Positions 1 to 38,922 of a stretch of 38,922 bases of DNA are shown one piece after another (position 1 is the first letter of the stretch; the number at the start of each line of letters is the position of its first letter). The DNA comes from Clostridia bacterium (GTDB lineage: Bacteria > Bacillota > Clostridia > Oscillospirales > CAG-272). The position numbers and the translations under genes are program-made. The notes under the pieces were generated by a model. The model did not search any database. It was not told the origin of the DNA and saw only the letters and a list, made by a program, of their open reading frames with translations. The DNA lies in assembly GCA_017408585.1 (NCBI GenBank), contig JAFQUJ010000005.1, positions 1-38,922 of the forward strand, written 5' to 3'.

Positions 1-111
1 CTGAAGTGTGTTGAATCCTGTCCACGTCAAGCCTTGAAGATCAAGTTGGGCATGCCGTTAAAGCTATATTTGCGCAAGAAAAAATCAAATAAAATTATCA
101 TTTATGTTTGA
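1..111 (+). CDS. C-terminal end of a 4Fe-4S ferredoxin-type protein (partial)
   Basis: Only the last 36 codons are inside the window, in frame 1, ending at TGA 109-111. The reading KCVESCPRQALKIK has the C-x3-C-P ending of a 4Fe-4S ferredoxin motif with the usual hydrophobic residues after it. The rest of the protein lies upstream. A flavodoxin-ferredoxin fusion (EFR1-like) would fit this kind of C-terminus, but that is a guess. The basic tail (LRKKKSNK) is unremarkable. Confidence 0.5.
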   Translation: MKCVESCPRQALKIKLGMPLKLYLRKKKSNKIIIYV

Positions 112-135
112 ATGATATATTTCTGAAAACGGCTA

Positions 136-151
136 AAAAATCAGGGACAAA
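136..151 (+). repeat. Spacer repeat block 1, copy 1
   Basis: AAAAATCAGGGACAAA occurs here and again, identically, at 1666-1681. Both copies lie in the spacers around the small hypothetical genes. Confidence 0.6.
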
Positions 152-227
152 TGTTACTTTTGACCTATGGTTTGAGGACTTTTTGGAGCTTCCACCCCTG
201 TTTTAGTTCCGCCCTCGGCGCGAGAGT

Positions 228-256
228 AACATATATCCTTTAACGGAATATATGTT
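228..256 (+). repeat. Inverted repeat upstream of the first hypothetical gene
   Basis: AACATATAT (228-236) and ATATATGTT (248-256) can form a hairpin that CC/GG extends toward the loop. It has no T-run, so it is not a normal terminator. It lies in the 214-base gene-free stretch 112-325, which otherwise holds only repeat blocks 1 and 2. No promoter with standard spacing was found there. Confidence 0.4.
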
Positions 257-270
257 CCCTTCGAGCAAAA

Positions 271-294
271 CTCAAAAGTTCATTTTACAGCAGT
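271..294 (+). repeat. Spacer repeat block 2, copy 1
   Basis: A 24-base block (core CATTTTACAGCAGT) matches 1683-1706 at 22 of 24 positions. In both copies a GTATAA(C/T)ATA element follows. It resembles a -10 box, but no -35 box sits at 16-18 bases. Confidence 0.6.
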
Positions 295-325
295 ACGGTA
301 TAACATATCGAAAGGAATTCACAAT

Positions 326-694
326 ATGGAACAAGATTGGAGACTGAATGGTCAAGAGGAATATTTAAAAGATGTAGTCCTCTATAAAATTGTTTTCCCT
401 GAATTTTGGGCGAAAGCATTTGCAGATAAAAACGAATTTTATCAAAGAATTTTAAGCTATGCCGAAAATCATGTTAAGGCTTTCCCTGATACAAAGGAAT
501 ATCTTGAAGGTGAAAAAATACAGTTGTTTTGGCACGAACACTGCGATTTCTGTTGGGAAAAAGCAATGACAAATACGGAGTGCGAGTTTTATTGCACAAA
601 AGATATGCGCTACTGGATTTGCAAAGAATGCTTTGAAGATTTTAAAGATAAATTTGGGTGGATTGTAAAATCCGCTGATGAGTTGTTTGATTGA
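326..694 (+). CDS. Hypothetical protein with a cysteine-rich zinc-ribbon-like C-terminal half
   Basis: This 122-residue acidic protein has no signal peptide or membrane segment. Its second half carries HEHCDFCWEKA, then a cysteine in ECEFYC, then WICKECFEDF. The two C-x2-C pairs about 25 residues apart are the usual layout of a four-cysteine zinc site. I do not recognise the family. The start follows GAAAGGAATTCACAAT, an acceptable ribosome binding site. The gene stands alone between repeat-bearing spacers and reads as a small accessory gene. A DNA- or protein-binding role would be inference from the zinc ribbon only. Confidence 0.75.
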   Translation: MEQDWRLNGQEEYLKDVVLYKIVFPEFWAKAFADKNEFYQRILSYAENHVKAFPDTKEYLEGEKIQLFWHEHCDFCWEKAMTNTECEFYCTKDMRYWICKECFEDFKDKFGWIVKSADELFD

Positions 695-745
695 ATATAA
701 ATATACCTTTTGTCGTTACAACCCCCGTTTTTGACCGATTTTGAG

Positions 746-800
746 ACCTTTTGCAGTCTTGACCTACGTCGAAAGCTTAGTTTGTCTGACGAGAAAATAA
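746..800 (+). repeat. Spacer repeat block 3, copy 1 (55 bases)
   Basis: This segment aligns without gaps to 1719-1773. Both begin ACCTTTT, share GTCTTGACC and end with the identical GTTTGTCTGACGAGAAAATAA-type tail. It lies in the 170-base spacer 695-864, which holds nothing else recognisable. Confidence 0.65.
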
Positions 801-864
801 GCCAAACCCCAAAATACATTCTACAAAATTACAGTATACATATCAAAGAAAGCGAGGAGAAGGT

Positions 865-1641
865 ATGAACAAGATGCTTCGTTTCAGAAAAGCAATATTG
901 CGTGCAGATTTTAAAGAAGCAACTCGAGAGTTTAATAAATTTCATTTTTATCGTTACACTACCGAGAAAGTCGCTTTCATTTTGAATCTTAAGGATATAG
1001 GTGATTATGTTCAAATCACCTATGGGTATACATCAATTGCTGATGAAGAGTTCTTGAGAAGCAATGGTGAAGATGATGATAATATAAAAGTTCGTTTTTC
1101 AGTAGTTGTAAGGAGCGAAATAGATGAAGCTATTGCCTTTGATATGATAAAAAATGTATATGATACATATCGTAATAGCTCCAAAGATGAAATTTTGTTG
1201 TTAAAAAAAGAAAGACAAAAGCAATTTTTGCAAAAAATTTCTGAAAAGCTAAAGCCCATGGGGTTCAAGAAAAAGGGAGCAAAATGGAAAATTCCATTGG
1301 AAAACGATTTTTGCTTGGAATTTGAGGCTCAAAAATCGCAATGGTCGGACGAATATTATTTTAATGTCTGTGTGTATCGAAATGATATTTGTTTTCCGTG
1401 TTATTATACGCGTATAGTTACAAACGATGATGGTAAATACGATTGGCAACTGATGACCGACGACGAGTTAAACAATGTGTTAAGCGAGGCAATTCAAGGC
1501 ACATTGCTACCGATTATAAGCACGCCACTATTCACTCTTGGCACTCAAAGGCAAATATGGCAAGGCTGTATTTGTCAAAGAAACAAATGTAATATCTGTT
1601 GGGTGCAGAAAAATTTATGGGAAGCAAACGAAGAAAAATGA
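865..1641 (+). CDS. DUF4304-like hypothetical protein, C-terminus possibly frameshifted
   Basis: This 258-residue soluble protein starts after a good GAGGAGAAGG site. From about residue 114 it reads KERQKQFLQKISEKLKPMGF, then KKKGAKWKI and, at about residues 145-175, alternating strands (DFCLEFEAQ, YYFNVCVY). That is the layout of DUF4304: a helix, a GF-(K)-(R/K)-G turn, then a beta meander. Residues 1-110 may be a diverged related domain, since a similar strand pattern occurs there. The last 45 residues change character and become cysteine-rich (CICQRNKCNIC). The neighbouring frame instead gives TDYKHATIHSWHSKANMARL and stops at 1590-1592, so a single-base indel near 1505 is possible. The function of the family is unknown. 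Confidence 0.7.
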   Translation: MNKMLRFRKAILRADFKEATREFNKFHFYRYTTEKVAFILNLKDIGDYVQITYGYTSIADEEFLRSNGEDDDNIKVRFSVVVRSEIDEAIAFDMIKNVYDTYRNSSKDEILLLKKERQKQFLQKISEKLKPMGFKKKGAKWKIPLENDFCLEFEAQKSQWSDEYYFNVCVYRNDICFPCYYTRIVTNDDGKYDWQLMTDDELNNVLSEAIQGTLLPIISTPLFTLGTQRQIWQGCICQRNKCNICWVQKNLWEANEEK

Positions 1642-1665
1642 GAAGATGTGTTTCTAAGCATCACT

Positions 1666-1681
1666 AAAAATCAGGGACAAA
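1666..1681 (+). repeat. Spacer repeat block 1, copy 2
   Basis: Identical to 136-151. Here blocks 1 and 2 are directly adjacent, whereas about 120 bases separate them in the upstream spacer. Confidence 0.6.
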
Positions 1682-1682
1682 C

Positions 1683-1706
1683 CTCAAAAGCCCATTTTAC
1701 AGCAGT
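1683..1706 (+). repeat. Spacer repeat block 2, copy 2
   Basis: 22 of 24 positions match 271-294. A TATAAT lies at 1711-1716, just downstream, but without a -35 element at normal distance. Confidence 0.6.
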
Positions 1707-1718
1707 TTAGTATAATAT

Positions 1719-1773
1719 ACCTTTTATCGTCTTGACCCACATTAAGAGTGTCGTTTGTCTGACGAGAAAATAA
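1719..1773 (+). repeat. Spacer repeat block 3, copy 2 (55 bases)
   Basis: Gap-free match to 746-800, ending 16 bases before the start codon of the methyltransferase gene at 1790. Confidence 0.65.
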
Positions 1774-1789
1774 CGATTAAGGAGTAAAA

Positions 1790-2455
1790 ATGAAGCTTTT
1801 ATTTAGCGCATTGACGAAATTTGTAATAGGCATAGTCCTTGTGGGCGCGTTACTGTTTTTGCCGGCAGGCACTATTGAGTATGAGCAGGCGTGGCTGCTT
1901 TTAGGAGTGCTTTTTATTCCAATGCTAATGCTCGGAGCTGTTCTGCTTATAAAAAGTCCGGAGCTTCTTGCTAAGCGCCTAAACAACAAGGAAAAGCAAA
2001 GGGCGCAAAAGGGAGTGGTTGGCATTTCGGCACTTATGTTTTTGGCGACATTTATTGTCAGCGCTCTTGACTTTCGCTTTGTTTGGTCGCATGTGCCATT
2101 TTGGACATCTGTTGTAGCATCTGTTGGTTTTTTGATAGGCTATGGCATATACGCCGAGGTAATGAGAGAAAACGCATACCTGTCACGCACAATAGAGGTG
2201 CAAGAAAATCAAAAGGTTATAAGCACGGGTATGTATAAAATTGTACGCCATCCAATGTATTTGGCAACGCTTCTTATGTTCTTGCCAATGCCAATAATTC
2301 TTGGCTCAATTTGGGGACTGATTCCTACACTAATTTACCCAATTGCGATAATCATTCGCATAAAAAACGAGGAAAAGCTCCTTAGTGCCGAGCTTGATGG
2401 CTACGAGGAATATAAGACAAAAACAAAATACAGACTAATTCCGTTTATTTGGTGA
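1790..2455 (+). CDS. Isoprenylcysteine carboxyl methyltransferase (ICMT)-like membrane protein
   Basis: A 221-residue integral membrane protein with hydrophobic spans at about residues 7-25, 33-53, 79-95 and 100-120, and a pair near 162-190. The C-terminal part carries the hallmarks of the ICMT/phospholipid methyltransferase superfamily: GMYKIVRHPMYLA, then IKNEEKLL, GYEEYKTKTKYRLIPFIW. In this superfamily the RHP and EE elements contribute to the S-adenosylmethionine site. Bacterial members methylate lipids or small thiols, or are uncharacterised, and the substrate here cannot be read. The start follows TTAAGGAGTAAAA, an excellent binding site. It is the first gene of a co-oriented series. 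Confidence 0.8.
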   Translation: MKLLFSALTKFVIGIVLVGALLFLPAGTIEYEQAWLLLGVLFIPMLMLGAVLLIKSPELLAKRLNNKEKQRAQKGVVGISALMFLATFIVSALDFRFVWSHVPFWTSVVASVGFLIGYGIYAEVMRENAYLSRTIEVQENQKVISTGMYKIVRHPMYLATLLMFLPMPIILGSIWGLIPTLIYPIAIIIRIKNEEKLLSAELDGYEEYKTKTKYRLIPFIW

Positions 2456-2468
2456 ACAAGGAGCAAAA

Positions 2469-2636
2469 ATGGAAATTTGGGACGGATATTTAAGCGATGG
2501 CTCGTCTTGCGCTACTATGACAAGAAAGCTTGCTTGTAATATAGATAAGCTTGCCAAAACAAAGGCTGGCATTTCAATGGAATCAAAGGCAGACAGAGAA
2601 CACAGAAGTAAGTTGATTTTTGAAATTGAATTTTAA
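2469..2636 (+). CDS. Short 55-residue ORF, possible remnant of a larger gene
   Basis: It starts at ATG 2469, seven bases after AAGGAGC, and stops at TAA 2634-2636, filling the gap between the methyltransferase and peptidase genes. The first residues, MEIWDGYLSDGS, resemble the N-terminus of a group of Firmicutes NUDIX hydrolases (known from memory only). The remainder (TRKLACNIDKLAKTKAGISM...) does not continue as a NUDIX domain. It may be an internally deleted relic that kept its start and end, or a genuine small protein. Confidence 0.4.
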   Translation: MEIWDGYLSDGSSCATMTRKLACNIDKLAKTKAGISMESKADREHRSKLIFEIEF

Positions 2637-2648
2637 AAAGTACAAAAT

Positions 2649-3314
2649 ATGATAAACATTTTACTTGAAGGCTACACAATAGACGCCCCGTGGCTCTATG
2701 ACGAGTTGAAAAACCACATAAAGCCACACCACAGGGTCGCAATAGTGGCATTTTCGTTCCGTGACAGAACTGCATCTAATCTTGAGGAATGGAATGCTGT
2801 TTATGGCAAAAACGGAAGATTTTACGATAGCATAGTTAACCCCCTTCTTTTCTACGGAATAAAAGAGGAAAATATCACATTTATAAACTACTTTGCCGAC
2901 ACAAAAAAGAGCGCTAGAGCAAAGGTTGAGAGCGCCGACATTATTTATTTTCTTGGTGGACTACCCGATAAAATGTACGAGCGCATAAAGGAATTCGAGC
3001 TTCAAGAGGCGCTTATGCGTCACGATAAAATCGTGATGGGTTATAGCGCGGGAGCGGTAATTCAGCTCTCTGAATATCACCTCTCACCCGATAAGGACTA
3101 CCCCGAATTTTCATATTTTGAGGGCTTACCATATCTTGACGATTTTTATCTCGAGGTGCATTATACCGGAGAGGCTGAGCAGGATCGGTCAATCGAAAGA
3201 GTGCTCAAGGAGCGAGGAAAAACAGTTTATGCCACCATATTGCACGAGGGTGCAATCTTGGTTGAAAATGGCAAAATAAAGCTTCTCGGCAAGGTAAATA
3301 CATACAATAAATAA
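2649..3314 (+). CDS. Peptidase S51 / dipeptidase E-like (type 1 glutamine amidotransferase-like) protein
   Basis: 221 residues with no signal peptide. The nucleophile-elbow motif MGYSAGAVIQLS places the putative catalytic serine in G-Y-S-A-G-A. The family motif IIYFLGGLPDKM (FxGG) precedes it by about 40 residues, and a histidine in YLEVHY lies further on, as in dipeptidase E and cyanophycinase-like enzymes. Characterised members cleave N-terminal aspartyl dipeptides or cyanophycin, and many are of unknown substrate. The start is the ATG at 2649 with a weak upstream site, so translation may be coupled to the short ORF before it. Next in line are a hypothetical gene and a GH31 glycosidase. Confidence 0.8.
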   Translation: MINILLEGYTIDAPWLYDELKNHIKPHHRVAIVAFSFRDRTASNLEEWNAVYGKNGRFYDSIVNPLLFYGIKEENITFINYFADTKKSARAKVESADIIYFLGGLPDKMYERIKEFELQEALMRHDKIVMGYSAGAVIQLSEYHLSPDKDYPEFSYFEGLPYLDDFYLEVHYTGEAEQDRSIERVLKERGKTVYATILHEGAILVENGKIKLLGKVNTYNK

Positions 3315-3327
3315 AGGAGAAAATCAA

Positions 3328-3711
3328 ATGGAAATAAGAGAATACGATAAGTCGCTTGGCGCATACACTCTGCCAAACGGACTAAGAGAGGCGCTAGAGG
3401 GAAAATCTCTCGAGGAGCAAATCCCATATTTTAGAACTGCTACATACTGCCATTACTCAAACACCTTTTGGAGCGAAAGAACAGAGAAAGGCAACCTTCG
3501 TCGAATAGACGAGGACGGCGAGGTCAAGGAAATAATTGTAGATAATGGAATTATTGTCGGCGTAATGGTAAAGGACTATAATTTCTCAAAGAATATACCT
3601 TGCTTTGTTGAAGAGGGCGTTTGCACCTATTACGCGTGCGATAATAACGGTGCAGGCTATAAGGAAAGAGAAGACTATTTTTATCTTTTCGCAGTAGCAA
3701 ATAACGACTAA
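3328..3711 (+). CDS. Conserved-looking hypothetical protein, 127 residues
   Basis: A soluble acidic protein starting after AAAGGAGAAAATCAA. I do not recognise it. It is rich in aromatic residues and short charged loops, with no membrane segment. There are three cysteines (CHYS, CFVEEGVC, YYACD) but no metal motif with regular spacing. It lies 13 bases after the S51 gene and 27 before the GH31 gene, so it is almost certainly co-transcribed with them. Confidence 0.65.
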   Translation: MEIREYDKSLGAYTLPNGLREALEGKSLEEQIPYFRTATYCHYSNTFWSERTEKGNLRRIDEDGEVKEIIVDNGIIVGVMVKDYNFSKNIPCFVEEGVCTYYACDNNGAGYKEREDYFYLFAVANND

Positions 3712-3738
3712 ATTATTAAGGCTATTCGGGAGAAAAAT

Positions 3739-5307
3739 ATGGAATTAAAGGTAAAAATGCTAAAGGGTGAGTGTTGGTATGGCGGAAGCGTCGGAGAGGC
3801 GCTTCACAACCCATTTACAGAGGACTCTATATACGATTATGATATGAACTATGGCGCGAATCAAACAATGCCACTCTTTATATCAAGCTACGGCAGATAC
3901 ATATGGTGTGAAAAGCCAATGGTAGTCCACATGGAAAATGGCGAAATCACACTTAACTCAAGCGACGATATCATTCTTGTAAAGGCAGGAGAAACACTAA
4001 AGGACGCCTACCTGTGTGCGTCAAAAGCACATTTCCCGTTTAGTGGTAAGGTGCCACCGCTGAAATTTTTCGAGAGCGCTCAATATAACTCTTGGATGGA
4101 GCTTGACTATCATCAAAGCCAAGAGGAAATCTTAAAATACGCTCACGGAATTGTAGATAATGGATACACCCCCGGTGTTTTAATGATAGACGAGGGTTGG
4201 CATACAAGATATGGACTTTGGGAATGGGATTTTACAAAATTCCCTGACCCTAAGAAAATGATTGACGAACTACACGCCCTTGGCTTTAAGGTGATGCTAT
4301 GGGTTGTTCCTCTTGTAACAGCCGACGGACAAGCCTTTAGTATGAATTACTTTTCCTATCTTGGCTTCCTTGATGGCGCATGTGGCGATAAAAAATATTT
4401 TCTTCGTACCGATGATGGCAAGCCTGCGATAATTGAATGGTGGAATGGCTTTAGCGCAATTCTCAACATGTGTAGCGAGGATGACAGAGAATTCCTTGAT
4501 AGCAAGCTTCGTCGCTTGGTTGACGAATATGGTGTTGATGGCTTTAAATTTGATGGTGGAAACATCGAAATGTATAACCCACGCAGAGTCATAAACGGAG
4601 AGCAAACGAGGTTCTCGGCTGACGAGCTAAATATTGCTTGGAACGAGTTTGGCACAAGATACGAATATCACGAATATAAGGACACCTTCAAGGGTGGTGG
4701 TAAGGCAGTAATTCAACGCCTTCAGGACAGAAATCACAAGTGGGGCGCACACGAGCATGGCCTTGGCACAATTTTGCCCTCTGCACTTTTGCAAGGACTT
4801 ATAGGACACCCATTCATCTGTCCCGACATGGTGGGTGGTGGAGAATGGTCGTTTAACTATATGCCTAATTTCGAGATTGATACAGAGCTGTTTGTCAGAA
4901 TGGCACAAATGAGCGCACTTTTCCCAATGATGCAGTTTTCTTGGGCGCCTTGGAGGGTGCTTGATAAAAAGCACGCCGAGTTGTGTCTTGAAAGCGCCAA
5001 ATTGCACGCAAAATTCGCGCCGTACATTATCGAGCTTATAAAGGAAAGCGCCATAAGCGGAGAGCCGATTGTGCGCCATATGGAATATGAATATCCCCAT
5101 CAGGGCTACGAAAAAATAACAGACCAATTCCTTTTAGGCAAGAATATTTTGGTCGCCCCTGTGATTGTAAAGGGACAAACAAAGCGCAAGGTATTGCTCC
5201 CCGAGGGCAAATGGCTATATCTTGAAAAAACAGAATATAACGGTGGAAAACTAATAGAGGTTGATGCTCCTATCGAGGTTCTGCCATACTTTAGGAGAAT
5301 AAAATGA
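3739..5307 (+). CDS. Glycoside hydrolase family 31 protein
   Basis: A 522-residue enzyme. The (beta/alpha)8 barrel begins near residue 117 with SWMELDYHQSQEEI and continues through VLMIDEGWH and KVMLWVVPLV. It has the GH31 nucleophile motif VDGFKFDGGN (Asp272) and an acid/base candidate in CPDMVGGGEW (Asp363). The family acts on alpha-glucosides, alpha-xylosides, alpha-galactosides and related sugars with retention. There is no signal peptide, so it should be cytoplasmic. The N-terminal beta domain is only about 110 residues, shorter than in typical alpha-glucosidases, and the C-terminal part ends soon after one small beta domain. Substrate is not predictable from this. It overlaps the next gene by ATGA. 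Confidence 0.88.
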   Translation: MELKVKMLKGECWYGGSVGEALHNPFTEDSIYDYDMNYGANQTMPLFISSYGRYIWCEKPMVVHMENGEITLNSSDDIILVKAGETLKDAYLCASKAHFPFSGKVPPLKFFESAQYNSWMELDYHQSQEEILKYAHGIVDNGYTPGVLMIDEGWHTRYGLWEWDFTKFPDPKKMIDELHALGFKVMLWVVPLVTADGQAFSMNYFSYLGFLDGACGDKKYFLRTDDGKPAIIEWWNGFSAILNMCSEDDREFLDSKLRRLVDEYGVDGFKFDGGNIEMYNPRRVINGEQTRFSADELNIAWNEFGTRYEYHEYKDTFKGGGKAVIQRLQDRNHKWGAHEHGLGTILPSALLQGLIGHPFICPDMVGGGEWSFNYMPNFEIDTELFVRMAQMSALFPMMQFSWAPWRVLDKKHAELCLESAKLHAKFAPYIIELIKESAISGEPIVRHMEYEYPHQGYEKITDQFLLGKNILVAPVIVKGQTKRKVLLPEGKWLYLEKTEYNGGKLIEVDAPIEVLPYFRRIK

Positions 5308-6074
5308 AAGCATACGAGCTAATAGACATAATAACTGATGGCGCATATAAAATAAATGGCGAAACCTGTGATACTATAAAATCGGGCGATCCCGAAAAGG
5401 AAATAAAAAGAGTTGGCGTTACCATGTTCGCCACGGTTGATGTTATAAGAGAGGCAATGGAATGGGGAGCAGATATGCTCATAGTTCACGAGCCAACCTA
5501 TTATGACCATATGGAAAACTTAGTGGAAAGCCCCGTAATTGATGCCAAAAGGGCGCTCATCGAGAAAAGCGGAATTGTAATTTATCGCTATCATGATAGA
5601 ATGCACCATCGCCCAATAGACCAAATTCCTGAGGGCGAAATTTATTATATGGGCTTGAAGGGTAAAATGGAAAAGACGCAATATAGTGCGTCCTATACCT
5701 TTGATTGCGATACCCCAATTACAGCCACAGAGCTTTGCGAAATCATGAAAAACGAGCTTGGTATAAAGCACCTAAGGGTAGCAGGAGAGCTAAATAAAAA
5801 GGCGACAAGGCTTGCCCTATGCTTTGGCACACCAGGTGGCGTTTATGACCTTCTTCGTGACGAGAGCATACAAATAGTAATGACAGGCGAGGCGTGCGAG
5901 TGGATGCTTGCTGAATACGCAAGAGATGCCTCGGCGCTCGGCTTTAACAAAACGCTTATTGTAATGGGCCATATCCCCTCGGAGCGTGATGGAATGAGAT
6001 TACTTGCAAAGCGCCTAGACGAGAGCATGCCGATTGAAATAAAATACATAGAATGTGGCGAGGTGTATCACTAA
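5304..6074 (+). CDS. NIF3-like dinuclear metal-binding protein
   Basis: 256 residues. The pattern GVTMFATVDVIREAMEWGADMLIVHEPTYYDH is the NIF3 core, with a metal-binding histidine in the HEP element (HHP in most members). Further ligands are probably in YRYHDRMHH, and the end has MGHIPSERDGM, matching the family G-H-x-x-S-E element. Members form toroidal hexamers with a di-metal centre; proposed activities include GTP cyclohydrolase and hydrolase roles, none universal. Translation is coupled to GH31 through the ATGA overlap, suggesting a metal-dependent hydrolase acting alongside sugar catabolism. The single-domain form lacks the inserted PII-like domain of longer NIF3 proteins. Confidence 0.85.
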   Translation: MKAYELIDIITDGAYKINGETCDTIKSGDPEKEIKRVGVTMFATVDVIREAMEWGADMLIVHEPTYYDHMENLVESPVIDAKRALIEKSGIVIYRYHDRMHHRPIDQIPEGEIYYMGLKGKMEKTQYSASYTFDCDTPITATELCEIMKNELGIKHLRVAGELNKKATRLALCFGTPGGVYDLLRDESIQIVMTGEACEWMLAEYARDASALGFNKTLIVMGHIPSERDGMRLLAKRLDESMPIEIKYIECGEVYH

Positions 6075-6850
6075 TGGCACTAAAAATTACTTTTTTAGGA
6101 ACTTGCGCGTGTGACTTTTCACCAAGGCTCAAGACGGATTTGCGTGACAAGCTCGACAAGGATGTAAGGCGTTCCTCGTCAATGCTTATAAACGATACAC
6201 TTTTGCTTGATTGTGGCACTCATACAATAAATTCACTTGATATTTTAAAAATCCCCTATGAGCAAATAACCGATTTGCTCATAACCCACCTGCACGACGA
6301 CCATTTCGATGTGGAGAATATAAAAAAGCTGGCACTCAATAGACACACCCCCCTTCGTATTTGGGTAAGAGAGGACGCAACACTGCCCGAAATTCCAAAT
6401 ACTCAAATAAATAAAATGACGCTCTTTGAGCGCTATCTTATAAGCGATAACACATACGCCACGGGTATGATGGCAAATCACGACGAGAGCGCATTCCCAC
6501 AGCATTTTCTTATAGAGAGTGAGAAAAAGAGCATCTTCTATGGCTGTGATGGCGCTTGGCTACTTAATAAAACATACTATCATCTTCACAAAAGACATCT
6601 TGATGTGGCTGTTTTTGACTGCACAACAGGAGATTATGAGGGAGAATGGCGCATAGGAGAGCATAACGGAATACCAATGCTTCGAGTAATGCTTCCGTCG
6701 CTTAAAAGCGTCGAAGCTATAACCGACAAAACCAAGGTGTATTTCTCACACCTTGCCCCATCACTCCATAAGTCACATGACGAAACCGAAAAAATCGCAC
6801 ACACCCTCGGCGCTTTTGTCGCATATGACGGACTGTGCATTGAAGCTTAA
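6074..6850 (+). CDS. Metallo-beta-lactamase-fold hydrolase
   Basis: 258 residues, started at the ATG that shares one base with the preceding stop (TAATG). An upstream in-frame start at 6053 would give a poor extension inside the NIF3 gene. It shows the zinc motif ITHLHDDHFD (H-x-H-x-D-H), then MANHDE, YGCDGAWLL with the bridging aspartate, and a late histidine in VYFSHLAPSLH. The opening LKITFLGTCACDFSPR and overall order resemble PhnP-type phosphodiesterases. The substrate is unknown. The gene is coupled to NIF3 and GH31 and so is presumably part of the same pathway. Confidence 0.85.
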   Translation: MALKITFLGTCACDFSPRLKTDLRDKLDKDVRRSSSMLINDTLLLDCGTHTINSLDILKIPYEQITDLLITHLHDDHFDVENIKKLALNRHTPLRIWVREDATLPEIPNTQINKMTLFERYLISDNTYATGMMANHDESAFPQHFLIESEKKSIFYGCDGAWLLNKTYYHLHKRHLDVAVFDCTTGDYEGEWRIGEHNGIPMLRVMLPSLKSVEAITDKTKVYFSHLAPSLHKSHDETEKIAHTLGAFVAYDGLCIEA

Positions 6851-6859
6851 GGAGAAAAA

Positions 6860-8383
6860 ATGAAGGATCTTGAAAGAAGGAAGCAAATCCAACGCCAAAG
6901 GCTAAAAAGCCTGCTCCCGAGCCTTATACTGTTTGCCGTAGCGATGACCTTGTTGCTCGTCGGTGTTAGCGCTCAGAAGACAAACAAGACTGTTGGCATA
7001 ATGCTTTTTGTCGGCGCTCTGATCGTAGCAATTTCATCGCTGATATTGACCTTTAAAGTCACGAAAAAATACGACCTGATTATAGCGCAGGAATATATTA
7101 CCGCCTTTAAGGAGCAAATAAAGGACGGCAACGGCAAAACGGAATTTGTTGCCGATAATAATCAAACCGTGCGCTTTGAAGCAAACGGAGCAGTAATAGA
7201 CGGCGAAACGGTTTTATATGACGATATAGCCGTATATGTGTCTGTAAGGATACAAGCCAAGGCGATCTCAAACCGCCTTTCTCTCGCCCTTAGCATTGCC
7301 TTTAACGGCGGAAACGAAATGGTAAGCCTTCCGTTAGATGCAGATGTCCTTTCTGAGATAGAGAGGAATAATGTCGTAATTGAAAATAATAGCGATTACA
7401 GACACTTCCTTGACGATGGCATTAAATTTACAAGAGTAATGATGAATCAAATGATCGTTTCCAAAGAGGCTTATTTTCCAATAGCCGTGCCAAAAAACGA
7501 GCAGGAGCATATGCTCGTAAAAAGCATAGCTAAAAGAAAGCGCGTGATAACCGCGCTCTCTGTTGTTGGAATATTCGTATTCTATGCGCTCTTGATATGG
7601 CTCTTTAAAACTGATAGCGGACTTCAATTCTCCGATACCCTCGGCTTTAATATCGGCTTCAAGCTCGCCTTTACCGTGGCAGTTCTGCTTCTTGCCCTTG
7701 TAAAGCCAAAATCGGTAAAGCTACACGAGAAAATATTGCTATGCGTGTTTATCGCCCTGTACTGGAGCATTTTGATTTTCTTCACCTCGCAGGCAATCTC
7801 CCTGCTTTTCCTCATATTTGCGTTAATATTCGCCTGCGTTGGCTTTGGAAATATCGCAAGAGCGGATAAGAAAAAGGAAAAGCCAACGAGCAGAGTGTTC
7901 ATTCTCGGAATGGTTTTGTCCCTTTTCGTGCTTGGCGATGTGTCCTCAATGACATTTCTTGATGACAAGGAGATAATAATAGAGCTCATAATAGCACTTG
8001 TTGTGTTTGTAATTTCCATACCCGTGACTATTGTCTACATAATGAAGACTAAAAGCCCAAAATACCAAAAAACGGGCAAGAAAATCCTCTTTGGAATAAC
8101 AACTCCAATCCTTACCTTCCTTTTAGCCCTTTGGCTTGCGTTTATGATAGTTCCCGAGCTTAATTATGTTCTTGATACAAGCGAGCCTACTGTCGTAACG
8201 GAAGAAATAATAGAGCTTAGAAGAAGCGATGACAGCTATTACGCAGTCGTTGAAATCAACGAGGTAAGAATAGATGTGTCAATATCATCATCTGATTACA
8301 AGTCGCTTTCCGAGGGAGATGAAATATCCGTCTCAATTCGTAAGGGTGCGCTGGGCTTTAAATATTACATATACGAGGAATAA
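6860..8383 (+). CDS. Polytopic membrane protein of unknown function
   Basis: 507 residues. A short basic N-terminus (ERRKQIQRQRLKS) precedes two membrane helices at about 18-37 and 45-65. A soluble beta-rich segment spans about 75-215 (VRFEANGAVIDGETVLYDDIAVYVSV), reminiscent of PH-like/YcxB-type domains. About six further helices lie between 229 and 431, and a short C-terminal beta domain (446-507) follows. No enzyme motif is visible. The start follows TTAAGGAGAAAAA. It overlaps the next gene, which has the same helix-plus-PH-like logic, so the two may act together. Confidence 0.7.
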   Translation: MKDLERRKQIQRQRLKSLLPSLILFAVAMTLLLVGVSAQKTNKTVGIMLFVGALIVAISSLILTFKVTKKYDLIIAQEYITAFKEQIKDGNGKTEFVADNNQTVRFEANGAVIDGETVLYDDIAVYVSVRIQAKAISNRLSLALSIAFNGGNEMVSLPLDADVLSEIERNNVVIENNSDYRHFLDDGIKFTRVMMNQMIVSKEAYFPIAVPKNEQEHMLVKSIAKRKRVITALSVVGIFVFYALLIWLFKTDSGLQFSDTLGFNIGFKLAFTVAVLLLALVKPKSVKLHEKILLCVFIALYWSILIFFTSQAISLLFLIFALIFACVGFGNIARADKKKEKPTSRVFILGMVLSLFVLGDVSSMTFLDDKEIIIELIIALVVFVISIPVTIVYIMKTKSPKYQKTGKKILFGITTPILTFLLALWLAFMIVPELNYVLDTSEPTVVTEEIIELRRSDDSYYAVVEINEVRIDVSISSSDYKSLSEGDEISVSIRKGALGFKYYIYEE

Positions 8384-8928
8384 TGCCAATGAAAAATTAC
8401 ACCCCCGGGGCTTTTCTTACAAATATGGCAATGGCGCTTCAAGCATCGACTATGCTTGTCTTGCTCATGTTGCCGATTCTTATACGCAATGTATTAGGAG
8501 ATGAGATTTCATTTTTGCAAATGCTGTTTTACCTTTTGCTTTGCATTGTAGCTCCGTTCTTGATTTTTACGATTGTTTCCTTAATAGGCTTGCTTTTTAA
8601 ATCGTCAAGAGAGCCAAACGCACAAATAGACGGACAAAATCTAATACTTGATGGTGAAAGCATAGCTCTTTCAAGGATAAGCGAAATTTACATTAGCGCC
8701 CCGACTCTTGCAACAAGAATAGGCTATCACCCGATAAGAATGTCTTTTTATCTTGATAACGATAAGCGCAAGGCAAGACTTATCGAAAAGCCATCTCTAT
8801 CTCTTATAAAAGCCATAAGAGAGCTTGCCACAAATGCCAAAATGCACATCTTCGACAAGCTATTCACCTTTGTTATAGAGCCGGCAATAGCGCTTGTGGC
8901 AGGTATATTAATCGCTATATTTTGCTAG
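8383..8928 (+). CDS. Small membrane protein with a PH-like cytoplasmic segment
   Basis: 181 residues. Two membrane helices lie near 14-36 and 42-70. A beta-rich segment (NAQIDGQNLILDGESIALSRISEIYI) follows, then a final hydrophobic stretch at about 160-181. The middle segment resembles the soluble domain of the preceding protein. The first ATG shares a base with the upstream stop codon (TAATG); a second in-frame ATG six bases later is equally possible. The family is not recognised. Confidence 0.65.
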   Translation: MPMKNYTPGAFLTNMAMALQASTMLVLLMLPILIRNVLGDEISFLQMLFYLLLCIVAPFLIFTIVSLIGLLFKSSREPNAQIDGQNLILDGESIALSRISEIYISAPTLATRIGYHPIRMSFYLDNDKRKARLIEKPSLSLIKAIRELATNAKMHIFDKLFTFVIEPAIALVAGILIAIFC

Positions 8929-9025
8929 TTTAAATAAAATGCGATAAAATATGACAAGAAAATCGAGTGGCTTTTGTTCATACCTACAAAATAACGCTCG
9001 CTCGGGCGCAAATTATAAAAACCAC

Positions 9026-9054
9026 TTGAAATTACCATGTTTTAGTGTTAAAAT
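9026..9054 (+). promoter_or_regulatory. Sigma-A-type promoter for fucO-rhaD
   Basis: TTGAAA (9026-9031), 17 bases, TAAAAT (9049-9054), 40 bases before the fucO start. An imperfect inverted repeat, AGTGG(C)TTTT near 8966 and AAAA(A)CCACT ending near 9026, overlaps the -35 region and could be an operator or part of a weak terminator for the preceding genes. Confidence 0.7.
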
Positions 9055-9093
9055 AATATAAATAAAAAATATTTTTCAAAAGGAGATATTCAT

Positions 9094-10242
9094 ATGGCAA
9101 ACAGATTTATTTTGAATGAAACCTCATATTTTGGCGCAGGCTCAAGAGAGGTTCTCGCAGGCGAAATCGAAAGAAGAGGCTTTGAAAAGGCATTCATCGT
9201 TGGCGACGCTGACCTTGTTAAGTTCGGTGTTGTAAAGATGGTAACAGACACTCTTGGCGATTTCCCATACGAGCTTTTCAGCGATTTCAAGGCAAACCCA
9301 ACCGTAAACAATGTTAAGGCTGGCGTTGAGGCTTACAAGGCATCAGGCGCAGACTTCATTATCGCAATCGGTGGTGGTAGCGCAATTGATACCGCAAAGG
9401 GAATTGCAATCATTATCGCAAACCCTGAATTTGCAGATGTTGTATCACTCGAGGGCGTTGCTCCTACAAAGAATAAGTGCGTTCCAATTATCGCACTCCC
9501 AACAACTGCAGGTACTGCAGCAGAGGTTACAATTAACTATGTAATCACAGACGAGGAAAGTGGAAGAAAGATGGTTTGTGTTGACGCAAACGATATCCCT
9601 GTTCTCGCAATCGTAGATGCAGAGCTTATGGCTTCAATGCCTAAGGGTCTTACCGCAGCAACCGGCATGGACGCTCTTACACACGCAATCGAGGGCTACA
9701 TCACAAAGGGCGCTTGGGACCTTTCAAACATTCTTGAAATTAACGCAATTAAGATGATTTCCGACAATCTAAGAACAGCTACCTTCGACGGTAAGAATAT
9801 GAAGGCAAGAGAGCAAATGGCTCTTGCTCAATATGTTGCAGGAATGGCATTCTCAAATGTTGGTCTTGGATGCGTACACTCAATGGCTCACCCACTTGGC
9901 GCTCGCTTCGATATCGCTCATGGTGTAGCTAACGCACTCCTTCTCCCAATCGTAATGGAATTCAATATGCCTGCGTGCGAAAAGAAATATTGCAGAATTG
10001 CAACCGCTATGGGCGTTGATGTTTCCGAAATGAGCGTTGAGGAAGGCGCAAAGGCAGCAGTTGAGGCAGTTAAACAGCTCTCAATCGACCTTGGCATTCC
10101 ACAAACACTTCGCGAAATCGGCATTCCCGAGGAGGCTCTTGAACAGCTCGCAAACGACGCATTCAATGATGTATGCACAGGCGGTAACCCAAGAGAAATC
10201 ACCGAGGCTGACATTCTCGAGCTTTATAAGAAGGCATATTAA
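9094..10242 (+). CDS. fucO: Lactaldehyde reductase (1,2-propanediol oxidoreductase), iron-containing alcohol dehydrogenase
   Basis: 382 residues, the same length as E. coli FucO. It has the NAD-binding element IIAIGGGSAIDTAKG, the family segment IIALPTTAGTAAEVT, and metal ligands in GMDALTHAIEGY and VHSMAHPLGARFDIAHG. The reaction is NADH-dependent reduction of L-lactaldehyde to 1,2-propanediol, an electron sink during anaerobic growth on deoxy sugars. The start follows AAAAGGAGATATTCAT, an ideal site. The following rhaD gene provides the L-lactaldehyde, which supports this over a generic alcohol dehydrogenase. Codon use is biased toward few codons (AAG, CTT, GCA), suggesting high expression. 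Confidence 0.9.
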   Translation: MANRFILNETSYFGAGSREVLAGEIERRGFEKAFIVGDADLVKFGVVKMVTDTLGDFPYELFSDFKANPTVNNVKAGVEAYKASGADFIIAIGGGSAIDTAKGIAIIIANPEFADVVSLEGVAPTKNKCVPIIALPTTAGTAAEVTINYVITDEESGRKMVCVDANDIPVLAIVDAELMASMPKGLTAATGMDALTHAIEGYITKGAWDLSNILEINAIKMISDNLRTATFDGKNMKAREQMALAQYVAGMAFSNVGLGCVHSMAHPLGARFDIAHGVANALLLPIVMEFNMPACEKKYCRIATAMGVDVSEMSVEEGAKAAVEAVKQLSIDLGIPQTLREIGIPEEALEQLANDAFNDVCTGGNPREITEADILELYKKAY

Positions 10243-10263
10243 TTTGAATTGCGAGGCGTAAAA

Positions 10264-11085
10264 ATGGCTAACAAAAAGATTTTAAAATCAAAATTTCTAA
10301 ACGAATATTGCGCAACCGCAGCTAATATGTATCGTCTTGGCTGGGATGAGCGTAATGGCGGTAACATTTCATATCTTCTCACCGAGGAGGAGGTTAAGGC
10401 AGTTCTTGATACAAGCAAGGTTATAAGAGAAATCCCTCTCGGCTTTGACGCAAAAGAGCTTGCGGGCAAATACTTCCTCGTTAGTGGAACAGGTAAGTAC
10501 TTCAAGAACTTTGTAGGCGACCCCGAAAACAATGTTGGCGTATTCAGAATTTCAGCTGACGGTCAAAATGCAGAGCTTCTTTGGGGCTACGCAGATGGTG
10601 GTAGATTTACAAGCGAGCTTCCGGCTCACCTAATGAGCCATATCGCAAGACTAAGAGTTGACCCAACAAACAGAGTAATTATGCATACTCACCCAACCAA
10701 CCTTCTTGCTATGACCTATGTTCACGAGCTTGATACAAATAAGTTCACACACACTCTATGGCAAATGAACACCGAGTGTATCGTTGTATTCCCGGATGGC
10801 GTCGAGGTTCTTCCTTGGATGCTTTGTGGAACAAACGAAATCGGCGAGGCGACCGCTGAGAAGATTTCATCTGCTCGTACAGTAATTTGGGCTATGCACG
10901 GTATCTACTGCGCAGGACATGACCTTGACGAAACCTTCGGCCTTGTTGAAACAGTAGAAAAGGCTGCTCAGGTATATATGATGACTGCTCCTATTGGACT
11001 TAAAAACATCATCACCGACGATCAGCTAAAACAGCTAGCAAAGAGATTTAACCTTACATACAGAGAAGGCATAATCGAGGAATAA
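10264..11085 (+). CDS. rhaD: Rhamnulose-1-phosphate aldolase
   Basis: 273 residues of the class II (zinc) aldolase family. It cleaves L-rhamnulose 1-phosphate to dihydroxyacetone phosphate and L-lactaldehyde. Visible features are ERNGGNISYLL near the start, YFLVSGTGKYF, FTSELPAHLMSH with the likely catalytic glutamate, MHTHPTN with two zinc histidines, and a third in WAMHGIYC. The ATG at 10264 is chosen over a TTG at 10249 because it matches the family N-terminus and follows GAGG. It lies 21 bases after fucO and ends before a terminator, forming a two-gene unit. The isomerase and kinase needed upstream in the pathway are not in the window. Confidence 0.9.
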   Translation: MANKKILKSKFLNEYCATAANMYRLGWDERNGGNISYLLTEEEVKAVLDTSKVIREIPLGFDAKELAGKYFLVSGTGKYFKNFVGDPENNVGVFRISADGQNAELLWGYADGGRFTSELPAHLMSHIARLRVDPTNRVIMHTHPTNLLAMTYVHELDTNKFTHTLWQMNTECIVVFPDGVEVLPWMLCGTNEIGEATAEKISSARTVIWAMHGIYCAGHDLDETFGLVETVEKAAQVYMMTAPIGLKNIITDDQLKQLAKRFNLTYREGIIEE

Positions 11086-11099
11086 GCTAAATAAAGATA

Positions 11100-11134
11100 G
11101 AGCGCTTGCATTTTTGCCGGCGCTCCTTTCTTTT
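11100..11134 (+). terminator. Rho-independent terminator after rhaD
   Basis: GAGCGC (11100-11105) pairs with GCGCTC (11120-11125), followed by CTTTCTTTT. The loop is 14 bases, so the hairpin is moderate. Confidence 0.6.
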
Positions 11135-11162
11135 AAATAAATGTTAATTTTCTTATATTATA

Positions 11163-11191
11163 TTGAAAAGCTCTTAATTTTGTGATAAAAT
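11163..11191 (+). promoter_or_regulatory. Sigma-A-type promoter for the Mrr-to-CPBP operon
   Basis: TTGAAA (11163-11168), 17 bases, TAAAAT (11186-11191). The first start codon is at 11222. The hexamers are the same as at the fucO promoter. Confidence 0.7.
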
Positions 11192-11221
11192 TATTTAATA
11201 GAACGAAAAGGAGCAAGGCAA

Positions 11222-12172
11222 ATGAATGTATCGTATTTGAAAAAGACAAGGAGCTCTCAGCTTCTTAAAATAAAAAAGCATATCATTTCCGTTCTCGAGG
11301 GTAGCTCTATGACAAGAAGGGCGCTTGTAAACGCAGTCCTATCTCGTATGGGTATGACAGAGGACGAGATTGCAAACGGTTGCGTTGATGGCGCGTGCGT
11401 GCTTTTGCGCTCCTATATTGGAACAGTAATCAATGAGGGAATTGAGGGCTCAGAAATCGTCGAGCAGAACGGAAGCCTAACGCTTTCCCTTTCTACTGCA
11501 TACATAGTAAAGGGCGAGGTTTATGACTTTATCAAGACACTTTTGAAGGAAAATGTAGCTCTTGACAAGCAAGAAATATTTAGGCGCTGTATCTCTCATT
11601 TTGGCGCAGATAAAACCTTCAGCGATAAGGATGACGGACTCATTCGCGCCTTTGCAGGAGAATTTCTCGCTAGGTGTGAGCGCACAGGGGCTATCACCAT
11701 CGAAAACGGAAAATACTATCTTGCCCCCGAAAGAGAAAAAACTCTTAATTCGTACGAAAGCTTTATAAATTCCATAAACGAAAATGGCGGAGAATATTTT
11801 GAACGCTATGGTGCTATGCTCATACGAAAGTTCTATGAAAAATCGGGCTTTGTCGTAACAGAGTGTAGCGTTACAGGCGGAAGCGATGATGGCGGAATTG
11901 ACATTATCGTTCGCACCGAGGACAAGCTCGGCTTTAAGGACTTCATCGCGGTTCAGGCAAAGGCAAGACGCAACTCCCATGTAACAGTAAAAGAGGTAAG
12001 AGAGTTTATTGGCGCTATGCACGCAATCGGTGCAAACCGTGGAATTTATCTTACAACCTCGTATCTTCACGATGAGGCACTTGCGCTTGTCGAGGAGATG
12101 CCAAGCATCACTAAAATTGACGGACGCACCTTGTGGGCGCTCGCTAACGAGTGTAATTTTTTCAAGGTATGA
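11222..12172 (+). CDS. Mrr-like restriction endonuclease
   Basis: 316 residues. The N-terminal 1-150 is helical, with winged-helix-like segments (SMTRRALVNAVLSRMG, LDKQEIFRRCISHFG), as in Mrr. The C-terminal domain from about 190 has FYEKSGFVVTECSVTGGSDDGGIDIIV, then FIAVQAKARRNSHV. This gives the D-x(n)-Q-x-K form of the PD-(D/E)xK nuclease core, the signature of Mrr-type enzymes that cut modified DNA. The following tract IGANRGIYLTTSYL is the usual Mrr end. The start follows AAAAGGAGCAAGGC. It overlaps the AlkD-like gene by ATGA. The unusual setting beside nucleotide and base repair genes hints at a DNA-maintenance role rather than a mobile restriction gene. Confidence 0.85.
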   Translation: MNVSYLKKTRSSQLLKIKKHIISVLEGSSMTRRALVNAVLSRMGMTEDEIANGCVDGACVLLRSYIGTVINEGIEGSEIVEQNGSLTLSLSTAYIVKGEVYDFIKTLLKENVALDKQEIFRRCISHFGADKTFSDKDDGLIRAFAGEFLARCERTGAITIENGKYYLAPEREKTLNSYESFINSINENGGEYFERYGAMLIRKFYEKSGFVVTECSVTGGSDDGGIDIIVRTEDKLGFKDFIAVQAKARRNSHVTVKEVREFIGAMHAIGANRGIYLTTSYLHDEALALVEEMPSITKIDGRTLWALANECNFFKV

Positions 12173-12858
12173 GCATAATATTAAAGGAGCTTTTGGCTCT
12201 CACCGATAATGACTATCGCGACTTTCACGCAAGGCTGATTCCCAATATTGATAAGGACACATTGTTGGGCGTTAGAGGCCCTCTGTGTCGTAAAATCGCA
12301 AAAAAATATGCAGGCACGCCTGAGGGCGAGGCATTTTTGTCAAGTCTGCCTCATAGCTACTATGATGAAAACCTAACTCACGCCTATATGTTGGGCTATC
12401 TCGAGGGCGATGCACTTGAAAAAATAAAAGCCTTCTTACCATACATGGACAATTGGGCGGTGGTTGACTCTTGTGTGTCAAATCTTAAAAAATTCTTTAA
12501 AAGCCCTGATGATGTGTTCGATTTTGTTATATCAACGCTAAAATCAAGCGAGGAATATATCGTTCGATTTGGCATCGTGTCGCTCCTTTGCTATTATCTT
12601 ACCGATAAGCACGCAAAAAGGGCAATCGAGCTTGTAAAGCAAATTAAAAGCGATAAATTCTATATCAAAATGGCACAGGCGTGGTTCTTTGCCACGGCAC
12701 TAACCAAGCATTATGAGCTTGCACTTCCTCTAATCGAGAAAAGAGAGCTTGATGCGTGGGTGCATAATAAATCAATTCAAAAGGCAAGAGAAAGCTATCG
12801 TGTTCCAAACGAAAGAAAGCAGTATTTAAATACTTTAAAAATAAGAGGAAAAATATGA
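12169..12858 (+). CDS. AlkD-like DNA alkylation repair glycosylase
   Basis: 229 residues of helical HEAT-like repeats. The family landmarks are LLGVRGPLCRKIAKKY near residue 31, MDNWAVVDSCVSNLKKFF (Trp and Asp of the lesion site), and EEYIVRFGIVSLLCYYLTD with the active-site arginine. AlkD enzymes remove positively charged alkylated bases such as N7-alkylguanine and N3-alkyladenine. The gene is coupled to both neighbours by four-base overlaps (ATGA at each end), so it is translated with the Mrr-like nuclease and the dUTPase. Confidence 0.85.
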   Translation: MSIILKELLALTDNDYRDFHARLIPNIDKDTLLGVRGPLCRKIAKKYAGTPEGEAFLSSLPHSYYDENLTHAYMLGYLEGDALEKIKAFLPYMDNWAVVDSCVSNLKKFFKSPDDVFDFVISTLKSSEEYIVRFGIVSLLCYYLTDKHAKRAIELVKQIKSDKFYIKMAQAWFFATALTKHYELALPLIEKRELDAWVHNKSIQKARESYRVPNERKQYLNTLKIRGKI

Positions 12859-13292
12859 AGGTAAAGTTAAAGAAACTAAACCCAAACGCACAAATGCCAA
12901 GCTATGGCTCTGAATTTTCAGCCGGCGCAGACCTTTGCGCTTGTATTGATAGTGAGCTCGTGGTAGAATCGGGACAAACAGTATTCGTAGGCACAGGACT
13001 TGCAATGGAGCTACCCTGTGGCTATGTTGCACTAATTTATGCAAGAAGTGGACTTGCGTGTAAGCGTGGACTTGCCCCCGCAAATAAGGTGGGCGTAATT
13101 GATAGCGACTATCGTGGAGAAATTAAGGTCGCGCTTCATAACCATTCAAGCGAGCCACAAACAATTGTGCCAAATGAGCGTATCGCGCAAATGGTAGTAA
13201 CACCCTATATAAAATGTGATTTTGAGATAGCCGACACCCTAGAGGACACCGTAAGAGGTGAGGGCGGATTTGGCTCAACGGGAAGAAACTAA
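12855..13292 (+). CDS. dut: dUTP diphosphatase
   Basis: 145 residues, normal for trimeric dUTPase. All five motifs are visible in order: SAGADL, YARSGLACKRGL, VGVIDSDYRGEI with the catalytic aspartate, NERIAQMV, and the C-terminal GEGGFGSTGRN that closes over the active site. Motif 2 has ARSGL where most have PRSGL. It hydrolyses dUTP to dUMP and pyrophosphate, keeping uracil out of DNA and feeding thymidylate synthesis. It overlaps the AlkD-like gene by ATGA and lies one base from the next gene. Confidence 0.95.
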   Translation: MKVKLKKLNPNAQMPSYGSEFSAGADLCACIDSELVVESGQTVFVGTGLAMELPCGYVALIYARSGLACKRGLAPANKVGVIDSDYRGEIKVALHNHSSEPQTIVPNERIAQMVVTPYIKCDFEIADTLEDTVRGEGGFGSTGRN

Positions 13293-13293
13293 A

Positions 13294-13935
13294 ATGAATT
13301 TTTTTGATACATCAAAGGGAATAGTGTGCTTTTTAAGGCACGGACAAACTGATTGGAATTTAAATTTCAAAATGCAGGGCAGAGAGGAGATACCTCTGAA
13401 CAGCACAGGAATTGCACAGGCACAGGACTGTGCAAACGGGCTGGCAGATGCTCTACAACGGGCAGGCATCAGCTGGACAAAAATAATTTCAAGCCCCTTG
13501 GGTAGAGCCAAGGAAACCGCTAAAATTATAAAAGAGGCGGTGGGGTGTGAGTATTTTGGCGCAGATGACAGAGTGATTGAGCGCGATTTTGGCGAGCTCA
13601 GCGGACTTGTTTATGAGGAATACTCAAAGGCAACCTTCAACAATGTTCCCGAGATTAGAACTGTCGAAACAATAGATGCCATAATGGAAAGGCTGAATGA
13701 TTTTATCAAGGATAATGTCGCAAACGGAGAAAGAGTGCTGATTGTGACACACGGTGCGGTCACTAGAATTTTCGCCAGAAACTCTAAAAAATCACCGAAA
13801 ATTCCACCGGATTTCGAGCGTTCAATTGATAACTGCCATCTTGTAATTTATACATATGACCAAAACGAAACAGAGCTTCAAGCCTATAATATCTCCCCTT
13901 GGGAGCTTGCCAACCTAGCGCTTGACGAGGAATAA
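13294..13935 (+). CDS. Histidine phosphatase family protein (phosphoglycerate mutase-like)
   Basis: 213 residues. The catalytic motif CFLRHGQTDWN is near residue 12, followed by ISSPLGRAKETA, the acid residue in VIERDFGELSG, and the second histidine in IVTHGAVTR. The ATG at 13294 is used; an upstream alternative start at 13258 would lie inside dut. Such proteins dephosphorylate sugar phosphates, cobalamin precursors or small phosphate esters, and the specific substrate cannot be read. Its position after dut would fit nucleotide or phosphate housekeeping. Confidence 0.85.
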   Translation: MNFFDTSKGIVCFLRHGQTDWNLNFKMQGREEIPLNSTGIAQAQDCANGLADALQRAGISWTKIISSPLGRAKETAKIIKEAVGCEYFGADDRVIERDFGELSGLVYEEYSKATFNNVPEIRTVETIDAIMERLNDFIKDNVANGERVLIVTHGAVTRIFARNSKKSPKIPPDFERSIDNCHLVIYTYDQNETELQAYNISPWELANLALDEE

Positions 13936-13944
13936 GAGGATAAA

Positions 13945-14685
13945 ATGAAGAAAAAGCATACTAAAAAGCAAAAAATAATAGCCATTGTTGCACTTGTTGC
14001 GGTAGCGATTGCCCTAGTGCTCTTTATCGTGATAGGAATACCAATGATAAAGGACTACAAAAATAGTGGCTATAATAGCAAATATGTCTATGACGATGTT
14101 TCTCTTGTAGGCGTATGGCAGGAAAAGGATTTTGAAAACAACACCTATAAAATATATGACTTTAGAAACGATAAAAAGGTAATTGTGTCCCTATATGTGT
14201 GTGGAATTGAGGCAATTCGTGACGAGCTTAGCACCTATCGCACAGAGGATAAAAACACCTTAATTATCACCTATACAGTAAATGGCAACCCTATAAATGG
14301 CGAATATAAATTTTCAATCTCCGACGATAAAAGCACACTCGTTTTAAGAGAGGGGACAAAAAATATCGTTCTTGAAAAATACAACCTTGAATATAATGAG
14401 GACACCTCGATTTTTGGCACTTGGGATAGCACCGAAAGGGAGGGAGTTTCTTATACCTTTAATGAGGACTATTCGGGAATAACCACCGAGGGAGAAAAGA
14501 AAAATAATATTCTATTCTCGACACAGGGCGATAAATTCAATCTGTTTATAAACGAAAATCTTCCAATTGACGGCTATACGCTAAATGAAGATTTTGTAGT
14601 AGAATATAAATACGAAATAGAAAACGACACGCTCACCTTAAAGGGAAGCGATGGCAAGGTAAGCACATATCAAAGGAGAAAATAA
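13945..14685 (+). CDS. Membrane-anchored extracytoplasmic protein with two lipocalin-like repeats
   Basis: 246 residues. A basic start (MKKKHTKKQKII) precedes one transmembrane segment at about 11-35, so the rest is outside the cell. Two similar beta domains follow, each opening with a G-x-W element: VGVWQEKDFENNTYKIYDF at about 55 and IFGTWDSTEREGVSYTF at about 152. Each ends with a line such as SISDDKSTLVLREG or EIENDTLTLKGSDG. This is the DUF5640/lipocalin-like pattern common in Clostridia. No function is known. It is flanked by cytoplasmic enzymes in the same operon. Confidence 0.7.
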   Translation: MKKKHTKKQKIIAIVALVAVAIALVLFIVIGIPMIKDYKNSGYNSKYVYDDVSLVGVWQEKDFENNTYKIYDFRNDKKVIVSLYVCGIEAIRDELSTYRTEDKNTLIITYTVNGNPINGEYKFSISDDKSTLVLREGTKNIVLEKYNLEYNEDTSIFGTWDSTEREGVSYTFNEDYSGITTEGEKKNNILFSTQGDKFNLFINENLPIDGYTLNEDFVVEYKYEIENDTLTLKGSDGKVSTYQRRK

Positions 14686-15224
14686 TGGAGCTATTTGAAA
14701 AACAGCTAAGCTCAAGGCAAATATTTGATGGTAGAGTCGTTAAGCTCTATGTTGATGATATAGAGCTACCAAACGGTAAAACCTCGATAAGAGAATATAT
14801 AAAGCACCCGGGGGCTGTGTGTGTAATTCCAATCACCGACGAGGGTGAGGTAATTATGGTAAGACAGTTTAGATACCCGTTTGGCAGAACCTTGCTCGAA
14901 GTTCCCGCAGGTAAGCTCGAAATAGGTGAGGACCCTCTCGATGCTGTCAAAAGAGAGCTTGAGGAGGAGAGCGGAGTTATAGCTGAAAGGGTCGAATTTA
15001 TTGGTATGACCTACACCACCGTAGCCTTTACTAATGAGCAAATTTATACCTACATGGCAACAGGGCTTTCCTATACAACGCCACACACCGACGAGGACGA
15101 ATTTGTCGAGGTTGAAAAAATCCCTCTAGATGCCCTCGTTCAAATGGTAATGAATGGCGAAATTAAGGATTCCAAGACACAGGTCGCCATTTTAAAGGCG
15201 GAAAGACTGTGGAAAAGAGGCTAA
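14685..15224 (+). CDS. NUDIX hydrolase, ADP-ribose pyrophosphatase type
   Basis: 179 residues. The NUDIX box is complete (GKLEIGEDPLDAVKRELEEE, then SGV), preceded by VRQFRYPFGRTLLEVPAG, which is characteristic of the ADP-ribose pyrophosphatase (NudF) group. The N-terminal beta strand region FDGRVVKLYVDDIELPNGK also fits that group. The reaction splits ADP-ribose to AMP and ribose 5-phosphate. The start shares a base with the preceding stop (TAATG). With dUTPase and AlkD it gives this operon a sanitation flavour. Confidence 0.9.
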   Translation: MELFEKQLSSRQIFDGRVVKLYVDDIELPNGKTSIREYIKHPGAVCVIPITDEGEVIMVRQFRYPFGRTLLEVPAGKLEIGEDPLDAVKRELEEESGVIAERVEFIGMTYTTVAFTNEQIYTYMATGLSYTTPHTDEDEFVEVEKIPLDALVQMVMNGEIKDSKTQVAILKAERLWKRG

Positions 15225-15225
15225 A

Positions 15226-16302
15226 ATGGATCTAAGAGATAATGTAAGAATTAACAGAACAAAAATGCTTGATGAGGCTGCAATAAATCATCGCCCCGCT
15301 CACTTTATTAATACCTTTTGCATCTTTCTTATCGTTTTCTTTATCGTGAACTTGGCAAGAGAGGTGCTTGTGACAATCCCTACCGCCTTTTATCTTATCA
15401 CAGATGACAGGTTCTGGGAGGCGATGGGACAATATATCGCAGGCGAAATTGATAAGAGTCAATTCACACTGGTTTTAGATGAGCTGGGTCAAAATATGCC
15501 GTGGTATGTGATTTTGGTGTCGGTTCTGTCAAGTGGCTTTATGATTTTAGGCGCAATCATTTATTGCACCAAATTTGAAAAAAGAACAATCGCAAGCCTA
15601 GGACTAAGAAAGAAAAATACCAACATCGTGCTCGAATACGGAATTGGCGTTGTAATCGGCGTTGCCATGTTCTATTTCACGCTCCTAATCGCAAACGCAA
15701 TCGGCGCTATCACCGTCGAGTTCAACCCCAATATGTCATGGACAATCATCTTGTTCCTTATCGCCTTCATAATTCAAGGCGCGGGCGAGGAAATCTTCCT
15801 TCGTGGCTATCTTATGACAAGCGTTGCCCGTGACTACAAGATTTCCCTAGCACTCATATTCAGCTCCGCTGTATTTTCACTAATTCACGCATCAAACGCA
15901 GGCGTTTCCTTGCTCGCCTTTGCAAACATATTCCTGTTTGGAGTGTTCGAGGGAATTTATGTCTTAAAGCGTGGTAACATTTGGGGTGCGTGCGCTATTC
16001 ACTCAATGTGGAACTTCGTTCAAGGCAATATCTATGGCTCAAGCGTAAGCGGAATGAGCTCAATGCCATCAATCTTCATCTGCACATCAAATCCAACAAT
16101 GGATTCCGCTAGTGGTGGCGCATTTGGAATTGAGGGTGGCTTTGCAACAACAATTATCGTTCTTGTCGCAATTGGAATACTCTTGCTCGTTCCACCAAAG
16201 AAGAGCGAGCTCCCCGATTACGAGCTAAATCGCAACACCTTCAACGATCAAGACAATTTTGATGGTTATCACGATTATAGCAATTTTAGCGACTATAACT
16301 AA
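15226..16302 (+). CDS. CPBP family intramembrane metalloprotease
   Basis: 358 residues with about eight hydrophobic segments. The catalytic signature GAGEEIFLRGYLMTS (EExxxR) lies near residue 190, and FSLIHASNAGVSLLAF provides the first histidine motif (F-x3-H). AIHSMWNFVQG provides the last. These Abi/CAAX-like proteases cleave membrane substrates, for example in pheromone or bacteriocin processing and immunity. The tail is acidic and asparagine-rich. It begins one base after the NUDIX gene and ends the operon before a strong terminator. Confidence 0.88.
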   Translation: MDLRDNVRINRTKMLDEAAINHRPAHFINTFCIFLIVFFIVNLAREVLVTIPTAFYLITDDRFWEAMGQYIAGEIDKSQFTLVLDELGQNMPWYVILVSVLSSGFMILGAIIYCTKFEKRTIASLGLRKKNTNIVLEYGIGVVIGVAMFYFTLLIANAIGAITVEFNPNMSWTIILFLIAFIIQGAGEEIFLRGYLMTSVARDYKISLALIFSSAVFSLIHASNAGVSLLAFANIFLFGVFEGIYVLKRGNIWGACAIHSMWNFVQGNIYGSSVSGMSSMPSIFICTSNPTMDSASGGAFGIEGGFATTIIVLVAIGILLLVPPKKSELPDYELNRNTFNDQDNFDGYHDYSNFSDYN

Positions 16303-16307
16303 TGCAA

Positions 16308-16343
16308 AATACAGGGCTCGAAGGAGTCCTGTATTCATTTTTG
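16308..16343 (+). terminator. Rho-independent terminator ending the Mrr-to-CPBP operon
   Basis: AATACAGGGCTC pairs with GGAGTCCTGTATT, a 12-pair stem with one G-U around a GAAG-size loop, followed by CATTTTT. Confidence 0.75.
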
Positions 16344-16430
16344 AGTGAATATATTCATTTTTGCTATGAATAAAATGCACACAAATACATTTTCGAGTGA
16401 ATTAATATTAATATATTTATAATAAATCTA

Positions 16431-16459
16431 TTGACAAGCACAAAAATAGGTTGTATAAT
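16431..16459 (+). promoter_or_regulatory. Consensus sigma-A promoter of the amino-acid ABC operon
   Basis: TTGACA (16431-16436), 17 bases, TATAAT (16454-16459): a perfect match in both boxes and spacing. It precedes the receptor gene by 55 bases. Confidence 0.85.
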
Positions 16460-16514
16460 TATAACATCTTAACAGATTAGCGAAAGCTAAAATTTATTTA
16501 TGGAGGAAAAGATA

Positions 16515-17399
16515 ATGAAAAAGATTATCGCACTCGCACTTGCAATCGTTATGGTTGTATGTTGCATTTCACTCGTTTCTTGTGGAAACGACAAAAAATA
16601 TGTTGCAATCGACGCAAGCGACCTTCTCGTTGAGGACTTCGGTATTGCGGTTAAGAAGGGCAACACAGCACTAATGGAAGAGGTAAATAAGGTAATTGAT
16701 GCTTGGGTTAAAGACGGCACAATGGAAAAGTACATTGATTACTATACCCAACTCTCAAAGTATGAGGAGGGCGTAGAGGGCGTTGAAGCTCCTGTTGCAG
16801 GCGACCTTAAGGTTACATGGGACTTCGGCTCAGCAACAGAGGAAATTACAGTTTACACCGAGTCAGGCTTTGCTCCATTTGAATTCGTTTCAAACGGTAG
16901 CGTTGTAGGCGTTGATATTGCAATCATGAATCAGGTTGCAGTAAACATGGGCAAGAAGGTAAATGTTCAAGACATTCTTTTTGACACAATCCCATTGAGC
17001 GTTCAGCAATCAACAGGCGATGCAGTAGGCGCAGCCGGTCTTACAATTAATGAAGAAAGAAAAGACATGGTAGATTTCTCAAGCATCTATTATAGCTCAA
17101 CTCTCGTAGTTGTTTCAGCTGAGGACAAGGCATATTCAAGCCTTAAGGCTCTTGACGGACTCAAGGTAGGCGTTCAAGAGGGCACAAGTGGTGACCTTAT
17201 CGTTTCTGCAGCGACAACAGCAGAGGGTCACTCCTACGAGGGAGATGACGGAGAGGTTGTTGTAAAGATTAGCGACAGCACAACAATTGGGCGTTATAAG
17301 CAGTACGCTCTTGCACTTGCAGACCTCGAGGCAGGCCGTATAGATGCAATCGTTATGGATAAGCTCCCTGCACAAACAATGCTCGCAGTATCAAAATAA
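16515..17399 (+). CDS. Amino-acid ABC transporter substrate-binding lipoprotein, apparently circularly permuted
   Basis: 294 residues. The signal peptide ends in a lipobox with Cys23 (LVSC). The start at 16515 follows TGGAGGAAAAGATA; an in-frame ATG at 16500 would overlap the binding site. The later part is a standard type II receptor: GFAPFEFVSNGSVVGVDIAI (about 118-137), the carboxylate-binding arginine in GLTINEERKDMVDFS, LKVGVQEGTSGD, and GRIDAIVMDKLPAQ. It then stops at residue 294. The closing segment found at the C-terminus of other receptors, of the form (E)-x-Y-G-I-A-V-x-K-G-N...DGT, instead stands at residues 38-80 (VEDFGIAVKKGNTALM, VNKVIDAWVKDGTMEKY), directly after the lipobox. 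The permease and ATPase follow, so it is likely functional. Confidence 0.85.
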   Translation: MKKIIALALAIVMVVCCISLVSCGNDKKYVAIDASDLLVEDFGIAVKKGNTALMEEVNKVIDAWVKDGTMEKYIDYYTQLSKYEEGVEGVEAPVAGDLKVTWDFGSATEEITVYTESGFAPFEFVSNGSVVGVDIAIMNQVAVNMGKKVNVQDILFDTIPLSVQQSTGDAVGAAGLTINEERKDMVDFSSIYYSSTLVVVSAEDKAYSSLKALDGLKVGVQEGTSGDLIVSAATTAEGHSYEGDDGEVVVKISDSTTIGRYKQYALALADLEAGRIDAIVMDKLPAQTMLAVSK

Positions 17400-17411
17400 T
17401 TAAATAAGTCG

Positions 17412-17446
17412 GAATAGTGGGGGAGCTTGTGTTCCCTCACTAATTC
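17412..17446 (+). other. Intercistronic hairpin between receptor and permease genes
   Basis: GAAT-AGTGGGGGA pairs with TTCCCTCACT-(A)-ATTC around a 7-base loop, with G-U pairs. There is no T-run. Such hairpins often stabilise the receptor message and lower the downstream permease level. Confidence 0.55.
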
Positions 17447-17462
17447 TGCTGAAAAGGAATTT

Positions 17463-18188
17463 ATGAATATTTTTTTAGCAGCATCTATTCTTGAACGCCT
17501 TAAAAAAGCGGTTATTGTTCAGGATAGATGGAAAATGTATCTTGAGGGATTAGGAAATACTATTGCAATAGCAGTTATTGCCGCAATTATAGGTACAATA
17601 ATCGGCGTATGCTTTGCAATGATAAATTATCTCAACAGAAAAACAGGAAAGCTTAAGGTTCTGTCTAAAATTGCAAACATTTACATTACCGTAGTAAGAG
17701 GAACTCCCGTAGTTCTTCAGCTCATGATTTTGTACTTTATAGTGTTCGCATCATGGAGTAACGGAATGATGATAGGTGCTATCACATTTGGAATAAATTC
17801 AGGTGCATATGTTGCCGAAATTGCAAGAGCGGGCTTTGAAAGCGTTGATGACGGACAAATGGAGGCAGGACGCTCTCTTGGACTGTCAACATGGCAGACA
17901 ATGTGGCATATTGTTATTCCACAGGCGGTTAAAAACTGCTTACCACCATTGTTCAACGAGTTCATCACTCTCGTCAAGGAAACAGCGATAGTTGGATATG
18001 TTGGTATAATGGACCTAGGAAAAATACCGGGACTTATCCAATCAAGAACCTTTGACTACTTGTTCCCACTTCTTATTGCAGCTATCTTGTATCTTGCAGT
18101 AGTGCTTGTGCTCACAAAGATACTTCATATAATCGAGAAGAAGCTTTCAAAGGGAGAAAGACAGAACGGAGGTGCCTTGAATGAATAA
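17463..18188 (+). CDS. Polar amino-acid ABC transporter permease
   Basis: 241 residues with about five membrane helices. It shows [20 protein letters not shown] near the start, the family motif [16 protein letters not shown], and the EAA loop [20 protein letters not shown] that docks on the ATPase. The ATG at 17463 is used because it follows AAAAGGAATTT; the frame stays open to 17427 but the extension lacks a site. The protein forms the homodimeric channel for polar amino acids. It overlaps the ATPase gene by 8 bases. Confidence 0.92.
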
Positions 18189-18954
18189 TGAAAAGCCACT
18201 TATAGAGGTAAAGGATCTCAAAAAATCATTTGGCAATCTTCATGTCCTTCGTGGAATTTCAACATCTATTTATCCCGGAGAAAAGGTAGTTGTTTTAGGA
18301 CCATCAGGAGGTGGAAAAAGTACATTTTTAAGATGCCTTAACTGTCTTGAAGACCCAACGGGCGGAGAGATAATTTTCGAGGATGTAAATATTGCTGATC
18401 CCAGCGTAAACATAAACATTCACCGTCAAAAAATGGGAATGGTATTCCAACAGTTCAATCTTTTTAATAACAAAACCGTGTTAGAGAACATAATTCTCGC
18501 ACCATATATAATAAACGCAAGCAAGGCGACAAAAGAGGGCAAGACCAAAAAGCAATTCAAGCAGGAATGTATTGATAGAGCTATGGAGCTACTTCGTCGT
18601 ATCGGTCTTGAGGACAAGGCAAATGCTTACCCGTCAACGCTCTCCGGAGGACAAAAGCAAAGAGTTGCGATTGTAAGGGCTCTTGCCATGAACCCCAAGG
18701 TAATGCTCTTTGACGAGCCTACAAGCGCGCTTGATCCCGAAATGGTAGGCGAGGTTCTCGATCTTATTAAGGAGCTAGCCGACGAGGGAATGACAATGGT
18801 AATTGTTACTCACGAAATGGGCTTTGCTCGCGAGGTTGGAACAAGAGTTCTGTTTATGGCAGATGGTGTAATCGCCGAGGAAGGAACACCTAGCGAGGTG
18901 TTTGATAACCCTCAAAATCCGAGAACAGCTCAATTCTTTAAGGCTGTGCTTTAA
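18181..18954 (+). CDS. Polar amino-acid ABC transporter ATP-binding protein
   Basis: 257 residues. Walker A is GPSGGGKST near residue 39, the Q-loop is MVFQQFNLF, the signature is LSGGQKQR, and Walker B is [16 protein letters not shown], followed by the H-loop [11 protein letters not shown]. The subfamily is that of GlnQ/HisP. An insertion of about 15 residues ([17 protein letters not shown]) lies before the signature helix. It energises uptake with the preceding permease and lipoprotein. The start has AACGGAGG upstream within the permease gene. Confidence 0.95.
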
Positions 18955-18961
18955 AAACAGC

Positions 18962-18987
18962 GAGTGTAAGGTCACGGAATTACACTC
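18962..18987 (+). other. Hairpin between the ABC operon and the NUDIX gene
   Basis: GAGTGTAA (18962-18969) pairs perfectly with TTACACTC (18980-18987). No T-run follows, and no promoter is seen before 19006, so the NUDIX gene may be partly co-transcribed with the transporter. Confidence 0.45.
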
Positions 18988-19005
18988 AATAAAGGAGATG
19001 GTAAA

Positions 19006-19446
19006 ATGAAGTACGAAAAGTCCTGCGGTGCAGTAATTTTCCGAAAAACAAGGGGAAAATATGCCGTACTTCTTATAAAAAACAGGTATGCGGATTTTTG
19101 GTCATTCCCCAAGGGGCATGTCGAGGACGGCGAAAATGAATATCAAACCGCCATTCGAGAGGTCAAGGAAGAAACTGGCATAGATATCAAAATTGAAAAT
19201 GGCTTCCGTATGGAGTCCGTATATTTGATAGGTAAGAAAAAGAACATAGAAAAAAAGGTAGTATATTTTGCATCACTCACCACAAGAGCGTATGTTGAGC
19301 CACAGGCAGAGGAAATATCAGCTTTTCATTGGTTCTTTGAGGACGAGTTCCCCGAGAAAACCTTTGAAAATGACAGAATAATCTTTAAAGAGGCGCTCGC
19401 ATTTATAAAATCGCGCTTTGGAGATGCAACGGAGAAAAGATTTTAA
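19006..19446 (+). CDS. NUDIX hydrolase, diadenosine tetraphosphatase-like
   Basis: 146 residues. The fold opens with KSCGAVIFRKTRGKYAVLLI and carries the complete NUDIX box GHVEDGENEYQTAIREVKEE, then TGI. FPKGHVEDGE is typical of the bis(5'-nucleosyl)-tetraphosphatase branch, which clears Ap4A and related alarmones, although related enzymes act on other nucleoside diphosphate derivatives. The start follows AAAGGAGATGGTAAA. It ends 30 bases before a strong hairpin. Confidence 0.85.
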   Translation: MKYEKSCGAVIFRKTRGKYAVLLIKNRYADFWSFPKGHVEDGENEYQTAIREVKEETGIDIKIENGFRMESVYLIGKKKNIEKKVVYFASLTTRAYVEPQAEEISAFHWFFEDEFPEKTFENDRIIFKEALAFIKSRFGDATEKRF

Positions 19447-19475
19447 GTATTCCTTAAAATCCACCTAAACCAAAC

Positions 19476-19507
19476 AAAAATCGCACTCATTGAGTGCGAT
19501 TTTTTAT
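19476..19507. terminator. Bidirectional terminator after the NUDIX gene
   Basis: AAAAATCGCACTCA and TGAGTGCGATTTTT are fully complementary with A and T tracts on either side, so it can work in both directions. Confidence 0.8.
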
Positions 19508-19565
19508 CTTTAAAGGCGCTTGAAACAAAAATATAAACACATGAACAAATGAACATACATAACAA

Positions 19566-19587
19566 AACGCCCTCAAACGAGGGCGTT
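19566..19587 (-). terminator. Terminator of the minus-strand membrane protein gene
   Basis: AACGCCCTC and GAGGGCGTT form a 9-pair stem with a 4-base loop. On the minus strand it is followed by TTGTTATG, a short T-rich tract. It lies just past the stop at 19593. Confidence 0.7.
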
Positions 19588-19592
19588 TACTA

Positions 19593-20159
19593 TTAATTTT
19601 CACTATCTAACATATCATCTTGCGCAAAATCGTCGTCATCATCGTAATGAAGTGAGCTAGACGGAGCTTTTCCGGCGTATTCCTTAAAATAACGCATCAT
19701 TTCAGCGCTTGCCTCGAAAATAATAACATCATAGTAGCCATTATTTTTAAAGACAGCAAAGTAAAGCTCCCTTGCACTAATAAAATTCTGCACATAGCGC
19801 AAAAAACGACAGGCGCTAGACTTTTTCAATAAATTTTCCTTCGTGTCCTTTTTGTACTCTCCATAGCCAACGCAATCGGTTAGTGGATAGTAAACCATAT
19901 AAGTGCCGCGCTTGCCGACAATTTTGTTGACATAAAAATCGAGCGTTTCGTTTCTTTCCATCAAAATGTACTCATAGCTTGTCGCATCATATTTTATAAA
20001 AAAATAAATTGCGAGTGCCATCAAAAGAAGTCCTGTCGCTGATGCAATCGTTTTAAAAATGCCCGAAAAATCAATAGTAACACAAAAGACGGAAATAATA
20101 AGAAGTGACGAGTAAATCACTCTAACCGCCGTGTCATACTTTTTTGGTGAATGCTTCAT
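19593..20159 (-). CDS. Membrane protein of unknown function
   Basis: 188 residues. Two closely spaced helices (about 15-30 and 35-56) are followed by a cytoplasmic region of alpha/beta character (YEYILMERNETLDFYVNKIVG) and an acidic low-complexity tail (DDDDDFAQDD). No motif is recognised. The start lies after GGAAAGCAAA on the minus strand. It is downstream of rpmF but separated from it by a terminator-like hairpin. Confidence 0.65.
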   Translation of the reverse strand: MKHSPKKYDTAVRVIYSSLLIISVFCVTIDFSGIFKTIASATGLLLMALAIYFFIKYDATSYEYILMERNETLDFYVNKIVGKRGTYMVYYPLTDCVGYGEYKKDTKENLLKKSSACRFLRYVQNFISARELYFAVFKNNGYYDVIIFEASAEMMRYFKEYAGKAPSSSLHYDDDDDFAQDDMLDSEN

Positions 20160-20198
20160 TTTGCTTTCCTTTATTAATATAAATCAATATAAAACAAT

Positions 20199-20224
20199 AA
20201 GACCACAATGCGCTTGTGGTCTTT
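20199..20224 (-). terminator. Terminator after rpmF
   Basis: AAGACCACAA pairs with TTGTGGTCTT around a 6-base centre. On the minus strand ATTGTTTTA follows. It lies 13 bases past the rpmF stop. Confidence 0.7.
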
Positions 20225-20236
20225 AATGTTTTAAAA

Positions 20237-20422
20237 TTACGCTTCAGTCTTCTTAATGATTTCCTTGCCTGCATAGAAGCCACAAGCAGAGCAAACACGG
20301 TGAGCTAGATTGTATTCACCACATCTTGAGCACTTAACCATTGTAGGTGCTGTGAGCTTGCTGTTGTTAGATCTTCTAAGATTAGTTCTAGAATGAGACT
20401 GCTTTCTCTTAGGTACTGCCAT
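20237..20422 (-). CDS. rpmF: Large ribosomal subunit protein bL32
   Basis: 61 residues. The N-terminus MAVPKRKQSHSRTNLRRS is diagnostic. The C-terminal zinc ribbon has MVKCSRCGEYNLAHRVCSACG, two C-x2-C pairs, so this is the zinc-binding (C+) form. The start follows GGAGGTTATTACA on the minus strand. It is encoded directly after the YceD-family gene, the near-universal arrangement in bacteria. Confidence 0.97.
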   Translation of the reverse strand: MAVPKRKQSHSRTNLRRSNNSKLTAPTMVKCSRCGEYNLAHRVCSACGFYAGKEIIKKTEA

Positions 20423-20481
20423 TGTAATAACCTCCTTTTTTGAGCTTATCTTTTTTTATCTCAGGTATTATACCATAAAAC

Positions 20482-21003
20482 TTAATCGTTTTCAAGTAGT
20501 TTTTGTAAAATTGCGAGTCTTGGATCAATTTCTCTTTTCTTCGGGCAATCACAAGGACCAAGATTTAGGTTCTTAGCACATCTTGGACAAAGTCCTGCGC
20601 ATTCCTCTTTACACAGGAGCCTTGACGGAAATTCAAGCAACAAATCCTCCACGAGAGAGCGGTCGATGTCCAAAATACCACCTCTTACCACGACGAAATC
20701 GTCGTTATCCTCGTCTTGAATAGTCCCCGAAAGACCAACAATGCGATTGAAATTGAGAACAAACTTGCCACATAAGTCCTCAAGACATCTTGCACAGTGC
20801 GATTCGTATTCAATCTCGGCAGTGGCAACCAGCTTCATATAGCCTGCGTTGTCAGTAATATATCCCGAAACCTTAACGGGCGCTGTGAACGAAACATCAT
20901 CCGGCGGAATAATTGGATTATCCTCTTCATCAAGACCGATTTCATAATCAAAATCAATTCTCGAGGATTGTCCGCTTAATAGGGGTTTAAGATCAATAAT
21001 CAT
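20482..21003 (-). CDS. YceD family (DUF177) protein
   Basis: 173 residues. The start is set at ATG 21003 because GGAAGGTG lies eight bases upstream; a GTG at 21021 is in frame but has no binding site. The family shows YESHCARCLEDLCGKF near the middle and a C-terminal cysteine cluster, LCKEECAGLCPRCAKNLN with CDCP. YceD proteins are linked to 23S rRNA accumulation and sit upstream of rpmF. The gap to rpmF is 59 bases. Confidence 0.88.
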   Translation of the reverse strand: MIIDLKPLLSGQSSRIDFDYEIGLDEEDNPIIPPDDVSFTAPVKVSGYITDNAGYMKLVATAEIEYESHCARCLEDLCGKFVLNFNRIVGLSGTIQDEDNDDFVVVRGGILDIDRSLVEDLLLEFPSRLLCKEECAGLCPRCAKNLNLGPCDCPKKREIDPRLAILQKLLEND

Positions 21004-21041
21004 TAAATGCACCTTCCGCACGCATATTTTACTAGATAATT

Positions 21042-21070
21042 ATTATATAGAAAAAATATATCTTTGTCAA
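21042..21070 (-). promoter_or_regulatory. Consensus sigma-A promoter of the yceD-rpmF operon
   Basis: On the minus strand: TTGACA (21070-21065), 17 bases, TATAAT (21047-21042). It is back to back with the plus-strand promoter at 21089. Confidence 0.85.
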
Positions 21071-21088
21071 GTATTTTTTGAAAAAAAC

Positions 21089-21117
21089 TTGAACATATTA
21101 CTAAACTATGCTAAAAT
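21089..21117 (+). promoter_or_regulatory. Sigma-A-type promoter for the anchored protein gene
   Basis: TTGAAC (21089-21094), 17 bases, TAAAAT (21112-21117), 34 bases before the start at 21152. Confidence 0.6.
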
Positions 21118-21151
21118 ATATGAACAACCAAGCGAAAATCGAGGAGAAAAT

Positions 21152-21715
21152 ATGAGCAAAATAGGAAAAATACTAAAAATCGTATTAATAGTAGCAATAG
21201 TGTCCGTGCTTGCGCTTCTTATTGTAAATATAATAAAATCCGACCATAAGGAGCTAGAGGAGCTAAATTTGGATAGCGAGAAAATCAAAAACGCAATCTC
21301 AATCTCAGACGATATTCGTACACATACTCCGGGAGATAATGATGGCTTTTCCGAAAATGGTGGAGTTTACGCGTACTCTCTTTATTATATTGAGGATGCG
21401 GGCTACCTTCAAATCACAGTAAGATATAACGAAAGACACATGGACGATATCGCAAATAGCTATCCCGAATTTGATAAGGAGAAAATCCACTATGTGTTAA
21501 AGGACGATAAGGGCAACACCTACGCCCCAACGGTTCTTGACGAGGCGGAAAAATATCACTATAAATTCTTCAAGCTGGAATTTACAAATGTTGATTTTAA
21601 AGACACATCTCTTACTCTAAGCATGGAAATCGATGTTTTAAACGATGTAATAGGGGAGCAAAATTCAATAGTAATTCACACATCAGGACAAGCCTCAGCT
21701 CCGGTAAAGCATTAA
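21152..21715 (+). CDS. Membrane-anchored extracytoplasmic hypothetical protein
   Basis: 187 residues. One transmembrane segment near residues 7-28 (ILKIVLIVAIVSVLALLIVN) precedes a soluble outer domain with alternating strands (GYLQITVRYNERHMDDIA, IHYVLKDDKGNTYAP, TSLTLSMEIDVL). I do not recognise the domain. The start at 21152 follows CGAGGAGAAAAT; the open frame reaches 21089 but runs through the promoter. It is a single-gene unit between its own promoter and terminator. Confidence 0.7.
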   Translation: MSKIGKILKIVLIVAIVSVLALLIVNIIKSDHKELEELNLDSEKIKNAISISDDIRTHTPGDNDGFSENGGVYAYSLYYIEDAGYLQITVRYNERHMDDIANSYPEFDKEKIHYVLKDDKGNTYAPTVLDEAEKYHYKFFKLEFTNVDFKDTSLTLSMEIDVLNDVIGEQNSIVIHTSGQASAPVKH

Positions 21716-21730
21716 ATGTGAAATTAGACA

Positions 21731-21760
21731 AAAATACAGTCCAATAGGACTGTATTTTTT
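21731..21760 (+). terminator. Terminator upstream of uvrB
   Basis: AAAATACAGTCC pairs with GGACTGTATTTT around AATA, then T-rich sequence. Confidence 0.8.
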
Positions 21761-21783
21761 CAACATAAATTAACTATATATTG

Positions 21784-21812
21784 TTTACAATAAATAAAAA
21801 ATATGTTACAAT
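21784..21812 (+). promoter_or_regulatory. Sigma-A-type promoter of uvrB-uvrA
   Basis: TTTACA (21784-21789), 17 bases, TACAAT (21807-21812). I saw no clear LexA box (CGAAC-N4-GTTCG) around it, although damage control is common for these genes. Confidence 0.6.
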
Positions 21813-21849
21813 ATATAAGCATAATAATTTGAATGAAAGGAGATACGAA

Positions 21850-23817
21850 ATGGAGCAAAATAAATTCAAGTTGAAAAGCGCATATTCCCCAACGGGAGAT
21901 CAGCCCGAGGCGATAAGCACGCTTGTTGAGGCAATTCGCTCTGGAAACAGAATGCAAACTCTGCTTGGCGTAACGGGAAGCGGTAAAACCTTCACTATGG
22001 CAAATGTTATAGCAAGCCTTAATCGTCCAACACTTATTTTAGAGCCAAACAAGACACTTGCCGCACAGGTTTGCTCCGAAATGCGTGCTCTTTTCCCTGA
22101 AAACGCAGTAGAATATTTCGTGTCCTATTACGATTATTATCAGCCCGAGGCGTACATTCCGGGCAAGGATATCTATATCGAAAAGGACGCAATGGTAAAT
22201 GATGAAATAGATAAGCTTCGCCATAGCGCAACAAGTGCTCTTTTTGAGCGCAGAGATGTCATTATAGTGGCATCTGTGTCGTGTATTTACTCTCTTGGTG
22301 ACCCCGAGGAGTATCATAACATGGTCATAGATTTGCGCGAGGGCATGGAAATGGATAGGGATACTCTAACCCGTCGCCTAATCGGCATGAACTATGAAAG
22401 AAATGACATTAATTTCGTAAGAGATAAGTTCAGAGTAAGGGGAGATGTGGTTGAAATTCTCCCTGCTTCATCGTCAGATAAGGCAATTCGTGTCGAATTC
22501 TTTGGAGAGGAAATAGACCGTATAAGCGAGATAAATATCGTCACAGGCGAGGTCATTCGCGCCCTTTCCTTCTGCTCAATTTTCCCTGCCAACCACTATG
22601 TAGTAAGTGACGAGAAAAGAGAAAGAGCATTAAAGGAAATCGAAGAGGAAATGCGAGAGCGTGTCGAGTTTTTCAAAAGTCAAAACAAGCTCCTTGAGGC
22701 TCAAAGAATAGAGGAGAGGACAAGATACGACCTTGAAATGCTTCGTGAAATCGGCTTCTGCTCAGGAGTTGAAAACTATTCAAGAGTCTTGGCAGGCAGA
22801 GAGCCGGGTTCAACTCCACACACCCTTCTTGACTACTTCCCTGAGGATTTTATCATGTTTGTTGATGAAAGCCATGTAATGCTTCCACAGGTAAGGGGCA
22901 TGAGTGGTGGAGATCTCGCAAGAAAGAAAAATCTAGTCGAGTTTGGATTTAGATTGCCATCAGCCTTCGATAATCGTCCACTTTATTTTGACGAATTTTT
23001 GTCAAAGATAAATCAAGCGGTATTCGTTTCCGCTACTCCTGCCGAGTTTGAAAAAACACATTCGACAGTAGTTGCCGAACAGCTAATTCGTCCAACAGGG
23101 CTTGTAGATCCCGAGGTCGAGGTAAGACCAATTGAGGCGCAGGTCGATGATGTAATGGGCGAAATTCGCATTCGCGCTGAAAAGGGCGAGAGAGTGCTCG
23201 TCACCACCCTAACCACCAAAATGGCTGAGGATTTAACCGAATACCTTGCCTCGAATGGTATAAAGGTGAAATACATTCACCACAATGTTGACACAATTGA
23301 GCGTATGGAAATTATCCGTGCCCTTCGTCTTGGAGAGTTTGATGTTCTTGTTGGAATTAACCTTCTAAGAGAGGGCCTTGACATTCCCGAGGTGTCCCTT
23401 GTCGCAATACTTGATGCCGATAAGGAAGGTCTTTTGCGCTCGGAAACCTCGCTTATTCAAACAATTGGACGCGCCGCAAGAAACGCAAATGGTAAGGTAA
23501 TCATGTACGCCGACACCATCACTCGCTCAATGAAAAACGCAATAGACGAAACAAATCGTCGTCGCAAGGCTCAAACTGAATATAACGAGGCTCACGGAAT
23601 AGTTCCTCAAACGATTATCAAGGATATTCACGAGGTAATCGACCTAGGCAAGCGCACCGAGGAGGCAAAAACCATCAAGCGTATGAGCCCGCGAGAGCGC
23701 GAAAGATTAATAGAACAGCTTACCGCCGAAATGAGAGAGGCAGCGCGCAAGCTCGAATTTGAAAAGGCAGCATATTTGCGTGACAAAATTAAGGAATTAC
23801 AGCTCACAAAAAAATAA
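21850..23817 (+). CDS. uvrB: Excinuclease ABC subunit B
   Basis: 655 residues, normal length. Walker A is [13 protein letters not shown] near residue 36. The damage-verifying beta-hairpin follows as [15 protein letters not shown] with [17 protein letters not shown]. Later helicase motifs are [42 protein letters not shown] and QTIGRAARN. The C-terminal UVR domain ([20 protein letters not shown]) binds UvrC. UvrB receives damaged DNA from UvrA and recruits UvrC for nucleotide excision repair. The ATG at 21850 follows GAAAGGAGATACGAA. The gene is 13 bases from uvrA. Confidence 0.98.
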
Positions 23818-23830
23818 TAAGGAAAAGAAT

Positions 23831-26665
23831 ATGATAAATAGCATAGAAATAAAGGGCGCAAGAGTTCATAACCTGAAAAACATTGATATTTCTATCCCGA
23901 GAGATAAGCTTGTTATACTCACAGGCCTCTCCGGCTCAGGAAAATCCTCGCTCGCCTTTGATACGATATTCGCAGAGGGTCATAGACGCTTTGTAGAATC
24001 TCTTTCATCATATGCGAGAATGTTTTTAGGACAGCTTGATAAGCCCGATGTCGATTCAATCGAGGGACTTTCACCCGCCATCTCAATCGACCAAAAAACA
24101 ACCTCTAAGAATCCACGCTCTACTGTTGGAACAGTAACCGAAATTTACGATTACCTAAGACTTCTATACTCACGCCTTGGCACAGTCCATTGTCCTGAGT
24201 GTGGCAAAGAAATAAAGCAACAGAGCGTTGACCAAATAATAGATAAAATCCTAACTCTCTCAGACGGTGAGCGCTTTATGGTAATCGCACCCGTCATAAG
24301 AGGAAAAAAGGGCAGACACGAAAAGGTAATTGCCGACGCAAGAAAGAATGGCTACGCAAGAGTTAGAGTTGACGGAACAGTCTATGATCTTAACGAGGAT
24401 ATCGAGCTTGAGCTAACCAAAAAGCACAATATCGACATTCTTGTCGATAGACTAGTGATGAAGGAGGGCATTCGCTCACGCCTTGCCGACTCTGTCGAAA
24501 CCGCCCTTAAAATTGCCGACGGAAAGGTTGGTATCGTTACCGTTCCTCGTGACGGAGAGGGTACAGAAATGGAGTTTTCCACCAACTATGCGTGCGAGGA
24601 GCACGGAATTAGCTTTGGTGAAATTGAGCCACGCTCATTCTCCTTCAATAACCCATTTGGCGCATGCCCGCATTGTCTTGGAATTGGCGAAATGCGCAAT
24701 ATCTCCCCCGACAAAATAATCCCTGATAGATCTCTTTCGCTCTCTGAGGGTGCAATACAGGTAAACGGCTTTAAAAGCATTGACGAGCAAAGCTGGACAG
24801 GCCCACTTTTCAAGGCGGTATGTGAGAAAATAGGCATTTCCCTTGACACACCCATACGCGATTTTACCGAGGAACAGCTAAACGCGATTCTGTACGGAAC
24901 AGGCGATGAGTATTACACGGTTGACCGCTACTTTGCAAAGCAAAAAAAGACAACAACCACAAAATTCGAGGGCGTAATCAAAACCATTGAGCAAAGAATG
25001 CAAATGATGGGCGACGAATATTACGACCAATTCATCGAGGAAACCCCTTGCCCTGAGTGTCACGGACAAAGGCTCAACAAATTTTCAAGGGCTGTTACTG
25101 TTGGTGGTAAAAATATAGACGAATTTTGCAGACTCAGCGTAAGTGACGAGCTTGATTTTGTAAACAAGCTTGAATTTTCCGAGAGCGAGACAGAAATTGC
25201 AAGAGAAATTTTGAAGGAAATCCGTGCCCGCCTTGGCTTTATGAAAAGCGTAGGGCTTGAATATTTAACACTCGCAAGAAAGGCATCAACCTTGTCAGGT
25301 GGTGAGGCGCAGAGGATAAGACTTGCAACTCAAATCGGATCTTCGCTTGTTGGCGTGCTTTATATCCTTGACGAGCCAAGCATAGGACTTCACCAAAGGG
25401 ATAATAGCAAGCTCATAAGGACCTTAAAGGAGCTCCGTGATGTTGGAAACAGCGTTATCGTTGTAGAGCATGACGAGGAAACCATGCTTGAAAGTGACTA
25501 TATAATTGATATAGGACCGGGAGCTGGCGTTCATGGCGGCGAGGTTGTCGCACAGGGAACACCCGAGGAGATTATGAAAAACGAGGCGTCAATTACGGGC
25601 GCATATCTTAGTGGAAGAAAGCAAATCCCCGTTCCCAAGGTGAGAAGAAAGGGCAACGGAAATTACCTAAGAGTTCTTGGTGCAAGAGAAAACAATCTCA
25701 AAAATATAAATGTTGAGATTCCACTCGGTTGCTTTGTCGCGGTTACGGGTGTTAGTGGCTCGGGCAAAAGCTCGCTTGTAAACAAGATAATCCTTCAAGC
25801 CTTAGCAAGAAAGCTCAATCGTGCAATCACCTATCCCGGTAAATGCGATGGCATTGAGGGCTACGAGGCACTTGATAAGGTAATAGCCATTGACCAGTCC
25901 CCAATAGGACGCTCACCAAGGTCAAATCCAGCCACATATACGGGTCTTTTTAACGAAATAAGAGATTTATTCGCCAAAACCCCCGACGCAAAAATGCGCT
26001 CATATGGACCGGGTCGATTCTCCTTTAATGTAAAGGGCGGACGATGCGAGAGCTGTGAGGGTGACGGAGTCAAAAAGATAGAAATGCACTTTTTGCCCGA
26101 TGTTTATGTGAAATGTGATGTTTGTAAGGGCAAGCGCTATAACAGGGATACCCTCGAGGTTAGATTTAAGGGTAAAAACATTGCTGATGTGCTTGATATG
26201 ACCGCCGAGGAGGGCGCAATCTTCTTTGCCGATATTCCAAATATCGCAAGAAAGCTTCAAACAATATGCGATGTAGGACTAGGCTATATAAAAATAGGCC
26301 AATCTTCAACAACTCTTTCCGGTGGAGAGGCGCAAAGGGTTAAGCTTGCAACAGAGCTATCGAAGCGCTCGACAGGCAAGACAATCTACATTCTTGACGA
26401 GCCAACAACCGGACTTCACGCAGACGATGTAAATAAGCTCATTGGTGTGTTACAAAGACTTGTTGATGCGGGAAATACCGTCATGGTAATAGAGCATAAT
26501 CTAGATGTCATAAAGACCGCCGATTATATAATTGATTTAGGACCGGAGGGTGGAGATGCAGGTGGAAGAATTGTCGCAACAGGCACACCCGAGGAGGTAG
26601 CCGAGCACCCAACCTCATATACAGGCATCTATGTAAAGAGAGCATTAAATGGCTATAAGAATTAA
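23831..26665 (+). CDS. uvrA: Excinuclease ABC subunit A
   Basis: 944 residues. It contains two ABC ATPase modules: Walker [10 protein letters not shown] near residue 31 and GVSGSGKSS near residue 640. The signatures are [12 protein letters not shown] and [12 protein letters not shown], and the Walker B elements are [14 protein letters not shown] and [14 protein letters not shown]. Zinc modules are seen at [26 protein letters not shown] and, in the second half, [20 protein letters not shown] with [10 protein letters not shown]. The dimer scans DNA and loads UvrB. The start at 23831 follows AAGGAAAAGAAT. Nothing unusual in length or motif order. Confidence 0.98.
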
Positions 26666-26691
26666 AAAAGTGGACTTGTGTCCACTTTTTT
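26664..26691. terminator. Bidirectional terminator between uvrA and the SipL-like gene
   Basis: AAAAAAGTGGAC pairs with GTCCACTTTTTT around TTGT. It serves two converging genes. Confidence 0.85.
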
Positions 26692-26695
26692 AATT

Positions 26696-28231
26696 TTAAA
26701 TTATAAGACTTTTTACTCCATCAAGCTCTGCGTCGCTTAGCTGATTTTCCTCGCTTAATTTCTTCTCTGTAGTGTGATATCTTTTCGCAATCTCCCATAA
26801 GGTATCACCCTCGCTAGGAAAGTAAACTCGCACACATGATGCGTCATTTTTAAATTCTACATCTCGATTTATCGTAGCACCATTGACAATTTGAATTGTG
26901 TCCCTTTCAAGCACACATACGCTAGGATAGAGCTGAGCGCTAAGGTGTAGCTTGTCGTCGCTCAATCTCGCATCGGTAAGACAAACACCAAAGCTAGCAC
27001 GCGCAAGCCCTGCGCTTACCTTAGATGATAAAGGAAGCTCATATTTGATAGGAAGCTCATAGCTTTCAAAGTAGTATTCGCACTCGCCATTCTCCTGTGG
27101 CGCACCCTTGCCAATCACTCCTACACAAAGTCTTCCTACTATTACGCCCTTGTCACCATTCAAATCACATTTTTCAAATACAGGGTCAAGAATAATATCT
27201 ACAATTTCCTTTGCGTCCTTGCCCTTGCGCTTTACACCTTCATTTATGGCAAATGACTCGCACGCCCCACTTGCAAGCTTGAAAAGCTCACACTCTCTAT
27301 AAGATACACTCATTTCGTTCTTTGTAGAATAGCAGTCAAGTACAACAGAGCTCTCTGTATTTCTGTATGCCTCAGCCTCAATCTCACAGCACACATCAAA
27401 GCAAAGCTCACTTTTATCGTTTTGCTCCTCATTGAAAATGGAAAGGCTGACGCATCGTGCAAGCGCTCGTATCGTATCAGATGGGCAAGCCCCCTCAAGC
27501 TCCACACACTCGTAAACGGGTAGGCTCTTAGATAGAGTGAATAGCTCGCCCTCGCTCTCGCAAACGCACTTTACAATAACCTCGCCTTGACACGAAGCCC
27601 CACCATTTGTCGCCTTGATTTCCTTTAAAATGATATTCGCATCACAAAGGACCACGCGAATGTCTTTTTTCGACCCTGTGTCTAGCTTTTCACTTATTTT
27701 TATGCCACTAAGCACTCCTGTCGCAACCGAAAATGTGTTTACGCTCTCACATCGCCTTTCGATAAAAAGCTCGTCAGCGCTTGATTTGCCCGAAATGCCC
27801 TCGCTAATCTCCCTATCATCTACACCTAGAATTCTACTCTTTAAGCGTGTCTTTATCGTAAGACGCCTAGGAGCGCTAACTCTTGTTGTAACATTATCGC
27901 ATACTGTGTCAACAAAAATTGTGTGCGCCTTTGATTTTAATGGCACAGACGCCTCGTAGCTACTGCAAAGAGGTGTAGAGCAAAGCTTGCCCTCGTCGTC
28001 AACATATATTACCGAATATGTAACAGTTCCCCCAATGTCAAGCATAGTCCCACTCTGTGAGTCGGATATATACTTGCTCTCTGGCAACACCTGAGCCCTT
28101 GTAAATAAAACACGCCTAACCTCGCTCACATAGTCGGGTAAAACGAACTCCTCACTTACATCATGCGTTGCAGTTGTGGCATCACTAGCAAAGCTGAGAA
28201 CAGGATTTTTTGAAAGTTGATTATTGTTCAT
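26696..28231 (-). CDS. DUF3794/LysM protein, SipL-like spore morphogenesis factor
   Basis: 511 residues, close to the length of SipL of Clostridioides difficile (known from memory). DUF3794-like beta domains recur, for example LPDYVSEVRRVLFTRAQVLP with DIGGTVTYSVIYVDDEGKL at about 30-85, and weaker repeats later. A C-terminal LysM domain spans about 465-511 (RVYFPSEGDTLWEIAKRYHT, then EKKLSEENQL). SipL binds the SpoIVA ATPase to encase the forespore. The SipL identity is inference from domain order; other DUF3794/LysM proteins exist. It begins after CAAGGAGAAAACC. A sigma-E-like promoter is seen upstream. Confidence 0.8.
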   Translation of the reverse strand: MNNNQLSKNPVLSFASDATTATHDVSEEFVLPDYVSEVRRVLFTRAQVLPESKYISDSQSGTMLDIGGTVTYSVIYVDDEGKLCSTPLCSSYEASVPLKSKAHTIFVDTVCDNVTTRVSAPRRLTIKTRLKSRILGVDDREISEGISGKSSADELFIERRCESVNTFSVATGVLSGIKISEKLDTGSKKDIRVVLCDANIILKEIKATNGGASCQGEVIVKCVCESEGELFTLSKSLPVYECVELEGACPSDTIRALARCVSLSIFNEEQNDKSELCFDVCCEIEAEAYRNTESSVVLDCYSTKNEMSVSYRECELFKLASGACESFAINEGVKRKGKDAKEIVDIILDPVFEKCDLNGDKGVIVGRLCVGVIGKGAPQENGECEYYFESYELPIKYELPLSSKVSAGLARASFGVCLTDARLSDDKLHLSAQLYPSVCVLERDTIQIVNGATINRDVEFKNDASCVRVYFPSEGDTLWEIAKRYHTTEKKLSEENQLSDAELDGVKSLII

Positions 28232-28264
28232 TGGTTTTCTCCTTGAAATTTATTTTCCTGTTAC

Positions 28265-28293
28265 ACTTTATGCAAAGAAAAAATCAATTATTA
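28265..28293 (-). promoter_or_regulatory. Sigma-E-like sporulation promoter of the SipL-like gene
   Basis: On the minus strand TAATAAT (28293-28287), 14 bases, CATAAAGT (28272-28265). The Bacillus sigma-E consensus is about KMATATT, 13-15 bases, CATACA-T. The match is 6 of 7 at -35 and about 6 of 8 at -10 with the right spacing. Confidence 0.45.
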
Positions 28294-28294
28294 C

Positions 28295-28323
28295 TTGACA
28301 AGCCATAAAAATTGTGATAGAAT
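28295..28323 (+). promoter_or_regulatory. Sigma-A promoter of the T-box leader and serS
   Basis: TTGACA (28295-28300), 17 bases, TAGAAT (28318-28323). It begins two bases from the divergent sigma-E-like -35 box. Confidence 0.75.
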
Positions 28324-28329
28324 ACAAAC

Positions 28330-28540
28330 CATAAAGGCAATGACGGAAAAATAGCTATATAAATGATATGAACAAGAGATCAGTGCTACTAGCTGTGAGG
28401 TGCTGACATATCAATAGTGTTCCATTCCCGAGCCGTGTGCGATGAGCATAACGCCTAACCTCGTTATCGGTTGTGAGTAAAACATAAGGTGGTACCGTGT
28501 ATTTTGCACCCTTAATTTTAAGGGGGCATTTTTTGTTTTT
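28330..28540 (+). promoter_or_regulatory. T-box riboswitch (probably serine-tRNA sensing)
   Basis: The conserved T-box sequence AAGGTGGTACCGTG is at 28486-28499, directly before a terminator. The 5' part (28333-28440) has the size and hairpin content of stem I. TCC at 28421-28423, followed by A, is a candidate serine specifier, but I did not resolve the full stem I. Uncharged tRNA would stabilise the antiterminator and allow serS transcription. Confidence 0.85.
28505..28540 (+). terminator. T-box leader terminator
   Basis: TGC-A-CCCTTAA pairs with TTAAGGG-G-GCA (one A-G mismatch) followed by TTTTTTGTTTTT. Part of its 5' side overlaps the antiterminator region. Confidence 0.8.
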
Positions 28541-28550
28541 ATTAACGCTC

Positions 28551-28609
28551 TGTCGCAATACGAGCTCGTTTTTGACACAAAACAGCTTTGAAATACTGCG
28601 TTCTCGCTC
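28551..28609 (+). repeat. 59-base direct repeat, copy 1
   Basis: It matches 28722-28780 with one mismatch (G to A near the end). It lies in the roughly 300-base stretch between the T-box terminator and serS, which holds no gene. Confidence 0.85.
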
Positions 28610-28721
28610 GGTTACAGACCACTAAAGAGTATGCGCCCTCGCTCCGCCTTGTCTTTCTTTGCTCTTTATGCGTCAAAAGCACCTTGCTATCGAGCTCTTA
28701 ATTGCTCCATCGCTCAATTTT

Positions 28722-28780
28722 TGTCGCAATACGAGCTCGTTTTTGACACAAAACAGCTTTGAAATACTGCGTTCTCACTC
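28722..28780 (+). repeat. 59-base direct repeat, copy 2
   Basis: Second copy, 171 bases after the first. Both contain the palindrome CGAGCTCG. The intervening 112 bases (28610-28721) show no ORF or RNA that I recognise. Confidence 0.85.
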
Positions 28781-28841
28781 AAATTTTACGCAATACGGCT
28801 TCAATAATTTTGTAAAATTTTATCCAATATGGAGGTTTAAT

Positions 28842-30125
28842 ATGATTGATTTAAAATTTCTAAGAGAAAACCCTGAGCTTGTAAAGGAAAATATTAAAAA
28901 GAAGTTCCAAGAGCACAAGCTTCCTCTTGTTGACGAGGTTATCGAGCTTGATAGACAATATCGTGAATTCAAGCAAGAGGCTGATACCCTTCGTGGCGAG
29001 AGAAACAAGCTCTCAAAGCAAATCGGTGCTCTTATGGCACAGGGCAAGCGCGACGAGGCGAACGAGATAAAGGCGAAGGTAACTGCCGCTGCCGCTCGCT
29101 TAGCTGAGCTTGAGGTGCTCGAGGAGGAATACGCAGAGAAGATTAAAAAGATAATGCTAATAATTCCTAACATTATCGACCCAAGTGTTCCAATAGGACG
29201 CGACGATAGCGAAAATGTAGAGGTTCAAAGATATGGCGAGCCTGTTGTTCCGGAGTTCAACATTCCATACCATACCGAGATTATGGAGGCGTTCGAGGGT
29301 ATTGACCTTGATAGCGCAAGAAAGGTTGCAGGAAATGGCTTCTACTACCTTATGGGCGACATCGCAAGACTTCACTCTGCTATTATTTCATACGCTCGCG
29401 ACTTTATGATAGGTAGAGGCTTTACCTATTGTGTGCCACCGTTTATGATTAGAAGCGAGGTTGTAACAGGCGTTATGTCCTTCGCTGAAATGGAAGCTAT
29501 GATGTATAAAATAGAGGGCGAGGATCTTTACCTAATCGGTACTAGTGAGCACTCTATGATAGGTAAATTCATTGATACAATCATACCCGAGGAAAAGCTC
29601 CCACAAACACTAACATCATACTCGCCATGCTTCCGTAAGGAAAAGGGCGCTCATGGCATTGAGGAGCGTGGAGTTTACAGAATTCACCAATTTGAAAAGC
29701 AGGAAATGATAGTTGTATGTAAGCCTGAGGATAGCCCAATGTGGTTTGATAAGCTCTGGCAGAATACAGTTGACCTATTCCGTACACTTGATATTCCCGT
29801 TAGAACTCTTGAATGCTGTTCCGGCGATCTAGCTGACCTAAAGGTTAAGAGCATAGATGTTGAGGCATGGAGCCCAAGACAAAAGAAATATTTCGAGGTT
29901 GGCTCTTGCTCAAATCTTGGCGACGCACAGGCACGCAGACTTAAAATAAGAATAAACGGTGCAGACGGAAAGTATTTTGCACACACACTAAATAACACAG
30001 TTGTAGCACCACCTCGTATGCTTATCGCATTCCTTGAGAACAATCTCAACGAGGACGGAAGCGTAAACATTCCGGTAGCTCTCCAACCATATATGGGCGG
30101 ACAAACCAAAATCGAAAAGAAATAA
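28842..30125 (+). CDS. serS: Seryl-tRNA synthetase
   Basis: 427 residues, normal for bacterial SerRS. The N-terminal coiled-coil arm runs from about 30 to 105 (YREFKQEADTLRGERNKLSK...ARLAELEVLEEEYAEKI). The class II core follows with LIGTSEHSMIGK, motif 2 as SPCFRKEKGAHGIEERGVYR with QFEKQEM, and motif 3 NTVVAPPRMLIAFLEN. It charges tRNA-Ser and tRNA-Sec. The ATG at 28842 follows TATGGAGGTTTAAT; the frame is open further upstream by chance through the repeat region. Confidence 0.98.
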   Translation: MIDLKFLRENPELVKENIKKKFQEHKLPLVDEVIELDRQYREFKQEADTLRGERNKLSKQIGALMAQGKRDEANEIKAKVTAAAARLAELEVLEEEYAEKIKKIMLIIPNIIDPSVPIGRDDSENVEVQRYGEPVVPEFNIPYHTEIMEAFEGIDLDSARKVAGNGFYYLMGDIARLHSAIISYARDFMIGRGFTYCVPPFMIRSEVVTGVMSFAEMEAMMYKIEGEDLYLIGTSEHSMIGKFIDTIIPEEKLPQTLTSYSPCFRKEKGAHGIEERGVYRIHQFEKQEMIVVCKPEDSPMWFDKLWQNTVDLFRTLDIPVRTLECCSGDLADLKVKSIDVEAWSPRQKKYFEVGSCSNLGDAQARRLKIRINGADGKYFAHTLNNTVVAPPRMLIAFLENNLNEDGSVNIPVALQPYMGGQTKIEKK

Positions 30126-30133
30126 TCAAAAGC

Positions 30134-30168
30134 AAAAATCTCCGAGAAATCGGAGATTTTGTTCTTTT
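30134..30168 (+). terminator. Terminator after serS
   Basis: AAAATCTCCGA pairs with TCGGAGATTTT around GAAA, then GTTCTTTT. Confidence 0.85.
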
Positions 30169-30177
30169 AATATTCTA

Positions 30178-30206
30178 TTGACATATTTGTAAAAAAATGC
30201 TACAAT
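30178..30206 (+). promoter_or_regulatory. Sigma-A promoter of the phosphoribosyltransferase gene
   Basis: TTGACA (30178-30183), 17 bases, TACAAT (30201-30206), 34 bases before the start. Confidence 0.75.
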
Positions 30207-30240
30207 AATAGTGTAAATAAAAGAAAAAAGAGGTACATAT

Positions 30241-30798
30241 ATGAAATACCATAACATGAAAATCGCAGGACTTGATCGTGCGCTCCCAATCTGCAAGGTA
30301 ACAGACGACCTATATATTGCAGGCTTCGTTATTTTTGGCGATCCCGAGCTAACAACTGCGTGCGCTAAGGCACTCCTTGAAAAAGCTCCCGAGTACGATT
30401 ATATGATCACCGCTGAGGCAAAGGGAATTCCACTAATTCACGAAATGGCTCGCCTTCAAGGCAACCAAAAATATATCCTTGCAAGAAAAGGCCCAAAGCT
30501 TTATATGACGGATATCCTTTCCGTTACTGTAAACTCAATCACCACCGCCAAGGAGCAAAGGCTCTACCTTGATGGCGCAGATGCAAAGCTCATGAACGGT
30601 AAGAGAATACTCATAGTTGACGATGTTATTTCAACAGGAGAGTCACTACACGCAATAGAAGAGCTTGTAAGAAAAGCCGGCGGAGAGGTTGTTGGCAGAA
30701 TGGCAATTCTTGCCGAGGGCGACGCAATAGACCGCCCCGATATCACCTACCTCGAGCCACTCCCACTCTTTAGTGACGCACAGGGAACAATTAAATAA
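30241..30798 (+). CDS. Purine phosphoribosyltransferase, adenine PRT-like
   Basis: 185 residues. The PRPP-binding loop RILIVDDVISTGESLHAIEE lies near residue 120, and YDYMITAEAKGIPLIHEMAR near 55 is the PP-loop region. Both fit adenine or xanthine phosphoribosyltransferases, which convert a free purine base and PRPP to the nucleotide. The substrate is not certain; the segment ILARKGPKLYMTD at about 80 resembles the APRT group. It is a single-gene unit between its own promoter and terminator. The start follows AAAAAAGAGGTACATAT. Confidence 0.8.
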   Translation: MKYHNMKIAGLDRALPICKVTDDLYIAGFVIFGDPELTTACAKALLEKAPEYDYMITAEAKGIPLIHEMARLQGNQKYILARKGPKLYMTDILSVTVNSITTAKEQRLYLDGADAKLMNGKRILIVDDVISTGESLHAIEELVRKAGGEVVGRMAILAEGDAIDRPDITYLEPLPLFSDAQGTIK

Positions 30799-30811
30799 AA
30801 CAAATTATTAG

Positions 30812-30848
30812 AAAATCTCGGTTTTTCAAGCCGAGATTTTTTATTTTT
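30812..30848 (+). terminator. Terminator after the phosphoribosyltransferase gene
   Basis: AAAATCTCGG pairs with CCGAGATTTT around TTTTTCAAG, followed by TTATTTTT. Confidence 0.85.
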
Positions 30849-30856
30849 AAAAAGTA

Positions 30857-30886
30857 TTGATTTTTAAGCTAAAAGTGTGTTATACT
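30857..30886 (+). promoter_or_regulatory. Promoter of the structured RNA and restriction locus
   Basis: TTGATT (30857-30862), 18 bases, TATACT (30881-30886). Transcription would start near 30893, exactly where the outermost helix of the structured RNA begins. Confidence 0.6.
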
Positions 30887-30892
30887 AAATTT

Positions 30893-31090
30893 GCCAAACA
30901 AAATCGAATATTTTAAAAATGAGTAAACAAAGGGCATATTATACCCTTTTTCTTGTCATACTCCCATTATGAACTTTGTTAAAATGCAAGCTTCAATATG
31001 GGAGAGTTTACTCATACCATATTCGATTTTGTTTGGCGACGGTCGAGGCTTGCATTTTGGTGCGTTAGCTTTGGCTGACGCACTTTTTTA
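30893..31090 (+). ncRNA. Putative pseudoknotted structured RNA upstream of the methyltransferase/DUF262-HNH pair
   Basis: Nested perfect helices are visible. P1 is 30893-30911 with 31019-31037 (19 pairs). P2 is 30919-30928 with 31006-31015 (10 pairs). P3 is 30929-30934 with 30944-30949 (6 pairs). P4 is 30961-30967 with 30998-31004 (7 pairs). P2, P3 and P4 form a three-way junction. The loop of P4 (30981-30991, AAAATGCAAGC) pairs with 31048-31058 beyond P1, an 11-pair pseudoknot extendable to 14 with one G-U. An intrinsic terminator follows at 31060. It could be a stand-alone RNA or a leader controlling the genes. I know no named RNA class with this layout. A MITE is less likely because the flanks show no target-site duplication and the pseudoknot partner lies outside the terminal repeats. 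Confidence 0.65.
31060..31089 (+). terminator. Terminator at the end of the structured RNA
   Basis: GTGCGTTAGC pairs with GCTGACGCAC (one G-U) around TTTG, then TTTTTT. It lies 43 bases before the methyltransferase start, so it either ends a separate RNA or acts as an attenuator. Confidence 0.8.
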
Positions 31091-31132
31091 TTTTGTAAAA
31101 AAGATGCGACTATTTTAAAAAGGAGCATCAAA

Positions 31133-32143
31133 ATGGCAAAAAGCGACAACTTACGAATGGCAAGGCAAACAAAACAAGATGAATTTTATACTCAACTCGC
31201 TGATGTTGAAAGAGAATTAAAACATTACAAAGAACATTTTAAGGATAAAATTGTTTTTTGTAATTGTGACGATCCATATGAGAGTAACTTTTTCAAATAT
31301 TTCGCAATGAACTTTAATTATTTAGGGCTGAAAAAGCTTATAGCTACTTGCTATGATTCATCACCTATTGTCGGCACTCAGCTTTCCCTGTTCCCCGAGA
31401 AAAATCCCTATAAAATTGAAATTACCGAGGTAATAGACGCAAACGGAGATGGCGCAATTGATCTTAGCGATGTTGAATATTTATTAAAAAATAAAAACAA
31501 CACCCGTGCAAAGCTTGAAAGCGGAGATTTTCGTTCCGATGAGTGCATAGAGCTTTTGAAAGAGTGCGATATAGTAGTCACAAATCCCCCATTTTCCCTC
31601 TTTCGTGAATATGTTGCTCAACTTATGGAATACAATAAGAAATTTGTTATAATAGGTAATCAAAACGCTCTTACCTATAAAGAAATTTTTCCTTTAATTC
31701 GTGATAATAAAATGTGGTTAGGGTATGGTTTTTTGAATGGAAATGCTTATTTTAAAATACCCAACACTAATCGGGGCTATGCCAACGGTGTGTATGATGA
31801 GGGTACAGGACTGGTTAAATTTAGAAATTGCTGTTGGTTTACTAATCTTGATATTGAAAAACGCCACGAGGATTTATTGCTGTATAAGAAGTACAATGTG
31901 GAAGAATACCCTAAATATGACAATTACGACGCAATAAATGTCAATAAAACAGCCGACATTCCTAACGATTATGACGGGATAATGGGTGTGCCTATTACAT
32001 TTATAGATAAGTACAACCCCGAGCAATTTGAAATTTTAGGTTTGGATGATCATAGGGTTGAATGGCGGGGAAGAGGACCTGATTTGAATGGAAAATCTTT
32101 GTATAGAAGGATCATAATTAGGAGAAAAAACAATGCAAATTGA
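31133..32143 (+). CDS. EcoRI-type adenine-specific DNA methyltransferase
   Basis: 336 residues, close to M.EcoRI (326, from memory). The catalytic motif IV is DIVVTNPPFSLF (NPPF at 151-154). The family element VFCNCDDPYESNFFKYFAMNF lies at 41-61, and FVIIGNQNAL follows motif IV. It should methylate adenine N6 in a short DNA site. Residues 102-113 (DANGDGAIDLSD) match an EF-hand loop. The start follows AAAAAGGAGCATCAAA. Its stop overlaps the DUF262-HNH gene by 11 bases, tying the two together. Codon use and lower GC than the surrounding housekeeping genes fit acquired DNA. Confidence 0.88.
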   Translation: MAKSDNLRMARQTKQDEFYTQLADVERELKHYKEHFKDKIVFCNCDDPYESNFFKYFAMNFNYLGLKKLIATCYDSSPIVGTQLSLFPEKNPYKIEITEVIDANGDGAIDLSDVEYLLKNKNNTRAKLESGDFRSDECIELLKECDIVVTNPPFSLFREYVAQLMEYNKKFVIIGNQNALTYKEIFPLIRDNKMWLGYGFLNGNAYFKIPNTNRGYANGVYDEGTGLVKFRNCCWFTNLDIEKRHEDLLLYKKYNVEEYPKYDNYDAINVNKTADIPNDYDGIMGVPITFIDKYNPEQFEILGLDDHRVEWRGRGPDLNGKSLYRRIIIRRKNNAN

Positions 32144-33242
32144 ACTGTACGAAATAACAATTAGAGAAGTTGTGAATGGATATGTAGATAGCCAAGAGCA
32201 TGGCGTTGTTGGATATGGCGGTAAGCTGAACATTCGCCCTGCCTTTCAGAGAGAATTTGTCTACAAGGAAAAGCAAAGAAATGCCGTTATAGAAACAGTT
32301 ATAAAGGGATTTCCTCTCAATGTTATGTATTGGGTAGAGGACGAAAATGGCAACTATGAATTGCTAGACGGTCAGCAAAGAACGATAAGTATTTGCCAAT
32401 ATGTAAATGGAGATTTTTCGTTAAATAGTAGAGCCTTTCATAACCTCACTAAAACAGAACAAGATCAAATATATGACTATCCCTTAATGATATATATTTG
32501 CAAGGGTAACGACAAGGAAAAGCTCGATTGGTTTAAAATAATAAACATAGCAGGCGTTCAATTAAAGGAGCAAGAGCTTAGAAACGCAATATACACAGGG
32601 GAATGGCTCTCTGACGCAAAGCGCTATTTTTCAAAAATCGGTTGCGTGGCGTACCTTCTTGGTAATAAATATCTAAACGGAGAGGTGAATCGTCAAGACT
32701 ATTTGGAAACTGCATTGTCGTGGATTTCAGCAAAAGAGGGTATAAAGCTTGAGGATTATATGTCAATCCATCAGCATGACACGCACGCAACACCTCTTTG
32801 GCAATATTTCCAAAATGTTATAAATTGGGCACAAACAGTATTTCCAAAATATCGCAAGGAAATGAAAGGACTCCCGTGGGGAATTTTCTATAATACATAT
32901 GGGGATAATATTTATAACCCACAAGAGCTGGAGGCAAAAATCACGCTATTAATGCAAGATGATGACATCACAAAACGCTCTGGAATTTACGAATATCTTT
33001 TGAGTGGAAACGAAAAGCACTTAAATATACGCGCCTTTACCGACAACGAGAAGAGAAAGGTGTATGAGCGCCAAGGTGGAATTTGTCCCCATTGTGCTTT
33101 TGAACACAGAGAAAAAACGCATTACGAGCTTGACGAAATGGAAGCCGATCACATCACCCCTTGGAGCGAGGGCGGAAAAACAAGCATAGAAAATTGTCAA
33201 ATGCTTTGCAAGGAGCATAACCGTAGAAAATCAAACAAATAA
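32133..33242 (+). CDS. DUF262 and HNH nuclease protein, candidate restriction enzyme
   Basis: 369 residues. The N-terminal DUF262 (ParB/GmrS-like) domain shows RPAFQREFVYKEKQRNAVIE and the diagnostic DGQQRTISICQYVNG at about 89-103. DUF262 domains of GmrSD and SspE-type defence proteins use this motif for nucleotide binding or hydrolysis. The C-terminal HNH domain at about 310-369 has two zinc-type cysteine pairs (CPHC, then CQMLCKEH) and the catalytic DHITPWSEGGKTSIENC. This is C-x2-C-HNH rather than the DUF1524 partner of GmrSD. Together with the overlapping methyltransferase it forms a plausible restriction-modification pair. The start follows GGAGAAAAAACA inside the methyltransferase gene. 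Confidence 0.88.
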   Translation: MQIELYEITIREVVNGYVDSQEHGVVGYGGKLNIRPAFQREFVYKEKQRNAVIETVIKGFPLNVMYWVEDENGNYELLDGQQRTISICQYVNGDFSLNSRAFHNLTKTEQDQIYDYPLMIYICKGNDKEKLDWFKIINIAGVQLKEQELRNAIYTGEWLSDAKRYFSKIGCVAYLLGNKYLNGEVNRQDYLETALSWISAKEGIKLEDYMSIHQHDTHATPLWQYFQNVINWAQTVFPKYRKEMKGLPWGIFYNTYGDNIYNPQELEAKITLLMQDDDITKRSGIYEYLLSGNEKHLNIRAFTDNEKRKVYERQGGICPHCAFEHREKTHYELDEMEADHITPWSEGGKTSIENCQMLCKEHNRRKSNK

Positions 33243-33246
33243 ACAA

Positions 33247-33276
33247 AAAACTGACACGAAATTCCGTGTCAGTTTT
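33247..33276. terminator. Bidirectional terminator between the restriction locus and the GH127 operon
   Basis: AAAACTGACACG pairs with CGTGTCAGTTTT around a 6-base loop. T-tracts exist on both strands, stronger on the minus strand. Confidence 0.8.
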
Positions 33277-33333
33277 GCTTTAACATACAATGCTTGTGTT
33301 GATAACATAAGCTAATTTTCCATTCCACACTCC

Positions 33334-33370
33334 GCACTTTATAAAATAATTCCATTATTTTGTAAAGTGC
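33334..33370 (-). repeat. Near-perfect palindrome over the GH127 stop codon
   Basis: GCACTTTATAAAATAAT and ATTATTTTGTAAAGTGC are complementary over 17 positions with one G-U, around a 3-base loop. The GH127 stop codon at 33355-33357 lies within it. No T-run follows on the minus strand, so it may be a stability element. Confidence 0.6.
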
Positions 33371-35157
33371 CACACCTGCATCTCACACTCCCCCCTGTTT
33401 GCAAATGCAAAATAGGGAATAAGAGTTGCTGTGGTCTTGTAGAAATCGTCAGCTCTCTTATAGTAAAGCGAGTCAACAGGGCGACGCCTATACGCATCTA
33501 TATGTAAGGTGGGCACGCCTAGCTCATCGCTCCGGCCAAAAGTAAATTCTGCGCTTGTGTCAAGGTGCAAATCGCGAATGCCCTCGCCGTTGTCTATGCT
33601 TTCCATGCAATAAACAATAGGACCGCATTGTACTGCGTATTTTCCACAATCGTCATATACCCTAGGGTTTGCTCCAACGAAAAACGGTGTCATTTTAAAA
33701 TCAAGCACAATAGGCTCGTTGGCTATTGCGTTAAAGTAAGCATAGCCCTTTATCGTTTCACCCTCGTACAAGTCACACCAGTCAGGCACTCTTATAGCAA
33801 TCCTTGCGTCGCGGTCAACTACAAGCTCAATTCTTCCATCATAGGGATAAGCAGTTTTTTGCGAAATACGCACACTCTCCCCACCCAAATCAATCTCACT
33901 CTCGCTCTCCATAAACTGATGCACATAAATTGTGCTATCGTCACAGGTATATAGGAAATTCGCAATAGATGGAATAAATCTCACAATGTTTGGTGGACAG
34001 CATGAGCAATCGAATACCTCTTTTCGCAAGGTTATCGGGAAATGCACAGAGGGATATTTGTGAGAACCATCTCTTGTAGTTAGCTCTGGTCTGATTTCAA
34101 GAGGATTGGTATAGAAAAACGATTTTCCATCAAGCGAGGTGGAGGACAAAAATCCATTGTACAACGCTCTTTCTATAACATTAGAATATTTTGAATCGTT
34201 ATCAATAAGTAGCATCCTGTGTGCGAAAAACGCAAGCCCAATTGCTGCACAGCTCTCTGTGTATGCAATTAGATTTGGCAAATCGTATGGAATAGTAAAC
34301 GCCTCGCCTGCCGAGCTTGAGCCAATGCCACCGGTAATATACATTTTTCTTGTTATAATATCGTCAAAAATGCTCTCGCACGCATCTTTTAGCGACACAT
34401 CACCGCATATTTTCGCAAGGTCAGCCATAGCACAATAAAGATAGCACGCGCGCACCGCATGACCAATAGCTTCCCTTTGCTCCCTTACAGGAAGGTGTGC
34501 CTGAGAGTAGCCAAGACTTGCCCAGTCCCAATCTTCCTCCTGCCTTTGCCCACGCTCGTCAACAAAGAAGCGCGCCATATTAAGATATTTTTCATCGCCT
34601 ATGCACTCATAAAGACGCACGAGCGCAAGCTCAATCTCCTCGTGCCCCGGAGTTGTAAATGGCGTATCACGGTCGATTATAAAGCGCTTTTCAATATAGC
34701 TTGCGTATTTTATCATAAGCTCAAGAAATTTTCTTTTGCCTGTCGCCTCAAAATAGGCAACGGAGGCCTCAATTAAATGACCGGCACAGTAAAGCTCGTG
34801 ATTGTCGCGATTGGTAAAGCGCATATCAGGCTCTACAAGCATATGATAAATGTTAAAATACCCGTCATCGCCTTGATATTTTTCAATCAAGTCAATCAAA
34901 TCGTCAACGATTTTTTCAAGCTCGGGGCAAGGCTCTAAATGCGTTAAATACGCCACACCCTCAGCCCATTTTGCAACATCGCTGTCCCAAAATATGTGTG
35001 GATGCGCTGTGTGATGCTCAAAATCAAATACATCAAAGCGCCCCGTTTCAACAAACCTTTTGTAAACTGCCCATACAGTTTCATTTTTTACAAGCTCTTG
35101 CTTTTGCGCCCAAAAGCCACCCTTTATTTTTGTTTTTGAAAAATCAACTCGCCTCAT
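33355..35157 (-). CDS. Glycoside hydrolase family 127 protein (beta-L-arabinofuranosidase-like)
   Basis: 600 residues. The (alpha/alpha)6 barrel landmarks are present: KGGFWAQKQ, GYFNIYH, YCAGHLIEASVAYFEATGKRKFL, YITGGIGSSSAGEAF. The metal and catalytic residues of GH127 appear as YTESCAAIGLAFF (Glu301, Cys303) and CSCCPPNIVRF (Cys386, Cys387), matching the Glu-Cys-Cys-Cys zinc site of HypBA1, in which one cysteine is the nucleophile (established for that enzyme). There is no signal peptide, so it acts on imported oligosaccharides. It overlaps the heparinase-like gene by ATGA (35154-35157). Confidence 0.92.
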   Translation of the reverse strand: MRRVDFSKTKIKGGFWAQKQELVKNETVWAVYKRFVETGRFDVFDFEHHTAHPHIFWDSDVAKWAEGVAYLTHLEPCPELEKIVDDLIDLIEKYQGDDGYFNIYHMLVEPDMRFTNRDNHELYCAGHLIEASVAYFEATGKRKFLELMIKYASYIEKRFIIDRDTPFTTPGHEEIELALVRLYECIGDEKYLNMARFFVDERGQRQEEDWDWASLGYSQAHLPVREQREAIGHAVRACYLYCAMADLAKICGDVSLKDACESIFDDIITRKMYITGGIGSSSAGEAFTIPYDLPNLIAYTESCAAIGLAFFAHRMLLIDNDSKYSNVIERALYNGFLSSTSLDGKSFFYTNPLEIRPELTTRDGSHKYPSVHFPITLRKEVFDCSCCPPNIVRFIPSIANFLYTCDDSTIYVHQFMESESEIDLGGESVRISQKTAYPYDGRIELVVDRDARIAIRVPDWCDLYEGETIKGYAYFNAIANEPIVLDFKMTPFFVGANPRVYDDCGKYAVQCGPIVYCMESIDNGEGIRDLHLDTSAEFTFGRSDELGVPTLHIDAYRRRPVDSLYYKRADDFYKTTATLIPYFAFANRGECEMQVWHFTK

Positions 35158-36845
35158 ACGCTCTCCTTAGTGGGCGTTTCAAAAATTATCTCAAAATCGC
35201 ACACATCATCGCCCAAAGTATAGTCAATTAGATATACATTATACATCTCACCTGTGTTGTGAGTTTCAAGCTCCTTTATAGTTATCGTGGGCGTAGCGCC
35301 GGATACACAACGGAGCAAAACATCGTCAATTAAAACGCCGCCCTCGCATAAAACAGGCTCTGTTTTTGTAACAAAGCGCTCAGTTATAGCGCTCTTTTTG
35401 GTCAAATCGAAATGGTCACACATTCTTATTTGAGCATCGCTAAAATAGAATTTTCGCATAGCGCTCGTCAAATAGTCAATGCCATAGGCGTTTTTGAAAT
35501 CAAGCGAGGCGCACGCCTTGTCCTCGTCGTAGTCAATAATAACATTCTCACGACGCACACCATCGTGTCCTATTCCATCAAAGAACGGAACATTATGCGA
35601 AAACGACGATGGATTAAAGAAGGTGTATCTTTGCTCAGTGTGGTAGCCCTCGACATATGGACCGGCACCAATATCGCAAAGAATTTGCTTGTTATTACGA
35701 GCTAAAATGAATGAGCCAACATCGTTATGATTGTGGCTCTCACCATTGTTTCCACCCTTTATCGCAAAGCCGTAATTTTTTGTGCGCTTTATGAAAATGC
35801 CCGTCTGTTGCATATTGTAAACCACATCATTTTGAATATCGTGGGTTATGTATTCGGGGTTGAAATAAATTACAGAGCGAAGAAGGAAATTAAAATGCGT
35901 GTTGTCATACGCAACGATTCCGGTATCATATGGCAAGCACTCAACTGCATCACCATAAATCATACGCAAAATGTGGGGTAGTCCAACAGAATATCTTGCA
36001 CTCTGCCCACAGTCACTAAACGAAACAAGAACATCTCTTTGTAAAAACATTTTTTGCATAAAGGTCGCAATCGTTTTTACCTTTTCGCACTTGAACCAGT
36101 CAATTTCCCCGTTTGTGATTTCCTTTTCAAGCATAGCATACGAAACGAAGAAGCCAAAGCCAAAGCCCCAATAGCCTGTGCCCTCAACGCAAACACCATC
36201 ATCAGCAAAGCTGTCAAGATAGCATTGCATAGTAGCATCAAGGCGCTCCCTTTGCTCAAAGAATACCTCAGGGCATTCGTACATAAGTGTAGCGCCAACG
36301 CCACCACCACAAACAGACGCCCAGTTGTTGTCGTGCTTTTCCCAGAAATAATTTCTTGTAAGATAAGGCTCAATTATATGCTTTCTTATTTCGTATGTGA
36401 GCCTGTCATATACAACCCTTGGAAATCTATGACCGAGTAAATGCTTAATTTCGGAGAGCGCAAAGCCTGCACTTGACGCAAAAATATCAATAAGACCGGG
36501 GTCAAAATCGGCAGGAGTGCGATTGTAATAGCTGTTAAAATGTCCAAGCGGAGCCCATGAATATTCATCACAATACGCCCAAATGATTTTCAAAAGATTG
36601 TTGAAATATTCCTCATTATCGGGATAAATAAGTGACAAAATAGCAGAGCATTGAAGCTGATTTAATTGCTTGTGCCAAAGACCGCGGTCATCACCGCCAC
36701 GCAAGGTGTCCTCAAGACTATGCGCCCTCGGTGGCTCGCTGAATGCTTGCTCGTATTTTTCCAAAATTTCAGCTCTATGCTTTGCATATGCCTCGTGTGT
36801 GCGTACCTTTTCCCAAAGCGCAGGATCCTTTGCAAAATCTAACAT
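35154..36845 (-). CDS. Heparinase II/III family protein
   Basis: 563 residues. The N-terminal two thirds is a helical toroid (WEKHDNNWASVCGGGVGATL, VCVEGTGYWGFGFGFF). The C-terminal third is a beta-sandwich beginning with KGGNNGESHNHNDVGSFIL, the heparinase II/III signature with the conserved histidine pair. These enzymes cleave uronic-acid-containing polysaccharides by elimination; some act on alginate or pectin-related chains, and some members may be hydrolases. There is no signal peptide, so it probably acts on oligosaccharides inside the cell, followed by GH127. The start follows TTAAGGAGAAATT on the minus strand, nine bases after the DUF362 gene. Confidence 0.85.
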   Translation of the reverse strand: MLDFAKDPALWEKVRTHEAYAKHRAEILEKYEQAFSEPPRAHSLEDTLRGGDDRGLWHKQLNQLQCSAILSLIYPDNEEYFNNLLKIIWAYCDEYSWAPLGHFNSYYNRTPADFDPGLIDIFASSAGFALSEIKHLLGHRFPRVVYDRLTYEIRKHIIEPYLTRNYFWEKHDNNWASVCGGGVGATLMYECPEVFFEQRERLDATMQCYLDSFADDGVCVEGTGYWGFGFGFFVSYAMLEKEITNGEIDWFKCEKVKTIATFMQKMFLQRDVLVSFSDCGQSARYSVGLPHILRMIYGDAVECLPYDTGIVAYDNTHFNFLLRSVIYFNPEYITHDIQNDVVYNMQQTGIFIKRTKNYGFAIKGGNNGESHNHNDVGSFILARNNKQILCDIGAGPYVEGYHTEQRYTFFNPSSFSHNVPFFDGIGHDGVRRENVIIDYDEDKACASLDFKNAYGIDYLTSAMRKFYFSDAQIRMCDHFDLTKKSAITERFVTKTEPVLCEGGVLIDDVLLRCVSGATPTITIKELETHNTGEMYNVYLIDYTLGDDVCDFEIIFETPTKESV

Positions 36846-36854
36846 AATTTCTCC

Positions 36855-37715
36855 TTAAATCTCGATTAACTCGTATTCTCTTGAGCCTAAACCAAGAGCC
36901 TCTGAAGCTTCTATTGTGTGAATACCGTTTCTGCTTTCAATTCTTTCAATTAAATGAGGCGCGCCCTTGTCCTTGCTTGCATATACAAGATCAATGCAAG
37001 CCTGATCTATCGCAACAGGGTCGCACGACGCCAAAATTCCAATATCCGCAATACAAGGGTCCTCGGCTACCGCACAGCAGTCGCAGTCAACACTCATATT
37101 TTTCATAACATTAATATAGCAAAGCCTACCGCCAAAAAAGTCAATAACACTTGATGCAGCATCGGCCATGGCCTCCAAAAACATATCACGAGGTGCGCTC
37201 CAAAAATTATTTTCATCTCCTGCGCCATGAATGTATTTTTTGCCATAAGACGAGGCAACGCCAATAGATAATTGCTTGATAGCCCCACCATATCCACCCA
37301 TAGGGTGACCCTTAAAGTGTGATAAAACCAGCATAGAGTTATAATTTTTTATACCCTTGCCAACAAAGTTTTTCTTGATAACTCGTCCGTTTGGAATTTC
37401 AAGAGCTATCTCGCTCGTCGCATCTAAAATTTCAACAGGGAACAGCTCTGCCCAACCATGCTCACGCATTAGCTCCAAGTGACGCTCAGTTGTGTTTCTT
37501 GCACCCTCGTACGCTGTGTTGCACTCAACAACCGTTCCGCCAACATGGCAAATTATATCCTTCCAAAACTCAGGACCTAAAAAGTTTTGATTGCCCCTTT
37601 CACCCGAGTGAACCTTGATAGCAACCCGTTCACCAAGCTCCACACCTAGCGCCTTGTAAAGCCTAAGCACCGCCTCGGAGCTGATTTCTTTTGAAAAATA
37701 AACCTTAGATTTCAT
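36855..37715 (-). CDS. DUF362 domain-containing protein
   Basis: 286 residues. The family pattern is ERVAIKVHSGERGNQNFLGP near 28, GGTVVECNTAYEGARN, GHPMGGYGGAIKQLSIG and, at the end, DIGILASCDPVAIDQACIDLV. Many DUF362 proteins end with a 4Fe-4S ferredoxin domain, which is missing here; instead CDCC and other cysteines lie in MKNMSVDCDCCAVAEDP. The function is unknown; a metal or Fe-S role is plausible. It is the first gene of the operon with heparinase and GH127. The start follows CAAGGAGAGCTAT on the minus strand. Confidence 0.85.
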   Translation of the reverse strand: MKSKVYFSKEISSEAVLRLYKALGVELGERVAIKVHSGERGNQNFLGPEFWKDIICHVGGTVVECNTAYEGARNTTERHLELMREHGWAELFPVEILDATSEIALEIPNGRVIKKNFVGKGIKNYNSMLVLSHFKGHPMGGYGGAIKQLSIGVASSYGKKYIHGAGDENNFWSAPRDMFLEAMADAASSVIDFFGGRLCYINVMKNMSVDCDCCAVAEDPCIADIGILASCDPVAIDQACIDLVYASKDKGAPHLIERIESRNGIHTIEASEALGLGSREYELIEI

Positions 37716-37760
37716 ATAGCTCTCCTTGATTTTTAATTAATCATCATAATCGCTAATGTA

Positions 37761-37789
37761 ATTGTATCATAATTAAAAATAAATGTAAA
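37761..37789 (-). promoter_or_regulatory. Sigma-A-type promoter of the DUF362-heparinase-GH127 operon
   Basis: On the minus strand TTTACA (37789-37784), 17 bases, TACAAT (37766-37761). The start codon is 46 bases downstream. Confidence 0.7.
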
Positions 37790-37813
37790 GTAAATAGTTG
37801 AAAATATATAAAC

Positions 37814-37843
37814 AAAAAGACCATCGTGTGATGGTCTTTTTGT
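37814..37843. terminator. Terminator between the Imm26-like gene and the DUF362 operon
   Basis: AAAAAGACCATC pairs with GATGGTCTTTTT around GTGT. It lies downstream of the minus-strand gene ending at 37957. The intervening 37844-37956 holds no gene. Confidence 0.8.
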
Positions 37844-37956
37844 TTATGTATAAAGGCTACGAAAAAGATATTTTTTGCGGTTTACAATAAGGGTTTGAAC
37901 TTCCGCGCTCTACCGGACTTTTAACGCCATGCTTGCAAACGAGGCCTATGTAAAAC

Positions 37957-38922
37957 TCATTCAAGTCCCATTTGTTTCTTTATCTGCTTTAATTCTTTCT
38001 TGAACTTCGGATTTCTCAAGTCTTGATTTGCTTCCCAAGCATGAATCATATCCCAATATGGCTCGTTAGATTTCTTCTTGATACATTCAAGTAAGATAGG
38101 AAGCTGAATATCCAAATCCCATCCAATGCCTTTATTGCTAAAGTCGTCCGACACATCACTACTGTGAAAATCCAATTCCTTTTCACCTTTAAGAGCAACA
38201 TATGTTTTTCCACTCTGATAATAAAGATAATTTGGTTTGCGAACATCAACGCTTTTTCCGTAATGTATTGTGTAGTTATCTTCGTCAGGATCAATGGGCA
38301 TATTGCCTATGATTTCACATTCGCCATAATAAAAAATATTATCCATAATCATTTGTGAAGGCAACATTTTGAGGCGAATAAGTTGTTCCGGGGTTATCGT
38401 TGCATCTTCGGTAGCAATATGATAAACCGCAACACAAAGCGGCTTACCCATAAATATGTCCCAAAATGGAATCCCATCTTTTCTCATTTGAGCATAATCA
38501 ACGAGGATTCGTCCATATCCGAACAAATTGCGATTTATTCGATATCTAAAAAAATCGCCTTCCTTGAACTTTTGATGAATTTTCGTGCGGTTGGCAAATT
38601 CGTTGATGTCTTTAAGCTCCTTTTCTCCGGTATTTAAGCACCAATTATCTACCCACATGGAAAAATCTTTAAGAGTTTCAGGCTTCTCTGCGTTGTAAAA
38701 AGAGCGATAAAAGCATTGATCAGTAGTATTATTAACCACGGCAACATACCCGTTGTTAAATGAAAGCGACATACCAATAGGAGTTTTCCTCACAAGATTT
38801 GCGGATGTGAAATTTTGTGGTTTTCCTTTGTCTGTTTTAGGAAGTATTTTTGTTCCATCTTCAGAAAGCGTTTGTTCCACGCCGAACTCTTGATACATCT
38901 CGCGCCCGGCAGTATCAGACAC
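37957..38922 (-). CDS. Imm26-like immunity protein domain with an unidentified N-terminal domain (partial)
   Basis: At least 321 residues; the reading frame runs to the window edge, so the true start is outside. From about residue 118 it has KFKEGDFFRYRINRNLFGYGRILVDYAQM, with WDIFMGKPLCVAVYHIA, the pattern of the Imm26 family of predicted immunity proteins (family knowledge, not tested). Residues 1-115 form another region (PIGMSLSFNNGYVAVVNNTTDQCFYRSFYN) that I do not recognise. The lysine-rich C-terminus (KKELKQIKKQMG) is helical. If it is a real Imm26, a toxin gene might lie upstream, outside the window. Its AT-rich codon use differs from the neighbouring operon. Confidence 0.6.
   Translation of the reverse strand: MSDTAGREMYQEFGVEQTLSEDGTKILPKTDKGKPQNFTSANLVRKTPIGMSLSFNNGYVAVVNNTTDQCFYRSFYNAEKPETLKDFSMWVDNWCLNTGEKELKDINEFANRTKIHQKFKEGDFFRYRINRNLFGYGRILVDYAQMRKDGIPFWDIFMGKPLCVAVYHIATEDATITPEQLIRLKMLPSQMIMDNIFYYGECEIIGNMPIDPDEDNYTIHYGKSVDVRKPNYLYYQSGKTYVALKGEKELDFHSSDVSDDFSNKGIGWDLDIQLPILLECIKKKSNEPYWDMIHAWEANQDLRNPKFKKELKQIKKQMGLE

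Follow-up and report, generated by a model that had tools for sequence, protein, structure and literature searches.

A candidate transcription attenuator with riboswitch-like features in front of surface-protein and other genes of gut Clostridia

A structured RNA leader precedes a restriction-modification (R-M) gene pair in a 38,922-nt stretch of DNA from Clostridia bacterium (contig JAFQUJ010000005.1 of assembly GCA_017408585.1), the whole of which is called the window here. This RNA belongs to a dispersed family of RNAs of about 150–220 bases in gut Clostridia, and the genes downstream of its members are enriched for exported proteins, often surface proteins or lipoproteins, and are sometimes R-M genes. 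The element is probably, at a rough probability of 0.8, a transcription attenuator that acts in cis from the 5' leader of the gene it precedes. The attenuator appears to be riboswitch-like and would work in the cell as a switch, presumably set by a small molecule or a protein. That it represents a new class of small-molecule riboswitch, responding to a signalling molecule or metabolite and coordinating a surface lipoprotein, BspA/LRR and, in places, R-M regulon across gut Clostridia is a tentative reading, to which we give somewhat less than even odds.

According to the proposed mechanism, transcription would start at the first base of helix P1, the P1–P4 domain would fold, and its P4 loop strand would have two alternative partners, a local one (P4b) and the strand just after P1 (pseudoknot). 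With the pseudoknot formed, the antiterminator would be blocked, the terminator would fold and the downstream gene would be off. With the pseudoknot held back, the strand after P1 would act as an antiterminator by pairing with the loop and 3' arm of the terminator, and polymerase would read through into the downstream gene.

Structure and conservation of the leader

The features of the element and of the genes that follow it are listed in Table 1. An earlier note on this DNA had described five perfect helices (19, 10, 6, 7 and 11 pairs), a pseudoknot from the P4 loop to a strand outside P1, an intrinsic terminator directly after the fold, and a promoter placing the start at the first base of P1. 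A perfect-helix search recovered all five helices, the pseudoknot among them, at their places, and the terminator and the promoter were likewise present. Pseudoknot and terminator covary in the family. The -10 box ends 6 nt before P1, and from the position of the promoter transcription would start at about 30893. The region 30857-31132 folds at -96.2 kcal/mol compared to -52.3 kcal/mol (sd 4.0) in 200 shuffles, none of which was as good (z -10.9). The 3' strand of P4b doubles as part of the pseudoknot, which extends to 14 pairs (30981-30994/31045-31058) if one G-U pair is permitted, and the antiterminator of the window has bases in common with both the pseudoknot and the terminator.

Table 1. 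Positions of the leader, its pairings and the genes under it in the window
Feature	Position	Strand	Details	Basis
Sigma-A-type promoter	30857..30886	+	-35 TTGATT 30857-30862, 18-nt spacer, -10 TATACT 30881-30886	Sequence
Sensor-like domain closed by P1	30893..31037	+		Folding, perfect-helix search, P1 covariation, arm crossing of P1/P2/P4
P1	30893-30911/31019-31037	+	19 perfect pairs	
P2	30919-30928/31006-31015	+	10 perfect pairs	
P3	30929-30934/30944-30949	+	6 perfect pairs	
P4	30961-30967/30998-31004	+	7 perfect pairs	
P4b, local hairpin	30971..30994 (30971-30978/30987-30994)	+	7/8 pairs in the window	
Pseudoknot, P4 loop with strand just 5' of terminator	30981..31058 (30981-30991/31048-31058)	+	11 perfect pairs	
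Putative antiterminator	31040..31077 (31040-31048/31069-31077)	+	9/9 pairs with terminator loop and 3' arm	
Intrinsic terminator	31059..31089	+	Stem 31059-31083, U6 tract 31084-31089	Sequence, folding
Small hairpin GATGC/GCATC around Shine-Dalgarno of methyltransferase gene	31103..31129	+		Sequence, folding
EcoRI-type adenine-specific methyltransferase	31133..32143	+	First gene under the leader	Pfam PF13651 E 7.7e-140; PADLOC MTase_II
GmrSD_N (DUF262) + HNH nuclease	32133..33242	+	Overlaps the methyltransferase gene	Pfam; PADLOC REase_II E 1.6e-140
Block of leader, R-M pair and terminator	30801..33354	+	Absent from relative G016	Comparison with L263

Conservation of the fold was examined in an alignment of 40 sequences (A1). 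When the pseudoknot, the terminator and P1 plus its extension were taken together, 98.3% of cells were paired, and 17 of the 36 pairs were changed on both sides in some sequence. None of 500 shuffles reached this level of pairing, and slid controls gave 32–47%. RNAalifold on a MAFFT alignment returned the pseudoknot and the terminator only; P2 and P4 were therefore tested by crossing the arms of different elements. The P4 arms show 35% identity between elements, and P4 self pairing averages -18.2 kcal/mol compared to -7.8 kcal/mol for crossed arms. Since most elements were gathered by a sequence pattern plus a P1 filter, P1 pairing is favoured by the collection and P4 pairing is not; an element's own arms beat all 40 crosses in 93 of 120 elements for P4, and beat the crosses in 51/120 for P1 and 49/120 for P2. 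The outer ends of P1 are conserved (first 16 nt 73% identical), whereas the inner P4 arms diverge as stated yet remain complementary. The terminator has a mean of -16.0 kcal/mol over 123 family elements. Thus, a conserved, covarying structured domain, as is characteristic of riboswitches, occupies the 5' leader, and because the helices covary, an absence of compensatory changes, which the earlier note had named as counting against its reading, does not apply. A conserved U tract 5' of P4 occurs in 108/124 elements (48.6 expected from shuffles) and may contribute to a triple helix with the A-U-rich pseudoknot.

Competing pairings at the terminator

Two sequences are complementary to the loop strand CAAAUUC, namely the local GAAUUUG (P4b) and GAGUUUG just 5' of the terminator (pseudoknot). 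In 122 full-length elements, some of them anchored out of register, the pseudoknot partner fits the loop strand at 8/8 positions in 101 and the P4b partner at 7/8 or more in 91 (best of seven offsets). A further pairing connects the segment 3' of P1 (consensus CNAUYGGAG) with the terminator, where it involves the loop and the beginning of the 3' arm (CUUCGGUNG). The earlier note had missed both this antiterminator helix and the dispersal of the element.

The antiterminator pairs at 9/9 positions in 103 of the 124 pattern-collected elements. At its two variable pairs, 214 of 248 cells were Watson-Crick compared to 153.6 (sd 5.6, highest 174) in 1000 shuffles. The variable bases were TA/TA in 44 and AA/TT in 42 of the 124 elements, two commonest variants that may reflect ancestry, followed by TA/TG (16), AG/CT (5) and GA/TC (1); GG/CT was found in the window alone, and some combinations were mismatched, for example AA/CT in 6. 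Among other terminator-like hairpins, a 9/9 upstream partner occurred in 1 of 234 (best of 28 positions). On A1, 97.2% of antiterminator cells were paired, and in slid controls this fell to 61% or less. Most antiterminator pairs are invariant, and for this reason two of the five shuffle measures gave weak results, with 128 and 13 of 500 shuffles scoring as high. As the antiterminator 5' strand and the pseudoknot 3' strand are each largely contained in the collecting pattern, their invariance is partly by construction; the partner strands were unselected.

As the pattern fixes much of the antiterminator 5' strand, the pairing was also tested on elements outside the pattern set. In a fixed register, long elements of this group paired at 9/9 positions in 28/50 and at 8/9 or more in 37/50, and none of 20 short elements paired at 9/9, 14 of them being without the expected loop. 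We also performed a register-free test, in which each tail was folded to three bases past the terminator loop and scored by a mean upstream pairing probability >0.5. In 126/126 pattern-collected elements, the terminator loop and 3' arm found a partner upstream of the terminator, and outside the pattern set the loop paired upstream in 50/50 long and 17/20 short elements. Such upstream loop pairing was obtained for 16 of 223 other terminators. UUCG loops are frequent in terminators.

In the tail of the window, the antiterminator form (-18.6 kcal/mol) and the terminator (-18.1 kcal/mol) are predicted to be nearly equal. The pseudoknot helix of the window is predicted at -19.5 kcal/mol and has 31045-31048 in common with the antiterminator. 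The bases in common and these energies suggest that the switch is off when the pseudoknot is formed. As the consensus pseudoknot is predicted to be far stronger than P4b (-16.8 vs -4.2), the on state would need kinetics or a bound factor. An expression platform with mutually exclusive structures, as in riboswitches, is present as judged by sequence and folding.

Transcription-terminating riboswitches with a pseudoknot are known, such as the ZTP, fluoride and preQ1 riboswitches. The element resembles these in its leader position, its structured domain and a pseudoknot strand competing with an alternative hairpin next to the terminator. In contrast to them, it has no Rfam match at gathering scores, its targets are without a visible common metabolic pathway, and its pseudoknot is predicted to favour termination.

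Position relative to genes and kinds of target

Enough upstream sequence was available for 118 cmsearch matches, of which 17 are weak antisense matches to true elements. A -10 box of at least 5/6, a score reached by about 9% of random positions, is present in 86 of the 118, and 78 of these 86 boxes stand 6–7 nt before P1. At the other end, an ATG with a Shine-Dalgarno sequence lies within 40 nt after the U run in 81/127 elements (46/127 did not pass this strict test) compared to 4/216 other terminator-like hairpins, and at 131 of 3000 random positions a start codon with a Shine-Dalgarno sequence lay within 40 nt. The same spacing was observed in 38/68 further elements, and in 10/20 of the short ones outside the pattern set. 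In a looser search, 132/135 elements had an open reading frame within 400 nt, at a median distance of 27 nt. The downstream gene usually has little or no space for a promoter of its own.

The promoter, the strong terminator and the compact fold would also suit an independent small RNA of about 195 nt that acts in trans, with the downstream gene being expressed by incidental readthrough. We consider this unlikely, as start codons stand far closer than after other terminators, the conserved antiterminator would have no obvious use in such an RNA, and the downstream targets are non-random. A lipobox was found in 26/102 downstream proteins compared to 19/439 background proteins of the same loci, and a hydrophobic N-terminus in 65/102 compared to 107/439. 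A scan of 120 downstream proteins yielded 17 with LRR_5 (BspA type), 5 with a zinc ribbon, 5 SHOCT, 4 MazE/AbrB, 3 EcoRI methylase and 3 AMP-binding. With NCBIfam, 7/120 matched the PARCEL-repeat surface-protein model and 17/120 an LRR adhesin model.

The c-di-GMP riboswitches of clostridia occur in several copies per genome and before surface-protein genes. The element is similar in both respects; unlike these riboswitches, it matches no Rfam family at gathering scores. If the attenuator reading is true, the element would represent a widespread orphan attenuator family, the switching parts of which are already visible in the sequence, in gut bacteria that we know mainly through metagenomes. 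The two predicted states, on and off, are directly testable in vitro, and finding the signal would tell what gut Clostridia sense when changing their surface proteins. The attenuator reading also suggests a route by which an incoming R-M system may fall under host-wide control.

Distribution of the family and the R-M locus

A covariance model built from the 40 members of A1 matches 49/96 genomes of close kin and 61/245 genomes of the class, the window's own being counted in both; across the phylum, the only match in 299 genomes was the window's own. The genome of the window has four matches, the fourth at E 9e-6, and 4 to 18 matches per genome were obtained in twelve genomes searched closely, most of which were picked for many matches. 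BLASTN of the leader returned two further copies in the window's genome and matches in 44/145 genomes, own included. A pattern scan of the genome collection gave at least 119 matching stretches; among the 80 stretches listed, almost all titles were Clostridia, Clostridiales, Oscillospiraceae or Ruminococcus MAGs, and many came from ruminant guts. The elements fall into two length classes, a long one of about 200 nt and a short one of about 150–185 nt, the latter by eye without P3. Three genomes of one genus (G160, G335, G377) have 11 to 18 matches each, nearly all of short-class length. Tandem elements, two to four in a row, were observed in L092, L102/L323 (G021), L112 and L321 (G027). In L092, an apparent truncated start of a small Cys-rich gene (GNGxQGFECCCDECDY) lies between the two copies, and the full small Cys-rich gene comes after the second.

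Of the database searches proposed by the earlier note, the covariance model thus revealed a dispersed family, and at gathering scores no Rfam 15 family matched the window. With looser limits, the window had chance-level matches only (best E 0.29) and a typical family member a single match at E 0.86. A gathering-score scan of 17 family loci gave nothing on the element; FMN, SAM, Gut-1 and tRNA matches were found near elements in the same scan. The FMN and SAM riboswitches and Gut-1 RNA near members lie at L113 1542-1657 and 726-821 and at L142 1168-1239. Rfam holds a T-box model, and this T-box leader model did not match the element in the window or the 17 loci. No exact match to the consensus of the 3' core was found in 103 loci. 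At the level of titles and abstract openings, we found no description of the RNA in the literature. Fremin and Bhatt (2021; PMC8040213) reported 3161 candidates for structured RNAs in human microbiomes, and 508 of these lie no more than 25 bp upstream of a gene; the habitat overlaps and their candidate list could include the element, of which the text consulted gives no description.

EcoRI-type methyltransferases stand under three family members: in the window, in L192, where a DUF262-HNH-like partner was recognised by eye, and in L196, at a contig edge. The leader of L075 is 73% identical to that of the window, and the gene under it is one that we take to be methylase-like from its motifs. 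The single match of the leader among phage records, MT835503 (filed as Bacteriophage sp.; L223 is MT835503.1), has a related leader in front of what is by eye the same gene pair, beside genes that by eye resemble MATE and ABC transporters, and this scaffold looks like a bacterial chromosome rather than a phage. BLASTN of the leader had no match in plasmids, and the exact core pattern, which the window's own copy does not fit either, had none in viral contigs; a phage or plasmid element was rejected on these grounds.

In the relative G016 (L263), the flanking genes, the convergent apt and the gene at 33355-35157, stand about 25 bp apart, indicating that the leader and the R-M pair come and go together as a single block. 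The apt protein of G016 was the closest found in the genus (90%). This absence as a block, the resemblance between the leaders of the window and L075, which precede different R-M genes, the dispersed, multi-copy and sometimes tandem occurrence, and the conserved outer P1 ends would all fit a mobile non-coding repeat, MITE-like or cassette-like, that inserts before genes or moves with them. We regard such a repeat as very unlikely: the P4 arms are complementary despite their divergence between copies, neither viral contigs nor plasmids gave matches in the searches described, and the orientation and spacing of the element to the downstream gene are regular, which is not the pattern of an indifferently inserting MITE.

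The earlier note had taken the RNA to be conserved and to serve the methyltransferase/nuclease locus. The attenuating leader that it offered as one option is well supported by the sequence; dedication to the locus does not hold. Although R-M genes are found under several family members (window, L192, L196, MT835503, methylase-like in L075), most members precede unrelated genes of other kinds, and in the window's own genome the genes that follow the other three copies are lipoprotein-like, one of them showing BspA-like repeats by eye. A protein search gave 67 other methyltransferase-homolog loci, 20 from 13 relatives (some fragments of one gene) and 47 from viral contigs, a few with little or no upstream DNA, and none of the 67 had an element match at E 0.01 in the sequence available for it (best E 0.073, L041). 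Among methyltransferase-homolog loci, a match at this threshold occurred only in the window (L004) and MT835503. Because homologous loci lack the element and the element is dispersed, a claim specific to this locus is not supported; an RNA dedicated to this R-M system as guide, antitoxin or decoy, for which no support was found, is contradicted by the distribution and highly improbable. Retron msr/msd RNAs have long inverted ends, as does the element, which differs from them in being a leader that carries a terminator and stands before genes of many kinds. No support was found for a retron RNA either, and its link to the R-M pair was, like that of a guide, antitoxin or decoy, rejected mainly on distribution; the two genes directly after the element encode a methyltransferase and a nuclease. 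A sequence similar to the Shine-Dalgarno hairpin of the window (31103-31129) is also present in L075.
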